Source: a virus
Length of the DNA: 64,000 nt
Direction: 5' to 3' (one strand)
Virus record (IMG/VR): IMGVR_UViG_3300003873_000002
Coordinates: 62,001-126,000 of that record
A program made the translations under genes and the position numbers. Below are positions 1-64,000 of this stretch, in pieces; the stretch's first letter is position 1, and the number at the start of each line of letters is the position of its first letter. Below the pieces are notes generated by a model, which did no database searches, was not told the DNA's origin, and saw only the letters and a program-made list of their open reading frames with translations.

Positions 1-23
1 TTATTACCTGGATATATAATCAT
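1..23 (-). CDS. 5' end of a further minus-strand gene, truncated by the window edge
   Basis: An ATG on the minus strand at 23-21 opens a frame reading MIIYPGN before the window ends. An AAAGG element lies about seven bases upstream inside the end of the neighbouring gene, and the upstream stop codon is only two bases away, which is the spacing seen between other genes of this block. Only seven codons are visible, so nothing can be said about function and the call depends on spacing alone. Confidence 0.35.
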
Positions 24-24
24 T

Positions 25-288
25 TTATTTGCCTTTACTCACAACAACATCGATGGATTCAATTGGCATGTTTTGCTCATCATTGATTGTATCTGGTAGT
101 TTCATATACACATTTGATCCACCTGGATAAACAAACGCACCATTACATGTAAAATAAATATCGGTTTTATTATCTGGTTTACTGTCACTCACATATACTA
201 GAATATATTTATTGCTTCTGATTTGTGTATAACTTGGATTTTTTTTGGATATGAGTTGCCATTCGTGTGTAAGTGTAATTTTTTCCAT
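25..288 (-). CDS. Small hypothetical virion-block protein (87 aa)
   Basis: This complete 87-residue reading frame is the last whole gene of the minus-strand appendage block. It starts at an ATG with AGGG about eight bases upstream. The protein has no signal peptide or membrane segment. It alternates short hydrophobic stretches with Gly, Pro and Asp turns (YILVYVSDS, GAFVYPGGS), which suggests a small beta-sheet domain. I do not recognise a family. Position downstream of two giant fibre genes suggests a small appendage or fibre-associated protein; this is inference from context. Confidence 0.7.
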   Translation of the reverse strand: MEKITLTHEWQLISKKNPSYTQIRSNKYILVYVSDSKPDNKTDIYFTCNGAFVYPGGSNVYMKLPDTINDEQNMPIESIDVVVSKGK

Positions 289-363
289 TTAGCATGCCCT
301 ATATTAATAGTTTTATTTAATTTGTATTTAATAATTTTTAATAATTTTTTAATTTATAAAAAA

Positions 364-380
364 AGAGGGCAATGCCCTCT
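364..380 (-). terminator. Intrinsic terminator after the first giant fibre gene
   Basis: AGAGGG (364-369) and CCCTCT (375-380) form a perfect six-base stem around a five-base loop. Read on the minus strand the hairpin is followed by seven T residues, the classical rho-independent layout. It would end transcription coming from the fibre gene at 522-4868. The plus-strand side has only three T residues, so termination is better in the minus direction. Confidence 0.8.
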
Positions 381-420
381 TTAAAATAATTCACAAAGAT
401 TTCAGTTCGATTTTCGGTTT

Positions 421-520
421 AATAAATTTTAATAAATTTTAATAAATTTTAATAAATTCAGTATAAAATTTATACTGAATCTTATCGAATCTTATCGAAT
501 CTTACTGAATTTTACCGAAG
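421..520. repeat. Two adjacent 10-bp tandem repeat arrays plus an inverted repeat
   Basis: Four near-perfect copies of AATAAATTTT occupy 421-460. They are followed by about five degenerate units of the type CTTATCGAAT (471-520). A perfect 10-bp inverted repeat, ATTCAGTATA (456-465) with TATACTGAAT (471-480) around a 5-base loop, bridges the two arrays. The arrays lie directly after the stop codon of the fibre gene ending at 522. This is one of many gene-end arrays with a unit near 10 bp in this window. Confidence 0.85.
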
Positions 521-521
521 A

Positions 522-3500
522 TTAAAATACACAAACTTTATTCCAAACATTTGGATTTGCTGCAGTAAATGTGTTGGTTGTGTCATAAACAGGTAAGTCT
601 GATTTTGTAACATGTTTTAATGATGTCCAATTAATCATATCAGTTGATGTTAATATTTCTATATCAAGATCACTGGGAACCCAATCAGATGAATATGCAC
701 CAAACCACAATGACTGTAGATTACTATTTTCTATATCGAAAATAATATAATCACCACTTGTGACAGTGGAATATTGTCCTACAGACCCACTACTTCGCTC
801 ATTAATTATATTATCTATTACTGATGATGATGATATTTTATAATCTAAAACATCACCTGGTGATATATGTATTACATCACCATTATTATCTAATAAACCT
901 GTTGTTATAATAAATGGTTGTGTAGCTTTAATAACATTGATTTTGATAAATAAGCCGCTTGTCCTCATAGCTAAACCAAATTGTAAATATCTCTTATACT
1001 CTTCCACTCTACTTATTATATCACCATTAGCAGGCAATTCATAAACTTTATTCCAAACATTTGGATTTGCTGCAGTAAATGTGCTGTTCGCACTATAAAC
1101 TGGTAAGTCTTTGTTATAAACATACTTCAAATCAAACCAATTTACATTATCTTGAGAAACTGAAATTTTAATTTTTTTCAAAACATAACCAGCCGAATAT
1201 GCACCAAACCACATTGACTTTAACTTAGACTGATGCGATGTTATATCAAATACTGCATAATTGCCCGGTATAAGTGTTGCTGATGAACTTGATAAATAAT
1301 CACCAATCAAGTTTTTTAACGTACCACGATTAATTTTATAATCAATAATATCATTTGGACTTATTGACATCACATTATTTGAATCATCAATAAACCCAAA
1401 AGAAGTCGCGAATTCGTTAGTAATATTTTCAATATCTTCTATTTTGATATAATTGATATTATTAGCATATCTATCTGCATAAACTACTTTATCTTTGCTA
1501 TGTATTTGTAATGTTGCGTCCCCAAATACACTCATTGCGTTAACTGTGGGAATGATCGAATTAGTTGTAATTGGGTTACCGTTTACATACCATGATGCAG
1601 TACCCGTCGTACCAGCATTATAATCAAAAATACATGCTATTATATTTGAAACAGATGTATCAATAACAGTGGCGTCATACATAGATACATCAAATAAACA
1701 TTCAGATGTTGTTGTATCTGTTGCATTTATATCACCGAATGAAATTTGATAATTAGTGCCAGTGACTTCCATTTCAATTAAAATATATGGGTTTATATCA
1801 CCATAATATGTCAAATCATTCTGATTATTATATGGTGTGCCTGTAACAGAGGTTATTGTTTTAGGTCCATTTTTGCATATAAAATCAGAGACATCACTAT
1901 CTACACCATAATAATTAAACAATGGGTCATCTGGTGTAATTTTATCACGTCTCAAGTATACAATGCCCCCAGATCCAGCACCCGATCTTGTAGAACCAGT
2001 TACTCTTTCATCACATCCAGATCCACCAGATCCATACCCAATAGCATCATATTTAGTTAAAATATCAAATGAGGGTGTGCCACTAGAACATGAATCAATA
2101 CCACCACCACCTATTGATCTTTCACCAAAGTAGTTTCCAATATGGACAATGCCCCCACCACCACCACCGTAGTATTCTTTAACTCCGCTTATGCCTATAG
2201 GCATACCACTTCCACCCATTGCACTGTTAACTGATGGAGTATGTGGTTTTTTACCTGCACCTCCACCCCCACCAGATGAATAACCTGCATTAATTGCGCC
2301 GTCATTACCATAATATGGTCCGTTTGCAGAAGCTCTAAAATCAGCTTTACCAGCTGTAGTGTATGGGCCTTGTGGTGCTTTACCAGCACCAGAACCACCA
2401 TCTAACGCGTTTTTATTGCTCCAATAATCACCTGCTGCACCGCCTCTGCATTCAAAAACACTTGAACCGTCTACAGATGACACCATTGTAGTATCACCAC
2501 CACGAGAAGGATAAACCCCCTTGCTTTTATCATTTAACCCGGCTGTTCCACCTGCTCCAACATTTATATCATAATACCCTGTTTTTAAATCAATAACATT
2601 GTGATAAGCCTCACCTGCACCACCACCAGATCCCCAAGTATAAATACCACCTGCGCCACCTCCTGCTATAGCAAATACTTCAATTGAACCACTCATATCA
2701 GCACTCCATGCGATTGAAGTGTTACTTGTAAATTTAATGGTTTCAAATCGACTGTTATTTGTAACTTCAGCATTACCGAAATATGATGCGGCATTGTTTA
2801 ACTCAAGATGATCTGATAATAATTTTTTAGACATTTTAAGCAGCAAATCGGTTTTTTTCATTTCATTATACAGTTTTTGAGCCATTGCGCTCATTGAATC
2901 AAATTTTATACCATTGATATTTGATTCTGTTGTTGAAATCTTATCAGAAAGCACTTGGGTCTTAGTATCAAGTGCATCAAATGTTGCTTGATCGAATGCT
3001 GCTGATTTATTATTAACTGTGGTAACCTTATCAGCAGCCAGCACTAGTCCATCATACGCATTATTCGCTTTTATTTTTAAATCTGTTATGTTCGCGCTAC
3101 TTTGTTTGTATAACATTTCATCTACACCATCAGTGCGCGTTTTAACACCATCTAAACTTGTGTTCATAACAGCGTTATCAGATTCAATAGTTGTGGTATC
3201 AATTGTATTTGTATCAGATATAATACCATTATCTGTTGTTGTTAGCGAATTATCAATATTAGAATAATAAGTCGGCCCATTTTGGCTCACATCAACTCTT
3301 TTTTCATAAGTTGCAACTCTGCTTTCAATACTAGTTATTTTCTGTGTTACTATATCTGTATTTGATGATTGTAGATTTGCATCACTTAAAATATTTGATA
3401 ATTGTGTTTTTGCATTTACTATAGCGGGATTGATTGTCCCTAAATCAGATACAATAATATCTATTGAATCCTGCTCAACATTAAGATCACTAATATTTAT

Positions 3501-4868
3501 TGCGTTCACTTTTGAATCCAAAACATCTATTATTGAATTATAAGTACCACTTGTTATTAACGATTTGAGATTAATTTGTGCTGCATTATCACTATTTATA
3601 ATATTCACAATCTGTGGGATAGTTGTATTGATATTATTGATTACAGCAGTAACCTTCGCAAATAAAGCATCAATAACAGATGTATCAAAATTACCCAAGT
3701 CTGTGGTATTATTCAAATTCTGTAATTTCATATCAGTTAAGTTAGTTAATACATCACTTATTTTTGATGAAATATCATCTCTCGTTGATAATAATGTTTT
3801 CACCCGGGTGTTAAGTTCATCAAAAAATGATTGTGATGTTAATTTTCTAACATTTTCCAATCCTGATATTTTAGTGTCTGCTATGTTTTCATCAGCTACA
3901 TCATTATTATATGCAGTTAAAGAGTTTTTTACAACGTTTTTTATTGTATCTAATTCATTAACTAATGTTGATAAATCATTTTTGATTGCGCTGGTGTCAT
4001 TAATAACACTACTAAAATTTAGTTGTGCTGCTTCGACATCACTCGCTCTTACCATATCATTATTTTCCTGATTATTTATATAATCATTTACAGTGGCCTT
4101 TTTACTGTTGATAAAATCAATCTGGTTGTTAGAAATGGTTAATTTATCATTAATAAATTTAATTGTATCATTAATAAATGCTACTTGCTCATCAATACCC
4201 TCTGCAGTATACAATTTGTTATTTATACTTTCTGCTATTTTTAAATAATCCTTAACAACAAACATATTATTTTTTATAATCACTGTTTGAGATACGGTGG
4301 TGCTATCAGAAATCACATTTGTTACAATGTTATTATTGAATGCGTTTTTTAAATCACTACAAACAGAGCCATCGCGTGGAGTTTCAAAAATAAGTTCGTT
4401 GTTATCAACGCCAGATTTAAATTCGATACCAACACTGACAAAATCTGCTGATGTATCAATATAAACCCAATCAGTTAAATCCACAACACCTGCAACACCG
4501 ATAAATGATGAATTTTTCATTCTAAAATTAACCAAACTTTTTATTGGCTGGTTATATTTATCATAAAACACAAATTCTGCTGTTGATGGATTAGTTGTCT
4601 TAAATCTAGCACAATTACTAAAAGTTCTAAATGATAAAGCGTCGCTATATTTTGCCAGTTTATTGATTTTTTCTTTAGTTGATGCAGGAACAGTATTTTG
4701 TTTATCATACGCATCAGCAATATCAATAAAATTTTGCATGTATGATATATTCCAATCTGGTGTACCACGCCCTATTAGCTGCAAACCTTTATAATATTTA
4801 TGCTCTTCATTTTTGATCAGCATTGATTCCAATGCTGAATCGATGTGATAATCGACTATTTTTGTCAT
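522..4868 (-). CDS. Giant tail fibre / adhesin with glycine-rich and duplicated C-terminal domains
   Basis: This 1448-residue protein is a probable receptor-binding appendage. Residues 1-60 carry an anchor motif (YKGLQLIGRGTPDWN, then QNF) shared with the neighbouring gene at 4881-7952. About residues 180-680 are a long Asn/Asp/Ile/Thr-rich coiled-coil stalk. About 730-960 is a glycine-rich domain full of GGGGAG runs, typical of phage adhesin tips. The C-terminus holds two copies of a ~170-residue domain; both contain SLWFGAYS or SMWFGAYS and FTAANPNVWNKV, and the second stops early, right after NKV. A 41-bp exact DNA repeat (533-573 and 1043-1083) underlies this. The gene follows its neighbour by 12 bases. 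The fibre role is strong; the receptor is unknown. Confidence 0.85.
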   Translation of the reverse strand: MTKIVDYHIDSALESMLIKNEEHKYYKGLQLIGRGTPDWNISYMQNFIDIADAYDKQNTVPASTKEKINKLAKYSDALSFRTFSNCARFKTTNPSTAEFVFYDKYNQPIKSLVNFRMKNSSFIGVAGVVDLTDWVYIDTSADFVSVGIEFKSGVDNNELIFETPRDGSVCSDLKNAFNNNIVTNVISDSTTVSQTVIIKNNMFVVKDYLKIAESINNKLYTAEGIDEQVAFINDTIKFINDKLTISNNQIDFINSKKATVNDYINNQENNDMVRASDVEAAQLNFSSVINDTSAIKNDLSTLVNELDTIKNVVKNSLTAYNNDVADENIADTKISGLENVRKLTSQSFFDELNTRVKTLLSTRDDISSKISDVLTNLTDMKLQNLNNTTDLGNFDTSVIDALFAKVTAVINNINTTIPQIVNIINSDNAAQINLKSLITSGTYNSIIDVLDSKVNAINISDLNVEQDSIDIIVSDLGTINPAIVNAKTQLSNILSDANLQSSNTDIVTQKITSIESRVATYEKRVDVSQNGPTYYSNIDNSLTTTDNGIISDTNTIDTTTIESDNAVMNTSLDGVKTRTDGVDEMLYKQSSANITDLKIKANNAYDGLVLAADKVTTVNNKSAAFDQATFDALDTKTQVLSDKISTTESNINGIKFDSMSAMAQKLYNEMKKTDLLLKMSKKLLSDHLELNNAASYFGNAEVTNNSRFETIKFTSNTSIAWSADMSGSIEVFAIAGGGAGGIYTWGSGGGAGEAYHNVIDLKTGYYDINVGAGGTAGLNDKSKGVYPSRGGDTTMVSSVDGSSVFECRGGAAGDYWSNKNALDGGSGAGKAPQGPYTTAGKADFRASANGPYYGNDGAINAGYSSGGGGGAGKKPHTPSVNSAMGGSGMPIGISGVKEYYGGGGGGIVHIGNYFGERSIGGGGIDSCSSGTPSFDILTKYDAIGYGSGGSGCDERVTGSTRSGAGSGGIVYLRRDKITPDDPLFNYYGVDSDVSDFICKNGPKTITSVTGTPYNNQNDLTYYGDINPYILIEMEVTGTNYQISFGDINATDTTTSECLFDVSMYDATVIDTSVSNIIACIFDYNAGTTGTASWYVNGNPITTNSIIPTVNAMSVFGDATLQIHSKDKVVYADRYANNINYIKIEDIENITNEFATSFGFIDDSNNVMSISPNDIIDYKINRGTLKNLIGDYLSSSSATLIPGNYAVFDITSHQSKLKSMWFGAYSAGYVLKKIKISVSQDNVNWFDLKYVYNKDLPVYSANSTFTAANPNVWNKVYELPANGDIISRVEEYKRYLQFGLAMRTSGLFIKINVIKATQPFIITTGLLDNNGDVIHISPGDVLDYKISSSSVIDNIINERSSGSVGQYSTVTSGDYIIFDIENSNLQSLWFGAYSSDWVPSDLDIEILTSTDMINWTSLKHVTKSDLPVYDTTNTFTAANPNVWNKVCVF
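533..1083. repeat. 41-bp exact direct repeat inside the fibre tip (533-573 and 1043-1083)
   Basis: The same 41 bases, which encode the minus-strand peptide TFTAANPNVWNKV, occur at 533-573 and 1043-1083, 510 bp apart and in the same frame. The flanking sequence of the two domains is much more diverged. The local identity suggests recent duplication, gene conversion, or selection for a recombination joint in the adhesin tip. Confidence 0.85.
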
Positions 4869-4880
4869 TTTATTAATTCC

Positions 4881-7800
4881 TTATCTTTTGTGGATTATAA
4901 TAATACCATTTGAGCCAGACCCACCAAAAGTTGCATCTGTAGTTAAACATACACCACCACCACCATTTCCAAATCCTAGCGCATCTACATGATTGCTTAC
5001 TTCGTCGACTGTGACTACAGTATCATAACTTTTTTGTGCAGAACCACCAACATTATTTGTTCTTGGTAGAAAATTACTATCTGCTATTATATTTTGCCCC
5101 ACTGAAGCACCACCACATCCATAATATTCAGTTTTGCCAGTAATTGAACAAGGATATCCGAATAGGCCATTGCCACCTATTTGATCTGGTGTTTCAGTAT
5201 TTATTGATGATGGGAAATTATAACCCATAAAGCTTCTATCAGTGTATTCAAATGCACCTGACCCACCGCCACCGAGAGATGATCCTCGAGGAATTGACGC
5301 ATCATTATATTTATAATATTCTTTATCTTTTCCAATCATTAAAGATTTTTTTGCACCTTCATAATTTGCATCTAATGGCATACCACCACAACAACCACCT
5401 TGCACTTGGCTATAGTCTTTATTGCCATGAAAGCTTCCACCACCTCCACCTTGCACAGTGATACCAAATGCGGATGTTTCACCACCCCTTACACCAGGTG
5501 TATTTGCTGTTACTGCAAATAATTTACCACCTTCACCGACAACCAAATCATACGTACCAGCTTTTAATTTAAAGAATTTATTGTGGTATACAGCTCCTCC
5601 ACCACCACCACATGGATATGTATAATATGCAGATGAACATGCACCTGACCCACCACCAGCAACCATCATAAGCTCAACCACACAGTCATTGGAAACAGTA
5701 ATTTGGTCGTTACCATAACATGTAAATAATTCTGAACCGTCCTGCAGGATTTCTCGAACAATATTTGTGCCGGTTATTGAAGACTCATTTCCGTTCGTAT
5801 AAACTCTGTTATTATCATATAATGAATTAATGAATGTAAAAGCTTTATCCAAATCTACTTTTTTTGCATTGTTATAAGCAACCATTGAATCATAACTAGA
5901 TGAAATATTAGTAAATCTGTTATTAAAATCAGTGATTTCGCTTTCAATATTTGTAACTTTTGTATCTAAAACATCTACTTTAGATACCGCATTATCAACT
6001 TGTGTATTTGCGTTGTTAATTGATGCAGTCATTACATCTACACGTGCAGACGCATCATCAATTGCGGCAATGGATGTATTAACTTGAGAAATCAAATTGT
6101 TTGTCTGATCACTTAATGCAGTAATTTCAGCTGTTGTTGCTTGATCATTTCTCGCTTCTAGTGTAGTTAATCTAGCCTTTAATGTGTCAATAACACTATT
6201 TGTATTCGCGATATTTGTTGTTATGGATGCTATCTTAGCTGCAGCAGTTGCAACGTCATTACTAAACACATTATAGCTGTCACTCAAATTGTTTGCTTTT
6301 GTTTCTAAATCAAAGACACGTTGAGTATTGATATTAAAAACAAGGTTATTATTTTCAATATTTGTGATTCTTGTATTTAAATCTGTTTCGTTTGCAGTTA
6401 AAGTAGGTAGTTTTGAATCGATATTACTAATATCTGTATTAATACTATTAATTGTGTTATTGATGTTTAATATATCGTTTTTAGCTGTATCTGATTGTGC
6501 TTGTAAATCAAGGATATTATTTTTATTTAGATTATTTACAATAACAGATAAACTATCAACTTTTGTTAAAGCAGTGTTAACATCATCAATAGATGTTTGT
6601 GTGCTCGCAAGTAGTGTTTTATAATCATTTAATAAAGTGTTATAATTATTAACTAATGTGTTATTATCATTCACTAGACCGTCAACAGAAGTCGTTGATG
6701 CAGTATCTTGTCTATTTTTGATATCTGTAACAGATGTTTTAAGTGTATTTATTTGAGTTTGAAGATCCACTCCAACAGTTACATTATTACTATTACGCGC
6801 GATAATATCTGCTAATGATGTACTAATATTATCTGCTTCAGTTTTCAGTGTTGATACATCTGCTGCGAGAACATGATCATAACTAGTATCTAGTAAATCA
6901 ACACGTGTTTTGATATCGTTTAGCACACCGTTTAATGTATCTATATTTGTTTGTGTGTCTGTTGTAGTGGTATTCAATGCCACCATATCATTTTGCATAG
7001 TAGTTATTTGTGACTGCATACTATTAATTGTTTCTGGGGAAACAAGCTGGGCTGTTGCTTCGAGTGATTTAATTCTTGCATCGAAATCTGATATATTTTT
7101 TAACGCAGTTTGCATTTCACTGTATGTACTTTGAATAGTAGCTGACTGTGTTTCTTGATTATTTTTTACTGTCGCAATTTCACCGGGCAATGGGCTGATT
7201 TCTGCTGCATAATTTGAATTGTCACTTTCAATTTTATCAATACGCGATGCAAGTGTGTTTACTAAATCAACTACTTTAAGTGATTTAAATGTAATGGCAC
7301 TAAAATCAATTTTCGATTGTACGGGGTCTACCATATCCAATTCATAAATAGTATTATATTGTGAACCATCAAATGACTCAATTACTAATTTTGTATCTGG
7401 TGTAAATGGCAGTGAAGCTCCACAACGCCAAACCATATTTGAAACCTTAGAAGCATCAAAATCAGAACCGAAATCGAGTGTTATATGATCACCAGTTTGG
7501 ACAGTTAAGAAAAATTTACTTTGTTCATCTACGGTTTCACTGTAAAATGCCGAATCTGTTGACCCGTCACCCCTTACACTTTCCACTACTGATAAATTTG
7601 GGTATGATATGAAATCACCATTCGCGTCATAAAATGATATTGTAGATACAGTATTGTAAGGATATAAATTATTTTTTGAGATTAATGTAAAGCGCATACG
7701 ACGTGTGCAAAGATATATCGCATCGTTGTTGTAAACACCCATGATTTTTTCTATATCTTTGTCATACATTGAAATGGATGTTGTATTAATTCTGTCAGCT

Positions 7801-7952
7801 AATGTGACAAAATTCTGTTGTATTGGCTCATTCCAGTCAGCAGTTCTTTTACCTATTAGAGTTAAACCTTTGTACTGTAAACTTTGGGTAGGTGCCAATG
7901 ATATATTACCCACTGAAGTTGTTAACGTATAAGTTGTATTTGCATCAGACAT
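4881..7952 (-). CDS. Large tail fibre / adhesin with glycine-rich tip
   Basis: This 1023-residue protein starts with an anchor region (YKGLTLIGKRTADWN, then QNFVTLADR) like that of the 1448-residue fibre downstream, so both probably dock to the same virion site. About residues 30-230 form a beta-rich shoulder. About 230-720 are a very long coiled-coil stalk dominated by Asn, Thr, Ile, Asp and Ser. The last ~260 residues form a glycine-rich domain (AGGGSGA, CGGGGGAVYHN, QGGGGGSFHG) ending in GSGSNGIIIIHKR. The tip resembles that of the neighbour, so the two probably arose by duplication with divergence. A TATAAATA late promoter lies 28 bases upstream of the ATG. No signal peptide or membrane segment is seen. 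Confidence 0.85.
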   Translation of the reverse strand: MSDANTTYTLTTSVGNISLAPTQSLQYKGLTLIGKRTADWNEPIQQNFVTLADRINTTSISMYDKDIEKIMGVYNNDAIYLCTRRMRFTLISKNNLYPYNTVSTISFYDANGDFISYPNLSVVESVRGDGSTDSAFYSETVDEQSKFFLTVQTGDHITLDFGSDFDASKVSNMVWRCGASLPFTPDTKLVIESFDGSQYNTIYELDMVDPVQSKIDFSAITFKSLKVVDLVNTLASRIDKIESDNSNYAAEISPLPGEIATVKNNQETQSATIQSTYSEMQTALKNISDFDARIKSLEATAQLVSPETINSMQSQITTMQNDMVALNTTTTDTQTNIDTLNGVLNDIKTRVDLLDTSYDHVLAADVSTLKTEADNISTSLADIIARNSNNVTVGVDLQTQINTLKTSVTDIKNRQDTASTTSVDGLVNDNNTLVNNYNTLLNDYKTLLASTQTSIDDVNTALTKVDSLSVIVNNLNKNNILDLQAQSDTAKNDILNINNTINSINTDISNIDSKLPTLTANETDLNTRITNIENNNLVFNINTQRVFDLETKANNLSDSYNVFSNDVATAAAKIASITTNIANTNSVIDTLKARLTTLEARNDQATTAEITALSDQTNNLISQVNTSIAAIDDASARVDVMTASINNANTQVDNAVSKVDVLDTKVTNIESEITDFNNRFTNISSSYDSMVAYNNAKKVDLDKAFTFINSLYDNNRVYTNGNESSITGTNIVREILQDGSELFTCYGNDQITVSNDCVVELMMVAGGGSGACSSAYYTYPCGGGGGAVYHNKFFKLKAGTYDLVVGEGGKLFAVTANTPGVRGGETSAFGITVQGGGGGSFHGNKDYSQVQGGCCGGMPLDANYEGAKKSLMIGKDKEYYKYNDASIPRGSSLGGGGSGAFEYTDRSFMGYNFPSSINTETPDQIGGNGLFGYPCSITGKTEYYGCGGASVGQNIIADSNFLPRTNNVGGSAQKSYDTVVTVDEVSNHVDALGFGNGGGGVCLTTDATFGGSGSNGIIIIHKR

Positions 7953-7979
7953 TGCATTGAATCCTTATATTTGTGTGAT

Positions 7980-7987
7980 TATTTATA
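7980..7987 (-). promoter_or_regulatory. T4-type late promoter element TATAAATA
   Basis: The minus strand reads TATAAATA here, 28 bases upstream of the ATG of the fibre gene at 4881-7952. This octamer is the whole recognition element of T4 late promoters and is read by gp55-containing polymerase. A gp55-like gene is present at 40831-41601. An AAGGA ribosome-binding site follows before the start codon. Confidence 0.7.
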
Positions 7988-7993
7988 CTTAAT

Positions 7994-8022
7994 ATAAAAA
8001 AAGGGCATTGCTGCCCCTTTTA
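7994..8022 (-). terminator. Intrinsic terminator after the fibre gene at 8060-9970
   Basis: On the minus strand AAAGGGGCA pairs with TGCCCTTT around the four-base loop GCAA, with one bulged base, and is followed by seven T residues. It lies between the stop of the 636-residue fibre gene and the late promoter of the next gene, so each giant fibre can form its own transcription unit. Confidence 0.75.
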
Positions 8023-8059
8023 TTTAGTTGTTAAAATTAATTGCTATTAATTTTCAAGA

Positions 8060-9970
8060 TTATGCAGTTAAACCTTCACCTGCAAGTCCTGTTCCGGCAC
8101 CTGTATTAGAGATAGCGCGGTAGAAATATGAAGCTTTGCATGTTTTACCATCAAACTCACCTGCAGTTGAAGTAGCAAGTGTAATAACGTTATTGGCAAC
8201 TGATGAAACGTTAACAGCCAATGCTTCAGAATTATTTGTTCCAGCATAAACTACGATTTCACCCCATACAATTCCGTTAATACCATCAGCGATGTTATTA
8301 GAAACTGTTACAGTATCACCAACAACTTTAAGTGTTCCACCCATACCTTCGACTTTAGGACGTAAGATATAATCATAAGCGGTTTGGGCTGCATCAGCTT
8401 CTGCTTTAGCAATTGAACCAACACCAGTACCCTCAATTACATCTAAACGATCAGAAGAAGCTTTATCACCAGCAACACGCGCAACCTGCTCATCAGCATC
8501 TGCCTGTTGTAATGAAGCTTGTACAGAATCTAAATTAGCTTGTACACCTGCATCACCAGCTACGCGGTCAGCTGCTTCCTGTGTATCTGCAGCAACACGT
8601 AGTGCAGCTTCATCAGAAACAGCTTTGGCAACAGAACCATTTACAGTTGCAGGTCCTTCTAAAGTTGTTAAACGTGACTCGTGGTCAGTGTCAATACCCG
8701 TAGAACGAGTAACTTCTGAATCTAATGCAGACTGTAAAGCAGCATCAGCAGCCTGGCGATCAGTTGCTTCTTGTGCATCAGCAGCTTGACGGTCAGTTAC
8801 TTCCTGTGTAAGTGCATTAGAATTTGAAGTTTCAGCAGCAGTTGCGCGTTGAACTTCAGTTTGTAAAGCAGCTGCACCATCAGAATCAGCTTGCACACGA
8901 GCAGCGGTTTCCGCATCGATTGAGTTTTGTAAAGCGGCTTCAGCTAATGTAGCGCGACTTTTTTCATTATCAACTAAACCAGAAACTTCTGCAAAATCTG
9001 CAAATTTAATGAATGATTTACCTGAACCAACCCATGATGTAGGGACCAAATCACCATTTTCTGATCCGATTGCAACATATACGTCTTTATCACCAGAGAT
9101 GAAATAACCCCATCCAGCTTCAGTTGCTGCAGGGTCAAGATTATCAAGATCTGCAGTTGTTGGGAATTGTGCCATCCAACGGATACCAGCAACTAATCCA
9201 CTTTCGACTGTCTTTAAACGAGTGTCTAATGCATTATCACCTGATACACGCGCAGTAGTTTCAGCGGCTAAGTTATCTGATACTAGTTGCTCTGCACCTG
9301 TAGCGCGTTGAACTTCAGCATCGATAGCTGATTGTAAAACACCATCAGCAGCTGTGCGATCAGTAACTTCGTTGTTGATTAAAGAAGTTAAAGCGTCATC
9401 TGCAGCAGTTCTAGCAGTAGATTCTGCGGTATCAGCTGCTGTACGTAAATCAGCTTCTGATTTAACAGCGTTCTTAATTGAACCAACAACTGTATCATCA
9501 CCTTCAATAGTATCTAAACGAGCTGAGGCTGCATCATCAGCAGTTTGACGAAGTGTGGCTTCACCTGAAACAGCTGTTTGACGGTCTGCAACTTCTTGTG
9601 TGATAGCAGTTTGAAGTGTAGTATCAGCTGCAGCAAATTCGCTACGAACAGCGTTATCACCCGCAGTGCGGTCTGTGACTTCTTGGGCATCAGCTGCATC
9701 AGATGCTGCTTTGTTTGCTTTGATGATGGCCTCGATTTCACTCAAAGTATCATAACCAGCATCTGCGCCGTTGATTAAATCTAAAATAGCTTGTTGTACG
9801 CTAGTCGAGGTAGATGAGATTTGACCAGCAAGAATTTTACCTTGCTCAGCTGATAATGGAACACCTGTACCACCATCAACAAGGTTATTTACGATATCTA
9901 AAGTATTAACTTTTTCTAATAATGCAGGTACCGCTTTTGTTCCATATTGACGAAATTTTGTAATAGCCAT
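8060..9970 (-). CDS. Tail fibre with Ala/Asp-rich coiled-coil repeats
   Basis: This 636-residue protein is unlike its neighbours in composition: rich in Ala, Asp and Glu rather than Asn and Ile. Residues 1-80 (ITKFRQYGTKAVPALLEKV, then GTGVPLSAEQGKILAGQI) match the N-terminal part of phage fibres that attach to a baseplate or neck. Residues ~80-560 are repeats around the pattern EVxDRxAADxxLQxxI, a regular trimeric coiled coil interrupted near 250-320 by a globular insert (GIRWMAQFPTTADLDNLDP) common in phage fibres. The C-terminus (about 545-636) is a small beta domain. The gene is visibly less AT-rich than its neighbours, which may mean a different origin. It has its own terminator. Confidence 0.85.
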   Translation of the reverse strand: MAITKFRQYGTKAVPALLEKVNTLDIVNNLVDGGTGVPLSAEQGKILAGQISSTSTSVQQAILDLINGADAGYDTLSEIEAIIKANKAASDAADAQEVTDRTAGDNAVRSEFAAADTTLQTAITQEVADRQTAVSGEATLRQTADDAASARLDTIEGDDTVVGSIKNAVKSEADLRTAADTAESTARTAADDALTSLINNEVTDRTAADGVLQSAIDAEVQRATGAEQLVSDNLAAETTARVSGDNALDTRLKTVESGLVAGIRWMAQFPTTADLDNLDPAATEAGWGYFISGDKDVYVAIGSENGDLVPTSWVGSGKSFIKFADFAEVSGLVDNEKSRATLAEAALQNSIDAETAARVQADSDGAAALQTEVQRATAAETSNSNALTQEVTDRQAADAQEATDRQAADAALQSALDSEVTRSTGIDTDHESRLTTLEGPATVNGSVAKAVSDEAALRVAADTQEAADRVAGDAGVQANLDSVQASLQQADADEQVARVAGDKASSDRLDVIEGTGVGSIAKAEADAAQTAYDYILRPKVEGMGGTLKVVGDTVTVSNNIADGINGIVWGEIVVYAGTNNSEALAVNVSSVANNVITLATSTAGEFDGKTCKASYFYRAISNTGAGTGLAGEGLTA

Positions 9971-10047
9971 AATGACTCCTAATATTTTTATTAATTGATT
10001 GATTGATTTGCTAAAAGCCGAATGAAAGTAGTTTTATAACGTGCAGG

Positions 10048-10239
10048 TTATTTTTGAATCATGTAAATCTTTTTATTTATTTTGTGAAATTTTCTAAAAG
10101 AAGAAGTTTTATATTCGCTTTTTAATTTTACGAATGTATTTAATTCAATATCAAAATTGATTTTTTTATCCACAACAAAATATTTATATCCATGCATTAT
10201 TAAAAATGCGGACAAACCACTATCTGTAACAGTTACCAC
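10048..10239 (-). CDS. Small DUF5659-like phage protein (63 aa)
   Basis: The 63-residue product begins TVTDSGLSAFLIMHGYKY and continues VVDKKINFDIELNTFVKLKSEY. This resembles the small phage family DUF5659, in which an N-terminal 'T-D-x-x-L-A-x-x-L-x-x-x-G-Y' is followed by a beta hairpin and an F/Y-rich helix. It lies between a fibre gene and two structural-type genes in the same orientation. Function is unknown. The match is by eye and the protein is short, so the family call is tentative, but the frame fits neatly between its neighbours. Confidence 0.6.
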   Translation of the reverse strand: MVTVTDSGLSAFLIMHGYKYFVVDKKINFDIELNTFVKLKSEYKTSSFRKFHKINKKIYMIQK

Positions 10240-10258
10240 ATTTATACCTGTATATGTT

Positions 10259-10723
10259 TTATAATCGGACTAAATATTTTACTTCTGCTGTATCACCATA
10301 CTGGTTAACTCCTTCAGTAAAAAATTCAATACGTCTACCCATTATATTAAATGTTCCATCGAGTACATTATTCGTACGCCGCCCATTCGAATCGACTTTA
10401 GTAACAACAACACTAATAATTTCACCTTGGGGTTCATGTGTAAGTATAACAAAATTCTTTTGTTTTAAATCATCCCAATGTATTGGTAAGCGCATATCAT
10501 TGATAATCGATGAACTTTCTTGAATATGATTTCTTTCTTCATCAAATATCATTTGTACTCTGTCTTGCAACTCCGGTATCAGATTTGCTGTTATTATTTT
10601 ATCTGAAATATCGATTGCGAAAGTTTCATCCTGATTACAGTTATTTGGTATAACTTTTGCTCCAACTGTTTGATTTATAATTGTAGAAAATCTTCTACCA
10701 GATTCTCTGTATTTAACTCTCAT
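10259..10723 (-). CDS. Hypothetical virion-block protein (154 aa)
   Basis: This 154-residue protein has no signal peptide, membrane segment or recognised motif. The middle part is helical (LIPELQDRVQMIFDEE) and the last third is beta-rich (GTFNIMGRRIEFFTEGV). It starts nine bases after the stop of the gene at 10733-11293, with AAGGAT upstream of the ATG, so the two are co-transcribed. Position between fibres suggests a baseplate- or fibre-associated protein. This is inference from context only. Confidence 0.7.
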   Translation of the reverse strand: MRVKYRESGRRFSTIINQTVGAKVIPNNCNQDETFAIDISDKIITANLIPELQDRVQMIFDEERNHIQESSSIINDMRLPIHWDDLKQKNFVILTHEPQGEIISVVVTKVDSNGRRTNNVLDGTFNIMGRRIEFFTEGVNQYGDTAEVKYLVRL

Positions 10724-10732
10724 ACTACATCC

Positions 10733-11293
10733 TTATGGTAATTTTTTGTTAGTCCTATAAACCAAAACATCACCTTCTAAAACTTTATCCACTCTGTTAA
10801 TTGAATTTTCAGTTATTTCTATAGTATATGAACCCCGTTGTATTGTATCAAATTCTTTATTTCTTGAATAAATAAGACTATATGTCTGGTCGGGAGTCAG
10901 TTCAAATTTAAATGTTGAATCTTTTTGCAAAACACCATCAACAGAAATATCAATTGTTTTCGTTGATGAAGATGACCTAAATGTTCTAATATAAAGTTTA
11001 GCAGAATAATCTTCAATATTTGCAAGTTGTGATGTTTTGAAAATTTTATAAAAAACTGTTAGTTCACTATGTGATAAGTGCTTTGCAATAAGATTTTCAC
11101 ATACAGTCATAAAATCTTTTTTGGATATATCATACCCTAATATAATAATTAATGTACTTTTAATGTCATACGGAATGCTCAATCCCATAATAAAATCAAG
11201 TAAGCGCGATTTATATAACTCATCATCTAATAAAGTTAAATTAAGAAACCAGCTAGATCCTTGGTCAATATGTATAGGATTTGTATCAAACAT
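10733..11293 (-). CDS. Putative baseplate/fibre-associated structural protein
   Basis: The 186-residue product begins DTNPIHIDQGSSWFLNLTLLDD. This opening (I-x-I-x-Q-G-x-x-x-x-x-x-L) is typical of small phage structural proteins that build an Ig-like beta sandwich in baseplates or upper fibres. A helical insert (about 25-90) separates it from a second beta part (AKLYIRTFRSSSS, then FKFELTPDQTYSLIYSR). It is tightly followed by the 154-residue gene. The structural role is inferred from this pattern and location; the exact virion position cannot be told. Confidence 0.6.
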   Translation of the reverse strand: MFDTNPIHIDQGSSWFLNLTLLDDELYKSRLLDFIMGLSIPYDIKSTLIIILGYDISKKDFMTVCENLIAKHLSHSELTVFYKIFKTSQLANIEDYSAKLYIRTFRSSSSTKTIDISVDGVLQKDSTFKFELTPDQTYSLIYSRNKEFDTIQRGSYTIEITENSINRVDKVLEGDVLVYRTNKKLP

Positions 11294-11352
11294 TTATTAT
11301 TCCTCTTCAATGCACTTATTTAATTATATTATATTATTATATATTAAATGTC

Positions 11353-12051
11353 TTAATATTTTTTAACAATTTTAATATTAGTGCAAATACTATTAATTTT
11401 TGCAGGCGTTGATTTATACGCGGATATATTTTTTGTTTGTTTTATATTTTTCATAAAATACAATTCACTCTTTGGGATGTCATTATAATTAATGATCTTA
11501 AAAAATCCATATGGAATTAATAATTTACCAACTCTTTTAGCACTATTTGTATAACATACACCAGTTATAACAAAAATATCATGAGTTTTTGCAGTATTAA
11601 AAACATATTTTTCAAGTTGTTTCCATGCTCTTCTATTTAAACCAGGTGCTTGTGGGGAAACATTAGCTAAAGTAAATAACTCGCGCTGAAGTGATTTGTT
11701 TACATCTAACGCGGCATTTGGTGCCAAATGGCCTTTATCATAACCGGTATGACTATAGTCAGATGACCTGATTGCATATTTTTTGCTTATATGGTGTTCC
11801 ATATGAAAACCAGGTCTTTTTTTAAGTGATGGTGCAGAAACTATATTTTTATCCAAATAATATGATGAATACTCAGCATTCTTTAATTTATAGTTATAAC
11901 AAATATCATAAAGATGATAATTTATAACCTTATCACATTGTGTTTTAACAGTATAATCCGCAAGAGAATCACCCCACCATATAATATTAATTATAAATAA
12001 AATTAAAACTAATGTTTTGGGGGTTTTTAATGTTTTTATATAGTGACCCAT
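11353..12051 (-). CDS. Secreted DNA/RNA non-specific endonuclease (NUC1 family)
   Basis: The 232-residue protein has an N-terminal hydrophobic segment (LVLILFIINIIWWG, about 14-27) preceded by lysines, a signal peptide or membrane anchor. The core carries the NUC1/beta-beta-alpha-metal motif YDKGHLAPNAA; family members have DRGH with His as the general base. It then has NVSPQAPGLNRRAWKQLE, where the Asn (metal ligand) and the N-R-x-x-W-x-x-L-E helix are conserved. It probably degrades nucleic acid outside the cytoplasm. It sits between structural genes and a membrane protein, so it may be a moron or a virion-carried nuclease. Assignment to family is confident; biological role is not. Confidence 0.85.
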   Translation of the reverse strand: MGHYIKTLKTPKTLVLILFIINIIWWGDSLADYTVKTQCDKVINYHLYDICYNYKLKNAEYSSYYLDKNIVSAPSLKKRPGFHMEHHISKKYAIRSSDYSHTGYDKGHLAPNAALDVNKSLQRELFTLANVSPQAPGLNRRAWKQLEKYVFNTAKTHDIFVITGVCYTNSAKRVGKLLIPYGFFKIINYNDIPKSELYFMKNIKQTKNISAYKSTPAKINSICTNIKIVKKY

Positions 12052-12073
12052 ATTATTTCCTTGTTATATGATT

Positions 12074-13003
12074 TTAAAAAATGCCTGTAAATGTGATTAA
12101 TCCAGCCACAGCTAATAATACTGTAGAAAGCATTAAAATATTTTTATAATATTCTGTGGATGGTGTGTTAAAATATGATTTTCCAATATAAAGGCACTTA
12201 TGCATTGGCGATAAAAGATATGCAATGAACTCAATAGTAAAGAACCATAATAAGTATTGTTCGCCATAAATAGTAACTAAAATTGCCACAATTGCTGCAA
12301 ATCTACTACTTGAACCCAATAAAAATGCACCCATAAAACCAATCAGAGAAGCAATAAATAAAGTTACACTTTCATGTTCAATAAAAGATTTAACTTCATT
12401 AGTATGTTCTTTTAAAATATTCGTCGCAAAAATTAACAGAGCAAGCACAATAATGATATCCCATCTTACATACTCCAATAAATTCTTAGGTTGTATATTG
12501 CATCTTGCACCACAACATGGTTTTTTGATTTCCACATTAATATTTTCTTCATCTAGCTTGAAAATAACCAGCCAAATAATAAACGCGAAAACAACTATAA
12601 TAGCAGGTGCCATTGTTTCAACTAAGCCCCAATATGACATCCCTAGAACCGCCATTGGGATGATAACTGATTTTTCAATGGGTGACCATAAGTAATAATG
12701 GTGTGTAGCAAAATAATCTATAATACCATAGATTTGTCTTTTTCTTTTATTTTTTGGTGCAATCTGGTCTAATATACCAGCAGATACTGATACTCTACCT
12801 GGCACAGGCAAAATACCACCAAATGCAGATATTAATAAAACAACTATTTTTTTATTCTTAATGGTCTTTAATAAATAATTAAAAAATGGCATAAAAATGC
12901 CTGTATCCTTTGCATATCCAGCAAAGATCATAATAAAACCAAGGTAAAAAAGATACCATTGATTGTGTGTTAATAAATGTAAAATATGATTATAATCAGT
13001 CAT
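12074..13003 (-). CDS. Multipass membrane protein, permease-like (possibly DUF401)
   Basis: This 309-residue protein has eight to nine hydrophobic segments and no signal peptide. A central block, GGILPVPGRVSVSAGILDQ (about 62-80), resembles the proline/glycine-rich motif of the uncharacterised permease family DUF401. A cytoplasmic or periplasmic loop holds a cysteine group (KKPCCGARCN). A transporter in a tail-fibre block is unexpected and marks this as an auxiliary or host-interaction gene. Neighbours are the secreted nuclease downstream and the U32-like fusion upstream, all closely spaced. The substrate is unknown and the family match is tentative. Confidence 0.6.
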   Translation of the reverse strand: MTDYNHILHLLTHNQWYLFYLGFIMIFAGYAKDTGIFMPFFNYLLKTIKNKKIVVLLISAFGGILPVPGRVSVSAGILDQIAPKNKRKRQIYGIIDYFATHHYYLWSPIEKSVIIPMAVLGMSYWGLVETMAPAIIVVFAFIIWLVIFKLDEENINVEIKKPCCGARCNIQPKNLLEYVRWDIIIVLALLIFATNILKEHTNEVKSFIEHESVTLFIASLIGFMGAFLLGSSSRFAAIVAILVTIYGEQYLLWFFTIEFIAYLLSPMHKCLYIGKSYFNTPSTEYYKNILMLSTVLLAVAGLITFTGIF

Positions 13004-13014
13004 TCTTTATTTCC

Positions 13015-14583
13015 TTATCTTCTTTTTGTTAAAAATTTCGCACTTTGCTTTAATAAAATAATAGCATAGTTTGTTTTAGATTCCATAACCTTATAGTACG
13101 ATACTTCATCTATTTTTATAAATTGTTCGATCATGTGGTCAATATTCGTCACTATAAATACACATTCATCATTTAATATCGTCTTATTTTTGTTAAAAAA
13201 TATATATGGATTTATTAATTTCATATCAATTAAAACAAAATCAATACCACCGGTATCTGGGATATCTATATCATTAAAATTATTGGTGTCATATAATATA
13301 ATATTATGACTTTTTTTATTTTTTAATATATTGCTTTTTAATTTTTCTTTCAGATTGGGGTTATCACGATAATCATCATAAATTATAATATCATTTATGT
13401 GCTTCATTACAATGCAGGTAGTTTTGCCGTCCTTTGAACCAATTTCCAAATATTTATTCGATTTTTTCGATATTTCATTTATAAGTGTATTTAATTGTCT
13501 GCCATAATTATTATCATTTAATTGGTTAATATATGAATTTAGTAATGCATTTGAAAGCATTTTTTGTTTATTTTTATCTGTTTTATTAAATGTTTTATGT
13601 AAATTATCACATGAATTACACTCAAAGCAATTGAATTCACATGTTTTAATTTTATTTCGCCAAAAATCGAACGCTTTTGGGTTAATATCTATTTGATATT
13701 GCTTGAATCCATTATAAACATGCTCTTTATTCAATGCAAAGTTTGAAATTATTTCCATTGTTTCATTGATTCTGGTTATGCTTTCTCTGCCGTGCATTTT
13801 TATAACATCAATGTAATCAAGCATTTCAACCCAATCCTCACGCCATGGTGTAAAATTAGCGGTTTTAAGAATTATAGCTTCATCATTATTATCCCACAAA
13901 GGACATGATACTCTAGATATTTCATTGACAAAATATGGCACATCATTGTCTTTTCTTGTATTATTATATGTAAAATGCTCATCCATTACATTGCACCCAC
14001 CTTTGCAACCTTCATTCGCTAATAATGATAGTTTCACATTATATTTATCAGCCACTTCCCTTAGTGTTTTTAGTCTGCTATGGTCCCTCATCAAAACTCT
14101 ATCCAAATTGATATATTTAAACCCAGCTTCTGCTAATTGAGCTATTTCTCTTGGTTCTGATACATTATTGAGGATTGTATTTTTGACAAACAAATCAGGG
14201 AAATTTTGTTGTATTTCGCCAGTTAACATCCAATGTGTAAATGGGATGGTTGCACTTCTTACACCTCTGTCATACAAAGGCTTGAAGTTTTCAATAAATG
14301 TTTTGAGATTTTTCTGAGAGGGGGATATAGTTGTATTGTTATATACTGCAGAAATTTTGAACCCCAATGATTGTAAATATAAAGCATTTTCCAGATGTGC
14401 ATCATTATTTTCAAATACATCACCCATAGCATCGTTATTAAATGGGTCAATTCTCGAAGTGAAATAAACATCATAAATATAATCATGGTGTCTTTCTAAA
14501 AAACCAACAAATTTAAAAAATTCTTGCTCATTTAATTTCGGGTTAAGTGGTACTGAAAAAATATGCTTCATATTACTATCCAT
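13015..14583 (-). CDS. U32-like TIM-barrel protein fused to a methyltransferase-like domain
   Basis: Residues ~1-330 of this 522-residue protein resemble U32 'peptidase'-type proteins (relatives UbiU, UbiV, RlhA, TrhP): FSVPLNPKLNEQEFFKFVGF, then INLDRVLMRD, LLANEGCKGGCNVMDEH, SCPLWDN and a cysteine-rich CEFNCFECNSC. U32 proteins use such cysteines to hold an iron-sulphur cluster. Residues ~360-522 look like a Rossmann methyltransferase (KYLEIGSKDGKTTCIV, then DFVLIDMKL). The fusion may modify a small molecule, RNA or fibre protein; no activity can be read from sequence. No clear ribosome-binding site precedes the ATG. A late element and a tandem array lie directly upstream. The distance to the permease gene is 11 bases. 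Confidence 0.65.
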   Translation of the reverse strand: MDSNMKHIFSVPLNPKLNEQEFFKFVGFLERHHDYIYDVYFTSRIDPFNNDAMGDVFENNDAHLENALYLQSLGFKISAVYNNTTISPSQKNLKTFIENFKPLYDRGVRSATIPFTHWMLTGEIQQNFPDLFVKNTILNNVSEPREIAQLAEAGFKYINLDRVLMRDHSRLKTLREVADKYNVKLSLLANEGCKGGCNVMDEHFTYNNTRKDNDVPYFVNEISRVSCPLWDNNDEAIILKTANFTPWREDWVEMLDYIDVIKMHGRESITRINETMEIISNFALNKEHVYNGFKQYQIDINPKAFDFWRNKIKTCEFNCFECNSCDNLHKTFNKTDKNKQKMLSNALLNSYINQLNDNNYGRQLNTLINEISKKSNKYLEIGSKDGKTTCIVMKHINDIIIYDDYRDNPNLKEKLKSNILKNKKSHNIILYDTNNFNDIDIPDTGGIDFVLIDMKLINPYIFFNKNKTILNDECVFIVTNIDHMIEQFIKIDEVSYYKVMESKTNYAIILLKQSAKFLTKRR

Positions 14584-14585
14584 GT

Positions 14586-14593
14586 TATTTATA
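14586..14593 (-). promoter_or_regulatory. Possible late promoter TATAAATA very close to a start codon
   Basis: The minus strand reads TATAAATA only three bases upstream of the ATG at 14583. If used, it would give a leaderless or nearly leaderless transcript for the U32-like fusion, or translation would start at the internal Met5. It is also the junction to the 14591-14640 repeat array, so the match may be fortuitous. Confidence 0.35.
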
Positions 14594-14640
14594 CTATGTT
14601 ATACTATGTTATACTATGTTATACTATGTTATACTATGTT
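14591..14640. repeat. Five perfect 10-bp tandem repeats
   Basis: Five exact copies of ATACTATGTT, plus a partial sixth toward 14584, lie directly upstream of the U32-like gene. The unit is 10 bp. Confidence 0.95.
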
Positions 14641-14701
14641 ATATTATAATATAATAATTATAAGAAAGCAATAGAAAAACAATAGAATGTAATATTTTTA
14701 A

Positions 14702-14728
14702 TTTATTTAGATTATTTAGGTTATTTAA
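14702..14728. repeat. Three degenerate 9-bp repeats at a gene end
   Basis: On the minus strand ATAACCTAA, ATAATCTAA and ATAAATTAA follow the stop codon of the gene at 14725-15441. Because the unit is nine bases, each copy carries another in-frame TAA. Confidence 0.75.
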
Positions 14729-15441
14729 ATTAATGTCTTTATTTCAAAATTATCTTTATCAAATTTATAATTTAATAAATCAAATAATTTATAATTTGGT
14801 GGATACTGTAGCCATTTAGTCATGAATAGTGATTGGTCTAATTTTGTTTTGATATTTTTTAAATCAGTGAGGACTTTTCTGCGCTTAGTAATAATAGATA
14901 ATAAATAATCATTGTGTTTAGTGATTTTATCCTCGATTTTTTTAAAATACACGTCGCGAGACAATCCTGATACCAATGCAAGAGAATCCACAAATGGTGT
15001 TTGTTGTGATTTATCATTTTTATAAATAACTAATTCATCTTTTTGGATATCCCAAGTTGCTTTATCAATTATTTTCGGGGTGTTCGATTCATAGATATTA
15101 TTATACAAATTATCTATATAATTACCAGTAAGTAATTTAAATAATTCAAAACCAGCATTTAATTCTTCCTCTGTGAAATAAACAACCTTTTTAACTTTTT
15201 CAACAGTTTCTTCTTCAAACGTGCTATTGTTATTAACATAAACTTTATGAAATGGAAATTGTGTCCTAAGTGAATCGACACCAATTAAAAGTTCTGGTTT
15301 GATTTCGATGGGGTTGTATTTTCTTATATCTTGAGTTCTTAAAGCATCACTGTCCACTGAAACTATCGCGTGATGGCATTCTCTGGCTATTACATTATAT
15401 TCGGTGACAATCACATCTTCAAGCATTGCGAAATATTTCAT
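14725..15441 (-). CDS. Putative fibre-assembly (chaperone-like) protein
   Basis: This 238-residue protein shows the layout of phage fibre-assembly proteins. The N-terminal half is mixed alpha/beta (KYFAMLEDVIVTEYNVIA, then LLIGVDSLRTQFPFHKVYV). The C-terminal half has ELVIYKNDKSQQTPFVDSLA, then GLSRDVYFKKIEDKI and long charged helices. The 'E-x-Y-x-x-D-x-x-x-x-P-x-x-D-x-L-A' style matches the C-terminal part of small tail-fibre chaperones. It lies immediately upstream in transcription from the accessory gene cluster and 20 bases after the fibre gene at 15462-17180, which would be its likely client. The call is by pattern and context. Confidence 0.5.
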   Translation of the reverse strand: MKYFAMLEDVIVTEYNVIARECHHAIVSVDSDALRTQDIRKYNPIEIKPELLIGVDSLRTQFPFHKVYVNNNSTFEEETVEKVKKVVYFTEEELNAGFELFKLLTGNYIDNLYNNIYESNTPKIIDKATWDIQKDELVIYKNDKSQQTPFVDSLALVSGLSRDVYFKKIEDKITKHNDYLLSIITKRRKVLTDLKNIKTKLDQSLFMTKWLQYPPNYKLFDLLNYKFDKDNFEIKTLI

Positions 15442-15461
15442 TTTTATATCCTAATCTGTTA

Positions 15462-17180
15462 TTAAATTGTTGCAGCGGATGCATATCCAGATGATGTGCC
15501 TGCTGTTTTGCTTCTCCCAGATGCGGGTAACTCAATCATAGATTCTGTTCTAAATGCAAGTCTAAATGCCCTATTTGATTGTACACCACTAATATATCCA
15601 CCAATAGTATAGCCTTTTTCATTGCCGGCTTGCCAATTATCCTCTGCTATCCCGTTAGTTGTTCCGGGTGACGCAGTTGTTAAAATGTATGATAGTGTTG
15701 GGATATTTATTTTATACATGCATCCATTCCCACCATTACCCGCAGATACATACGCCACATCAAAGTATGTGCTTATTGCCCCTTCACCATAGCTGTTACT
15801 CGGGTAATTTACAAAATATGCAATGCCTGTGGCAAATGGTATAGAATAATCTTTTTTATTCCCTTTCGATTTTCCTGCAGTTATATTTATCCCTGTAATT
15901 GAATAACCTGCAGTGGATGAGTTAAAAAACGTTAGATGTCTACCCATCGGCCATGCATCATCTGTGCTTAAATAGTCTTCAAATGTATACGTATCATTAA
16001 CATAAAGGTGTTTTATTTTTTTGTTCCAAGTGGGTGTTGATGATGGTTCAAATCCCACAACCCATGAAAATGTTTTTTGGTTGAACATAGTTGCACCATT
16101 ATTTCCGCTGTTTGGCATCAATGTTCCTGTTTTACTAGTAACTGTCGCATAGTCTAAATGAGAAACTTGATTATATTGCCCACTTACACTGGCACCAATC
16201 CCATAAACATATTGCATTGTGTCACTAAAAGATCCACAAACATATGCACCTGGCTTGTCAAAAACGTTGATAACACGTGTTGTAATATCTGTTGCATAAT
16301 CTGTTACATGGCAATCGTTATATGCGACACCACTTTTATACCCAAAAGAAGTATATCCTTTAACATATGTTGTTTTATATTTATAATCAGCTCTTGCTAG
16401 TTCGTTTTTACCTTGTAATATAGCCAATGCATTCGCGTTACCATCAATCTTCGCCGCAAAACTGTCTATTTTACTGCCAGATAATGCAACAGCACTCTCA
16501 ACACCAGAAATACGGTTGTCGTAACTATCCAATGTATTAGTTAAACCAGGTATTTTGGTGAAATCAAAATTCATCAAATAATCGTGATCTGATTTAATAT
16601 AATCAACAATTTCCTGAATGGATTTTAATGACGGGTCATTTGATGCAGTTAAATTTTCGAGCGTAGTTAGTCTGCCGTATATACCATTTAAAGCGTCTCT
16701 TAATCCAATTATTGAATCAATATTAAGCGATTGCAATAATTCTCGATTTGATTGTATATAATCAACAATTTCCTGTACAGTATCAAGGTCAATTTTATTT
16801 GATGATATAATTTTTAGTATACCATTAACATCATTCCTTAATGAGCTAATATTACCTGAATTATTATCTATAATAGTCTTATTAGCTGATATACTGTTTT
16901 TATTTATGGTACAACATTCTGTGTTTTTCTGAATATTAATAACATTCTTCAAATAATTATCATAATTGTTTTTAATTGTTGTTTGAAGAATACCTATTGT
17001 ACTGTTTATAATGTCTATTTCACTGTTAATTTCCACAATAGAATTAGTATTATCATTAATATTATCTATATGCTTATTTGATTCAACGTAGTTTTTTAAG
17101 GCGCGCATAGCTGATTGAAGAACTAAATCATTCTCTAAAAGTTCATCATTATGTATTGGCATTTGGGTATTTGGGAGCAT
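15462..17180 (-). CDS. Tail fibre with coiled-coil stalk and beta-propeller-like tip
   Basis: The 572-residue protein starts MLPNTQMPIHNDELLENDLVLQ and is coiled coil to about residue 255, with two related segments around LxSIQEIVDYIKSDHDYL and LDTVQEIVDYIQSNRELL. The same element occurs in the fibre at 30253-32025 (DLQEIVDFIKMNREML), so the stalks are related. The remaining ~310 residues form a Tyr/Gly/Ser-rich beta domain with repeated blades (YVYGIGASVSGQYNQVSHLDY, and later YTIGGYISGVQSNRAF), consistent with a kelch-like propeller tip. Upstream lies a CATAAATA late-promoter-like element near 17223. The next gene, at 14725-15441, may be its chaperone. Confidence 0.8.
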   Translation of the reverse strand: MLPNTQMPIHNDELLENDLVLQSAMRALKNYVESNKHIDNINDNTNSIVEINSEIDIINSTIGILQTTIKNNYDNYLKNVINIQKNTECCTINKNSISANKTIIDNNSGNISSLRNDVNGILKIISSNKIDLDTVQEIVDYIQSNRELLQSLNIDSIIGLRDALNGIYGRLTTLENLTASNDPSLKSIQEIVDYIKSDHDYLMNFDFTKIPGLTNTLDSYDNRISGVESAVALSGSKIDSFAAKIDGNANALAILQGKNELARADYKYKTTYVKGYTSFGYKSGVAYNDCHVTDYATDITTRVINVFDKPGAYVCGSFSDTMQYVYGIGASVSGQYNQVSHLDYATVTSKTGTLMPNSGNNGATMFNQKTFSWVVGFEPSSTPTWNKKIKHLYVNDTYTFEDYLSTDDAWPMGRHLTFFNSSTAGYSITGINITAGKSKGNKKDYSIPFATGIAYFVNYPSNSYGEGAISTYFDVAYVSAGNGGNGCMYKINIPTLSYILTTASPGTTNGIAEDNWQAGNEKGYTIGGYISGVQSNRAFRLAFRTESMIELPASGRSKTAGTSSGYASAATI

Positions 17181-17263
17181 ATTAAACCTGTGGATTTTTT
17201 ATTTTATTTAATTAAAACAAAATATTTATGTTCATATTATTCCTGGTAATCCTAAGAATATCA

Positions 17264-18238
17264 TTAAACAAAATATTCTTGTATGGAATTGAACCCTTCA
17301 CCGTATATGGGATATTGGAATCTTTTCATGCAATCTATTATTACACTTTCAGGTATATCTTTACCATATTCTGTTGAGCGTTTAGCAGATGATTCTAATA
17401 TATCATCAAATGATCTATAGAACACAACAGCAGTATAATTACGTTTATTTCGCCTGTTATTTAACCATCTTCTTCTTGATTTTTCGTTCATATTAGTCAT
17501 ATCAACTACTATGTTTTTATCCTCTTTTACTGCTTTGTTGTATGTTCTAACAAGTGAATCCATTATACCACATGTATTAGTTTTATTATCTTCCATATAT
17601 TTAAATTTATCGTTGTATGTCTCCCCTGGTAATTTCATTATCTGTTCATCAAAACTTATAACAACATCAAAATTGTTATTTTGCACAAATGTCGATTTAC
17701 CCGAACAAGGTGGTCCAACAAGTATAGTAGTGGTTGGGTTACTGGCATTAAATTCAACATATTCTAATGCATTGCGTATTTTTGATTGATTTAATGTGTG
17801 TGAGTGATCAGATATTGACCCCCGTCTATCATATATAGAGAATTTTTCTATATTTTTCTTTTGGGTGAGGTCTTTTTCTCCCCACGGTCTATTGTATCGC
17901 CACAAATCACCATGCATGGCAACTGTTTTTAGTATACATGTGTTTCTCGTATAGCTATTCGCTATATAAAAACTCAAACCTTCATGCCCATAAAATGTGG
18001 CGTGTTTCTTTTCATGATTATATGTTTTAGCCAAAGGCTTACCTAAATCATGCAACCAAGCAATATTCCTGAAGAATTCTGGTTTATCGTTGTCTTTACT
18101 CGCTTCATTGACTACAGCCACAACGTGGTTCCAAACTGAACCTTCGCGATGATAACATGACGGATTGTTTTTGTCATATCCATGTTCACAATTTTTAAAA
18201 AGATTGATGTGTTTGTCATTTAACTTTATATTATGCAT
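17264..18238 (-). CDS. HD-domain / polynucleotide-kinase-like fusion
   Basis: Residues ~1-160 of this 324-residue protein carry an HD metal-dependent phosphohydrolase signature: WNHVVAVV, then WLHDLGKPL, YGHEG and a later H-G-D. Residues ~170-324 carry a P-loop kinase domain (VGPPCSGKSTF), a DMTN motif and RRRWL, like the kinase domain of T4 Pnk and other phage end-healing enzymes. HD plus kinase suggests RNA or DNA end repair (removal of 2',3'-cyclic or 3' phosphate and 5' phosphorylation), for example against tRNA-cleaving defences. It lies alone among fibre genes with its own TATAAATA element 51 bases upstream and a leader hairpin. Domain calls are firm; substrate is inferred. Confidence 0.75.
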   Translation of the reverse strand: MHNIKLNDKHINLFKNCEHGYDKNNPSCYHREGSVWNHVVAVVNEASKDNDKPEFFRNIAWLHDLGKPLAKTYNHEKKHATFYGHEGLSFYIANSYTRNTCILKTVAMHGDLWRYNRPWGEKDLTQKKNIEKFSIYDRRGSISDHSHTLNQSKIRNALEYVEFNASNPTTTILVGPPCSGKSTFVQNNNFDVVISFDEQIMKLPGETYNDKFKYMEDNKTNTCGIMDSLVRTYNKAVKEDKNIVVDMTNMNEKSRRRWLNNRRNKRNYTAVVFYRSFDDILESSAKRSTEYGKDIPESVIIDCMKRFQYPIYGEGFNSIQEYFV

Positions 18239-18258
18239 ATTATACCATTTAATATATT

Positions 18259-18280
18259 AATACGCATAATACTGCGTATT
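18259..18280 (-). promoter_or_regulatory. Perfect inverted repeat in the leader of the HD/kinase gene
   Basis: AATACGCA (18259-18266) and TGCGTATT (18273-18280) form an 8-bp perfect stem with a 6-base loop. It lies between the TATAAATA element and the start codon at 18238, so it would be near the 5' end of the mRNA. No run of T follows, so it is more likely an operator or a stabilising 5' hairpin than a terminator. Confidence 0.5.
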
Positions 18281-18288
18281 ATGTACTA

Positions 18289-18296
18289 TATTTATA
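18289..18296 (-). promoter_or_regulatory. T4-type late promoter element TATAAATA
   Basis: The minus strand reads TATAAATA, 51 bases upstream of the ATG of the HD/kinase gene and after the stop-free gap from the fibre gene upstream. It fits the late-promoter consensus recognised by the gp55 class of sigma factor. Confidence 0.65.
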
Positions 18297-18333
18297 TTAT
18301 ATCATAATTTTAAATTAATTGCAACATAATAAA

Positions 18334-19956
18334 TTATTTTAATTCAACCCAATTTTCTATTGTGCCATCAGATGAAGTGATTTTATACGATGAATCAGCG
18401 GGCACGTCACATTCTATTATATAACTAAATAAACCACCGTAACCTTTTATGTGTTTAACCGAAACACCATCAACATAAAAATAAACATCATTTGATGAAT
18501 TTGCATTATCATTATTTTGGTATGATAATGATACTGTAATGGGATAACCAGATGTATTTGAATAAACTGTATCAAAAGCTCTATTTGCGGTTTCATCCAC
18601 CCATGATTTAATAGCGGATGTGTTGTTTAAAGTTGATACAGTATTACTTAAATCTGTTACTGTGGTACTAAGATTAGTAAATTCAGTTCCAGATGGTAAA
18701 GTTGATACAGTATTACTTAAATCTGATACTGTAGTACTAAGATTAGTAAATTCATTTCCAGATGGTAAAGTTGATACAGTATTACTTAAATCTGTTACTG
18801 TGGTACTAAGATTAGTAAATTCAGTTCCAGATGGTAAAGATGATACAGTATTACTTAAATCTGTTACTGTAGTACTAAGATTACCGATATCACTCTTATT
18901 TGTTTCCACTTGGAGTGTTAATCCACTCACATTAGTATTGTTAGTTGTTATATATGTGCTAAACCCCTGAGTGTACGTCACTACCCCGCTAACATTATTA
19001 CTCAGATCTGTGATGGCTAATTTGTTAACATTAATATCATTATACGCTTTATGTATGTCATCATATATTTGATTTTTATCTGATGTCATTTGGTCACGTA
19101 TATTACTAATAGTTGCATTTGTATTTTCTACATTATATGCTATATCTGATTCAATACCATTCCTAGTATCTTGTAGTTCCTGTTTAGTGGCAAATACATC
19201 AGATGTTGTTGCGTTATTATCGACCAATTTTTTAATGGCTTGAAGATTTGATTCAAATGTTATATCATTTGCTTGTAGTTTACTAATATCATTTGAATTA
19301 TTGTCTATATTGGTTTTAAAATTGTCGAATAATATTTTATTAGCGTCTAACAATGCAGTATTATTAGATATAGTAGCTCTCATATCATCAAGGGTGGTAT
19401 TAATCGATTGTATATCCGCTTGGATTTTTGTGCTGTCTACATTGCTGGTATTACCAGCATTAATATTTGCACTAATATTATCAATTGTGTTTTGTATATT
19501 TTTAATATTTGTTTGTATGCTTGTAATATTAGAAGTATTTGTATCTACAGTCGGCCTCAAACCGCTTACAACTGACACCAAACTATTAATATTATCATTT
19601 ACAACCGCACTAGAATTTGATGGGGTGTAATTTGTTAAAAAATTATCAATACGATCTTTGTTCAAAATAATATCATCTTTTAATGCATTAAATTGATTAA
19701 TGAAGTCGTTAACAAGACCTTTTACATTTTCAATTTGTTTTTTATTTCTATTAGTATCATCTACATTGCTATCAGTTATATGTTCGTATGATGATATATG
19801 TGATAGTGCTGTTTCTAATTGATTTTGTAAATCTATTATGTTTTTATCAAGGTATTTATCGTTGTTTATTAAACGAAGTATCTGTAAGTTAAAATCCTCC
19901 CCTTGCACCGAATTATACAAAGGTTGTGATTTTAATGTATTGTTTGGTAAACTCAT
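18334..19956 (-). CDS. Tail fibre with coiled-coil stalk containing four near-identical 23-residue repeats
   Basis: This 540-residue protein begins MSLPNNTLKSQPLYNSVQ and shares MSLPN and a following 'LINNDKYLDKNIIDL' helix with the fibre at 20481-22706 (LIANDLYLDSDINDL), so the two have a common anchor. Most of the chain is coiled coil rich in Asn, Asp, Ile and Thr. Near residues 350-450 are four near-identical 23-residue units (EFTNLSTTVTDLSNTVSTLP type) encoded by 69-bp DNA repeats. The last ~90 residues are a small beta domain (YPITVSLSYQNNDN, then VSVKHIKGYGGLFSY) that may be the tip. A CATAAATA element lies just upstream. The fibre role is inferred from architecture. Confidence 0.8.
   Translation of the reverse strand: MSLPNNTLKSQPLYNSVQGEDFNLQILRLINNDKYLDKNIIDLQNQLETALSHISSYEHITDSNVDDTNRNKKQIENVKGLVNDFINQFNALKDDIILNKDRIDNFLTNYTPSNSSAVVNDNINSLVSVVSGLRPTVDTNTSNITSIQTNIKNIQNTIDNISANINAGNTSNVDSTKIQADIQSINTTLDDMRATISNNTALLDANKILFDNFKTNIDNNSNDISKLQANDITFESNLQAIKKLVDNNATTSDVFATKQELQDTRNGIESDIAYNVENTNATISNIRDQMTSDKNQIYDDIHKAYNDINVNKLAITDLSNNVSGVVTYTQGFSTYITTNNTNVSGLTLQVETNKSDIGNLSTTVTDLSNTVSSLPSGTEFTNLSTTVTDLSNTVSTLPSGNEFTNLSTTVSDLSNTVSTLPSGTEFTNLSTTVTDLSNTVSTLNNTSAIKSWVDETANRAFDTVYSNTSGYPITVSLSYQNNDNANSSNDVYFYVDGVSVKHIKGYGGLFSYIIECDVPADSSYKITSSDGTIENWVELK
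18625..18885. repeat. 69-bp in-frame tandem repeats in a fibre stalk
   Basis: About four copies of a 69-bp unit, differing at only a few positions, encode the 23-residue stalk repeats of the fibre gene at 18334-19956. Their near identity in an otherwise diverged stalk indicates recent expansion, which would lengthen the fibre by whole coiled-coil turns. Confidence 0.85.
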
Positions 19957-20004
19957 TTATTATTCCTATTTATGATAAATTGACGACAATCACTCAATTA
20001 TTTT

Positions 20005-20484
20005 TCAATTATTTTCAATTATTTTTAATTCTTCAACACTCGTCGCATTTTTTACATATAATTTATCATCTTGATATTTTACAAAATTTGACCTGTTTCT
20101 TGTTATGATTGATTCATATAAAGATTTCAATTCATTATATGTCATATTTATGCGATCATTATTTTTGTTTAACCAGAAGAAATCCACAGGCAAAGTCTGG
20201 GATGATAATTCTGTCATCATTTTATTGATACTTTTTTGATCTGCTTGAAATGTATTGCCGTTAAAATCAATATCATTTTCACATTTATCGTTATATGCTT
20301 GCAGGATATCAATAAATTTTTGTTTTCTGACTTCTTCTAGTTCATCTAATGGCACTAAATCGTTATTTGTGATCCATTCTTTGACCGCAAAAAAATGTCT
20401 GTTATTGATATCATTCGGCACAAAAAAGCTGTCATTGATTTTATACCCATTTTTAAGTTGTTTTACTGTTTTTATAACTATCAC
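20005..20484 (-). CDS. Fibre-associated protein with DUF4376-like domain
   Basis: The 159-residue product matches the C-terminal domain style of DUF4376 phage tail proteins: EEVRKQKFIDILQAYNDKC, then FNGNTFQADQKSINKMM, DFFWLNKNNDRINMT and the final VKYQDDKLYVKNATSVEELK. These proteins accompany fibre genes and are thought to help in assembly. It starts at a GTG that overlaps the stop of the 741-residue fibre (GTGA), so translation is coupled and that fibre is the probable partner. The match is by eye but extends over the whole domain. Confidence 0.75.
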   Translation of the reverse strand: MIVIKTVKQLKNGYKINDSFFVPNDINNRHFFAVKEWITNNDLVPLDELEEVRKQKFIDILQAYNDKCENDIDFNGNTFQADQKSINKMMTELSSQTLPVDFFWLNKNNDRINMTYNELKSLYESIITRNRSNFVKYQDDKLYVKNATSVEELKIIENN

Positions 20485-22706
20485 AATTCTGCATCCATTT
20501 TAACGATATGTTTAGTATAAAATCCTACACTAGCTGAAAGTGGGATATTATCATTATGTGGTATGATATCATTCCCTAATGTATTTGACAACGAAGAAAT
20601 ATTTTGACCAAATCCCCATCTATCTTCAACTAATACAAAATCTAATGAAGGTGTTGTTCTCATTTTTGAAAATGATATCGAATTTGGTGATTGACCATAA
20701 AAATTACTATAATTACCATTTTTAACACAAACAAACGCCTCTTCTTTATAATAGCGCTGGCATAGATCTAATTCAAATCCGTATGGTCTTTGTTCAAAAT
20801 CTGAGACTATTACTGAAGCTAAATTCCCCATTTCTAACTGCACATTTGTTAGTTTAATATAATCACCCACATCCAGTGTTACTTGTGCATTACTACATAT
20901 ATATAATGTTGCACCGAGATTTTTATCATTAAAAATCTGTTTATTGAACGCATTTGATGGTATATCAAAAACAATGCGTTCAAATGCACCACCACTATGC
21001 GTAAACAACCCATTATATGTTTCTGTAGTTGAATCAATACATTCTGTAATTAATTGGATTTCAAATTTGCCTGACTTGTTACTATAGATGTCAAAAGATA
21101 GTCTCATTTCATTACCAACAATATTGGTTATGTCCCTACCTTCAAATTTGTATATATATGGGTTTATAATTGATGTGGCATCTTTTTTTAGTATTTCAAC
21201 AGATGCATGTTTTTTAACAATATAATCTACATTTTCAATATATAATTTTTTGATTTCAGTGTCGGTTAATACCCTGTTAAATATTCTAAATTGGTCTATA
21301 TAGCCACCGAAATTATAATTAAATTTAATTGATTTATCTGCAGAATACCCAACAGTTATTCTATCATAATGGGTCGATGTACACTCAACATATAAACAAT
21401 GCCATTCATTTTTTGTGAATGTATTTGCGCCTTTTACACCATCTATATACCAATCACCTTTATTACCATCAAGGAAATAATAAAAATCTGTGCCCGAATT
21501 AATGATAATTGCATCATGTTCGACAGTACCTGTACCCCTTCTAAAATCTAATAAATAGTTATTTTCGTTGTTATAATGATCCCAATAAAACCATATACAA
21601 AAACTTTTTGGGCTTTGGTCTAAGTTTATATCAACACAATTAACCCTTGCAGATGTATCCATAAATGCAGCTGCTTGCCCAAATTTGCCATTATCATACG
21701 TTTCATTTCCAGTCCATACGCCATTGAAATTGCCATTCATATCATTGGCATTTCCATCGAATGTGTATCCAGCTATTTGACTACCATCTTTAAATGGGTC
21801 TGAGTTATTCACCAAGCTATTAGTCGGGATATTACCAGGTTTATAATATATATATTCATTTTTAACACTAATTGAGCTATTGATTGCTTCATTGACCCAT
21901 CTATCAGCAACATATGCGCTGTTGTTGGTTATCGTTGAGGAACTATTCCTCTGCCACACATCAAAACCACCATTAATAATATAATTCTTAATACCATTAC
22001 CAAGTTTTTCTTTAAAATTTCCTAATGTATATTGGAGATCTGTTATACTTGTTGAATTAATATCAATATCTGTTTTATTATTTGTTGTTTCTACCTGTAA
22101 GTTTGATATATCATTTATAATATTACTTAAATCAACAGTGCTACCGCCTGTGTTTATAGATTCTATTAATGTTCTTAATTCTTGTATCTGGTTGTTTAAA
22201 CCATTATCATTATTAGTTATTTCACTTTCTAGTGATGTTCTTAATTCTTGTATCATGTTCACGAGGTTATTAATATCACCTTGGTTAGTGGACACATCAC
22301 TTGTATTTTTATAAACCTTAGCAGTTAAGTCGCCTAAACTACTATTAATTTTATTAATATCTACATTTATGTTATTGTTTTGGTTATTGTTTTGGTTGTA
22401 CCCGACACACTTTGAGAGTATATTATCTATGCGTAGACTATTTTGTGTAATATTGTCCTTCAGTGCATTAAATTTATCTGTGAATATTTTAACATATGAT
22501 TGCAAGTCACTAATCTGTTTTTCGTTTAAAATAGTACTTTTATCATTGTTTTGTTTATATTTATTTATATATGCTATGATATCATTTAATTGTTTTTTTA
22601 GATCATTTATATCAGAATCTAAATATAAATCATTTGCAATCAATTTAGATAATTGTGATTTATTATCGCTAATTATTTGATCTACTGATATATTTGGTAA
22701 ACTCAT
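20481..22706 (-). CDS. Tail fibre with LamG-like lectin domain
   Basis: This 741-residue protein begins MSLPNISVDQII and has a coiled-coil stalk to about residue 235. A variable shoulder follows (YIINGGFDVWQRNSS, a common phage fibre motif). Residues ~310-490 form a LamG/concanavalin-like jelly roll: AGYTFDGNANDMNGN, then AAAFMDTSARVNC, SFCIWFYWDH and GGYIDQFRIFNRVLTD. The C-terminal part has a second carbohydrate-binding-type beta sandwich and RPYGFELDLCQRYY, a motif frequent near fibre C-termini. Glycan binding is therefore likely. Start and stop overlap the genes on both sides (ATGA and GTGA), so DUF1353-like gene, fibre and DUF4376-like gene form a coupled set. Confidence 0.85.
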   Translation of the reverse strand: MSLPNISVDQIISDNKSQLSKLIANDLYLDSDINDLKKQLNDIIAYINKYKQNNDKSTILNEKQISDLQSYVKIFTDKFNALKDNITQNSLRIDNILSKCVGYNQNNNQNNNINVDINKINSSLGDLTAKVYKNTSDVSTNQGDINNLVNMIQELRTSLESEITNNDNGLNNQIQELRTLIESINTGGSTVDLSNIINDISNLQVETTNNKTDIDINSTSITDLQYTLGNFKEKLGNGIKNYIINGGFDVWQRNSSSTITNNSAYVADRWVNEAINSSISVKNEYIYYKPGNIPTNSLVNNSDPFKDGSQIAGYTFDGNANDMNGNFNGVWTGNETYDNGKFGQAAAFMDTSARVNCVDINLDQSPKSFCIWFYWDHYNNENNYLLDFRRGTGTVEHDAIIINSGTDFYYFLDGNKGDWYIDGVKGANTFTKNEWHCLYVECTSTHYDRITVGYSADKSIKFNYNFGGYIDQFRIFNRVLTDTEIKKLYIENVDYIVKKHASVEILKKDATSIINPYIYKFEGRDITNIVGNEMRLSFDIYSNKSGKFEIQLITECIDSTTETYNGLFTHSGGAFERIVFDIPSNAFNKQIFNDKNLGATLYICSNAQVTLDVGDYIKLTNVQLEMGNLASVIVSDFEQRPYGFELDLCQRYYKEEAFVCVKNGNYSNFYGQSPNSISFSKMRTTPSLDFVLVEDRWGFGQNISSLSNTLGNDIIPHNDNIPLSASVGFYTKHIVKMDAEL

Positions 22707-23047
22707 TTGTGTGATCTCTTTTTCTTAAAATATCCGTGCATTGTTACACCTGCTACCATCAATACCCTTCTCCATGTAGATATTTTTAGTTGTTTTAATT
22801 CTTTATTGAAGAATGATGTGCATTCACCCCAAGATTTATCACTTGTAGTTAATAGATAATCATGCAATAATGCGGCGGATGTGTAACGACCAATAGGTGG
22901 GAATATTGACCATAGAATACGCGGGACAGATGCACCATCAAATTCGAAACCACATGGTATAGTAAATCCCATGATATTCACTGTTTCCAATGTTTTATAA
23001 TATACTGGGTCATACCAATTTTTTGGTATTATAATTTCAACACGCAT
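22703..23047 (-). CDS. DUF1353 family phage protein
   Basis: The 114-residue protein shows the DUF1353 signature: GFEFDGASVPRILWSIFPP followed by GRYTSAALLHDYLL. This family is widespread in phages and prophages, usually near tail or lysis genes; its role is not established. The C-terminus is strongly basic (GYFKKKRSHK). It overlaps the fibre start by four bases (ATGA) and follows the oxygenase gene by nine bases. Confidence 0.85.
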   Translation of the reverse strand: MRVEIIIPKNWYDPVYYKTLETVNIMGFTIPCGFEFDGASVPRILWSIFPPIGRYTSAALLHDYLLTTSDKSWGECTSFFNKELKQLKISTWRRVLMVAGVTMHGYFKKKRSHK

Positions 23048-23056
23048 TTTTTTCTC

Positions 23057-23593
23057 CTAAAAATCTACTATTAAATGAACTCTATCGCTTTTACCATTAT
23101 TATACACACCGTGTTTTAATTTGTTATTTATTTCCACAACATCGCCCTTTTTAAAATGATGATTTTTATTATCAATTTTAAAATTAACTTCAGGATTAGT
23201 ACTGATTACTATATGAAAACGTTTACATGTACCATGAAACGGTGCAATGTCTATATGTTCACTAATACATTTTCCCGCGGGCAATCTTGCAAACAATAAG
23301 CTTTTTGGTTCTTTGAATCTTAAAACCTGGTGTGTTTTAATAATACGATTTACTATTTCTATTACTTCATTGAAATAAACTGTATCTTCGTTTACAGTGA
23401 ATACATGATCGTTATTATTATGTTTATAAATTACTGATTGTGTATGGTTATTAACGGAGTCTCTGAACTGGCGTATATTGTTCTCAAGCCATGTTTCTTC
23501 ACTGAATGATTCAACTATTTTTTCTAGTCTTTTAAAATCAGGTGTATTTTTTATATTTTCAAATAAAATGTGTGTTTTGTTTGGTATAAACAT
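23057..23593 (-). CDS. Aspartyl/asparaginyl beta-hydroxylase-like oxygenase
   Basis: The 178-residue protein matches the Asp/Asn beta-hydroxylase type of 2-oxoglutarate/Fe(II) oxygenase. SEHIDIAPFHG supplies the first iron ligand, CKRFHIVISTNPEVNF the following strand, and GDVVEINNKLKHGVYN the distal His. RVHLIVDF ends the fold with the 2-oxoglutarate-binding Arg. Such enzymes hydroxylate peptides or free amino acids. Located between a cupin gene and the DUF1353/fibre set, it may modify virion or host proteins; this is inference. All catalytic-type residues appear present. Confidence 0.8.
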   Translation of the reverse strand: MFIPNKTHILFENIKNTPDFKRLEKIVESFSEETWLENNIRQFRDSVNNHTQSVIYKHNNNDHVFTVNEDTVYFNEVIEIVNRIIKTHQVLRFKEPKSLLFARLPAGKCISEHIDIAPFHGTCKRFHIVISTNPEVNFKIDNKNHHFKKGDVVEINNKLKHGVYNNGKSDRVHLIVDF

Positions 23594-23651
23594 TTATCAT
23601 CCCAAAATTATTTATTTTTACTCTGTCGTTTTAGACATTTTAGTCATTCAG

Positions 23652-24233
23652 TTATTGAAATCTACTTGCTGCTCCAAACAACTTTTTTTCAACATCTTTT
23701 CTTTGTTTTTCAAGAATATTTGACGCTTCTTTACTCTCCACCAAATATTTGTGGCCATACGGTGAATTATCACCATTATAATAGTCTGTTAACATCCCAT
23801 TACTTTTTCTTAGTGCAAACACACACCATGCAGTTGTATTGTCTTCCAATGCGGTAATTTTATGCTCTTTATCTGCTTTAATTGTTACATATGTAGGTGC
23901 TTTAAAAATTTTCGGTTCAAAACCATCAACTTCTACTTTTACTGAACCTGAAGTAATTAATGAAACATGGTCATGGATATGTTTATGCCCTTCATGTGCA
24001 ATTCCTTTATGGGGGTAACTTTGTTTTCTTACCCATACATTCCCAAAAAATCCTTCTTCTGATGTTTTCATTTCAAGATTATCGAAATAATTATTTGTCT
24101 TTTTAATAATTTCGTTTATATCCAATTTTCCATCAGTGTTTTTGGTTTCTATTAATATTTGCTCCATTTGCACTGCATTAATATCACCGTTTAATAATTT
24201 ATCAATTAATATTATTTTATCTTCGTCTTTCAT
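23652..24233 (-). CDS. Cupin-domain protein
   Basis: Residues ~70-150 of this 193-residue protein form a cupin barrel: IAHEGHKHIHDHVSLITSGSV gives the metal-binding H-x-H cluster, and VEVDGFEPKIFKAPTYVTI, then EHKITALED give the second cupin motif. An N-terminal helical segment (1-55) and a C-terminal region with YYNGDNSPYG and basic helices are outside the barrel. The metal ligands look intact, so it could be an enzyme or a small-molecule binder. It is next to the 2-oxoglutarate oxygenase, suggesting a joint role. A 10-bp repeat array separates it from the gene upstream. Confidence 0.75.
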   Translation of the reverse strand: MKDEDKIILIDKLLNGDINAVQMEQILIETKNTDGKLDINEIIKKTNNYFDNLEMKTSEEGFFGNVWVRKQSYPHKGIAHEGHKHIHDHVSLITSGSVKVEVDGFEPKIFKAPTYVTIKADKEHKITALEDNTTAWCVFALRKSNGMLTDYYNGDNSPYGHKYLVESKEASNILEKQRKDVEKKLFGAASRFQ

Positions 24234-24250
24234 TTTATGTCCATTTTCTT

Positions 24251-24290
24251 TTAATTTATTGTGTTTTATTGTGTTTTATTGTGTTTTATT
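24251..24290. repeat. 10-bp tandem repeats between cupin and fibre-assembly genes
   Basis: Three exact copies of GTGTTTTATT (24261-24290) are preceded by a degenerate copy, TTAATTTATT. Confidence 0.9.
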
Positions 24291-24302
24291 ATATTATTGT
24301 GA

Positions 24303-24932
24303 TTATATTTCTTTTAGCTGTCTAATCGCTTCATCAGCAACATCTTTAACTTTTTTTACATGGATAACATCATTAATATTTTCAATATCATCTATCGATT
24401 TCTTTGATGTTAACCTGATTTTTTCGATATACGCAAAAATTTCAATACTTTTGTTATGTTTATCTATAATTTTATTCGCGACGTCGATTAATACAGTATC
24501 AGTAAATTCAGCTTCTTGTGCAATCATTGGTATTAATTTAATATCTATATTATTGTCGCTGATATAATTAATAGACTCGTTATATTTTATATCATAAACC
24601 ATAACTTGCCCAGGATATGATGTAATGAATTCCGATCGAACTATTTCTGCTTCTTTATCAATTTTTTCTTTTTTTAGCTGTTTTGCATAACCAATTGATA
24701 TATTATTATTTCCGGTGGGTTTTTCAGCGGGATTTTCATTATTGGTATACACCACTTCGCCGTTTATATATTTGTAATCATTGAGTGGTTTATCCAATTT
24801 TTTTGGTATTTCGATTACTATTTCATCTTCTTCACCTTCTAGCCCAGTAATTGGGGTGACCTCAAAATCATCTGGGTTTTCTGTATCCCATTGGTGTAAT
24901 ACACGTTCTTTATTTATAAGTAATTTAATCAT
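24303..24932 (-). CDS. Putative tail-fibre assembly protein
   Basis: I place the start at the ATG at 24932, which overlaps the TAA of the upstream fibre (TAATG) and has GGGA nine bases upstream; a longer in-frame ATG at 24947 lies inside the fibre. The ~209-residue product has a short beta N-terminus and then YAKQLKKEKIDKEAEIVRS followed by FITSYPGQVMVYDIKYNES. This 'R-x-x-x-I/T-x-x-x-P-G-Q-x-x-x-Y-x-x-K' pattern is typical of small phage fibre chaperones. The translational coupling points to the fibre at 24932-26614 as its client. Confidence 0.65.
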   Translation of the reverse strand: MIKLLINKERVLHQWDTENPDDFEVTPITGLEGEEDEIVIEIPKKLDKPLNDYKYINGEVVYTNNENPAEKPTGNNNISIGYAKQLKKEKIDKEAEIVRSEFITSYPGQVMVYDIKYNESINYISDNNIDIKLIPMIAQEAEFTDTVLIDVANKIIDKHNKSIEIFAYIEKIRLTSKKSIDDIENINDVIHVKKVKDVADEAIRQLKEI

Positions 24933-26614
24933 TAAATTATTTCCCATGATGTTCCAGTACTTATTAACTGGGAAATTACTGCATATCCATTATTATTATA
25001 TTTATTATACATGGCTTGGCATCGAATACTTACTGTTTGTCCAGGAGCTACGTCGATTGATGCTGAAAGTGTTGAACTAGTAGTTGCACGATAATTTTGT
25101 TGTGCTGCAACGCTACCATTAAACAATATGCGAACACCCAATGTTACAGCATCTAAATTATAACTAAATGTCACTTTAAATGTCATTCTTACATTAAAGG
25201 ATGTATCATTTTTAAATGGTTGTGGGTATATGGTCCGACGCGGTTTCGGGGCTACATACGTCGATGTATACCATTTAGCATTATCACCAGTACCCGCGCC
25301 AGCGCCAGATGTATACACTTGGTTATCAGCCAGTTTAAATGGATCACGCCAATATCTACTCGGGAAAAAATCCCTATAAAAGTAACCACTGATACCACCA
25401 ACATTGGTCCCTGTCGAATTTATTACTGATAAAAACTGATCCATTGTAACATAATTAGCATTTGAAACTGCATCCACGCGCTGCGTTAATGATGATACAG
25501 TATTATTAGTTACAGTTTTAACATCATTGATTGTTGATGTTAATTCAGTTTTAGTTGTGCTAATGTCATTCGAAACTTGTGTAGAAAAACTAGCAAACTC
25601 TGCATCTACTTGTGCTTTGTAGTCAGCTAATTCCCTTTCAAGTTGCTCATTTAGTGTTTTTAAAGCTTTAGAACTAGATACAGTAGTAGTAGAGTCACTT
25701 GTAATTGAATTGGATATATCTTTAACTTTAACATAATCAGTGCCTTCCAATCCATCCAATAAATCTGCATCAAATTTTGAAGTATGGCCACCATTAGTTG
25801 TATTCAATGCATTATAAATTTCAATTGGACTACCTTTAGGTTGATTAAAAGATACAGAATTAATGTTATGATATCTACATCTAACTAGTGTAATAGTGTA
25901 TGTTGATGTCACATTGGCAGATCTATTTGCATATATTGTAACATTATCCCCATCTTCTACGAACACAAAGCCTCTGATAGATTTAGGTGCATTTAATCCG
26001 TAGCTTTCATTTATTGCAAAACCTGATACGTTGGTTTTTTTGGTTATATGCAATTTTATGAACGATTGCTGTTTTTTATTGGTGTTATTTCCCGCAGAGT
26101 TGGCAAAAACAAGAACAGCTGTGCTTCCTTTTTTGAATCTTGTTAGTTGACCTAAATTAATCCAATCTATTTTAGATCCAGATGGTGTTGTATTATATGT
26201 TCTTGATTGTTCAATGTCATCTAAAAATAATGTTGTAGTTCCATCCAGTGTTTTCTTGATAGATGCTATTTTTTTATCTTTGGATTGATTCGAGTGAAAA
26301 TTAAACTGACCTGTATATCCATCAAGACCTTCTTCAGTATCAAGATATGTTATCCCATCCCAATTAGAGTCCAGTATTTGGTCCCCCATAGGGATACTAT
26401 CATGCGAATCAACCATATCCTTTTCTAGAATTTGTAGGCGTATATCTGATACTTGGTCCAATGCATCCAATAAGTGGTGTAATTTTCTATCGTTTTCCAG
26501 CAGCTGTTGTGGTGCTTTATTAAGATTGCCACCGTTTAAATCAGTGAAATATGCGGTATCATTGCCCTCATAAAATCCAAATATGCTTTCATTCGGTAAT
26601 TTTTCTATGGTCAT
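24932..26614 (-). CDS. Tail fibre of the FYEG anchor family
   Basis: This 560-residue protein starts with the shared anchor SIFGFYEGNDTAYFTDLNGG followed by NLNKAPQQLLEN. That module recurs in four other proteins of this block. Residues ~80-260 hold a beta-rich region, then a coiled coil (about 290-390). The C-terminal ~160 residues carry a short Ser/Thr/Tyr-rich beta tip (GGISGYFYRDFFPSRYWRDP, then YNLDAVTLGVRILFNGS). A TATAAATA late element lies 16 bases upstream. The stop overlaps the start of the probable assembly gene. The anchor suggests that several alternative fibres compete for, or decorate, one virion socket. Confidence 0.8.
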   Translation of the reverse strand: MTIEKLPNESIFGFYEGNDTAYFTDLNGGNLNKAPQQLLENDRKLHHLLDALDQVSDIRLQILEKDMVDSHDSIPMGDQILDSNWDGITYLDTEEGLDGYTGQFNFHSNQSKDKKIASIKKTLDGTTTLFLDDIEQSRTYNTTPSGSKIDWINLGQLTRFKKGSTAVLVFANSAGNNTNKKQQSFIKLHITKKTNVSGFAINESYGLNAPKSIRGFVFVEDGDNVTIYANRSANVTSTYTITLVRCRYHNINSVSFNQPKGSPIEIYNALNTTNGGHTSKFDADLLDGLEGTDYVKVKDISNSITSDSTTTVSSSKALKTLNEQLERELADYKAQVDAEFASFSTQVSNDISTTKTELTSTINDVKTVTNNTVSSLTQRVDAVSNANYVTMDQFLSVINSTGTNVGGISGYFYRDFFPSRYWRDPFKLADNQVYTSGAGAGTGDNAKWYTSTYVAPKPRRTIYPQPFKNDTSFNVRMTFKVTFSYNLDAVTLGVRILFNGSVAAQQNYRATTSSTLSASIDVAPGQTVSIRCQAMYNKYNNNGYAVISQLISTGTSWEII

Positions 26615-26629
26615 TGAAATTCTCTTGTT

Positions 26630-26637
26630 TATTTATA
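26630..26637 (-). promoter_or_regulatory. T4-type late promoter element TATAAATA
   Basis: The minus strand reads TATAAATA 16 bases upstream of the ATG at 26614, with an AGAG ribosome-binding site between. It probably drives the fibre at 24932-26614 and its coupled assembly gene. Confidence 0.65.
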
Positions 26638-26698
26638 CAATTATTTAATTCATATTGATAGTTATCAATAGGATAATTTTCATGATATTTTATTATTT

Positions 26699-27184
26699 TT
26701 ACTGTTTTGATAGTATTTTGATAGTGTTTTCAAGCTCATTTATTCTACTTTCATGGTCTTTTATTGCTTCAATCAATAAACCAACCATATTTCCGTATGT
26801 CACTGATAAATAACCATCTCTTTCGATAACAGCTTCAGGTAACACTTCTTTGACTTCTTGTGCAATTACGCCTGTTTGTGTTTTTGTTTCGATATCATTT
26901 CTTTCAAATGTATACCCATTTAGTTGTTTTACTTTATTAACAGCATCTTCAATTTTTTTAATATCTGTTTTGAGGCGTTTATCAGAAAAAGTTGCGTTCA
27001 CTGACAATTTTGCGTTTATATCTTTGATATCATTTTCGACCGCTGTTGTTGCAGATTCTAGTTTTTTGATGTTTTCTTGTAATTGGTTTGGTGCTTTATT
27101 TAAATTTATACCTGTCAAATCTGTATATTTTGATTCATCAGTTCCTTCGTAAAAATTGAAAATTGTTTTATTTGGTATTTTCAT
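26699..27184 (-). CDS. Short FYEG-anchor protein with S74 (endosialidase-type) chaperone domain
   Basis: This 161-residue protein consists of the FYEG anchor (TIFNFYEGTDESKYTDLTG, then NLNKAPNQLQEN), a short helical linker and an intramolecular chaperone of the Peptidase_S74 type (SDKRLKTDIKKIEDAV, then TGVIAQEVKEVLPEAV). S74 domains normally sit at the end of long trimeric fibres, assist folding and then cleave themselves off at the Ser of S-D-x-R. Here almost no fibre body remains, so this is either a minimal peg or a deletion derivative that kept only both ends. The domain call is firm. Confidence 0.85.
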   Translation of the reverse strand: MKIPNKTIFNFYEGTDESKYTDLTGINLNKAPNQLQENIKKLESATTAVENDIKDINAKLSVNATFSDKRLKTDIKKIEDAVNKVKQLNGYTFERNDIETKTQTGVIAQEVKEVLPEAVIERDGYLSVTYGNMVGLLIEAIKDHESRINELENTIKILSKQ

Positions 27185-27280
27185 GCCACATCCTTAAATT
27201 TATATTGTAAGTGTATATAATGCTCAGTACAGCATTTATTTTATTAACATATACATTTGTATTGTTTGTATTATTGATTG

Positions 27281-27330
27281 TTTAAATGCGATTAAATGCG
27301 ATTAAATATCATTTAATGTGGTTTAAAATA
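27281..27330. repeat. Degenerate 10-bp tandem repeats
   Basis: Five units, TTTAAATGCG, ATTAAATGCG, ATTAAATATC, ATTTAATGTG and GTTTAAAATA, follow the stop of the gene at 27333-27821 in transcription order. All share a TTTAAAT-like core at a 10-bp period. Confidence 0.75.
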
Positions 27331-27332
27331 GG

Positions 27333-27821
27333 TTATACTATTTTAGTTAGTTGTATTTCTGTATAATTATCGTTTGTTACTTTAAAAATAATATTATTGT
27401 TATTGGTTGTTATTTGTGGATATTTGCCACTAATAACACTTTGTCCCTTAAAATTTCCATCAGTTACAGTTACACTAGTAGGTGTATTTATGCCATCAGA
27501 AACTGTTATACTATTTCCACTAAAAATAATTTTATTATCATATAAATCCACTACACCATTAAAATTGCATAACGAATCTACTACTATACTGTTTGTTATT
27601 TCATTGCCGCTCGCATCACTGTTTTTAAATATTAACGTACTGAGATTAGATTTAACACCAATTTCAACATTTTTGCTGTTAATTGTCTTTGAAACAACAG
27701 AATCACCAACCCATTTATATGATGCGAATATTACTACACCATTAAGTTTAACTTTGCATACATAATTATTATTGAATTTAACTAGCTTTAAATCTGTTTT
27801 ATTACCATTAAATGATATCAC
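27333..27821 (-). CDS. Hypothetical fibre-associated beta-rich protein
   Basis: The 162-residue protein starts at a GTG that overlaps the stop of the FYEG-family fibre at 27818-28969 (GTGA), so it is translated with it. It is almost entirely predicted beta strand with Asn/Ser/Thr-rich loops (KVKLNGVVIFASYKWVG, then NITVSDG-like and NDNYTEIQLTKIV segments). No coiled coil, signal or catalytic motif is visible. It could be the detachable tip or a capping protein of that fibre. The function is inferred from coupling only. Confidence 0.65.
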   Translation of the reverse strand: MISFNGNKTDLKLVKFNNNYVCKVKLNGVVIFASYKWVGDSVVSKTINSKNVEIGVKSNLSTLIFKNSDASGNEITNSIVVDSLCNFNGVVDLYDNKIIFSGNSITVSDGINTPTSVTVTDGNFKGQSVISGKYPQITTNNNNIIFKVTNDNYTEIQLTKIV

Positions 27822-28969
27822 GCATCTGTCCCGTCGTTTGTAATGCTGAGTGTTCCAGTGGTGGCATCATATGATATTTTAATTAGGCCAGCCTTTTTAT
27901 TCGTAGCATTACCCAAATTACTCTTTTTTACATACAATAAGTCTGAATCTATTTTACTATAATAATTATACAAATCACTCGATGACACAAACATACCATT
28001 TAATTTTTGCTCTTCCAAAAAAATCTGGTTATTTACAAATGCCTGTGTTGCCATTTTACTAAAATCATATTGGCTTATATTGATTTCAATATCATGAATC
28101 CTATTCACATTACTAGCAGTATCAGTTGTTAATTGTGAAATATTTGATTCGTTAGTATCAAGTCTATTTGTATGGTCTGAGATATCGTTTTTGATATTAG
28201 AAATATCATCAGTGTTTGTTTTTATTTTTGTATTTAGTGACTCGTTTGACGTATTGATAGACGAATTCAATTCATTATTTATATCATTGATTTTTGAGGG
28301 TGCATCATAGTCCTCAATCGTTTTGATTCTAGTATTTAAACTAGGAATTTTGTCTGTTTCTATTTTAAGTTTATTTATGTTCGTTGCATTATTATTAATG
28401 TTATTCTTAATGGTGTTAATATCATTTTCGATTCCTGGTACTTTGTTTATTTTAGCTAAAGAATCATTATTAAAATCCGATTGCAAAGCAGTAATTTCAT
28501 TGTTTATGTTATTTAGTGAATCATTAACAGTTTTCTTGAAATCTGTATATTTGATTTTTAAATCAACAAGATTATCATTTATTTCGCCTACTATTTTTGT
28601 AGATGCACCTGTTACACTATCTCTAACACTATTTGCAACATTATCACTAATATGTGTTACAGTATCTGTAAAAACTGCATTGATTGGTACGGCTGTTTTA
28701 ACTTTATTTTTAAAAAGGTTATTGAATTTTGTATCTAATGCATTGATTTCATTATTAATTGTTTTAAGGTCTTCTGCAGATTTTGCGTCAGTGTAGTCTT
28801 TTTGCAACTTTTTAATTTCTAAAACGAATGCATTATATTCATCATAAAATGCATCAATATTTTCTTTGAGTTGGTCAGATGCTAGATTAAGATTATATCC
28901 AGTCAAATCAGAGAATTTCTTACTGTCAAGACCTTCATAAAATTGGAAAATTGTTTGATTTGGTAGCAT
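27818..28969 (-). CDS. Tail fibre of the FYEG anchor family, mostly coiled coil
   Basis: The 383-residue protein begins with TIFQFYEGLDSKKFSDLTG, then NLNLASDQLKENID, the shared anchor. It contains the phage-fibre element TAVPINAVFTDTVTHI (about 95) also present in repeated form in the fibre at 30253-32025. Most of residues 110-310 are coiled coil. The C-terminal ~70 residues form a small domain ending in ISYDATTGTLSITNDGTDA, a beta hairpin found at many fibre ends. Its stop overlaps the GTG of the next gene. A large tip is missing, so the partner protein may provide it. Confidence 0.8.
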   Translation of the reverse strand: MLPNQTIFQFYEGLDSKKFSDLTGYNLNLASDQLKENIDAFYDEYNAFVLEIKKLQKDYTDAKSAEDLKTINNEINALDTKFNNLFKNKVKTAVPINAVFTDTVTHISDNVANSVRDSVTGASTKIVGEINDNLVDLKIKYTDFKKTVNDSLNNINNEITALQSDFNNDSLAKINKVPGIENDINTIKNNINNNATNINKLKIETDKIPSLNTRIKTIEDYDAPSKINDINNELNSSINTSNESLNTKIKTNTDDISNIKNDISDHTNRLDTNESNISQLTTDTASNVNRIHDIEINISQYDFSKMATQAFVNNQIFLEEQKLNGMFVSSSDLYNYYSKIDSDLLYVKKSNLGNATNKKAGLIKISYDATTGTLSITNDGTDA

Positions 28970-29006
28970 GCGACCCTCTTATTTTATTATTAAGTGTTAA
29001 AAATTA

Positions 29007-29696
29007 TTAAAGCAATTCAGCTGTGGGTTTTTTAATATTTTTATATGTATTTTGAATTTCATCAATACGAGATAACTTACCATCAGACGAAATATTTCTT
29101 TCAATAGAGTACATACCTTCAGAAATATTTCCAGCATATTGTAAGCTTAATCCAAGGATTTCTTCCTGTGTTTTTGATGGTAATTGTGTAATTGCTTCAA
29201 GATTGCCTGATGTAATTTTGCCAGTAGAAACTAAATCAATAGATGCTTGTTTACCCAATCGATTAACCCAATATCTTTCTATTGCTTCATCACTACAAAA
29301 AGTATCTTCAATATCTGGATTGTTTTCTTTGATGTCATTGATAATACGACCAAAATTATTAATTTCCGCTTTTAGACGTCTATTTTTGGTTCGCATAGCG
29401 TCAATGATACTGTGGATTTCTTCGACGTCCATTTCTATTAACTGTTTTTTGAGAACATCCATTTCATTATCTCTTTCGCGCTCAGCAATTTTTAATTCAA
29501 TTATCTTTTTTTTAATTTTGTGTTCGTTATCATTGTAGTGTTCTAATCTAGTGTCATATTCCATTAAAGCTTGTTTAAAACGATATTCTTCAGTTTGTTG
29601 AGATCCAACAACAAACCATTTATCTGTAAATGCTGAATTGCTTGCAGCAGTTTCTAGTAATTGGTCAGTTGAATTTGATAAATTTAATTTTAACAT
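29007..29696 (-). CDS. Hypothetical coiled-coil virion-block protein
   Basis: This 229-residue protein has a central charged coiled coil (about 60-130: LKIAERERDNEMDVLKKQL and neighbours), different from the Asn-rich fibre stalks. The N-terminus (DQLLETAASNSAFTDKWFVVG) and the C-terminal half (ASIDLVSTGKITSGNLEAI) are helical and globular. It has no anchor motif of the fibre families. It may be a structural or scaffolding protein of the tail; I do not recognise the family. A 10-bp repeat array lies directly upstream of the start. Confidence 0.65.
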   Translation of the reverse strand: MLKLNLSNSTDQLLETAASNSAFTDKWFVVGSQQTEEYRFKQALMEYDTRLEHYNDNEHKIKKKIIELKIAERERDNEMDVLKKQLIEMDVEEIHSIIDAMRTKNRRLKAEINNFGRIINDIKENNPDIEDTFCSDEAIERYWVNRLGKQASIDLVSTGKITSGNLEAITQLPSKTQEEILGLSLQYAGNISEGMYSIERNISSDGKLSRIDEIQNTYKNIKKPTAELL

Positions 29697-29710
29697 TTTG
29701 GTATTGCTCT

Positions 29711-29760
29711 CTTTCTTATTATCTTATTTGTTCTTATCTGTTCTTATCTATTCTTATTTA
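29711..29760. repeat. 10-bp tandem repeats at a gene junction
   Basis: Four to five units of the type TTCTTATCTG (29721-29760, degenerating to 29711) fill the space between the 229-residue gene and the gene ending at 29763. Confidence 0.85.
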
Positions 29761-29762
29761 TT

Positions 29763-30251
29763 TTATTTCGGCTTTTTAAAAACTGGTAATTTTTCTTTAT
29801 ATTTATTTATATCCAAATCTTTAAGTTTATCGTTTTTGATTAGTTCTATCTGTTTTTCTGTATATGTCCATACATCTGCTTTCCATTTACCGAGTGCTTC
29901 CGCAATTTTTCTAAATTTATTCGGATAGCCCACATAATCACCTATAGATCTAAAATTATATTTAACACTTATAACATCATAAATATACTGTTCTGTGATT
30001 GTGTTTAATGTGTTTATTGTGTTTATTGTGTTTATTGTGTTTAATGTGTTTAATGTATCTGTTTTATCATTGTGGATTTTTGACACGATAACTAATTCGT
30101 TATTTTTTATCGTGATTTCTTTATCATCACTTATATTAACCGCATTAATAAATGTTTCACGATCAACATTTATTAAATCTGATGGCAGATTTTTGTATTT
30201 AGTTAATTTATTTTTTGGGTAAAACAGTTTTTTTGATGGTGAATATTTCAT
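29763..30251 (-). CDS. Putative fibre-assembly protein with an internal NTI repeat
   Basis: I choose the ATG at 30251 (about 162 residues), one base after the stop of the upstream fibre; a longer frame to 30287 would start inside it. The C-terminal half has IGDYVGYPNKFRKIAEALGKW followed by KADVWTYTEKQIELI. The combination of a Tyr-rich turn and W-K/R-x-D-x-W resembles the C-terminal domain of phage fibre chaperones. The middle holds a (NTI/NTL) repeat from a 9-bp DNA array. The partner is probably the 590-residue fibre. Confidence 0.6.
   Translation of the reverse strand: MKYSPSKKLFYPKNKLTKYKNLPSDLINVDRETFINAVNISDDKEITIKNNELVIVSKIHNDKTDTLNTLNTINTINTINTLNTITEQYIYDVISVKYNFRSIGDYVGYPNKFRKIAEALGKWKADVWTYTEKQIELIKNDKLKDLDINKYKEKLPVFKKPK
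30000..30057. repeat. Intragenic 9-bp tandem repeats
   Basis: About six units of the type TGTTTATTG encode the repeated Asn-Thr-Ile/Leu tract of the fibre-assembly protein. The unit is a multiple of three, unlike the intergenic arrays, and so preserves the reading frame. Confidence 0.85.
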
Positions 30252-30252
30252 A

Positions 30253-32025
30253 TTAGTAACCCACTGCACTCCATGTAATTGTTGCATCTAATAAATTTGA
30301 TTTAACAGTAAACCCTTCGCCAGTTTTTTCTATTAAAAAAATACTACCTGTTAGGTGTTCACCCATCACAGTTAGTGTAATATTTTTACAACTGTGTGGG
30401 AAAACGATTGGGTAATTGATTATTTTTGTTGCACCACTTTGTATATTAAATGTGCCCCATTGATATATAGTATCAACTACTTCAAAATATCCATTTAATG
30501 CGTTATATGTCGTTATAAGACCATTAATATCATCAGTATTTTTAAGTACCTTTTCGTTTACTACACGAAGTATATTAGCAGATGCAGCAGACGTAGTTGA
30601 TGTTGAATCAACTACATCAATTACTTTAGTGTGTTTAAGTGCTTCTACCATTGCATCATCAGCAGATTTTTGTGCATTATCTGTAAGATTTTTTAAATCG
30701 TGTGCGCCTTTAAGTGAAAATGCTGTTCCCGAATCATTTCTATCCAATGCATCACTAATTGGTAAATGTGTATCAGTAAAAACTGCGTTCTTGGGTACAT
30801 CAGTAAGAACTCTACTATTATCGACTTTAGAATTAAGCATTGATTGTAAGTTATCAATATTACCAATTAGATGGCGGTGGCTGTTATCTTTAACAGAAAT
30901 ATAACCTTTGTTATCGATATCCACATCCAACCCAGATTTTACACCGCCTATGTAATCTGTAGTTGCTACAGGTAAAGTATAAATAGTATCAGTAAACTTC
31001 GCATTTAACGGTACATCAGTAAGAACTCTACTGTTATCGACTTTAGATGCTAAAGCATCTGATAGTGATTCAATTTTATTAAGTGGTATTTTTTTAGCTA
31101 GCTGAATACCACCATCTGCATCTATATTAAATTGCGAACTATTTTTAACACCACCCAAAATATTTCCCGCAACTGGTAATGTATAAACAGTATCAGTAAA
31201 TACAGCATCGACGGGGACATCGGTGTAAACAGTGCATCCATTTACGGTTGAAGAATTTAAACCACTATCATTTGTATCGACAGTCTTGAGTTTAAATAAA
31301 ATATCAGACGCATTATAATCTAATACATTAACTTTTTTATTTAGTGCATCACTAAGTCCGTCTATTGTATTAAATGTATGTCTATGACTATCATTATCAA
31401 TTGTAGTGGTGCCATCTAATGCAACACTTAATCCATTTCCAGTTTTAACTCCACCTAATTTATCACTTGCTGGTGGGAGCACATAAATGGTATCAGTAAA
31501 GACTGCATTGATGGGTACATCAGTAAGAACCCTGTTATTATTGACTTTATTATCTAACGCATTTTGTAAACCAGCTATTGATGATATAGTTAGTGAGTTT
31601 AACATTTCACGGTTCATTTTGATAAAATCAACAATTTCTTGAAGATCATTTAAATTAATATCATTTGAACCAATTAAAAGTTCAATTACATGAATTCTGT
31701 TTTTTAAATTATCGTAAAATGATACCAAATTATTTTCAATAATGTTCTGATATGAATTACTTAAAGAACTTATTGTTTCGTTTAAAAGCTTAATTTCATT
31801 ATTTATAATTTCTATGGACTTGGAATTCGATGCTGTTAAATCGCGCTCACTACTAATTAAACTAATTCGCTGCGACACACTATCAACAATATTGCATAAT
31901 TTGTTAATTGAATCTCGCAATAATATATCGTTGTCAATTACAGTAGCTGATAATTTATTAAGTTCATCTCCTATAACTGGGTGATATTTATCTAGATATG
32001 TTTTAGAAACGCTTGAAAGATTCAT
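30253..32025 (-). CDS. Tail fibre with repeated 'TDVPxNAxFTDT' units
   Basis: Residues ~1-150 of this 590-residue protein are a coiled coil including DLQEIVDFIKMNREMLNSL, related to the stalk of the fibre at 15462-17180. Residues ~165-430 contain five units with the motif VLTDVPxNAxFTDTxYxLP, followed by (L)GGVK(S/N/T) segments. These repeats are widespread in phage fibres and build slender beta-helical shafts. The C-terminal ~100 residues carry WGTFNIQSGATKIINYPIVFP and a final beta hairpin that could bind receptor. Its ATG overlaps the upstream stop (ATGA) of the 150-residue FYEG protein, so the anchor may be supplied in trans by that small protein. Confidence 0.85.
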   Translation of the reverse strand: MNLSSVSKTYLDKYHPVIGDELNKLSATVIDNDILLRDSINKLCNIVDSVSQRISLISSERDLTASNSKSIEIINNEIKLLNETISSLSNSYQNIIENNLVSFYDNLKNRIHVIELLIGSNDINLNDLQEIVDFIKMNREMLNSLTISSIAGLQNALDNKVNNNRVLTDVPINAVFTDTIYVLPPASDKLGGVKTGNGLSVALDGTTTIDNDSHRHTFNTIDGLSDALNKKVNVLDYNASDILFKLKTVDTNDSGLNSSTVNGCTVYTDVPVDAVFTDTVYTLPVAGNILGGVKNSSQFNIDADGGIQLAKKIPLNKIESLSDALASKVDNSRVLTDVPLNAKFTDTIYTLPVATTDYIGGVKSGLDVDIDNKGYISVKDNSHRHLIGNIDNLQSMLNSKVDNSRVLTDVPKNAVFTDTHLPISDALDRNDSGTAFSLKGAHDLKNLTDNAQKSADDAMVEALKHTKVIDVVDSTSTTSAASANILRVVNEKVLKNTDDINGLITTYNALNGYFEVVDTIYQWGTFNIQSGATKIINYPIVFPHSCKNITLTVMGEHLTGSIFLIEKTGEGFTVKSNLLDATITWSAVGY

Positions 32026-32474
32026 AATTTCTTCTCTATATTTGCAATTTTAGTATTGACTTCATCTATTTTGCTTATATTATCTTTAATTAATATATCC
32101 ATATTAATATATTTTTTATTCAAATCATCCACTAAAACATTTATTGCACTGACTTTAATATTGATATCATCAATCTGTGCATTATCTTTACTGACTATGC
32201 TGGATACCTTTGTATCGACATAGTTTCTTAATGTCACATCAGTATTTTCTGATATTTCTTTTGCAATTGAGATGCGCTTATTTAAATCTTCATCACGTGT
32301 AATTGAATTATTTTCGTGTGTATATATTAAATCATAAACAGCTGCGTTCAATGCAACGATATTTTCTTGTAACTGTCTAGATGCAGTATTTAGCGTAGAT
32401 CCAGTGAGTGGGGTAAATTTTTCAACTTCATCACCCTCATAGAATTCAAATATTTGTTGATATGGTAGATTCAT
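32022..32474 (-). CDS. Short FYEG-anchor protein, anchor plus coiled coil
   Basis: The 150-residue protein contains the shared anchor (QIFEFYEGDEVEKFTPLTG, then LNTASRQLQENIVALN) and then only coiled coil to the end. There is no tip domain. Its stop overlaps the ATG of the 590-residue fibre, which lacks an FYEG anchor. The arrangement suggests a split fibre in which this protein is the base and the downstream product the shaft and tip. An alternative is that one ancestral fibre gene was divided by a stop codon. Confidence 0.75.
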   Translation of the reverse strand: MNLPYQQIFEFYEGDEVEKFTPLTGSTLNTASRQLQENIVALNAAVYDLIYTHENNSITRDEDLNKRISIAKEISENTDVTLRNYVDTKVSSIVSKDNAQIDDINIKVSAINVLVDDLNKKYINMDILIKDNISKIDEVNTKIANIEKKL

Positions 32475-32509
32475 TTATTAATTCCTTTGTAGATATTTAA
32501 TCCATAATC

Positions 32510-34600
32510 TTAAGGGGCTGATTGTATTGCTTTTTGCTTTGGTACAAGCACTGATGATGTATTGTTTAAGAATAAGTCATTCCTGCCGTTGAAACCCCAA
32601 ACCCACACTTTGTGCTCACTATCTAATGCTACTACAAATTTTCCATGATCAGCACCAGAACATTTTAAATCAATGATATTTACATCATCTGATAAATGGA
32701 CTCTTGTAAATCTATTTACGGGTTTATTTGACCCTATCCCGAGTAACCCAAAATCATTAAACCCACATGAATACAAATTATTGTTTTCATCCTTAATAAA
32801 CATAGCATTTCTATAGGATTCTGTATAAGAATCATAACCATTCATAAATAATTTAGTAATCTTTTTATTCGTATTAACTAATGTTGGTTCATAAACATTA
32901 TGAGGTAAATTTAACCCTAATTGATAAGATTTATTATAACCCCATGCATATAAATCACCATCAACACCTAGAACAAAAATAGACGCAGGTCCACCACCAA
33001 ATACTGAAATTTCTTTAGCTTCTTTTGGTAGAACAGATTGAATTAAAAATGGCTTAACTATATCAATATCTTGTGTGTGGATATCAATTATATTGTTATT
33101 TTTATCATAGATGTAACCGCTTCCGATTTGTCCCCAGTTATTATTTCCGCATGTTAGATACATTGCGTCTTTATTTTTTAATTTTCTATAACAGAGTAAA
33201 AATGATTGTGAATTATAGTCATAAACAGTATTATCGAAATCAGTTGGGTCATCTTTATATTCATATGATCCATCAAGATAACCATTTGAACTATAACCGT
33301 TTACACCATAGAACTCAATTTCCTCATCATTATTTACATGCCCACCCCAAGCTGCAGTAACCAATTCAAATTGATATCGATCAATTTTATCACCTGTACC
33401 TAAATTCCCATTGTGATTATAACCAGCAGCATAAATTTGACCACCTTTTAAAAGCACTATTGTACTTGCATATCTATTTCCAATTGGCCAAATTTTTTCT
33501 ATTGTATTTTCAACGAAGAATGATACAACAGTAAAGACATTAACATGTCTTGTGCCAACTTCTAGAATATCACCAATTCCCATATTACCATATTCATTGA
33601 ATCCACTTGCGTACGCAAGACCATCTTTTTTAATAATCCACGTTGAACTATAATTAATATGTATCCCTGGTGAAATTGGTCTATAGAATGTAACAACATC
33701 AGTTTCAACAAGTTCGGGCACCATAATGGGGTCGTTATGTCCTGCACCACAAGCACCTGTTTTATTATGACCCCATGCCCAAAGATTTCCTGAATCAAAT
33801 AATACAAAACTTTCAGCACCCGACATATCAGATTTTACGTATTTTCCTGTTTCGCCAGGGAACGCTAATCGAAATGAGTTCTGCGCATCATATGTTCCAT
33901 CACCCTTAGGATTATTCTTGACTGTACCACCAAAAACCCACATTTCATCAAGAACTGTTCTAACCATAGAATTACTAAATGACGATCTACTACAAATTTC
34001 AACAGTATCAATACATGATTTAGTTGTTGGTTTTGGTGCAGTTTTCATATCAATGTATTTTTTTGCATTTAGGTATGTTGCTTTATCACCATTATTGGCG
34101 TAGATTTCACATTGATTTATTACATCCATGTCAGAATCTTTTGCAAATTTTTCGGCTGCAGCCAATGTTTCTGTGTCACCTCCATCTGCATATGCTCTGT
34201 CGCTGTTTGATTTATCGTTTAATTTTTTATCTACAATAACGTTATAATCATTTATAGTTTTTTTCTCTGATTCACTGATAAATTTGCGAATTACTTCATT
34301 GAATTGGTTTATTTCAGTTGTGTAGTAATTTTTGAGTTCGTTTTTTACATTTAAAACAGAGTTATCAGTATAAATTGTTGATTGCTCATAAATATAACCT
34401 TCGGGATTTCCACCGGTAAGTATAATTTGCATAACTCTATAAAGTTCTTTTATATTAAGTTGCAATTCGAGTGGTGCAAGATTTAGATTTCTACCAGATA
34501 ATTGGTCATATTTGTTTTTATCATTACCTTCATAGAATGTAAAAATATTTTCAACAGGCAGTTTTAAAATAGTTTCTTGTGTAATAGTGGATTTTGGCAT
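32510..34600 (-). CDS. FYEG-anchor fibre with RCC1-like beta-propeller tip
   Basis: The 696-residue protein starts with NIFTFYEGNDKNKYDQLSG, then NLNLAPLELQLNI, the shared anchor. A helical stalk follows to about residue 190. Residues ~200-690 contain at least six RCC1/BLIP-II-type blades: LWAWGHNKTGACGAG, YASGFNEYGNMGIGD, YAAGYNHNGNLGTGD, TCGNNNWGQIGSG, YAWGYNKSYQLGLN, YSCGFNDFGLLGIG and VWVWGFNGRNDL. RCC1 repeats form a seven-bladed propeller, here most likely a receptor-binding head. It is the first gene transcribed leftward from the divergence zone, with AAGGAAA upstream of the ATG. Confidence 0.85.
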   Translation of the reverse strand: MPKSTITQETILKLPVENIFTFYEGNDKNKYDQLSGRNLNLAPLELQLNIKELYRVMQIILTGGNPEGYIYEQSTIYTDNSVLNVKNELKNYYTTEINQFNEVIRKFISESEKKTINDYNVIVDKKLNDKSNSDRAYADGGDTETLAAAEKFAKDSDMDVINQCEIYANNGDKATYLNAKKYIDMKTAPKPTTKSCIDTVEICSRSSFSNSMVRTVLDEMWVFGGTVKNNPKGDGTYDAQNSFRLAFPGETGKYVKSDMSGAESFVLFDSGNLWAWGHNKTGACGAGHNDPIMVPELVETDVVTFYRPISPGIHINYSSTWIIKKDGLAYASGFNEYGNMGIGDILEVGTRHVNVFTVVSFFVENTIEKIWPIGNRYASTIVLLKGGQIYAAGYNHNGNLGTGDKIDRYQFELVTAAWGGHVNNDEEIEFYGVNGYSSNGYLDGSYEYKDDPTDFDNTVYDYNSQSFLLCYRKLKNKDAMYLTCGNNNWGQIGSGYIYDKNNNIIDIHTQDIDIVKPFLIQSVLPKEAKEISVFGGGPASIFVLGVDGDLYAWGYNKSYQLGLNLPHNVYEPTLVNTNKKITKLFMNGYDSYTESYRNAMFIKDENNNLYSCGFNDFGLLGIGSNKPVNRFTRVHLSDDVNIIDLKCSGADHGKFVVALDSEHKVWVWGFNGRNDLFLNNTSSVLVPKQKAIQSAP

Positions 34601-35330
34601 TTCTTTTTCCTTTGTACTTAACGATTATTTAATCCAAACATCTTTCTATTATTTTGAAAACTGTACAGATTACATCAATTCCTTTAATTTAAATCAATTT
34701 CAATTGAATCAATTGTTTCAATTAATTCATTTTTAATAAAATAAATTAGCATATTTTTACAGCAGTATTTAATATTTGTATATCATATGGTTATCTGGTT
34801 ATCTAAATATTTGTATTATTTGTATTTGTGTTGTCTAAATACCAAAATATATGAATAATGTATTCTGACTCAATAAAAATTATAAAATCATAAATTCTAC
34901 ATATTGTTCCAAAATGGAACTCAATTTTCCCTAAAACAGAAATCACCTTTTTTTCGAGGAATCAGCTGTAACTTGTTGATTCTTTATTTTAAGAATCAGC
35001 TGTAACTTGTTGATTTTACATATATACCTTCCCATTTAGAATGTATTTGTTTTTCTTTTAAAATCAACAAGTTACCTCGTTTTTCCCACATGTTTTCTTC
35101 GAAAATCTGAAAACAAATTTTGTTTAAAATCAACAAGTTAACATGAAAATTTTCAAGTGCGCAAAAAACGCATCGATTTTGCCATGTTTTTAGAGCACCA
35201 TAAAAAAAGCGCATTTTTTAACTTGTTGATTTTAAATGAAAAACATCAAATTTGTACACTATGTAAAATTAGAAACACTTTTCTATATAAAATATATATT
35301 ACTAAGTAACATATATGTTTCAGATGTAAT

Positions 35331-35385
35331 GGCAAACCGGCCCGGATTTGGGACTGCCTGCCTGGATGGGTGGGTGTGGTGTAAT
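35331..35385 (+). other. GC-rich patch with G-quadruplex-like G-runs
   Basis: In the middle of very AT-rich non-coding DNA this stretch is mostly G and C. Four G-runs, GG (35364), GGG (35368), GGG (35372) and GG (35378), are separated by loops of two, one and three bases, a two-layer quadruplex pattern. Confidence 0.6.
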
Positions 35386-35420
35386 GAGTGAAGTGTATTT
35401 GAGATAGTTGAATACAATTT

Positions 35421-35632
35421 CCAAAAACTTTTTTTACGTGTACAGATTTGACCTTTTCTGTTTAAATTCAACAAGTTATTGGATTCTCTAGATATCACAA
35501 TTTTTAACCTTTTGTTGTACAGATTTAGTGTTTTTTGTTTAAATTCAACGAGTTAATGATTTCATGGTTCCAAAAACTTTTTTCTACGTGTACAGATTTG
35601 ACCTTTTCTGTTTAAATTCAACGAGTTATTGC
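35421..35632. repeat. 62-bp imperfect direct repeat enclosing motif copies
   Basis: The segment 35421-35482 recurs at 35570-35632 with only a few differences, and a half-length relative lies at 35514-35557. Each copy ends in one of the TTTAAATTCAAC(A/G)AGTTA motifs. Confidence 0.85.
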
Positions 35633-35991
35633 ATCTTTTGTTGTGGTTTATTTTTTTTCCCATGAGTTTGGATTTTGGATATTTTCTATTTAAAGTCAAT
35701 AAGTTATTGGTTTTTAGTGCATTTTATGTGACATTCATGAGCATTGAATTAATCTGACTAAATTGAACTGAACCAATATTACATAACACATACAGATATG
35801 TTTAGATAGTTTAAATATAGTTTAAACTTCATATAACGCGCTGTATGAGACGATCTCTTTAAAAATGACATATGATATGACAATAAAAAAATAATCACAT
35901 ACTGAGCTTTATTTTAAAAATGATTTATTTTATAATTTATAAAATTTTGTTTTAATTTGTTTAAATTAAGATATAGACTTCAAAAGTATTA

Positions 35992-36014
35992 AATAACATT
36001 GATTAACATTGATT
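35992..36014. repeat. Two copies of an 11-bp repeat before the lysin gene
   Basis: ACATTGATTA occurs twice at an 11-bp interval, in the leader of the plus-strand operon that begins at 36067. Confidence 0.6.
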
Positions 36015-36066
36015 AATACATCAGATCAATTATGTAAAATAAAATAAAGGAAAATAAGGAATTTAA

Positions 36067-36555
36067 ATGGAAAATATTAAATTGTCCAAGAACTTCACAT
36101 TAAGCGAGTTTCTTAAATCTTCTACTGCCTCAAGATTGGGGATTAATAATACACCAACACAGGAAATTGTCGATAATTTAAAAGATTTATGCGAAAATGT
36201 GCTTCAGCCAGCTAGGGACCATTTTGGTGCAATTAAAATTAATTCTGGTTATAGATCAGCAGAACTTTGTGAGGCCATTGGATCCACATCTCATTCAAAT
36301 CATACATTAGGGTTCGCTGCAGATGTTGAAACAAATGTCCCTAATATTGAATTATTAAATTGGTTTTATGATAATGTTGAATATAAAGAACTTATTGGTG
36401 AGTATTTTGGTGAGAATCCTAGTGATGGCTGGGTCCATATCGCATATCAAAAAGGTAACAATAAAGGCGAGCTAAAAATCAAAACTAAGGATATTAATTA
36501 CAAAAGAGTCGATATCAATGAATTAAATGAAATATGTGGGTACACTGGGGTATAA
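36067..36555 (+). CDS. M15-family peptidase, probable endolysin
   Basis: The 162-residue protein matches phage L,D/D,D-peptidases of the M15 group. KNFTLSEFLKSSTASRLGI is the usual N-terminal part, INSGYRSAELCEAIGSTSHSNH supplies S-G-Y-R-S and the first zinc His, LGFAADVE the H-x-x-G-x-A-A-D continuation, and GWVHIAYQ the final His. It would cut peptidoglycan cross-links. It lacks a signal peptide, so it needs a holin or acts from the virion. It is the first gene of the rightward block, with AAGGA five to eight bases upstream of the ATG. Confidence 0.85.
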   Translation: MENIKLSKNFTLSEFLKSSTASRLGINNTPTQEIVDNLKDLCENVLQPARDHFGAIKINSGYRSAELCEAIGSTSHSNHTLGFAADVETNVPNIELLNWFYDNVEYKELIGEYFGENPSDGWVHIAYQKGNNKGELKIKTKDINYKRVDINELNEICGYTGV

Positions 36556-36556
36556 A

Positions 36557-37129
36557 ATGAAAATGCTTGAACAGATCATCAATAATATCAAAAACGATAT
36601 GATAATAGAAACTGCAGAAGTCAATGATACACTTAAAAACATGAAATCTCAAAAAGATATTTTTATTCTTATAATTGGTGGTTCTGGATCAGGTAAAAAC
36701 TATTTCTATGAAAAAAATCTTAAAAACATCCCATTGGTCGATAATGATGCGATTACAAAAAAATTATCTGGTGGTGATTTTGAGAAAGCAAGAAAGCTCG
36801 TTTCTAAAGCAACATCTATTGCAAATAAAATGCTAACAGACGCATTTAATGAGAAAAAAAGTGTATGCCAGGTTTCAACTGGCACAAACGAAAAAGCAGT
36901 TTTTAATAAATTTAAAAAGGCTAAAGATGCGGGGATGAAGACTGGGTTGATACTCATTGACGCAGATATTAACGATGCACAAAAAAGAAATGTAAATAGG
37001 GCTAGTGGTGGCAAACAGGGCCTTGTGCCTGATTGGAAAGTAGAAAAAACAAACATCGCGGCCAAAAAAACATATAAAAATATCAAAAACAACAACGTGG
37101 TTGATTTCGCATTTATTGCAAAAAATTAA
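36557..37129 (+). CDS. P-loop kinase of zeta-toxin / polynucleotide-kinase type
   Basis: I place the start at the ATG at 36557, one base after the preceding stop, with GGGG seven bases upstream; a longer frame from 36527 would overlap the lysin gene. The ~190-residue product has Walker A (IIGGSGSGKNYFYEKN), then NIPLVDNDAITKKL, CQVSTGTNEKAVF and GLILIDADINDAQKRNVNR. This order resembles zeta toxins and phage kinases that phosphorylate nucleotides, sugars or nucleic-acid ends. The usual Thr/Ser after the P-loop Lys is Asn here, which is unusual. Translational coupling to the lysin gene is likely. The substrate is unknown. Confidence 0.65.
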   Translation: MKMLEQIINNIKNDMIIETAEVNDTLKNMKSQKDIFILIIGGSGSGKNYFYEKNLKNIPLVDNDAITKKLSGGDFEKARKLVSKATSIANKMLTDAFNEKKSVCQVSTGTNEKAVFNKFKKAKDAGMKTGLILIDADINDAQKRNVNRASGGKQGLVPDWKVEKTNIAAKKTYKNIKNNNVVDFAFIAKN

Positions 37130-37141
37130 AAGCTTCTAATA

Positions 37142-37234
37142 CATTATACAAACAGTATACAAACAGTATACAAACGGTATACAAACAGTATACAAACACT
37201 TCAGTGACCATAGCTTGACCATAGCTTGACCATA
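37142..37234. repeat. Two 11-bp tandem arrays upstream of flagellin
   Basis: About five copies of ATACAAACAGT occupy roughly 37146-37198, and two and a half copies of GACCATAGCTT follow at 37206-37234. Both units are 11 bp. Confidence 0.9.
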
Positions 37235-37256
37235 TAAGTTTAAAGACATCAATGAT

Positions 37257-37311
37257 AATCAATAAGTTGTGCTCATTTAGAGATTAGTGTAAATGACATA
37301 ACTTATTGATT
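37257..37311. repeat. 12-bp perfect inverted pair related to the divergence-zone motif
   Basis: AATCAATAAGTT (37257-37268) and AACTTATTGATT (37300-37311) are exact complements 31 bp apart. They match the variant of the divergence-zone motif seen at 35689-35710 (GTCAATAAGTTA). Confidence 0.85.
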
Positions 37312-37379
37312 TTGATAATAAAAACACTTATTTAACTATTTAAACACAGATAATTAAAAAAAATATTTGAAAATAATTG

Positions 37380-37406
37380 TAACGTTTTTTGTTAAAAGGC
37401 CGATAT
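37380..37406 (+). promoter_or_regulatory. Near-consensus sigma-28 (FliA) flagellar promoter
   Basis: TAACGTTT (37380-37387), an 11-base spacer and GCCGATAT (37399-37406) match the flagellar class 3 consensus TAAAGTTT-N11-GCCGATAA at seven of eight positions in each element and with the exact spacing. The flagellin ATG lies 63 bases downstream. GC-rich GCCGATA is striking in this AT-rich DNA. Confidence 0.85.
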
Positions 37407-37468
37407 ATAATATAAGAGAGAAACAATTAAAACAATTAAAAATATTTTTAAATTAAGGGAGAATTATC

Positions 37469-38293
37469 ATGTCAATGGTTATCAACACAAATATGGGTTC
37501 AGAAAACGCAGTTCGTTTATTGGATCAATCAAGTCGTGAACAAAAAACAGCCATGGAGCGTTTAACCTCAGGTTTGCGAATCAATCATACTGCTGATGAT
37601 GCGGGAGGTGCCGCCGTTGTTGTTAGAATGGATTCACAAGTTAAAGGCATCGATATGTCGGTTCGAAACTCAAAAGATGGTATTAACTTGATTCAAACAA
37701 TGGATGGTGCCGCACAAGAAGTTGTGAATATGCTACAACGCATTCGTGAATTGGGTGTGCAAGCAGCTAACGAAACTTACACCTCAGCTCAAAGAAATCA
37801 AATGAACCAAGAAGTGAGTCAATTAAAAACAGAAATTGACCGGGTGGCTAAAACCACTAAATTTAATGGTATTGCCTTAATGAATGGGTCAAATAAAGTT
37901 TTAAGTTTCCAAGCTGGTTGGGAGACTGCTGCAGAAAATACCATTAGTGTTAGTACTTTTAACTTTAGTAAAGGAAATATGTCTGTTGGAGTAGCAAAAA
38001 TTACCACTCAAGCATTAGCGCTTTCTGCCATTGGAAAAGTCGATATTGATTTATCAAAAATCAATAAAATCCGAGCTAAATGGGGTGCTGTACAAAACCG
38101 CTTTGAACACACTATTACAAATCTTAATAATGTAAACGAAAATATCAAAGCCTCAAGAAGCCAGATTCAAGATACTAATTTTGCAAAAGAGAGTGCTGCG
38201 CTAGCCAAAACACAGGTGTTGCAACAGGCAGGAATGAGTATGTTAACACAATCAAATCAAAATAGCAAACAAGTGTTGAGTTTATTGAGATAA
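37469..38293 (+). CDS. Flagellin (short, D0/D1-type)
   Basis: The 274-residue protein is a flagellin. The N-terminal D0/D1 part (MSMVINTN, then MERLTSGLRINHTADDAGG, VRNSKDGINLIQTMDGAAQE and MLQRIRELGVQAANET) and the C-terminal D1/D0 part (WGAVQNRFEHTITNLNN, then ASRSQIQDTNFAKESA and QQAGMSMLTQSNQ, ending LSLLR) are both complete. The middle is only ~60 residues, so there is no D2/D3 surface domain. Bacterial flagellins of this minimal type can polymerise. A sigma-28 promoter and strong ribosome-binding site precede it. Codon use looks less AT-rich than in the neighbours, pointing to acquisition from a host. It could enter or cap the host filament, or bind FliS or the export gate. Family call is certain; role is inference. 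Confidence 0.95.
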   Translation: MSMVINTNMGSENAVRLLDQSSREQKTAMERLTSGLRINHTADDAGGAAVVVRMDSQVKGIDMSVRNSKDGINLIQTMDGAAQEVVNMLQRIRELGVQAANETYTSAQRNQMNQEVSQLKTEIDRVAKTTKFNGIALMNGSNKVLSFQAGWETAAENTISVSTFNFSKGNMSVGVAKITTQALALSAIGKVDIDLSKINKIRAKWGAVQNRFEHTITNLNNVNENIKASRSQIQDTNFAKESAALAKTQVLQQAGMSMLTQSNQNSKQVLSLLR

Positions 38294-38304
38294 TAAGGTA
38301 TAAT
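38276..38304 (+). promoter_or_regulatory. Possible sigma-70 promoter for the FlaG-like gene
   Basis: TTGAGT (38276-38281), a 17-base spacer and TATAAT (38299-38304) overlap the end of the flagellin gene. The -10 box is perfect and the -35 box matches at four of six positions. It would allow FlaG-like expression without the sigma-28 promoter. Confidence 0.55.
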
Positions 38305-38340
38305 ACATAAAGAGAAATAAAAAATAAAACGAGCACTATT

Positions 38341-38757
38341 ATGAAAATCGATCCTATTAATGTTGTACAGACGCGTATTATTATGGCACAAGAAAACTCA
38401 AATAAAGAAAATACAAAAATACTTGATTTGAATGCAAAAAAAGAACGAGGTGATTCTGTCGATATAAGTCTTGAGGCATATAAAAGACTATCAAAAAATA
38501 AACCTATTGAAAATAGGAAAACTGATGGTACTAGCACTAATGGGATTACAAAAGACCACAACCAACCAAACATTCTAGACCATAAACAAACACAAATGAT
38601 GTTTGTAAAAAAGGAAGGTGTTAAGGATATGGTTGTAGTATTTAAAGATAAAAAGACTGGCGATGTAGTAGCAGAAATACCGAGCAAAAATGCAATTGAG
38701 AATAATAAAAGACTTAAAAATTTTTTAGATAACATTACACTCGATTTATTAGCTTAA
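38341..38757 (+). CDS. FlaG-like flagellar protein
   Basis: The C-terminal half of this 138-residue protein matches FlaG: FVKKEGVKDMVVVFKDKKTG, then DVVAEIPSKNAIENNKRLKNF. FlaG proteins are encoded next to flagellin in many polar flagellates and affect filament length. The N-terminal half is a charged, disordered region, also typical. The gene follows flagellin by 47 bases in the same orientation, reproducing the bacterial fla gene order, so the pair was probably captured together. The ribosome-binding site is weak. Function in the phage is unknown; control of filament length or stability in infected cells is one option. Confidence 0.8.
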   Translation: MKIDPINVVQTRIIMAQENSNKENTKILDLNAKKERGDSVDISLEAYKRLSKNKPIENRKTDGTSTNGITKDHNQPNILDHKQTQMMFVKKEGVKDMVVVFKDKKTGDVVAEIPSKNAIENNKRLKNFLDNITLDLLA

Positions 38758-38810
38758 ATACATTGAAATACAATGAGACACATCAATAAAATCAATCTAT
38801 GGGGACAACA

Positions 38811-38921
38811 ATGACAGTAACAGAGATTAAGGAAAAGATTAGAATAGCTGAATCATCAGGTGATATTAATGAAGCTAATAAACTGAGAGAAGAATTGGCA
38901 AAAATGGTAGTTAATTCGTGA
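38811..38921 (+). CDS. Very small protein (36 aa), translationally coupled to the next gene
   Basis: An ATG with GGGGA six bases upstream opens a 36-codon frame (MTVTEIKEKIRIAESSGDIN, then EANKLREELAKMVVNS). The product would be two amphipathic helices forming a coiled-coil hairpin. Its TGA overlaps the GTG of the following gene (GTGA), the same coupling seen elsewhere in this genome, which supports it as real. No family is recognised. Confidence 0.65.
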   Translation: MTVTEIKEKIRIAESSGDINEANKLREELAKMVVNS

Positions 38922-39133
38922 TTGAAGAAATTAACTTAGACCGCATTAATTCTAATAAAAAAATTATCACAATTCTCACTTCGGTTGGCATTAAAACCAA
39001 TGGGGCAAAAAAGTGGTTAGTGGATAATACTGATGATATTATAGGAGTGTTGCAACAAAATAATGAACCATATATATTCACAATAAAAGAATATGAATTA
39101 TTGCGCACTGAATTAATTAAAAAACAAAAATAA
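38918..39133 (+). CDS. Hypothetical protein (71 aa) with GTG start
   Basis: The 71-residue product starts at a GTG overlapping the stop of the 36-residue gene. It is helical with no signal or membrane segment (INSNKKIITILTSVGIKTNG, then KKWLVDNTDDIIGVLQQ). I see no recognisable motif. Placement after the flagellin/FlaG pair may be coincidental. The coupled start is the main support for the gene. Confidence 0.6.
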   Translation: MIEEINLDRINSNKKIITILTSVGIKTNGAKKWLVDNTDDIIGVLQQNNEPYIFTIKEYELLRTELIKKQK

Positions 39134-39161
39134 CCAATACAATTATGCGTCTGAAGAACCA

Positions 39162-39779
39162 ATGAAATATCGATATAAAACTTCATCTTTATCTGTGAAT
39201 AGATTGCAGAGACTTAGTATGCACTCAATGTTTCAAAACGAAACAAAAATTAGAGCCAGAGGGGTTGGTGGGTTTAAGTATATAGGGTACAGATTTGTTT
39301 ATCACACCACCTCATCCCAGCGATTTAAAAAAAGATGGAAGAATTTAGAAGGTACACCACTTGAGGTGCATATTAAATTGTATTTTTATGTAACTGGGGC
39401 CAAATATAAAGGCAAAAAGCGCGAAAGGTATTTGATTTGTGCTCAATTTCCATATAGTCGTGATTTCAAAACACTTAAAAATTTATATGATTTACCCGTA
39501 AAATTATTTTCATCAGACCCATCATTTAAGTATTATTTTTCATATGCACTGAATAAACATAATGCTGTCATAACAGATGAAAATGTTATATTAAGACATC
39601 TCGGAAAATCTTTAACAAATATACCAAAAAAACGGAACCCAAACCTTAATACAGAACTCACAAAACATTTTTATAAATTTTTTATATTTGCAAAAACAAA
39701 AAGACCAAATGATATATTAAAAAAACAATATAACCTTGGTAAAAAATTTAATATGCCAATTAAAAATAAAAATGTGTAA
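39162..39779 (+). CDS. Hypothetical basic protein (205 aa)
   Basis: This 205-residue protein is very rich in Lys, Arg, Tyr and Phe. A central beta-rich region (FKYIGYRFVYHTTSSQRF, then EVHIKLYFYVTGAKYKGKK) is followed by SSDPSFKYYFSYALNKHNAVI. The strongly basic character suggests nucleic-acid binding or packaging with DNA in the head. I do not recognise the family, although the S-D-P-S-F-x-Y-Y-x-x-Y-x-x-N segment looks conserved enough to be a useful search seed. GAAGAA precedes the start codon. Confidence 0.6.
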   Translation: MKYRYKTSSLSVNRLQRLSMHSMFQNETKIRARGVGGFKYIGYRFVYHTTSSQRFKKRWKNLEGTPLEVHIKLYFYVTGAKYKGKKRERYLICAQFPYSRDFKTLKNLYDLPVKLFSSDPSFKYYFSYALNKHNAVITDENVILRHLGKSLTNIPKKRNPNLNTELTKHFYKFFIFAKTKRPNDILKKQYNLGKKFNMPIKNKNV

Positions 39780-39840
39780 TTTATTTGATAATTAAATAAT
39801 TTTAATACAACAAACATAACAAACACAATAAGGCTAAACG

Positions 39841-40035
39841 ATGTTAAGACAAATAATAAAAGAAGCACTTAGTGGTGATAGAGAACAATATATAAAATAT
39901 TTTAACGGTTTACTTGATAAATATAACGTATCATCACCGAGCGAACTTTCAGTTAAAGACAAAGCAAAATTTTTTAATGATGTTGATGCTGGTTGGGTGT
40001 CAAAAAAGGAATTAGCAAAAAAGAAAAATAAATAA
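39841..40035 (+). CDS. Small phage protein (64 aa)
   Basis: The 64-residue helical product reads LSGDREQYIKYFNGLLDKYN, then SSPSELSVKDKAKFFNDVDAGW with a Lys-rich tail. The 'S-P-x-E-L-S-x-x-x-K-x-x-F-F-N-x-V-D-x-x-W' pattern is one I associate with short conserved proteins of large myophages, without known function. The start codon is ATG after a short intergenic space. It sits between structural-type and recombination genes. Confidence 0.6.
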   Translation: MLRQIIKEALSGDREQYIKYFNGLLDKYNVSSPSELSVKDKAKFFNDVDAGWVSKKELAKKKNK

Positions 40036-40058
40036 ATATCAAGAAAGGAAATAAAAGC

Positions 40059-40148
40059 ATGAAGGATTTTTTTAAAAAAATTTTAAAAATTATTAGCCCT
40101 ACTAAAAAAACAAACGATAATTTTTCATCATACCGCAGAACTACTAGA
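40059..40148 (+). CDS. Very small basic protein (29 aa)
   Basis: An ATG preceded by AAGGAA about eight bases upstream opens a 29-codon frame (MKDFFKKILKIISPTKKTND, then NFSSYRRNY). The first half is an amphipathic, cationic helix like those of membrane-active peptides; the second is basic. It lies in an otherwise empty gap and has a good ribosome-binding site, but the length is too short for certainty. Confidence 0.45.
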
Positions 40149-40154
40149 CGCCAT

Positions 40155-40162
40155 ATAAATAA
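40155..40162 (+). promoter_or_regulatory. T4-type late promoter element TATAAATA
   Basis: TATAAATA lies 71 bases upstream of the endonuclease VII start and directly before a 10-bp repeat array. Resolution of packaged DNA by endonuclease VII is a late function in T4, so a late promoter here makes sense. Confidence 0.55.
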
Positions 40163-40170
40163 ATAATAAA

Positions 40171-40230
40171 CTGTTATAAACTGTTATAAACTGTTATAAA
40201 CTGTTATAAACTGTTATAAACTGCTGTAAA
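40171..40230. repeat. Six 10-bp tandem repeats forming the leader of endonuclease VII
   Basis: Five exact and one degenerate copy of ACTGTTATAA run up to three bases before the ATG at 40233. They leave no room for a canonical ribosome-binding site. Confidence 0.95.
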
Positions 40231-40232
40231 AA

Positions 40233-40745
40233 ATGAATATAAAACACTCCCATACAGATTTGATGATTTTGAACCGCAAAGATATAAAAACAGTGCGTTC
40301 ATATTTGTTATCAATACAAAATTCAATATGCCCATTATGTGGGTATCATATAGATGAAGCTGATGCAGTTCTTGACCACCAACACCGGACAAAATTGGAA
40401 ACAATCGGTGTTAATGGCGCTGGTCTTGTAAGAGGTGTTCTTCATAGGAATTGTAATTCAGCTGAAGGTCAATTGCTTAGCAAATTTAAGCGAAGTGGTG
40501 TTAAAGATATTAAATTCGCTGATTTCCTTAGAAAACTTGCTAATTATTACGAAGAAACTAATTATAATTTAATACACCCTAACGAAACAGAAGCCCCCGC
40601 TAAAATGGGTAAAAGACTATTTAATAGAATATCAAAAGCATATAGTGTTAAATACCCTAAAAGAAAACCACTCGAATATCCCAAATCAGGGTTATTAACT
40701 AAAAAATTCCAAGATTTAATCGAAGAATTGGAAATTAGCAAATAA
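40233..40745 (+). CDS. 49: Recombination endonuclease VII (gp49-like)
   Basis: The 170-residue protein has the endonuclease VII core: zinc-binding CPLCG (Cys33, Cys36), LDHQH (about 47-51) and VRGVLHRNCNSAEGQLL, where His71 and Asn75 belong to the beta-beta-alpha-metal active site and Cys74 to the zinc site. T4 gp49 resolves Holliday junctions and debranches DNA before packaging. The length is close to T4's 157 residues. A second zinc cysteine pair is not obvious beyond C33/C36 and C74. The start lacks a ribosome-binding site because a 10-bp repeat array occupies the leader. Confidence 0.9.
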   Translation: MNIKHSHTDLMILNRKDIKTVRSYLLSIQNSICPLCGYHIDEADAVLDHQHRTKLETIGVNGAGLVRGVLHRNCNSAEGQLLSKFKRSGVKDIKFADFLRKLANYYEETNYNLIHPNETEAPAKMGKRLFNRISKAYSVKYPKRKPLEYPKSGLLTKKFQDLIEELEISK

Positions 40746-40773
40746 AAAAATAAAAAAAAATAAAAAATAACTG

Positions 40774-40802
40774 TTGACTTGTATCAAGAAATATAGTATA
40801 AT
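40774..40802 (+). promoter_or_regulatory. Sigma-70 promoter for the late sigma factor gene
   Basis: TTGACT (40774-40779), a 17-base spacer and TATAAT (40797-40802) are one base from perfect consensus. They lie 28 bases upstream of the gp55-like ATG, so host polymerase can make the late sigma factor. Confidence 0.9.
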
Positions 40803-40830
40803 AATCTTATTAAAAATTTAGGAGATTACT

Positions 40831-41601
40831 ATGATTAATACACACAATACTGATAATATGTCTATTGATGGAAACATTGACGATGATTTTGTTCTTGATA
40901 TTGAAGAAAAAGAAAACCTTTTAGTAGACGAAATTCATGACGACAACGAAACTGCTGAAAGTGAGATAAAAACATCAGGGGAATTTTTAAGGGGTGTTTC
41001 TAAAAAGGTTAATTATATTAATGATTTAGAATTAACTACTAAGTTATTAAAAGAATCAAAAGAATATAAAGACTATGCATTGTTTAAAGAAAATAACCCC
41101 GGTGGTGAATATAAATATGTTAAAAGAGAAGCACCATCCGACGAGTTATGCCTGAATTTTCTTAAAATTTATGAAGGAATAACACGCAAACCAAATTTTA
41201 GTGGCTATTCCGATGATTATAAAGAAGAATTCTTTTCGAAAGCACAATATTTATTTATCAGACATTGGTTTAAATTTGATCCATTAAAAGTAAGAAAAAA
41301 TTATGTTGTAAATCCGAATTCTAAATTAAAATCAGTTAATGATATAGAGGTTAAAAAATCAAAAAACGGTGTTAAACTAAAAGAAAAAATTGATGCGGGT
41401 GAATTAACATTAAAACCAGAAGAGGCGTTTGAAGGGGGTTTTAGCTGGTTTACAATGCTTTGTGCTACTGCATGTGTTGATAGTATCACAATGTTTAAAA
41501 ACCGTAGAGAAAAACAACGCGCATTAATTAAATCAGTAGTGGATAAAAATACACTAAGTGACGAGCAGATAAAATTCAATTATGACTGGATTGATTTATG
41601 A
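40831..41601 (+). CDS. 55: Late-transcription sigma factor, gp55-like
   Basis: The 256-residue protein parallels T4 gp55. KVNYINDLELTTKLLKESKEY corresponds to the YNYVNNKELL start of gp55. RKPNFSGYSDDYKEEFFSKA, then HWFKFDPLKV corresponds to the NFSGYTQSWKQEM region that recognises TATAAATA. GGFSWFTMLCATACVDSITMF, then KNRREKQRALI corresponds to the region after 'A-Y-I-T-Q-A'. An acidic N-terminal extension of ~50 residues and a charged insert are additions. AGGAG lies seven bases before the ATG. It should direct the late promoters in front of fibre genes and endonuclease VII. Confidence 0.85.
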   Translation: MINTHNTDNMSIDGNIDDDFVLDIEEKENLLVDEIHDDNETAESEIKTSGEFLRGVSKKVNYINDLELTTKLLKESKEYKDYALFKENNPGGEYKYVKREAPSDELCLNFLKIYEGITRKPNFSGYSDDYKEEFFSKAQYLFIRHWFKFDPLKVRKNYVVNPNSKLKSVNDIEVKKSKNGVKLKEKIDAGELTLKPEEAFEGGFSWFTMLCATACVDSITMFKNRREKQRALIKSVVDKNTLSDEQIKFNYDWIDL

Positions 41602-41623
41602 AATAAAACATATTAATTCTATA

Positions 41624-41690
41624 AAAACCCAGTGGAAACCCAGTAGAAATTCAGGGAAAATTCATGGAAAATTCGAGGAAAAATATGGTT
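41624..41690. repeat. 10-11 bp repeats that duplicate the translation start region
   Basis: Degenerate units (AAACCCAGTGG, AAACCCAGTAG, AAATTCAGGG, AAAATTCATGG, AAAATTCGAGG, AAAAATATGG) follow the gp55 gene and run into the next gene. Several copies contain a GGA ribosome-binding-like element and two contain an ATG. Confidence 0.75.
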
Positions 41691-42173
41691 GATATTGAAT
41701 TTACTGGCAGAATTGTTTTTAATAACGCATTTCATAAGTTTATATGGGAAGAGTTTGTTTGTAAAGAGATCGATAATAAAAACGGTGTGTGGAGTGATGC
41801 TAGAAAACCACATCGTTTATGGAAAAATCTTCGTGTAGAATTAGATGAAAAATTAGAAATGGGTTTCACCGAATTAAAGGGGTGGGCAAAAAAGCCAGGT
41901 TATAGACTCCACAATACTGATTTTTATGCCAAATATAAAAATGTGTTATTAGATATTAAATCCGCATATAATATTTTAATGGGCGAATACAATGGGGATG
42001 ATATATTCAAATATGCCCAGTTTCTCATTAACAGCGATAAGCACACTAAATTAACACCCTTAGAGATTGCGCATTTACATATGATATTTACTAAGCGACG
42101 TTGCAAATTCGCAGATTTAAAAAAAGATTTAAATGAAATAAAAAAAATTCAACAGCGTTGGAATATAATTTAA
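41685..42173 (+). CDS. Hypothetical protein (about 162 aa)
   Basis: I favour the ATG at 41685, which has GAGG at the right distance; an in-frame ATG at 41664, inside the repeat array, also has AGGG upstream and would add seven residues. The product is helical and basic (FTGRIVFNNAFHKFIWEEF, then LWKNLRVELDEKLEMG and TKRRCKFADLKKDLNEIKK). No motif is recognised. It lies between the late sigma factor and the SleB-type lysin, and ends just before a sigma-70 promoter. Confidence 0.65.
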   Translation: MVDIEFTGRIVFNNAFHKFIWEEFVCKEIDNKNGVWSDARKPHRLWKNLRVELDEKLEMGFTELKGWAKKPGYRLHNTDFYAKYKNVLLDIKSAYNILMGEYNGDDIFKYAQFLINSDKHTKLTPLEIAHLHMIFTKRRCKFADLKKDLNEIKKIQQRWNII

Positions 42174-42181
42174 AATAAATC

Positions 42182-42210
42182 GTGACTTTTTCAAGAGTAT
42201 ATGTTATAAT
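42182..42210 (+). promoter_or_regulatory. Sigma-70 promoter for the SleB-like hydrolase
   Basis: GTGACT (42182-42187), a 17-base spacer and a perfect TATAAT (42205-42210) lie 32 bases upstream of the ATG at 42243. The -35 box matches four of six consensus positions. Confidence 0.75.
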
Positions 42211-42242
42211 ATAATCTATACAAAAATAAATAGGGGATTTCT

Positions 42243-43022
42243 ATGAAACTTGTTGAATTATATAGTAGTTGTGTTGTTATTTCTATTGCGACATCATTAT
42301 CAACTGTTATGTTGTATAATCACCACACCAATGAAAACCACGCTAATCAAAGTATTAAAAATAATGTTAATCACACTCAAATCCCATTTGTTTCTGATTT
42401 AAAACACCTTCAACCAAATAAAAAAAGTAGTCCAATTGCACAACCACCACAACCACCACAACCACCACAACCACCACAACCACCACAACCACCACAACCA
42501 CCACAACCACAACCAGATAAACAAGTGAAAGTGTCACCAGATAATGAATTGGAATATTTGACGGTTAAAACTAATTATATAAGCAGTGATTATAAATATG
42601 AATTAAATCTTCTAGCAGAAGCCATGTTTTTTGAAGCACGCGGTGAGGGTAAAATGGGTGTAACAATGGTTTATGATGTGATTATGAACCGTGTGCACAA
42701 CAAACATTTTAGTGATACTATAGAAGGTGTTATACGAAGACATAAGGCATTTAGTTATCGCCATGCATTTACATATATTGAAAGACAAAATATTATGAAA
42801 AAACATCAACACACATATAATAAAATCAAAAATATTGCAAACAAATTGCTTCATAGCAAAACTTATAGGGATTATACTCTAAATTCAGTTTACTATTTTA
42901 ATTTCAATAAAGTGCACCCATCATGGTATTCACATGAATATGTGACTGTAGTATACAAAAACCATGTATTTTTGAACGATTGTCGAAGAGCAACACAACC
43001 GCACACAATCGCACTTAAATAA
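42243..43022 (+). CDS. Membrane-anchored SleB-type cell-wall hydrolase
   Basis: The 259-residue protein has an N-terminal hydrophobic segment (LYSSCVVISIATSLSTVML, about 5-23), a linker with about eight Pro-Pro-Gln repeats (about 68-92), and a C-terminal SleB / Hydrolase_2 domain. In the latter, LLAEAMFFEARGEGKMGVTMV carries the catalytic-type Glu, NRVHNKHFSDTIEGVI follows, and SVYYFNFNKVHPSW ends the fold. Such enzymes cut glycan strands. The signal anchor and rigid proline linker would display the domain in the periplasm, so it may act without a holin. It has its own sigma-70 promoter. Confidence 0.85.
   Translation: MKLVELYSSCVVISIATSLSTVMLYNHHTNENHANQSIKNNVNHTQIPFVSDLKHLQPNKKSSPIAQPPQPPQPPQPPQPPQPPQPPQPQPDKQVKVSPDNELEYLTVKTNYISSDYKYELNLLAEAMFFEARGEGKMGVTMVYDVIMNRVHNKHFSDTIEGVIRRHKAFSYRHAFTYIERQNIMKKHQHTYNKIKNIANKLLHSKTYRDYTLNSVYYFNFNKVHPSWYSHEYVTVVYKNHVFLNDCRRATQPHTIALK
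42440..42514. repeat. Intragenic 9-bp repeats coding for Pro-Pro-Gln
   Basis: About eight copies of CAACCACCA code for the linker of the SleB-type hydrolase. The unit is a multiple of three. Confidence 0.95.
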
Positions 43023-43030
43023 TAATTAAT

Positions 43031-43060
43031 TAAATAAATCTAAATAAATCTAAATAAATT
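43031..43060. repeat. Three 10-bp tandem repeats
   Basis: Three copies of TAAATAAATC lie just after the SleB-type gene and before the ribosome-binding site (CAGGAGA) of the next gene. Confidence 0.85.
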
Positions 43061-43084
43061 TATAAAATATCTCAGGAGATTAAA

Positions 43085-44752
43085 ATGGGTGGCAACGCTA
43101 CAGGAACAAATAAAAAGACTGGAGTAGAAGTAGAAGCGGAAAAAATTCCTTTGAAACAAATTGGTCGATCAGAATTTACTAATAAATTCACATCAGTTTT
43201 TAAAGAATTAAATTCAATCTTTAAAAAAGAAAATAAAAAACCAATTTGGGTCGATGAAAATAAAATCACTACAGGTGAATTGTTTAACGGATCGACTTCA
43301 TTTATTTTCGATGCCTCGATTCCTGACGATGAAATTGTTAAATATAAAGAGTTTGCTGGTGATATTGATATCATCGTCCCTGATAATTTAAAAACTGAAT
43401 TATGGAATATGCTTGATAAATTAGAAGGCAATGAAGTTATCCCCGGCGTTACTTATATTGGATCAAATAAACCAACAGTTAAATCAATTGGTGACCAAAT
43501 TAATGCTGTCTTTGTTGCAACATTTAATGAATCAAAAATCGCGGTTCAGGTTGATTTTGAGTTTCTTGAAGTTGATGAAAATGGTTCACCATCTGAGTGG
43601 GCAAAATTTAGTCATAGTTCATCATTCGAAGATGCAAAAAAGGATATTAAAGCAGTACACCACAAATATTTGTTACAATCATTGATTGGTGGTGCATCTA
43701 TTAGAGATGATATTGTAATTGCAACTCCATCATCTACACCAGAGAAAATTAGATTCAAGAAAATGAATGATTTACCACGTATGTTGAAATTTAGTGTTGG
43801 TCGTGGTATTCGAACTGCATATGAATTAATGTACGACATGGATGGTAATGTTATTCAACATAACGGAAAAGACGTATATAGGGAAATTCCGTCAAAATCA
43901 AGTAATTATGAAACAATCGTCGCTAACATCTATAAACTGGCATTTGGGCGTTTAGATGATAACAAAGATGATGTTAAATTATTCGGATCGTTTGTTGGTT
44001 TGATTGAATTAATGAAGAAGTATTTAAATAAAAAACAGGTTCTTAATACATTGGATAGATATGTAGATAAATTATTCCGTGTAAAACCACCACGGGGTCA
44101 GGAATTGGAATCACATGATAAAGAATTAGATTACCGCGTTAAGATTGTTGGGTATGAATATTTCCTTAAACATTTAAACATTACTGATTCGAAATTAAAA
44201 GACAAATACAAAAACCAAATTGATCTTTATTATAAGGAATGGAGAGGCAGACGCGATGAGAATTTGGTTAGGGGTATTATAGATAGTATCATTGAAAATC
44301 GAGTTAAAAATAGTAATGAAGATGCTGTTGATGGTAGTGATATCACACCTGATGATATGAGCACAATTGCTAGTGTAGGTGCCCAACCAGTCATCAGTAA
44401 TATTCTCGTTAGTGTCAAAAATAAGAATATTGATATTGGCGATGATATTGGCGATGATATCGGTGATGATATCGGTGATGATATCGGTGATGATGATGAT
44501 ATTGATATAGGTATTAGTGATGATGATGCCAAAAGCATGGGTATTGATATTGATAATGGTGATGATGATGATGATATTTTACTTGAAAATGTATTAGATA
44601 AAACATTTAGTCTTGCGTGGTATATTACTACTATCGAGCCAGGTCTTGATTTCGTAAAACTTATTAATGAGTTACCTGAGGAAAATTCTGATTTGGAAGA
44701 TTTGAATGATATTGTCGATGCTGTTATTGAGGCGTATAATATAGGACAATAA
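43085..44752 (+). CDS. Pol-beta-type nucleotidyltransferase-like protein
   Basis: Residues ~65-165 of this 555-residue protein carry the pattern of minimal nucleotidyltransferases: NGSTSFIF (G69-S70), then FAGDIDIIVPD (D93 and D95, the metal-binding D-x-D) and VQVDFEF (D157, the third carboxylate). The middle region (~180-420) is helical. A highly acidic tract made of Gly-Asp-Asp-Ile repeats (about 450-475) follows, then a helical tail. CAGGAGA precedes the ATG. It heads a close run of four genes, followed by a PD-(D/E)XK-like protein and a ligase/NMNAT fusion, suggesting one pathway. The catalytic triad supports activity; the substrate is unknown. Confidence 0.6.
   Translation: MGGNATGTNKKTGVEVEAEKIPLKQIGRSEFTNKFTSVFKELNSIFKKENKKPIWVDENKITTGELFNGSTSFIFDASIPDDEIVKYKEFAGDIDIIVPDNLKTELWNMLDKLEGNEVIPGVTYIGSNKPTVKSIGDQINAVFVATFNESKIAVQVDFEFLEVDENGSPSEWAKFSHSSSFEDAKKDIKAVHHKYLLQSLIGGASIRDDIVIATPSSTPEKIRFKKMNDLPRMLKFSVGRGIRTAYELMYDMDGNVIQHNGKDVYREIPSKSSNYETIVANIYKLAFGRLDDNKDDVKLFGSFVGLIELMKKYLNKKQVLNTLDRYVDKLFRVKPPRGQELESHDKELDYRVKIVGYEYFLKHLNITDSKLKDKYKNQIDLYYKEWRGRRDENLVRGIIDSIIENRVKNSNEDAVDGSDITPDDMSTIASVGAQPVISNILVSVKNKNIDIGDDIGDDIGDDIGDDIGDDDDIDIGISDDDAKSMGIDIDNGDDDDDILLENVLDKTFSLAWYITTIEPGLDFVKLINELPEENSDLEDLNDIVDAVIEAYNIGQ
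44438..44497. repeat. Intragenic 12-bp repeats coding for Gly-Asp-Asp-Ile
   Basis: About five copies of GGYGATGATATY code for an acidic tract in the nucleotidyltransferase-like protein. The unit preserves the reading frame. Confidence 0.95.
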
Positions 44753-44754
44753 AA

Positions 44755-46065
44755 ATGTTTATTTCTAAAATATTAAAGAACATGAGAAGGTGCGAACAAG
44801 ATGATTCAAATACATCGCACACTGTTAAAGGTGTTATACATGAAATGATCATTCATGCAAAACTTGAACGCATTAAAAATAAACTTGATGAAGATTCGAG
44901 TAACATTTCAATATCACAAAATATCTATAACTTTCTTAAAAGTATAAAAACTGATGATATTAATATCAAAGCGATGATTAAAGATATGATGGTATCTTAT
45001 TTTATTCATAATGATAAATATGCAACATACCTTAAAAATTATTTTGTTAATGAATTAAATCTGGATAAAAAACTGATAGAAAGTCTTGAAAATAAATTGA
45101 GAAGACGCGGTGTTACTAGCGATTTCTATAAAATAATGAAAAAATTATTTATTTTTGATGATAATGGTTTTTTGTCCTCTACAAATGACAAACGCCCAGA
45201 TTATAATGAAATTAACGCAAATGGATTTATTTCAGATTATTCAAAACCACTTTGTAATAAAATACAAAATACAACAGGAATAAATTCTGATATAATCGAA
45301 TCTGTGTTTAGTGTTGTTGCGAACCATAGTGGTGTTGTCGGTGGTCTTGGTGTTGGTAAATATGAAATAGCACTTATTATTTTCTTTAAAGGTGGTAAAA
45401 GTGCCGTTAAAGGCGATGTAATGTTAAACGATAAAAACGTTGAAGTCAAGGTGGGTAATGCGCGGTTAGGCAGTAATCTTAAAAATCATGCTGATGAAAC
45501 ACAAAGATTTTTAAAACTTACCTTTGATGCTGATACTGTGACTAGAAATGATGCGCCAATGCCAGTAAGTGTATTAGAATTTATGTGTGATGTTGTTGGA
45601 GCCACTAAACAGGATGCAAGTAGCACTGTGGTTAAAAATTCATTAAACTTTGTTGAAAAAAATATGATGACTCTTATTAATTATGTGACATCAACAAAGA
45701 AATATAATATAAACCTTAAAAAGTTTGTTAATTTTTATACAGCGAACTTTGTTAGTGAGATTTATGGTGGGGATTATAAAAAATACAACAGTGCTTTTTA
45801 TAATGCATTTAAATCCAAAGATATACAAAAGGATGTCATACCATTACTTGCTGCAACATCATTAATTTTATATAAAGAGTCCGAAGGGTTTAATATTTTT
45901 ATTTTTATAAGTGGTACTGGTAAATCTGCATTGAGCATAAATAAATTTACTGAAAAAGGCGTAGATGCCGCTATGAGAACATTTATCAAAAATGGTGGGA
46001 AAATTAACGGTACAACTGCATCATCGAACCCAACAGGTGTTCGAATGAAATTGGGTGCCAAATAA
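44755..46065 (+). CDS. PD-(D/E)XK nuclease-like protein
   Basis: The 436-residue protein starts two bases after the previous stop, with AGGAC upstream. The segment LGVGKYEIALIIFFKGGKS, then KGDVMLNDKNVEVKVGNARLG fits the restriction-endonuclease-like fold: Glu204 in the first helix, Asp221 in G-D-V and Glu230-Val-Lys232 as E-x-K. The N-terminal ~140 residues are helical, and the C-terminal ~200 residues are mixed with FIFISGTGKSALSIN near the end. It probably cuts or binds nucleic acid, but motif spacing alone cannot prove activity. It belongs to the four-gene cassette at 43085-48483. Confidence 0.55.
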   Translation: MFISKILKNMRRCEQDDSNTSHTVKGVIHEMIIHAKLERIKNKLDEDSSNISISQNIYNFLKSIKTDDINIKAMIKDMMVSYFIHNDKYATYLKNYFVNELNLDKKLIESLENKLRRRGVTSDFYKIMKKLFIFDDNGFLSSTNDKRPDYNEINANGFISDYSKPLCNKIQNTTGINSDIIESVFSVVANHSGVVGGLGVGKYEIALIIFFKGGKSAVKGDVMLNDKNVEVKVGNARLGSNLKNHADETQRFLKLTFDADTVTRNDAPMPVSVLEFMCDVVGATKQDASSTVVKNSLNFVEKNMMTLINYVTSTKKYNINLKKFVNFYTANFVSEIYGGDYKKYNSAFYNAFKSKDIQKDVIPLLAATSLILYKESEGFNIFIFISGTGKSALSINKFTEKGVDAAMRTFIKNGGKINGTTASSNPTGVRMKLGAK

Positions 46066-46068
46066 TTG

Positions 46069-46093
46069 GACTTAATTGAGACTAAATTAAGTC
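46069..46093. repeat. Perfect 9-bp inverted repeat between cassette genes
   Basis: GACTTAATT (46069-46077) pairs with AATTAAGTC (46085-46093) around a 7-base loop, just after the stop codon at 46065. No T-run follows, so it is more likely an mRNA processing or stabilising hairpin than a terminator. Confidence 0.6.
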
Positions 46094-46137
46094 TAATTAT
46101 GTGGGCTTAAATTAAATTAAACAAAAGAAGAATTTTT

Positions 46138-47733
46138 ATGTTAAAGAAAATTGTAGAAAATGCAAAAAACCACAGATCTGAAAATATTTTAGAAGCAAAA
46201 ATGTTGGATATCAGTATTAAAACCGTTAATAAATTTGCTACAAATCCAAATAAATGCTCTGTATTTCTTAGTGAGCCGGTTGATGTTTATCAAAAAACCG
46301 ATGGTGTGAAGATTACATTAATCCGCACAGACACATCGTACGATAATACAATTGACGGTTTTTATAGGAACTGGGTTGTTGCATATAAAAACAATATTCT
46401 TTTTCATGACGAGTACAACTATGCCACACATAAAGATATTCACCATACTGTGGGTGCATCACAATTTAGTGTAGTATTAAAACATTTTTTGTCATTGCAT
46501 ATCAGAGGTGCCCTTAAATCAATAAAGAAAAACACTGAGTATCTTATTGAATTTTTAATGAAAAAGCCGACACTTTCAAGTAACTATAAAACCAAGCATG
46601 GCATGGTATTAATAGGATATGCAAGAAGCTCTTATAAGATTAAAAATGGTAAAGTAACATCTACACCAAAATTATTTAAAACCATCGGTAGGGAGTCAAT
46701 TGCGAGCGTATTTGATATTGATGTGCCCATGCATGTGTTCTCTGGTGTCCTTGGTGATTTTGATAATTTCCAGAAAAATATTATCGATACTAGGTTAGCA
46801 CCAATCTTCTTAAAGTATAAAGCTAGTTTAGAATCTGCACCAGATAGTTGTAGTGTTATAGATATCATGAGAAATGTTTTTATTGAGCTAGAATCTGTTT
46901 ATGGGGGCAATGAAGAAGGTGTTGTTATTACTGCAAAAAACAAATCATTTAATCTAAAATTTCAACAGGATTACCAAGTCGATCAAAAAGCCAGACAAAT
47001 TATTAAAATGAAGCACCGAATGGACGCTAAAAACAACGAAATATATTGGGAAAATGTTAGAAATTTCGCAGATGGGATTATTAAAGAGCTTGATATTAAA
47101 ATGGGTGATACTACACCATTAAGAACTTTGCTTAGTAGAGTAAGCAATTTATTAACTCAAACCAGAATTGATATAGATTTTAAAAATAGTAAAAAAACAA
47201 TGAGTACCATTGTTGATGATATCCAACTAACAATCAAATCAAAAATAATCAGAATGTTAGCCGGTAATAATGGTGCATTAATTATTGGTAAATTTAGAGT
47301 GCTTACAAATGCGCACACAAAAATGATTAATGATGCACTTAAAAAATATGATACTGTTAATGTAGCTATTATCTCAAATAAAAATACCAAGAAAAATTTG
47401 CCTGTTATTGTCAAAATGATTGGACTTACATTCGGTAGCAAAATTAATGTAGCGTTTGCAAGTACTGGCAATATTATTACATTGCTAGGCAAATTTGATG
47501 ATAATATTAATACTGTTATAGCAGGCACCGATCGTGTGGAAGCTTATAAAAAACAACTACTGAGATCACCTGATATGAATATAGAGGAAATTGTGAGAAA
47601 AGATATAGATATCTCAGCGACTAAGGTAATCAAATCATTATCAGATGGTGATGAGTTCTTTTTAGCAAACACGCCGGAGCCAATACATGGCATGTACAAC
47701 GAATTAAAACACATATATGTTGATAACCAATAA
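46138..47733 (+). CDS. Fusion of a ligase-like adenylyltransferase and an NMNAT-like domain
   Basis: Residues ~45-290 of this 531-residue protein look like an ATP-dependent ligase/capping-type nucleotidyltransferase: VYQKTDGVKITLI holds K53-T-D-G, the K-x-D-G lysine that becomes adenylylated. GGNEEGVVITAKNKSFNLKFQ resembles motifs IV-V. Residues ~375-531 look like a cytidylyltransferase/NMNAT domain: IIGKFRVLTNAHTKMI holds the (H/T)-x-x-H motif as T-N-A-H, and DISATKVIKSL resembles the I-S-x-T-x-x-R motif. The two domains are joined by a helical region. The protein may join or cap nucleic-acid ends and use or make NAD-type dinucleotides. Both domain calls are by motif. Confidence 0.6.
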   Translation: MLKKIVENAKNHRSENILEAKMLDISIKTVNKFATNPNKCSVFLSEPVDVYQKTDGVKITLIRTDTSYDNTIDGFYRNWVVAYKNNILFHDEYNYATHKDIHHTVGASQFSVVLKHFLSLHIRGALKSIKKNTEYLIEFLMKKPTLSSNYKTKHGMVLIGYARSSYKIKNGKVTSTPKLFKTIGRESIASVFDIDVPMHVFSGVLGDFDNFQKNIIDTRLAPIFLKYKASLESAPDSCSVIDIMRNVFIELESVYGGNEEGVVITAKNKSFNLKFQQDYQVDQKARQIIKMKHRMDAKNNEIYWENVRNFADGIIKELDIKMGDTTPLRTLLSRVSNLLTQTRIDIDFKNSKKTMSTIVDDIQLTIKSKIIRMLAGNNGALIIGKFRVLTNAHTKMINDALKKYDTVNVAIISNKNTKKNLPVIVKMIGLTFGSKINVAFASTGNIITLLGKFDDNINTVIAGTDRVEAYKKQLLRSPDMNIEEIVRKDIDISATKVIKSLSDGDEFFLANTPEPIHGMYNELKHIYVDNQ

Positions 47734-47766
47734 CATCAAACAATGATAGATTAATAAGAGTCTTAT

Positions 47767-48483
47767 ATGCGCACAATTAATACCTCATACTTTGTAGAGT
47801 ATAAACGTTTATATAAATTAGTCCATGAAGAAAATAAAAAAAATCTCGACACATTGAATTTGGTTAAGTTTCGCTTTATTCCACTTGAAGTTTTTCATAC
47901 AGATATCCGGAACCTTTTTAATAAATATCTTGATGCTAATATTACAGAGATAAACTCGCCAGAAAATTATATGTATATTTCACCATCTGATTTTAAAAAG
48001 GCAAATGATTTGCTAGATAAAATATTTGGTAAAAATAAATTCTTGATCGCACATAGCATGAATAAAATTAAAAAAGATATACCAGAATATAATGAATTGG
48101 TAAGTGAGTATCCAACACTAGAAAAGAATGGTAGTTTCAAGTGTGATGTGTGTGGTCATATCGTTGATAACAAATTGAAAAAAATAGATGATATTGATTT
48201 GAAACCAATAAATAACGATGAATACATTTATGATATTTCAGGCTATGATAATAAAATGATTAAAATTGTTATAAATATGCCGAAAAATAAAACAATGGGC
48301 ATTTATTTTATGGACGCTTATAAAAAACCCATAGAATCAGTGCAATTTGATATATTAAGCACGAATGATAGATTTTCAACAGGCCAAATAAATTGTGAGT
48401 TGAAAAATGAATATAAATATCTCGGTTTTTATAAAAAAGGTGTAGAAAATGAGCACATAAACCGTGGTAGATTTATGCGTTAA
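47767..48483 (+). CDS. Hypothetical protein with a zinc-knuckle motif (238 aa)
   Basis: The 238-residue protein contains FKCDVCGHIVDNKL (about 135), a C-x-x-C-G-H element, but no second clear cysteine pair; Cys at about 216 is isolated. The N-terminal half is helical and the C-terminal half beta-rich (KIVINMPKNKTMGIYFMDA). It follows the ligase/NMNAT fusion by 33 bases and is probably co-transcribed with the cassette. No family is recognised. Confidence 0.65.
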   Translation: MRTINTSYFVEYKRLYKLVHEENKKNLDTLNLVKFRFIPLEVFHTDIRNLFNKYLDANITEINSPENYMYISPSDFKKANDLLDKIFGKNKFLIAHSMNKIKKDIPEYNELVSEYPTLEKNGSFKCDVCGHIVDNKLKKIDDIDLKPINNDEYIYDISGYDNKMIKIVINMPKNKTMGIYFMDAYKKPIESVQFDILSTNDRFSTGQINCELKNEYKYLGFYKKGVENEHINRGRFMR

Positions 48484-48490
48484 TCTCAAT

Positions 48491-48550
48491 AAACAGCATT
48501 AAACAGCATTAAATAAAAACATCAATATACATCAATATACATCAATAAAT
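48491..48550. repeat. Two 10-bp tandem arrays between genes
   Basis: AAACAGCATT occurs twice at 48491-48510, and ATCAATATAC occurs twice, with a third degenerate copy, at 48531-48550. The second array touches the ATG of the next gene at 48549 and leaves no ribosome-binding site. Confidence 0.85.
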
Positions 48551-49274
48551 GGCAATAAACGACAACACAATGAATAATTTCCCGTCCATGAATTTTTTTA
48601 ATTTTAATATGGTTCCACAGAAACCTCGTAGTTTCGCAGAGTCTATGGCAATGTTTATGCAGTTCACACAGATGTTCAATAAAGCAATGGGTAATCCATT
48701 CGTTTTAAGTTACAAAAAGAAAGTTAAAGGTGTTGTGGGTGAATCTGAAATTGTCATCCGAGCAAATAAAAAAAATTATATGAATTCTGTGGTGAACCCT
48801 GGGGATGAACATAATGATGAACATAATGATGAAAATACATCTGTCTGTATTACAAATACAAGAACAAGATGCACTCAAATTAAAAAAACAATTAAAAAAG
48901 AGGTGCATCTAGTTGATGATGATCGTCAACTGACTAAAATATACCCCAAATTGCATAAACATATTAAACTAAAACCACACATAGCAAAATACCGTGATGA
49001 TATTATATACTTAGATGGTGTTGGTGATGTGACTTTAGTTAAAAAACAAGCCGACAGCAATATCGATTTAAACCTTATACAAATCCAACAAAAATCACTA
49101 AGTGGTTTTTTTATCCCTAAGCATAGGGATGGATCATCATGCGAGTATGTAGACCTCATAAAATGCCCTCTTCATAAATATTATAATAGAAATATTCAAG
49201 CATGGCCATACCAAAATAAAATTACAGAAATAAAAAACAATAATGAAAGCTTATTGCAAGTTAATATCAGTTAA
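48549..49274 (+). CDS. Hypothetical protein (241 aa)
   Basis: The N-terminal ~50 residues are Met/Phe/Asn-rich (MNNFPSMNFFNFNMV, then FAESMAMFMQFTQMFNKAMG), followed by a beta segment, a short acidic H-N-D-E repeat (about 88-95) and a C-terminal region with YLDGVGDVTLVKKQ and FFIPKHRDGSSCEYVDLIKC. No family is recognised. The start lacks a canonical ribosome-binding site because repeats occupy the leader, so the internal Met8 is a possible alternative start. Its stop codon lies inside the next repeat array. Confidence 0.6.
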   Translation: MAINDNTMNNFPSMNFFNFNMVPQKPRSFAESMAMFMQFTQMFNKAMGNPFVLSYKKKVKGVVGESEIVIRANKKNYMNSVVNPGDEHNDEHNDENTSVCITNTRTRCTQIKKTIKKEVHLVDDDRQLTKIYPKLHKHIKLKPHIAKYRDDIIYLDGVGDVTLVKKQADSNIDLNLIQIQQKSLSGFFIPKHRDGSSCEYVDLIKCPLHKYYNRNIQAWPYQNKITEIKNNNESLLQVNIS

Positions 49275-49306
49275 TATCAGTTAATGTCCGTTAATGTCCG
49301 TTAATG
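49261..49306. repeat. 10-bp tandem repeats overlapping a stop codon
   Basis: Five units, TTAATATCAG twice and TTAATGTCCG about three times, begin inside the last codons of the 241-residue gene. The TAA stop (49272-49274) is part of the repeat unit, so the gene end itself has been tandemly copied. Confidence 0.9.
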
Positions 49307-49364
49307 ATTGGTATTAAATTAATTTTTATAATAAAAAGTTACATAAATAAAGAGGTAATGTGAG

Positions 49365-49637
49365 TTGGAACTTTTAATCAAATGCAACAACTGTGGGCTG
49401 CTTTGGAAGCAAAATTGCAACATGGATGAACATAAAGACATGCGCAAAGGTAATTATAACTTTATAGGAAATGATAGTTGTTGTCCTCTTTGTGAATCCA
49501 ACCTATCACAAATTGATATAATACACAAAAATAAAGTATGGAATGGTGGTACTTTTGAATCACCGGAGTCCCACGAAACACATAAAAATATTATATACAA
49601 TACTATTAATAAATTAAAAAAGATTCTGATTAACTGA
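49365..49637 (+). CDS. Small zinc-ribbon protein with TTG start
   Basis: The 90-residue frame starts at a TTG with AGAGG nine bases upstream; the first in-frame ATG would remove the first half of the zinc site. The protein contains LIKCNNCGLLWKQNC and CCPLCESN, two C-x-x-C pairs consistent with a zinc ribbon. The rest is polar. Phage zinc ribbons often bind nucleic acid or polymerase; here the role is unknown. It stands before the DNA ligase gene. Confidence 0.6.
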   Translation: MELLIKCNNCGLLWKQNCNMDEHKDMRKGNYNFIGNDSCCPLCESNLSQIDIIHKNKVWNGGTFESPESHETHKNIIYNTINKLKKILIN

Positions 49638-49656
49638 TAATTAATTTGTTGATAAA

Positions 49657-49700
49657 ATCATTTAAAACCAGTTGAAATCATTTAAAACCAATTGAAATAA
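49657..49700. repeat. 20-bp direct repeat upstream of DNA ligase
   Basis: ATCATTTAAAACCAGTTGAA and a near-identical second copy with CCAATTGAA follow each other at a 20-bp period, twice the usual 10-bp spacing. A TATAAT box at about 49720 follows without a clear -35 partner. Confidence 0.6.
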
Positions 49701-49761
49701 ATGTTGAAATATTTAGTATAATATTATATAATATATTATATTAAATCAAAAGGGTGATGCC

Positions 49762-51231
49762 ATGAAAGTAGAAGAGATAATTAAATTATTAGCAGATACA
49801 AGTTCAACAAATCAAAAAATTATGATTTTGAAAGATAACTCTGCGAATGAAACCTTAAAGCGTGTATGTTATCTTGCATACAACCCTACCACCGTTTTTG
49901 GAATTAAGAAAATCCCAGAAATCGAGTCACAAACCGATAATATTTCAATAGATAAAGCACTTGATATGCTTGAGCCCATCTATAATAGAGACGTTACTGG
50001 AAATAAAGCATCGGTGCATTTAAAAAATATCTTGTCGAGTTTAAATGATGAAAGACGTGAAATCATTAAAAATATTATTGGGCGGGATTTAAGATGTGGC
50101 ATTGGTAAAAGAACTGTTTCAAAATTATGGCCGGGGTTATTACAAAGTACATCATATATGGGTGCTGTTTCTTTCAGTGACAAACGAGTCGATAATCTTT
50201 TTAAAAAAACAAATAAAGGAGTTAAAATCTATTCTGAAACTAAAATGGATGGAAGATATGCAAATATTACTGTTAATGAAAATGGTTATACTATAACATC
50301 TCGCAACGGTAAATTCAATTACTTTGGAAATATTTTTGATGAAACAATTGATATTATACGCGAAAGATATCACCAGAGTTCATTTGTTATATGTGGTGAG
50401 TTGCTCATTGAGGGTGTTTCACGATTTGAAAGCAACGGTATCATTTCATCATTGGTATCTATTGGTGATGATTTGGCTAAAGGCAAACCATATAAAAGTG
50501 AATACACAATCTCTGAATATAATGAACTTCTTGGCAAAGTAAAAATGGTTGCATGGGATATTGTGCCGTTTGATATTGTTGATAATAATATGTTATACAA
50601 AGCAAATGAGAAAAAATTGCGTGAGCTATTAGAAGACGAGGATGCATTCTCAGAACAACTTGCATTGAATGCTATTTACAAAGAACGATATACACGCGAA
50701 CAACGTTTAGATGATCTTAAAAAGGCTTTAGATGGTGTTGATAGAATTAAAATGATTGGGTACAAAGAAGTTAAAACAAAAAAGGAAGCACTTGAACATT
50801 TTAACTATCTTCTTTCAAACGGTGAAGAAGGGACGATTTTAAAAAGTTCAGATGGGTTATGGGTTGATGGGAAACCCACTAACCAGATCAAATTTAAAGT
50901 AGAAATTGATGTTGAATTGGTTGTTACTGGGATGAATGAAGGGCGCAGTGGCAAAAAATATGATGGACAAGTTGGGTCATATAACTGCGTTTCATCTGAC
51001 GGGCTGTTAAAAGTCGCAGCAAACGTCCTTGGTGATGAAATGAGAGAACGAAATGAAAATCTTAATGGTCGTGTTGTTACAGTTAGATGTAACGGTTTGA
51101 GTGCCACCGAAAATGGATATTCTATGTTATACCCAAGATTGATTTGTATCAGGGACGATAAAGATACTGCGGATGATTTAGAATCAATTAAACTTATTGA
51201 ACAAATGGCCTTATCACTAAAGCATGAATAA
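49762..51231 (+). CDS. 30: ATP-dependent DNA ligase (gp30-like)
   Basis: The 489-residue protein matches T4 DNA ligase in size (487) and layout. KIYSETKMDGRYANI carries motif I with Lys161 as the adenylation site. FVICGELLIEG is motif III-like, SNGEEGTILKSSDG is motif IV, and NQIKFKVEIDVELVVTGM is motif V, followed by an OB-fold (GRSGKKYDGQVGS). The N-terminal ~130 residues are helical, as in the DNA-binding domain of gp30. It would seal nicks in replication and recombination. The start is ATG with AAAGGGTGA upstream. Assignment is secure. Confidence 0.95.
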   Translation: MKVEEIIKLLADTSSTNQKIMILKDNSANETLKRVCYLAYNPTTVFGIKKIPEIESQTDNISIDKALDMLEPIYNRDVTGNKASVHLKNILSSLNDERREIIKNIIGRDLRCGIGKRTVSKLWPGLLQSTSYMGAVSFSDKRVDNLFKKTNKGVKIYSETKMDGRYANITVNENGYTITSRNGKFNYFGNIFDETIDIIRERYHQSSFVICGELLIEGVSRFESNGIISSLVSIGDDLAKGKPYKSEYTISEYNELLGKVKMVAWDIVPFDIVDNNMLYKANEKKLRELLEDEDAFSEQLALNAIYKERYTREQRLDDLKKALDGVDRIKMIGYKEVKTKKEALEHFNYLLSNGEEGTILKSSDGLWVDGKPTNQIKFKVEIDVELVVTGMNEGRSGKKYDGQVGSYNCVSSDGLLKVAANVLGDEMRERNENLNGRVVTVRCNGLSATENGYSMLYPRLICIRDDKDTADDLESIKLIEQMALSLKHE

Positions 51232-51275
51232 ACGCATTTAACTGAGAATAAACGCGATTAAATATAAAGATACAG

Positions 51276-51304
51276 TTGTATTATACCCACGAATATAGTA
51301 TAAT
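51276..51304 (+). promoter_or_regulatory. Sigma-70 promoter upstream of the membrane protein/nrd genes
   Basis: TTGTAT (51276-51281), a 17-base spacer and TATAAT (51299-51304) precede the membrane-protein gene and the ribonucleotide reductase genes. The -35 box matches four of six positions and the -10 box is perfect. Confidence 0.8.
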
Positions 51305-51384
51305 ATAAAAATAATATAAAAATAATAAAAAGCAGTTAGTTCAATTATTGTGTAAAGAGTTTGGTTAGAAAGAGAGATATTATA

Positions 51385-51822
51385 GTGAGAGTTTTGCGGT
51401 TATTATTTATTGCTGTATTGATTACAACATTTGTGCTTGATTATATTGGATTCCATCAAAAAATTACATCGATGATGTTATTTGTAGAGATCACTATTGA
51501 GGCATTTATATACTTGATAGCAGCAACAACATATTCGTCACTTTCTCAGTACGAAAAAATTACAGCATATTATAATAGAACTGTTTCAAATGACGGTGTA
51601 TTTGATACCGTAATGATTGCATCTATTATAGTGTCATCATATTATGTCTTTAATCTTTCACATATTTTAATTATTTCGCCTATCATTTTTATTGGATGTT
51701 ATATCACATATTCGTTGGTTCAGCGATTCGATAAATCAATTGATGATGTAAAAGAGCTAGAATTGCCATTAGTAGAAACCATGATAAGGACGTGGTCTGT
51801 TGGAAAAAACATGGATAATTAA
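51385..51822 (+). CDS. Small multipass membrane protein (about 145 aa)
   Basis: I favour the GTG at 51385, which has AGAGAG eight bases upstream; a TTG at 51361 would add eight residues. Four hydrophobic segments are visible: VLRLLFIAVLITTFVLDY, LFVEITIEAFIYLIAATTY, VMIASIIVSSYYVFNL and ILIISPIIFIGCYITYSL. A short charged tail follows. The size and topology would suit a holin or an exclusion-type protein, but nothing specific is recognised. It lies between DNA ligase and nrdA. Confidence 0.65.
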   Translation: MRVLRLLFIAVLITTFVLDYIGFHQKITSMMLFVEITIEAFIYLIAATTYSSLSQYEKITAYYNRTVSNDGVFDTVMIASIIVSSYYVFNLSHILIISPIIFIGCYITYSLVQRFDKSIDDVKELELPLVETMIRTWSVGKNMDN

Positions 51823-51886
51823 TAAAATAAACAACTAGAAAATAAACTGAAAACAAACCAAAATATTTTAATTAAGTGGAGAGAAA

Positions 51887-54226
51887 ATGCATAATATTAA
51901 AGTTAGAAAGAGAGATGGTAGTTTAATAGATATAGACTACGAAAAGATCCATAAATCTATCGCATTTTGTACGAATGGATTAAGCAATGTTTCTATATCA
52001 GAAATTGCAATGAACTGCAAAATTAATTTTTTCGATGGAATAACAACAAAAGAAATACATCAAAATATCATTAAATCTGCGAAGGATTTAATATCTGAAA
52101 AAACACCCAATTATCAAATAGTAGCAGGAAGAGCACTAAATATTGATATCAGGAAAAATGTATATAACCAATATACACCACCATCATTATATTCAATTAT
52201 CACTAAAAACGTGGAAGATGGATGGTACGATAGTGAAATACTAGAAATGTATAGTGAGGATGAAATTAATGAACTTGATAGTTATATTAATCATTCACTT
52301 GATGAAAATTTCACATTCAGTGCGTGGAAACAATTAACATCGAAGTATCTAGTGCAAAATAGAACGCAACGAGATGATTTTAAAGAAACACCACAAATCA
52401 TGTATATGTTAATTGGTATGACACTTTTTGGAAAATACAAAGAAAAACGATTAAAGTATGTTAAGTCATTTTACAATTTAACTGCTGTTAAACAAACACT
52501 TGGTTTGCCTACACCAATTCTAGCTGGGGTGAGAACACCAACAAGACAATTTAGTTCGTGTGTGCTTGGAAAATGTGGTGATAACCTGCAGTCAATTTCA
52601 GCATCAAGTAAATCAATTATTGATTATGTTTCAAAACGAGCTGGTATCGGTTGGGATATGTCTGCCATTAGACCGATTGGGTCGTCTATTAGAAATGGAG
52701 AAGCGTATCACACTGGTATTATCCCATTTATCAAGCATATGAATTCTGCTGTGCAAAGTTGCTCACAGGGTGGAATCAGAGGTGGTGCAGCAACCATTTA
52801 TTATCCTATTTGGCATTATGAAGTAGAATCATTGATTGTTTTAAAGAATAATAAGGGAACTGATGAAAACCGAGTAAGAACATTAGATCATGGATTTGCA
52901 ATCAATAAACACTTCTATGATTGCGCTATAAATGGTGATGATTACTATTTGTTCGATGTCAAAGATACACCTGGTTTATATGAAGCATTTTATTCAGCAG
53001 ACCAAACCGAATTTGTTAATTTATATAATAAATATTCAAAAAAACGGAAAATCAGAAAACAAAAAGTAAATGCAATGGAGTTACTTACACGAATTGAAAT
53101 GGAACGTGTATCTACTGGAAGAGTTTATATGATTCACCCAGATTTAATGAACTCACAGACACCCTTTATTAAAGATAAAATTTATCAATCGAATCTTTGT
53201 CTTGAAATAGCATTACCAACTGCGGATCTTACTAAATGGTCATCATTGACAACAGAAGAGTGTTTGGAATTAGGCATCTATAATAAAGATATGTCTGTAG
53301 ATGATTTTATTGAAAAATTCGGCATTGTTTCACTTTGCACATTATCAAACTTTAATTTTGGCAATATCAAATCAACAAAGGATTTTGAAGAGCTTGCTAA
53401 TATTTCTGTGCGCGCATTGGATGAATTAATTGACTACCAGTATTATCCAATGATCGCAGCTGAAGTCCCTACAAAATCATTCAGATCTGTTGGGATTGGT
53501 GTTAATGGCCTTGCCCATTTTATTGCAAAGCATAAGACTAAATATGGGAAACAATCTGCTGAATTGGTCGATGAATATATGGAAGCAATGAATTATTATC
53601 TTGTTAAAACATCGGTCGAATTGGCTAAGGAAAAGGGTTCATTTGATTGGATTGACCGCACTATTTATAAAACAGATAAACCATTTATTTGGGAACACAG
53701 AAAAGCAAAAATTGATAATATTATACCAATGAAAACCAGAATGGATTGGGAATCATTAAGGGCAGATATTAAAAAATATGGGCAACGCCATTCGACACTG
53801 ATTGCACATATGCCGTCTGAAAGCAATTCTGTTGTGTTCAATGCGACTAATGGTGTGGAACCCATTAGACAAAAAATGACCGTTAAGGGTAACGGTGATA
53901 ACGTCACAAAGCAAGTTTATCCAACGCATTTAAAATATGATTATTTATGGGAAATGGGTGATATGCGGCGCTATATTGAAACACTTGCTGTTATTCAAAA
54001 ATGGACAGACCAATCAATCTCAACCAATATGTCATATGATGCAGAACATTTTGATGATGGGACAATTCCACTTAAAATATTACTTATGGATATTTTGACT
54101 GCGTATTCATATGGGATTAAAACAATTTATTATCATAATAGTAAAGTTAATAATGAAAATAATACAAATAGTGAAAATAATACAAATAACGAAGATGAAG
54201 GCGAATGTGAGAGTTGCAAACTATGA
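51887..54226 (+). CDS. nrdA: Ribonucleoside-diphosphate reductase alpha subunit (class Ia)
   Basis: The 779-residue protein has an N-terminal ATP cone (about 1-95, VRKRDGSLIDIDYEKIHKS) for allosteric control, then the ten-stranded barrel. Key residues are visible: Cys225 (SSCVLGKCGDN), N436-L-C438-L-E440 (the thiyl-radical Cys and its Asn/Glu partners), Cys484 (SLCTLSNFN) and the C-terminal pair in GECESCKL that passes electrons from glutaredoxin. Cys438 and Cys484 are farther apart than in E. coli, so a ~20-residue insert is present. A short Asn/Glu-rich repeat precedes the C-terminal cysteines. It overlaps nrdB by four bases (ATGA). Confidence 0.97.
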   Translation: MHNIKVRKRDGSLIDIDYEKIHKSIAFCTNGLSNVSISEIAMNCKINFFDGITTKEIHQNIIKSAKDLISEKTPNYQIVAGRALNIDIRKNVYNQYTPPSLYSIITKNVEDGWYDSEILEMYSEDEINELDSYINHSLDENFTFSAWKQLTSKYLVQNRTQRDDFKETPQIMYMLIGMTLFGKYKEKRLKYVKSFYNLTAVKQTLGLPTPILAGVRTPTRQFSSCVLGKCGDNLQSISASSKSIIDYVSKRAGIGWDMSAIRPIGSSIRNGEAYHTGIIPFIKHMNSAVQSCSQGGIRGGAATIYYPIWHYEVESLIVLKNNKGTDENRVRTLDHGFAINKHFYDCAINGDDYYLFDVKDTPGLYEAFYSADQTEFVNLYNKYSKKRKIRKQKVNAMELLTRIEMERVSTGRVYMIHPDLMNSQTPFIKDKIYQSNLCLEIALPTADLTKWSSLTTEECLELGIYNKDMSVDDFIEKFGIVSLCTLSNFNFGNIKSTKDFEELANISVRALDELIDYQYYPMIAAEVPTKSFRSVGIGVNGLAHFIAKHKTKYGKQSAELVDEYMEAMNYYLVKTSVELAKEKGSFDWIDRTIYKTDKPFIWEHRKAKIDNIIPMKTRMDWESLRADIKKYGQRHSTLIAHMPSESNSVVFNATNGVEPIRQKMTVKGNGDNVTKQVYPTHLKYDYLWEMGDMRRYIETLAVIQKWTDQSISTNMSYDAEHFDDGTIPLKILLMDILTAYSYGIKTIYYHNSKVNNENNTNSENNTNNEDEGECESCKL

Positions 54227-55335
54227 AAAATTATTCCACAAGTACATTTAGTAAAAAAAATACATCAAATTTAACTGATACAATGTTTCTTTCTAATAAT
54301 GGTATTGGTGTATCAAGACACGAACATGTTAAATACCAATCAATGTACACAAGACATAAAAAAATGAAATCATTGTTTTGGTCACCTGAAGAGATTGATT
54401 TAACAGCAGATAAATATGATTTTCAAAAAATGCCTGAGTATCAACAAGGTATTTTTACAGATGTGTTATCGCGAGCAGTTCTATTGGATTCTGTCCAAAG
54501 TAGAAGCCCGGTAGAAGCCCTTTTACCTATATGCACGTTGCCTGAATTAGAATCCCAAATTTTAACATGGGGTTTTTTTGAAAACATACATGCAGAAACA
54601 TATAGCCATATTATTAAAAACATATATAATAATCCGACAGAAGTATTTGACGATATTACAAAATCTACCGAAATTTTGAAGTGTGCTGATTCAATTACAG
54701 ACCATTACGATAAATTAATAGAGCTTAATGCAAAACGGATACTGGCAACACCAGATTATGATTTATTTGAGCATAAAAAAATGTTGTATATTACAATGCA
54801 CAGTATTCAGGCGTTAGAATCACTACGTTTTTATTCTGCTTTTGCTGTCATGTTTGCATTTGCTGAGAATGATACTATGATTGGGTCCGCAAACGAATTG
54901 AAATTAATCGCCAGGGATGAATCATTTCATGTTGGCATAACATCTGAAATTATTAAGCTATTGCCTAAGGACGATAGTGATTATATTGAAATTGCAGAAA
55001 TTTGTGCAGATGATGTCCATGCACTTTATAACGATGTTATTTCACAAGAAATTGAGTGGATTAACCATATTTTTAGAAATGGCTCTATGTTGGGTTTAAA
55101 CGCAGAAATTTTAAAGAGTTATATGCTATATATAGGATATCAAAAATTCAGACACTTTAAATTGGATACATCAAAATTTGGATTTGAAGTGGTTAAGAAA
55201 AACCCATTGAGATGGATTGATGTTTGGCTAGATACAACCAACCAACAAGCTGCACCACAAGAAACAGAAATACTAAATTATCAACAAGGTGTCGTAAAAT
55301 TAGGTGGAACAGATGATATTAAAATTGAACTATAG
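54223..55335 (+). CDS. nrdB: Ribonucleoside-diphosphate reductase beta subunit
   Basis: The start is the ATG at 54223 that overlaps the nrdA stop. The ~370-residue protein supplies the di-iron/tyrosyl radical. SVQSRSPVEALLPI, then TLPELESQILTWGFFENIHAETYSHIIKNI contains an iron-ligand Glu and His and the radical Tyr127, and IARDESFHVGI contributes further iron ligands. The C-terminal IKIEL should bind the alpha subunit. Together with NrdA and the glutaredoxin it makes deoxynucleotides for phage replication. Confidence 0.97.
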   Translation: MKNYSTSTFSKKNTSNLTDTMFLSNNGIGVSRHEHVKYQSMYTRHKKMKSLFWSPEEIDLTADKYDFQKMPEYQQGIFTDVLSRAVLLDSVQSRSPVEALLPICTLPELESQILTWGFFENIHAETYSHIIKNIYNNPTEVFDDITKSTEILKCADSITDHYDKLIELNAKRILATPDYDLFEHKKMLYITMHSIQALESLRFYSAFAVMFAFAENDTMIGSANELKLIARDESFHVGITSEIIKLLPKDDSDYIEIAEICADDVHALYNDVISQEIEWINHIFRNGSMLGLNAEILKSYMLYIGYQKFRHFKLDTSKFGFEVVKKNPLRWIDVWLDTTNQQAAPQETEILNYQQGVVKLGGTDDIKIEL

Positions 55336-55344
55336 GAGTGAAAC

Positions 55345-55560
55345 ATGATTGAGGTTTATATAAAAGCAAATTGTCCAAAATGTGTAGAAGTAAAACACTA
55401 TCTTAAAAACAGAGAAATTGAGTTCAGTGAAATTGAGTTAACACAAGATAATACAGAGTCCATCATTAAAAAGACTGGGGCGAGAGTGGCACCAGTTGTA
55501 TTAATTGATGGTAATTATATCATGAATAATGATATTTTAAATGGGGTTGTTAATTTATAA
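55345..55560 (+). CDS. Glutaredoxin
   Basis: The 71-residue protein is a compact glutaredoxin: YIKANCPKCVEVKHYL carries the redox pair C-P-K-C, GARVAPVVLIDG the cis-proline loop, and NNDILNGV the C-terminal helix. C-P-K-C differs from the common C-P-Y-C, and the protein is short like NrdH-type proteins. It directly follows nrdB with GGAGTG upstream and is the likely electron donor to the phage ribonucleotide reductase. Confidence 0.92.
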   Translation: MIEVYIKANCPKCVEVKHYLKNREIEFSEIELTQDNTESIIKKTGARVAPVVLIDGNYIMNNDILNGVVNL

Positions 55561-55567
55561 ATCACAT

Positions 55568-55598
55568 AATGGGTGCGTATATGTATTATGCACTCATT
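55568..55598 (+). terminator. Hairpin after the nrd operon
   Basis: AATGGGTGC (55568-55576) pairs with GCACTCATT (55590-55598), nine pairs including one G-T wobble, around a 13-base loop. There is no strong T-run, so it may be a weak terminator or an mRNA 3' end stabiliser for nrdAB-grx. Confidence 0.45.
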
Positions 55599-55611
55599 AA
55601 TTGATATAACC

Positions 55612-55665
55612 ATCAATAAACACAATAAACACAATAAACACAATAAACACAATAAATTAAATAAT
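55612..55665. repeat. 9-bp tandem repeats after the nrd operon
   Basis: About five copies of CACAATAAA lie between the hairpin after the glutaredoxin gene and the next gene. Confidence 0.95.
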
Positions 55666-55714
55666 ATCTAGTAATAAACACATATAAACCATGTGAACAC
55701 ATAAGGACGCAATA

Positions 55715-56332
55715 ATGAAACAGCTCAGTGCAGTGGATATAAAAATCAATAATTTTCTTCTTGAGGAAATTACAGATGATATCAGCAAAGCATTAAAACA
55801 CGAAGAGTTTATTGATGTATTTGAAAAATTCAGTGATAAAACAACATTTAAACTCTTAGAATTGCTTGATGACATGTCATCATACAAACAATTGAATCTT
55901 AATGTAGAAGACCATACAATTCAACAGTTAAGAAAAATTACAGAGTCATTAGTTGATTATAGAAAAGACGATAATACACTGTTTAATGCAATTGCAACTA
56001 TTTTTAAAAATGTGACTAAAATTGAAGGCAAATTATGTGGTTATATCTCAAGTGCAACTAAAAGAACATTAATGAAACTACACGACATACCAATTGGTGC
56101 TACATCACGTGAAATATTTGATTTTTTGTTTAATCTTTTTAGTATATTATTTAAATATAAATTTAAGCATAGTGAGTTAAATAACACTATAAAAAGCAAA
56201 CAACTTCGTGCAAAATTTTATAAAACGGTTGCGTTTAAGATTATGGATGAATATTATACTTCGCTAACACAGCATAATTTAAAAGATCAGATTGAAACAG
56301 ACATTTCGTTCGGTTGGAGAAAACCAAATTAA
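55715..56332 (+). CDS. Hypothetical helical protein (205 aa)
   Basis: The 205-residue protein is predicted to be almost all helix (VDIKINNFLLEEITDDISKAL, then FEKFSDKTTFKLLELLDDM and EIFDFLFNLFSILFKYKF). It has no signal, membrane segment or catalytic motif that I recognise. AAGGA lies upstream of the ATG. Its end overlaps the start of the metallophosphoesterase by 41 bases, so the two are probably expressed together. Confidence 0.65.
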   Translation: MKQLSAVDIKINNFLLEEITDDISKALKHEEFIDVFEKFSDKTTFKLLELLDDMSSYKQLNLNVEDHTIQQLRKITESLVDYRKDDNTLFNAIATIFKNVTKIEGKLCGYISSATKRTLMKLHDIPIGATSREIFDFLFNLFSILFKYKFKHSELNNTIKSKQLRAKFYKTVAFKIMDEYYTSLTQHNLKDQIETDISFGWRKPN

Positions 56333-56945
56333 AAAGTTAAATGGTTTAAATATAACATATAATGCATTGAGCGAAAAGTTCAATGATATTTATATTATTT
56401 CTGACACACATTTTATGCATGATAATATTATTAAATATGCAAATAGACCCGCTAGTCATAATCAAATAATGTTCGAAAAATGGAATGAAACCGTTAAAGA
56501 AAATGATTTAATCATCCATGTTGGTGACCTTTCACATGGGTTATATAAATACCATAATGGTGATGAAATATTACACGAAATTTGCACAAATCTAAACGGC
56601 AAAAAAATCCTATTAAGAGGCAATCATGATAGAAACCATGATGAGTATTATAATAACATGGGATTTATAGTCAAAGATTATATTTATATGTCAGATATAA
56701 ACACTATTATAAATCATTATCCACCGATTAGTGATACCTCCAGCAGTATGTATATAAAACAAAAACAGATTGATTACAATACACAATTAATGAAACAGGT
56801 TGATTATAAATACTTGATTCATGGCCACCAGCACAATAACACAAGACAAAATCACAAAAATTGTTTTAACGCCACTGTTGAAAGAATAAATTATACCCCG
56901 ATCAATATCACAGAAATTTTTAAAATACTTCAAATCGACACGTAG
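56292..56945 (+). CDS. Calcineurin-like metallophosphoesterase, TTG start
   Basis: The 217-residue protein has all five metallophosphoesterase blocks: IYIISDTHFMHDNIIKY (D-x-H), IHVGDLSHG (G-D-x-x-H), LLRGNHDRN (G-N-H-D), NHYPP and HGHQHNN (G-H-x-H). This type cleaves phosphoesters with two metal ions and is common in T-even-like phages as a small nuclease or phosphatase. The reading frame offers no ATG before the active-site block, so a TTG at 56292 inside the previous gene or at 56367 must be used. The substrate is unknown. Confidence 0.85.
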   Translation: MKQTFRSVGENQIKKLNGLNITYNALSEKFNDIYIISDTHFMHDNIIKYANRPASHNQIMFEKWNETVKENDLIIHVGDLSHGLYKYHNGDEILHEICTNLNGKKILLRGNHDRNHDEYYNNMGFIVKDYIYMSDINTIINHYPPISDTSSSMYIKQKQIDYNTQLMKQVDYKYLIHGHQHNNTRQNHKNCFNATVERINYTPINITEIFKILQIDT

Positions 56946-56948
56946 GTG

Positions 56949-56970
56949 TCATTCTTTGCCATTCTTTGCC
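56949..56970. repeat. Two 10-bp repeats
   Basis: TTCTTTGCCA occurs twice at a 10-bp interval just after the stop codon at 56945. Confidence 0.7.
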
Positions 56971-57037
56971 ATATATGACATTATGCCAGTCAAACAATAT
57001 AATCTAATTAATCCCCATCAAACTATAATTGTTTGTA

Positions 57038-57091
57038 CATTATAAACACATTATAAACACATTATAAACACATTATAAACACATTATAAAA
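57038..57091. repeat. Five 11-bp tandem repeats
   Basis: About five copies of ACATTATAAAC occur in the 930-bp gap between the phosphoesterase and actin-like genes. Confidence 0.95.
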
Positions 57092-57206
57092 CTCAGTACA
57101 ATGCGCTATATGCGATGATATTATTTCATAGATGGTTTTATGTCAATTTAATAAAAACATACCGTTAATCTCATTAAAATAAAAAAATAAAAAATAAAAT
57201 AAACTG

Positions 57207-57235
57207 TTGACATTTTAATAATAATGATTTATAAT
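57207..57235 (+). promoter_or_regulatory. Perfect-consensus sigma-70 promoter before a decayed gene
   Basis: TTGACA (57207-57212), a 17-base spacer and TATAAT (57230-57235) match the sigma-70 consensus at all twelve positions. The next ATG, at 57279, opens only a 22-codon frame in broken coding sequence. Confidence 0.9.
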
Positions 57236-57278
57236 AACTATAAATTAATAAAAACCATAAAAATAACAAAGATGTAAT

Positions 57279-57780
57279 ATGAAATGTTATAAAAACTTCA
57301 GCGGCGATAATGTTGTATTGTTTAGAAATAAAACTAGATTGGTTTAAACAAAAACTCTTATGATAATTATAATGTGGAATGCGTTGAATTTGGAATTGAC
57401 ATCGATTTTGGAATTCAAATGCACACATAGATGTTGGTAATATGAAGTTAAACCAAATAACACTTTGTTTTCTGGCGGTTTAGGTAGTTATTTGTCAATA
57501 CATGATAAGGGTTTAAAAGGGTGTGGTGAATATAACAAACATATGTCGTGTATTATGATGATTCAGGCTTTTTAAATACCTTTTAATATTCTGGATATTT
57601 ATAAATCTGGTGATGAGTATAACATTTCTAGCAATGTGAAGAGCCTATTGAATACCCATTAAATCTTATGAAAAACTCAATAATTATTTGGGAAAATCAT
57701 TCAGATATTTTCACGAACCAGATTATAGTAAAGATTTTTTGATGTGTTGATTTGTATGTGGGAAAATATTCAATAGTTGC
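57279..57780 (+). pseudogene. Decayed coding sequence, frame broken several times
   Basis: After the perfect promoter an ATG at 57279 gives MKCYKNFSGDNVVLFRNKTR and then stops. Further peptide-like stretches appear in other frames without starts: NVECVEFGIDIDFGIQMH, then PNNTLFSGGLGSYLSIHDKG, YVVYYDDSGFLN, LDIYKSGDEYNISSNVKSL and PLNLMKNSIIIWENHSDIF. The composition is coding-like, but no frame longer than about 45 codons survives. The best reading is a former gene of ~160 codons damaged by several indels. I cannot name the ancestral family. Confidence 0.55.
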
Positions 57781-57790
57781 AAAAAGAAAT

Positions 57791-57838
57791 AAAATAGTGT
57801 AAAATAGTGTAAAATAGTGTAAAATAGTGTAAAATAAG
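57791..57838. repeat. 10-bp tandem repeats upstream of the actin-like gene
   Basis: Four exact copies of AAAATAGTGT (57791-57830) and a partial fifth lie 38-85 bp before the parM-like ATG. Position and unit length resemble the direct-repeat centromeres (parC) of ParM systems, but similar arrays occur at many unrelated junctions here. Confidence 0.95.
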
Positions 57839-57875
57839 TACAGATTTAAATTATTAACAACGAGCAGGAGTAATT

Positions 57876-58781
57876 ATGGAAGATGAAATCAGTATCGACA
57901 TTGGGTATGGTCACTGTAAGGTATTATATGCGGGTAAATTAGTAAAATTTCCAACAGCGATTAGTTATGCAAATGATTTAGGTATTTCGTGTGGGGAAAT
58001 GAATTCTTATGAGTTCGAAGGTAAACAATATAGCGTTGGTTCGGACGCTTCTGATGAATCATTTAGTACAACTGATTACAAATTGCTATATAAGTTCGCG
58101 CCATTAATTGTTTTTCATATTTTAAGTAAATTTGATAGAGTTAATGCTGACACACCTATCAATATTAATACAGGATTATCAATTGTTGATTGGGTCCATA
58201 AAGATGGATTTATTGATAGACTATCATGTATTGAAGTAAACGGTAAAAAAATTGATTTGGATGTTACGTTAATCCCACAAGGGGCTGGAGTTGCAGTAGA
58301 TTGGGTAGAGAATCAAAATAATTCTATTTACCCGAACAAACTTTCTGTTATTGATATCGGATTTAACACCATTAATCTAATTTATATGGAAAAAGGTAGA
58401 TTAATCAGACAAAAATCAAAACCATATCCTGGGCATGGTATTGTTTCAATTATTAATACATTCTCGACATACCTAGAAAACAAATATTCAATGAATTTTA
58501 GTCAGCAAGAAGCTAATGATATTTTCCTCGATGGTGAATTCTTCTACAATGGTGAAGACCAAGAAGATGTTAAATCGCACATCAAAACAATCAAGGAGCA
58601 ATTTGTTTCAAAACTTTTCAATACTATTTTGGTTGACGCTAAAAAAACATTTGCAACATCAAATGTAGTGCTTATTGGAGGTGGTGGCGCTTATATGCTC
58701 GATGACATCCCAATGCCACCAAATGTTGAATTTGTCGCTAAAGATTATGAATACTCGAATGTCCGTGGATATGCGATTTAA
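57876..58781 (+). CDS. ParM-like actin-family ATPase
   Basis: The 301-residue protein has the actin/ParM nucleotide-binding motifs: ISIDIGYGHCKVLY (phosphate 1, D8-x-G-x-G), KLSVIDIGFNTINLIYME (phosphate 2) and VVLIGGGGAYML (adenosine motif). The order and spacing fit the plasmid ParM/Alp branch rather than chromosomal MreB. ParM filaments push replicated DNA apart. Phage relatives include AlpC of the corynephage CGP1. AGGAG lies upstream of the ATG and a 10-bp repeat array precedes it. The following 100-residue gene is a ParR-like candidate adaptor. The family call is firm; a DNA-moving role is inferred. Confidence 0.85.
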   Translation: MEDEISIDIGYGHCKVLYAGKLVKFPTAISYANDLGISCGEMNSYEFEGKQYSVGSDASDESFSTTDYKLLYKFAPLIVFHILSKFDRVNADTPININTGLSIVDWVHKDGFIDRLSCIEVNGKKIDLDVTLIPQGAGVAVDWVENQNNSIYPNKLSVIDIGFNTINLIYMEKGRLIRQKSKPYPGHGIVSIINTFSTYLENKYSMNFSQQEANDIFLDGEFFYNGEDQEDVKSHIKTIKEQFVSKLFNTILVDAKKTFATSNVVLIGGGGAYMLDDIPMPPNVEFVAKDYEYSNVRGYAI

Positions 58782-58836
58782 ACACATTAAACACATTAAA
58801 CACATTAAACACATTAAACACATTAAACACATTAAA
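58779..58836. repeat. 9-bp tandem repeats between the ParM-like and ParR-like genes
   Basis: About six copies of AAACACATT fill the gap between the ParM-like stop codon, which lies at the array edge, and the ribosome-binding site of the next gene. Confidence 0.95.
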
Positions 58837-58849
58837 CAGGAAATAAATT

Positions 58850-59152
58850 ATGCAAACAGAAACAAAAGAAATTACTATTAAACTTGATGGGAATTCAATT
58901 GATGTTTTAAAACAAGTTGATAGTATGTACAGAGAATCAATCATTAATATCGGAATTCGTATGATTTCCTTGACACCATATTATAAATTTTTATCTGGAA
59001 AGGATGATGTAGCTGACATTAATGCATTGACATCACTAGATACAAACTGCAATACCAATGCACTACTCGCTAGTGAAAAATCACAAGAAGTTGTGAACGA
59101 AGCGCCATCAAAATTAAAAAGGAAAACAAAAAGCTCATGGGACGATTTATAA
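58850..59152 (+). CDS. ParR-like adaptor / DNA-binding candidate
   Basis: The 100-residue product starts ETKEITIKLDGNSIDVLKQV, a beta strand followed by two helices as in ribbon-helix-helix proteins. It continues SMYRESIINIGIRMISLTPYY, and ends in a disordered tail with a basic stretch (KLKRKTKSSWDDL). In plasmids ParR has a ribbon-helix-helix N-terminus and a C-terminal ParM-binding tail. The gene follows the ParM-like gene after a 9-bp repeat array. The call rests on position, size and this pattern. Confidence 0.55.
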   Translation: MQTETKEITIKLDGNSIDVLKQVDSMYRESIINIGIRMISLTPYYKFLSGKDDVADINALTSLDTNCNTNALLASEKSQEVVNEAPSKLKRKTKSSWDDL

Positions 59153-59271
59153 TGGATTTATACCATAAAATAATGTATATGATAGCATTAGGGTGGGTTA
59201 TTTTGCTGTTTTTGTTATTGGTTATTAAACCAATCGATAAATCAACACAATATTTCGAGGAGCATAAATGA
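59152..59271 (+). CDS. Single-pass membrane peptide (39 aa)
   Basis: An ATG overlapping the ParR-like stop (TAATG) opens a 39-codon frame: MDLYHKIMYMIALGWVILLF, then LLLVIKPIDKSTQYFEEHK. It contains one clear transmembrane helix and a short charged tail. Its TGA overlaps the ATG of the dNMP kinase gene, so it is coupled on both sides, which supports it as real. It could be a small regulatory or lysis-related membrane protein; nothing specific is known. Confidence 0.7.
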   Translation: MDLYHKIMYMIALGWVILLFLLLVIKPIDKSTQYFEEHK

Positions 59272-59834
59272 AAATAATTTTATTAGCAGGCCCTAAGGGG
59301 ATTGGTAAAGATTTTGTTGGTGAATATATGGTTAACACATATGGATTTAAGCGTATTGCATTTGCAGACAATGTAAAAAAAGTAATTGCAAAAACGCTTG
59401 ATCTTAATTTAAGTGAAATTGATTATTTAAAAAATAATGAACAAATGAGAGTTACTAGCATAGAAACGACTAGTGGGCTTAATATGCGCACAATTATTCA
59501 GCGATTCGCTACTGATGCAATGCAATCTGTATTTGGTGAAACTGTTTGGGTCAATGCATTGAAACGAGATATATATAATTTAATTGGTGATTATAATATT
59601 GTTGTTACTGATTTTCGATTTCCACACGAATATGAAGAACTAATTAGAAGCGGATTCAGCGATGACATTGTAACAATAAAAATTACTGATAGATTTAACA
59701 GTTCAAGTGATTCAAGTCATATTAGTGAAAATGCGCTTAAAGATTTTAAATTTGATTATACATTTGTAAATAATAAAGACAATTTTGCAAGACGGGAACT
59801 TGATGATATTGTTATAGATGCGGTTTATGAATAA
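59268..59834 (+). CDS. 1: Deoxynucleoside monophosphate kinase (gp1-like)
   Basis: The 188-residue protein matches T-even dNMP kinase: P-loop IILLAGPKGIGKDFVGEYM, then YGFKRIAFADNVKKVI, SGLNMRTIIQRFATDAMQ and GETVWVNAL, followed by IVVTDFRFPHEYEEL. The enzyme phosphorylates dNMPs to dNDPs for phage DNA synthesis. It is shorter than T4 gp1 (241 residues). ATG overlaps the upstream 39-residue gene. The family call is secure. Confidence 0.9.
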   Translation: MKIILLAGPKGIGKDFVGEYMVNTYGFKRIAFADNVKKVIAKTLDLNLSEIDYLKNNEQMRVTSIETTSGLNMRTIIQRFATDAMQSVFGETVWVNALKRDIYNLIGDYNIVVTDFRFPHEYEELIRSGFSDDIVTIKITDRFNSSSDSSHISENALKDFKFDYTFVNNKDNFARRELDDIVIDAVYE

Positions 59835-59922
59835 CCATAAAAAACATATAAATCATTGTAGAATTGTTGAATGCAAAAATATTGGTAAGTGGACTACGAA
59901 TGATTTAATTATCAAACTATAA
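59827..59922 (+). CDS. Possible very small protein (31 aa)
   Basis: An ATG overlapping the end of the dNMP kinase gene opens a 31-codon frame (MNNHKKHINHCRIVECKNIG, then KWTTNDLIIKL) filling the space before the gp33-like gene. The C-x-x-x-x-C and His residues could form part of a zinc site. No good ribosome-binding site is seen, so this may be a chance frame. Confidence 0.3.
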   Translation: MNNHKKHINHCRIVECKNIGKWTTNDLIIKL

Positions 59923-59930
59923 GGGAAAAT

Positions 59931-60257
59931 ATGAAATCGTGTATCATAACAAATGAACAATTAGAAATTAACAAGAAAATTTTATTAGAAGCAAAAAACG
60001 AATTTGACCGAGAAGAGTTTCACGATTTTTATAATAATGTAATGGAGTTTAAGCATGAAAATCATTTAGAGACTTTACTAGAGGCAATTATTGGGTACGC
60101 AGAAGAACACAACCTTGATATGTTGGATGTTGCTGATGTTATTAAAAAAGACAATACAATGTCAGACATTCTTACATCAGATTTAATTAAAAATAAACAA
60201 ATCAAATTTGTTAATAAAGATGATAATATTATTTATCAAGTCGAGGAGTGGATATAA
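59931..60257 (+). CDS. 33: Late-promoter co-activator, gp33-like
   Basis: The 108-residue acidic protein resembles T4 gp33 (112 residues) in size and in its central region: LETLLEAIIGYAEEHNLDML, then DVADVIKKDNTMSDILTSDL, followed by KNKQIKFVNKD, parallels gp33's helices that bind the beta subunit flap. gp33 links gp55-polymerase to the sliding clamp at late promoters. It lies directly before the gp59-like gene, as 33 and 59 are neighbours in T4. A gp55-like gene elsewhere in the window adds support. AGGGA precedes the ATG. Confidence 0.55.
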   Translation: MKSCIITNEQLEINKKILLEAKNEFDREEFHDFYNNVMEFKHENHLETLLEAIIGYAEEHNLDMLDVADVIKKDNTMSDILTSDLIKNKQIKFVNKDDNIIYQVEEWI

Positions 60258-60833
60258 ATGATTTCATTTGAATCACAATATAATATCGCATTTGGTATTT
60301 TTTTGACATTCGATAAGAAACTAAAACGCCCAAAATTAAAAGTCAAACATAGTAATGAAGTGATCCAAAAATATGCATTGATGTTTCCATATATTAAGTT
60401 TGAAAGCACGACACGCAATTTATTTATAAGCACATGTCTTTTTATAATGTTTAAAAGGACACCGTCATCGTTTTACGCTATGATGGAAAGATTGAGAGAT
60501 GTTGACCCCAAAGATGTGCGCGAGTTTTTATATGAAATCAAATCTTACCAACAGAATATACAATTAGATATTGATTACATTATGTCTATTTATCAAAACA
60601 ATGTCGACACCAATGACGTATTTAACGAATACCAACGCAAGAAAATCCATTTTTATACGTTGTGGTTTTACATAAAGTCGCTCGAAAAACATGATCCAGA
60701 AAGGGTTAATTTTAAAAACTCAAGAATACATATGATTATTTATAATAAACTAAGCAGTTTAATGCTTTTTTTGAAATTTAAACCGGAATCCATCGAAAAA
60801 ATAGAAATGATGTATAATACGATGGAGCTATAA
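60258..60833 (+). CDS. 59: Helicase loader, gp59-like
   Basis: The 191-residue helical protein follows the gp33-like gene without a gap. Its pattern matches gp59: YALMFPYIKFESTTRNLFIST, then VDPKDVREFLYEIKSYQQNIQ parallels the gp59 'D-x-x-x-F-Y-x-E-Y-I-x-R-L-K-Q' helix, and IKSLEKHDPERVNFKNSRIHM parallels 'I-I-D-K-H-D-E-x-x-x-N-L-x-W'. T4 gp59 (217 residues) loads gp41 helicase at forks and recombination intermediates. Similarity is low and was judged by eye, but gene order 33-59 supports it. Confidence 0.55.
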   Translation: MISFESQYNIAFGIFLTFDKKLKRPKLKVKHSNEVIQKYALMFPYIKFESTTRNLFISTCLFIMFKRTPSSFYAMMERLRDVDPKDVREFLYEIKSYQQNIQLDIDYIMSIYQNNVDTNDVFNEYQRKKIHFYTLWFYIKSLEKHDPERVNFKNSRIHMIIYNKLSSLMLFLKFKPESIEKIEMMYNTMEL

Positions 60834-60849
60834 TTGGGTCTCTTAAAGT

Positions 60850-60882
60850 ATTCAAAAAATATTCAAAAAATATTCAAAAGCA
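60850..60882. repeat. Three 11-bp tandem repeats
   Basis: ATTCAAAAAAT-type units occur three times after the gp59-like stop codon and just before the clamp-loader promoter. Confidence 0.9.
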
Positions 60883-60890
60883 TTTAATTG

Positions 60891-60919
60891 TTGACAAATA
60901 TAGTTAAAGATGTTATAAT
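60891..60919 (+). promoter_or_regulatory. Perfect-consensus sigma-70 promoter for the clamp loader
   Basis: TTGACA (60891-60896), a 17-base spacer and TATAAT (60914-60919) match the sigma-70 consensus exactly. The array of 10-bp repeats in the leader and the gp44-like ATG (60992) follow. Confidence 0.92.
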
Positions 60920-60930
60920 ATAACAATAGA

Positions 60931-60975
60931 GCAGAATAGAACAGAATAGAACAGAATAGAACAGAATAGAACAAC
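60931..60975. repeat. 10-bp tandem repeats in the gp44 leader
   Basis: About four and a half copies of CAGAATAGAA separate the promoter from the ribosome-binding site AGGAG (60976-60980). Confidence 0.95.
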
Positions 60976-60991
60976 AGGAGAAATAAAAATA

Positions 60992-61957
60992 ATGTGTACA
61001 CCGATGAAAAAAATTAACGAGCGTGAATTTATTTGGGCCCAAAAGTATAGACCCCAAACTGTAGATGATTTAATTTTTCCTGATAAAATTAAGAAAAAAT
61101 TTCAATCATATGTCCAATCAGGCGAAATTCCAAATATCGCATTATGGGGTTCAATTCCAGGTTCGGGTAAAACATCTGCGGCGACTGCGATTATTACAGA
61201 TCTTGATTGTGAAGTGCTATGGATTAATGGGTCAAGAGAAAGAGGTATTGATGCGGTTAGAGTAAATATCACAAATTTTGCTTCAACAAATTCAATTGAT
61301 GGAAGAGCAAAGGTGGTAATTATTGATGAAGCGGATCAATTAACTGCCGATGCACAAAAGGCATTGAGAGGCATTATCGAAGAAGTTTCTGTATCATGCA
61401 GATTTATTTTTACTGGTAATTACAAAGATAATATGATCGATCCTTTAATCAAACGCTTTATCTCATATGATTTGGATGAGTTATATCAAAGTGAATATAA
61501 ACAAGAACTTGGTTTGCAGATTTATCATAGATTGGTGTATATCCTTGAAAACGAAAATATTAGTTATGCACAAGATGATATCAAATCTATCATCACTAAT
61601 ATGTATCCATCCACAAGAGATATGATTATGATGTTACAAGAATCGTCATATGGTGGCCAATTAGAAGTCAAAAACACAATCGATACTTTATCACATATTA
61701 AACACGCATTCGAATTAATTAAACAAAATAATTTTCCAGCATTGCGTTTAATGTTAAATGAAGTTACTATGGTTGATACGTTTATTACACAAGTTTTCAA
61801 ACACATCGATGAATATTTTGCCGTTGAGTCAATCCCTAAAGTAATTATGTTATTATCAGATTGTCAGGATAGTGCTAGAAATGCAAAAAACCCAACCATT
61901 ACAATTACTGCACTATTTACGAGAATAATGGGTGACAAAAGCATCATTTTGTTATAA
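60992..61957 (+). CDS. 44: Sliding-clamp loader ATPase, gp44-like
   Basis: The 321-residue AAA+ protein matches T4 gp44 (319 residues). It has FIWAQKYRPQTVDDLIFPD at the start, Walker A at G53-T61 (GSIPGSGKT), Walker B KVVIIDEADQL, the sensor 1 region FIFTGNYKDNM and the Arg-finger region DPLIKRFIS with the S-R-C-type motif present as K-R-F. With gp62 it loads the gp45 clamp. A perfect sigma-70 promoter drives it. An internal Met5 is a possible alternative start, because AGGAG is eleven bases from the first ATG. Confidence 0.93.
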   Translation: MCTPMKKINEREFIWAQKYRPQTVDDLIFPDKIKKKFQSYVQSGEIPNIALWGSIPGSGKTSAATAIITDLDCEVLWINGSRERGIDAVRVNITNFASTNSIDGRAKVVIIDEADQLTADAQKALRGIIEEVSVSCRFIFTGNYKDNMIDPLIKRFISYDLDELYQSEYKQELGLQIYHRLVYILENENISYAQDDIKSIITNMYPSTRDMIMMLQESSYGGQLEVKNTIDTLSHIKHAFELIKQNNFPALRLMLNEVTMVDTFITQVFKHIDEYFAVESIPKVIMLLSDCQDSARNAKNPTITITALFTRIMGDKSIILL

Positions 61958-62003
61958 AATATAATAAAATTCAAATAAAGTATAATAAAAGGAAGAGTTT
62001 GAT

Positions 62004-62606
62004 ATGATTTTTAAAAGCACAAAAACATTTAATAATTTACCATGTTCACACCAGCAATGGATGGATTCTGATGAGGATGGGGTAATTGGTGCAGGTCAAT
62101 GTGCCCAAACACATGGATATAGTAGATCGTTTATTTTCGAATTTTCTTGTAGTGAAGTAGATAGTTATGGGTGGGTCGTGGGTTTTAGTTCACTTAAAAA
62201 GGTTAAGAAGTGGCTAGAATATATGTTTGACCATACTTCATTATGGGAATCATCTGACCCTCGCATCGACGATGTACTCAAAATAAATGATGAATTAGAT
62301 ATTCCATTATATAATTTAAGGGTTCTACCCACTGGTGTGTCTATGGAACAAACAGCATTATTTGTTTCTATGTATATTAATCCTTATATTTATGATACTA
62401 CTGATGGTCGTTGCTGGATTTCTAGACTAGAAGTTAGAGAGAACGATAAGAATTCAGGTATTATTGAATTGACTGAAGAAGATGCGATTAAAATGTCACA
62501 GCGGTTGAATGAATATGAGCCTCATAATTATTTCCCAACTAGGACTGTTTATAGATATACCATGCCAAAAAAATTAATTAACGAAATTGACACGTTTAGT
62601 GTTTAA
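62004..62606 (+). CDS. queD: QueD/PTPS-family 6-carboxytetrahydropterin synthase-like protein
   Basis: The 200-residue protein belongs to the 6-pyruvoyl/6-carboxytetrahydropterin synthase fold. FKSTKTFNNLPCSHQQW gives the first zinc His (about 16), QCAQTHGYSRSFIFEF the catalytic-type Cys33 and second zinc His37, YGWVVGFSSLKKVKKWLEYMF the next block, DHTSLW and RLEVRENDKNSG the C-terminal part. Bacterial QueD has H-G-H where this has H-G-Y, so the third zinc ligand is altered. QueD makes a precursor of 7-deazaguanine, which some phages place in DNA. It sits between gp44 and gp62. No other queuosine-pathway gene is seen in the window. Confidence 0.75.
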   Translation: MIFKSTKTFNNLPCSHQQWMDSDEDGVIGAGQCAQTHGYSRSFIFEFSCSEVDSYGWVVGFSSLKKVKKWLEYMFDHTSLWESSDPRIDDVLKINDELDIPLYNLRVLPTGVSMEQTALFVSMYINPYIYDTTDGRCWISRLEVRENDKNSGIIELTEEDAIKMSQRLNEYEPHNYFPTRTVYRYTMPKKLINEIDTFSV

Positions 62607-62624
62607 AGTGTTTAAAGTGTTTAA
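62598..62624. repeat. Three 9-bp repeats overlapping the queD-like stop codon
   Basis: AGTGTTTAA occurs three times. The first copy contains the last codons and the TAA of the queD-like gene, so the gene end has been tandemly copied. Confidence 0.9.
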
Positions 62625-62649
62625 TGAAATAGATTGAATAGAGGTATTT

Positions 62650-63117
62650 ATGAATGAATGGGGTATTGAGCTACCCCCTCCACCTATGGAGGAGGTAGTT
62701 ACACCAAAAACAAAGAAAAAATCAATATTTGATATTATTGGTTCAACATATAATAAGAGATATTTTGCAAGTGATGAGGATATAAATAGCTCATTGAATG
62801 AATTCATGCTTGTAAATATATTATCAAATCACCCTGCTACAATTTTTTTGGCTGAGTACTTAAACAATCATAATATGCCATTACCAACAGCTTATAGATT
62901 TATTTATCATTCAATTCCAAAGGGTGCTATTCGAAATATTTTATATCCATCGAATAAAAAATCACAAAAAAATATCAGTGAAGATGAAATAGAGGTGATT
63001 TGCAAACATTATAAATGCAATGAAGTTATTGCACAAAAATATTTTAATATTTTGCCAAAAGAAGAACTTGATAAAATTGTGGATATGTATGCTGAGGGTG
63101 GTATAGTCAACCAATAG
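62650..63117 (+). CDS. 62: Clamp-loader small subunit, gp62-like
   Basis: The 155-residue protein resembles T4 gp62 (187 residues). IFDIIGSTYNKRYFASDEDI parallels 'F-F-E-I-I-G-A-I-N-N-K', and EFMLVNILSNHPATIFLAEYL, then AYRFIYHSIPKGAI parallels 'F-M-V-E-N-A-L-S-Q-F-P' and 'Y-L-M-A-A-V-P-R-G-K'. The proline-rich N-terminus (ELPPPPMEEV) is extra and the C-terminus shorter. It completes the clamp loader with gp44, from which it is separated by the queD-like gene. GAGG lies seven bases before the ATG. Confidence 0.75.
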   Translation: MNEWGIELPPPPMEEVVTPKTKKKSIFDIIGSTYNKRYFASDEDINSSLNEFMLVNILSNHPATIFLAEYLNNHNMPLPTAYRFIYHSIPKGAIRNILYPSNKKSQKNISEDEIEVICKHYKCNEVIAQKYFNILPKEELDKIVDMYAEGGIVNQ

Positions 63118-63191
63118 TCAACCAATAGTCAACCAATAGTCAATCAGTAGATAGTCAGTAGATAGTCAGTAGATAGTCAGTAGATAGTCAG
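63103..63191. repeat. Two 11-bp arrays overlapping the gp62-like stop codon
   Basis: About four copies of TAGTCAACCAA begin within the last codons of the gp62-like gene and include its TAG. They change without a gap into about four copies of TAGTCAGTAGA. An AAGGAG ribosome-binding site follows at 63195-63200. Confidence 0.95.
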
Positions 63192-63206
63192 AAAAAGGAG
63201 CAAAAA

Positions 63207-64000
63207 ATGATCAGTTTAAGCCACAATGACCTTGATGGTGTAGTTTCACAATTTTCTGTGAGAATAAAATACGGTGAGAATAATACTTATATTAATACAT
63301 CATATGCAGATATTTCATATTATTTGAACGAAATTAAAACAAGCAAAACAAATGTATCAAATCAGAATCAAGAACTTATTGTTACTGATTTAAATTTTAA
63401 AAGCAGTGATATCGATATTTTAATTAGTATGAGCGATGATTTTGATATCACATATATTGATCATCATTTATACGATGAAAATGACCTTAAAAAATTATAC
63501 AAGTCAAAAATCACTACAGTGATTGATACATCTAAATCGGCATCTCTTATTGCATATGAATATTTCATAAAAGGCAATGAAAATGCATTAAACCATGTGG
63601 ACACTGATGAGTTTAAATATCTTGTAGACTGTACAAATGCATATGATATTTGGTTAACTGATTCAGAATTGTGGGATGATGGGTTTAAACTTAATAATGC
63701 TTTTTGGGATTTATCATTAAACTCATTTGCATCTCATGTAGTGAGTAACTCATATATGTACACTAGTTATATTAAACAACGTGGAAATGAAATAGATAAC
63801 GATGCAAGAAAATATTTTTTAGGCGAAGGCAGTGTGCCGAAAGTAAAAGAAAATAATGGTTTATTATTATTTGCGAATAGATTTGTTGCATACGCACAAT
63901 TTTTATTCCCGGATTTTAATTATTACATGATTGTAACATCCGAAAAAAATATTTCGTTCAGAACAAAAGATCTAAATGATGATAGTAGCCTTTATTTTAA
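63207..64000 (+). CDS. DHH-family phosphoesterase, truncated by the window edge
   Basis: An ATG with AAGGAG six bases upstream opens a frame that runs to the window end (264 codons). It has DHH-family motifs: LSHNDLDGVVSQ (H-x-D-x-D-G type), LIVTDLNF (the single Asp), and TYIDHHLYD (D-H-H). These bind two manganese ions in nanoRNases, pAp phosphatases and RecJ-type exonucleases. NAYDIWLTDSELW resembles the region after DHH in NrnB-like enzymes. It probably degrades short oligonucleotides or cyclic dinucleotide products. The C-terminal substrate-binding domain is cut off. Confidence 0.8.
   Translation, partial: MISLSHNDLDGVVSQFSVRIKYGENNTYINTSYADISYYLNEIKTSKTNVSNQNQELIVTDLNFKSSDIDILISMSDDFDITYIDHHLYDENDLKKLYKSKITTVIDTSKSASLIAYEYFIKGNENALNHVDTDEFKYLVDCTNAYDIWLTDSELWDDGFKLNNAFWDLSLNSFASHVVSNSYMYTSYIKQRGNEIDNDARKYFLGEGSVPKVKENNGLLLFANRFVAYAQFLFPDFNYYMIVTSEKNISFRTKDLNDDSSLYF

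Follow-up and report, generated by a model that had tools for sequence, protein, structure and literature searches.

The closest described system is FRphi, a temperate, lambda-like Enterobacter phage whose flagellin, FliCP, replaces that of the host with the aid of TldR, an RNA-guided repressor directed against host fliC (PMC13418256). The FRphi protein enters host filaments and raises motility (PMC13418256, Nat Microbiol 2026). Its authors considered the TldR-associated flagellins to be the first known prophage-encoded ones, and found none that was flagellum-dependent among more than 1,100 environmental phages screened (PMC13418256). In the literature that we searched, with subscription papers and preprints outside it, phage-encoded flagellin is known from temperate Enterobacter-type prophages with TldR alone, and we found no paper on flagellin in lytic phages. 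The locus analysed here shares with FRphi the presence of a flagellin gene on a phage genome; filament entry and motility gain are properties of FRphi. Whereas the FRphi flagellin has large outer domains and its phage represses host fliC through TldR, the present phage is of the T4 type, apparently lacks an integrase and couples a flagellin made of D0/D1 only to a FlaG-like gene. A search of its genome for the TnpB/TldR type (PF07282) gave no match, in a family-level test that a TldR without the domain signature could escape. T4-type phages carry auxiliary host genes, for example the psbA of cyanophages, which keeps photosynthesis going. The likeness lies in a bulk host protein made from a T4-type lytic phage and apparently sustaining a cell function; psbA, however, specifies a photosystem part, and flagellin a structural protein that is exported to form part of a motility organelle. 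Among bacteria, the flagellin-FlaG loci of Thiomicrospirales (Hydrogenovibrio, Thiomicrorhabdus) have a flagellin of the same family and length with FlaG downstream and a sigma-28-like site upstream, but there fliD and fliS follow, whereas the phage copy is without these genes and is 37-50% diverged.

The window, the whole stretch of 64,000 nucleotides that was analysed, represents bases 62001-126000 of a linear IMG/VR record of 154,123 b (IMGVR_UViG_3300003873_000002, here G000); the features discussed are collected in Table 1. A first-pass annotation made from the letters of the window had described a flagellin and a FlaG-like gene in a T4-type phage genome, and this description holds. The record encodes a Gp23-type major head protein (PF07068, 4.6e-20), a T4-type DNA polymerase, topoisomerase II, clamp loader and helicase, as well as a ribonucleotide reductase and an ATP-dependent DNA ligase. 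No tyrosine integrase (PF00589) was matched in this possibly incomplete record, as against matches in 14 of 14 control genomes; judged by this family, the phage is apparently strictly lytic.

Table 1. Features in and around the flagellin locus (positions in the window)
Feature	Position	Strand	Basis
P-loop kinase-like protein, left phage flank	36527..37129	+	PF13671 1.5e-7
Tandem 11-bp units (TATACAAACAG)	37145..37198	+	four overlapping 21-nt copies, 11-nt spacing
Sigma-28 (FliA) promoter-like site TAACGTTT-N11-GCCGATAT	37380..37406	+	14/16 consensus positions
Shine-Dalgarno-like AAGGGAG	37455..37461	+	read directly from sequence
Flagellin, D0/D1 only, Thiomicrospirales type, 274 aa	37469..38293	+	Pfam, tree, AlphaFold2
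FlaG-like gene, 138 aa	38341..38757	+	PF03646 1.1e-5
205-aa phage protein, right phage flank	39162..39779	+	42% identity to G002 gene
Endonuclease VII	40233..40745	+	PF02945 1.6e-9; 44% identity to G002 gene

Phage genes lie close to the flagellin-FlaG segment on a single contig, the nearest about 340 bp to the left and 400 bp to the right. The left-hand gene has homologues in the related phages G001 and G002 (43-44% identity). On the right, the G002 homologues of the 205-aa protein and endonuclease VII genes are adjacent, and further genes with G002 homologues (40831-41601, 43085-44752 and 46138-47733) keep their order in that phage, where the homologue of the left flank sits at the opposite end of the block. 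At the matching place, upstream of the homologue of the 205-aa protein gene, G002 is without flagellin; it has a different flagellin some 16 kb away. One could envision that the assembler had joined a bacterial fragment to phage contigs, and the GC content of the flagellin gene (37.6%) does exceed the phage mean of 30.7%. However, that of the FlaG gene is phage-like (29.7%), two joins within about 2 kb would be needed between genes that are phage on either side, and independent phage flagellins occur in other assemblies, one of them in two samples. Since the segment is embedded between phage genes that have homologues in related phages, a host fragment placed here by assembly error is very unlikely, and we reject a chimeric assembly, whose probability seems close to nil. 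Host DNA misjoined to phage contigs, the danger to which the first-pass annotation had drawn attention, is thus very unlikely to be what the locus contains. Elsewhere in the window, more than ten long ORFs that look like tail-fibre genes form an array at 522-34600 on the minus strand; several have a common N-terminal motif like LPNxTIFxFYEGxDxxKFxDLTGxxLN, and the one at 32510-34600 (minus strand) contains RCC1 repeats (PF00415, 6.9e-32).

Neither the flagellin nor the FlaG-like ORF contains a frameshift or stop. Matches to Flagellin_N (7.1e-37, residues 5-142) and Flagellin_C (5.6e-22, residues 189-273), both nearly full length, classify the product by its conserved N- and C-terminal D0/D1 regions as a bacterial flagellin of the FliC family, complete and minimal with both conserved ends, as had been proposed. 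An AlphaFold2 model (mean pLDDT 81.5), for which 15 bacterial relatives were used, predicts long helical arms at residues 8-100 and 181-273 with a short beta region between them, in a D0/D1-like arrangement; solved structures are known for flagellins of similar length (about 270-286 aa). The lack of D2/D3 domains, stressed in the first-pass annotation, stands as an observation but loses its significance for the phage: the nearest bacterial flagellins are equally short (about 272-310 aa), so that the absence is an inherited host trait and no phage adaptation. The FlaG-like protein matches PF03646 over its C-terminal half alone (residues 77-128), over the cut-off in the genome search, and on this half its classification as a FlaG adjoining flagellin depends. 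Its identity to host FlaG is roughly 23-36% over about 45-80 aa, a similarity too low for it to be placed on a tree. FlaG is found downstream of flagellin in the bacterial loci L009-L024, bearing out the expected order, which agrees with capture as a pair. In tblastn searches, FliD, FliS, FliT and FleQ were absent from the phage.

The bacterial flagellins nearest to the phage protein belong to Hydrogenovibrio, Thiomicrorhabdus and Thiomicrospira, with up to 63% identity. A maximum-likelihood tree with candidate hosts, a check that had been proposed at the outset, places the phage flagellin next to those of Hydrogenovibrio as their sister (100/96), nested by this phylogeny among the flagellins of Thiomicrospirales. 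From the flagellin alone, the host would be a Thiomicrospirales-like gammaproteobacterium. The database search proposed alongside it returned bacterial relatives of both proteins but no close viral relative of the flagellin in IMG/VR (single-protein query, first alignment); in INPHARED it found only unannotated contigs below 47% identity, which may be bacterial. Two of the flagellin contigs, L011 and L012, are near-identical over 3 kb and are filed under a Campylobacterales MAG and a Thiotrichales MAG, respectively; the former, having a Thiomicrospirales-type protein, is probably mis-binned.

Upstream of the gene, 89 nt before the ATG, lies a site that resembles the sigma-28 consensus, TAAAGTTT-N11-GCCGATAA, and matches its spacer exactly. 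No better sigma-28-like site occurs across the 154 kb, no other reaching 14 positions with an 11-nt spacer, and it is the sole match in the window when up to 3 mismatches are allowed (shuffled sequences give about 1.2 per window). Two of about 2,050 sampled 300-nt phage stretches, overlapping and taken on both strands, reach a score of 14. Similar sites stand some 90-115 nt upstream of many Thiomicrospirales flagellin genes. The phage site, which the first-pass annotation had missed, looks like the host's own motility promoter, a putative one; a TATAAT overlaps it, and use by sigma-70 is possible. Ahead of the flagellin genes of two other phages, the sigma-28-like site is weak in G002 (11/16) and was not found in G019; it is therefore no universal feature of phage flagellins. 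The tandem 11-bp units farther upstream may be unrelated to the flagellin.

This host-type control bears on the idea that the flagellin belongs to the virion, with a structural or adhesive role. Helical filament proteins are adaptable to tails, and a tail-fibre array lies nearby; nevertheless, sigma-28-type control, the accompanying FlaG, a position away from the head and tail genes and the fact that the ends needed for export and assembly are both fully kept make this very improbable. More plausibly, and with somewhat better than even confidence, we propose that a filament subunit encoded by the phage is built into the filament together with that of the host, sustaining or remodelling motility during lytic infection. 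In a motile infected cell, host RNA polymerase with sigma-28 would transcribe the phage flagellin; the product would be exported by the host flagellar apparatus and polymerise with host flagellin, FlaG might tune filament length or stability, and the cell, its own genes being shut down, would keep its filament or gain a modified one. We favour this motility reading because the assembly parts are intact, the promoter-like site is of host type, FlaG is present and flagellins in other phages are under purifying selection. The recurrence of flagellins in other large phages and the FRphi precedent, a phage flagellin that assembles and raises motility (PMC13418256), point the same way. Of the roles first suggested, sustaining or altering motility fits best. 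Receptor masking is possible, the exposed middle being the diverged part, and blocking of the filament is not favoured, given that assembly regions and host-type promoter-like site have been kept.

How the protein has diverged is informative in this respect. Compared with L008, the phage flagellin shows 74% identity in the N region, 66% in the C region and 28% in the middle; against Hydrogenovibrio flagellins the ends are 63-74% and the middle 28-37% identical. Six of 104 host-invariant residues are changed, as against 0-4 in host copies, and among the changes are A46G, A64S and N69K, all within the N-terminal helical region. Conserved ends and a diverged middle indicate that the assembly parts were kept while the exposed middle moved. 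It is this divergence of the exposed region that makes a change of surface the main rival explanation: a new filament with a different exposed face could let the cell escape flagellum-binding phages or grazers. We consider this rather unlikely, as bacterial copies likewise vary most in the middle (56% identity between L008 and L010), the pre-existing filament would still be exposed during lytic infection, and the FRphi authors thought superinfection exclusion unlikely (PMC13418256). The altered residues could also be those of a poison or decoy. A diverged and strongly expressed subunit might jam export or filament growth, or titrate flagellin-binding regulators such as FliS (in other lineages FliW-CsrA), with the outcome that motility is stopped or a regulator is freed for the phage. 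This appears distinctly unlikely: the flagellin is accompanied by FlaG, host-type promoter and leader control take the place of strong phage expression, and both protein ends are constrained in pairs of phage flagellins.

The evidence for constraint comes from other phages, whose flagellins we retrieved from IMG/VR with a lineage-mixed alignment. G002 is a T4-type phage of 154,998 b, and the same flagellin gene occurs in a second sample (L065); G019 (146,525 b) has a terminase, G171 (172 kb) and G172 (290 kb) both have Gp23, and G170 is a 21.6-kb fragment with a flagellin. The flagellins of these five form one clade (SH-aLRT 99) among those of Campylobacterales. Within this Campylobacterales-type clade, pairwise dN/dS (NG86) was 0.053/0.85 = 0.06 for G171/G172, 0.286/1.79 = 0.16 for G002/G019 and 0.270/1.05 = 0.26 for G019/G170, with constraint at both protein ends. 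Purifying selection, which the first-pass annotation had suggested looking for in related phages, is therefore seen in Campylobacterales-type copies; the window's gene stands outside these pairs and was compared with host copies alone. The flagellins of the other phages are also intact, and not frameshifted in most genomes, the finding that would have told against the first-pass reading. An AU test rejected a single phage clade for G000, G002 and G019 (p = 1.1e-4), from which it follows that flagellin was captured at least twice by phages on this phylogeny, whose long branches call for caution. This count leaves out three records whose bacterial relatives lie outside the tree sampling: G173 (142 kb) and G177 (122 kb), a pair with flagellins that are Gram-positive-like by eye and neighbours encoding phage DNA polymerase, RNA ligase and PhoH, and G174 (329 kb), whose flagellin is spirochaete-like by eye and has three neighbours with no PHROG match. 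Also not counted are G175 and G176, isolate records that may be prophage or host. Most related phage records, many of them fragments, are without flagellin, and a Thiomicrospirales-type copy is known in one phage. This distribution would suit a recent, accidental capture, functionless and soon to be lost; yet the copy is intact while differing by about 37% from its closest bacterial counterpart, purifying selection acts on the phage copies of the other clade and capture was repeated, so that passive cargo is quite improbable.

Companion genes and leader control extend the comparison. In G000, G170, G171 and G172, a FlaG gene adjoins flagellin or is found a short distance from it, and CheY-like response regulators are encoded 3-5 kb from the flagellin-FlaG operons of G171 and G172 (L111 11888-12247, PF00072 8.6e-31; G172:C1:33599-33943, PF00072 7.2e-25). 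Searches of the window's phage gave no match to a response regulator, CsrA or the TnpB/TldR type. In G002 and G019, a small convergent gene beside flagellin has no Pfam or NCBIfam match and is modelled as a four-helix bundle, for which the top Foldseek match is FliS (1ory; 3iqc at TM 0.71) with E only 0.05-0.13; hhalign against FliS is weak (probability 20%). G171 and G172 have a small gene between their flagellin and FlaG genes; it shows no likeness to FliS, and we rejected that identity. CsrA-type hairpins with ANGGA in the loop occur in the flagellin leaders of G019, G170 (read by eye), G171, G172, G173 and G177 (loci L111, L112, L113, L117, L066 and L110; the L117 example is ccaattcAAGGAAgaattgg). 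Among 256 phage ORF leaders taken as background, flagellins included, a hairpin of this kind with a stem of at least 5 was seen in 17, and two sites in four. The same kind of hairpin is present in several Campylobacterales chromosomal flagellin leaders, and no convincing one was seen in the window leader or in six host leaders tested. A candidate in the window leader was discarded, having four A-T pairs and being absent from the minimum-energy fold. This distribution indicates a tendency of flagellin phages to retain whichever type of control prevails in the lineage of their host.

It is tempting to speculate, with a little less than even confidence, that flagellin modules with host-type control have been taken up time and again by lytic phages from several unrelated lineages, which use them to steer or sustain the swimming of infected cells. 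Such modules would comprise flagellin, FlaG, sometimes a CheY-like gene and possibly a FliS-like chaperone, under a sigma-28 promoter or a CsrA hairpin leader, and might form an unrecognised class of phage motility takeover genes that need neither lysogeny nor TldR. That apparently lytic T4-type phages carry intact flagellin operons would mean that lytic phages have a stake in the motility of the cell they infect. At least two bacterial source lineages, with purifying selection in one, are the basis for this significance, and suggest that the swimming of infected cells is repeatedly taken over, or sustained, by viruses of this kind.

Several minor observations were made in the other phage records. 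A response-regulator domain lies inside a 705-aa open frame of G174 (G174:C1:164212-164559). TnpB/Cas12f-type domains (PF07282) are found at G001:C1:7864-8067 and G172:C1:265875-266075, the latter far from the flagellin of that phage, and L112:10384-10623, near a flagellin, has a TnpB-like start by eye. In G170 (L110, 6666-8690), a 1,203-b insert (6798-8000) interrupts the flagellin gene after ...AADD. The insert resembles a group I intron, is without an Rfam match and has an ORF of its own (6838-7710) that is HNH-like by eye; joined in frame, the exons give 274 aa.
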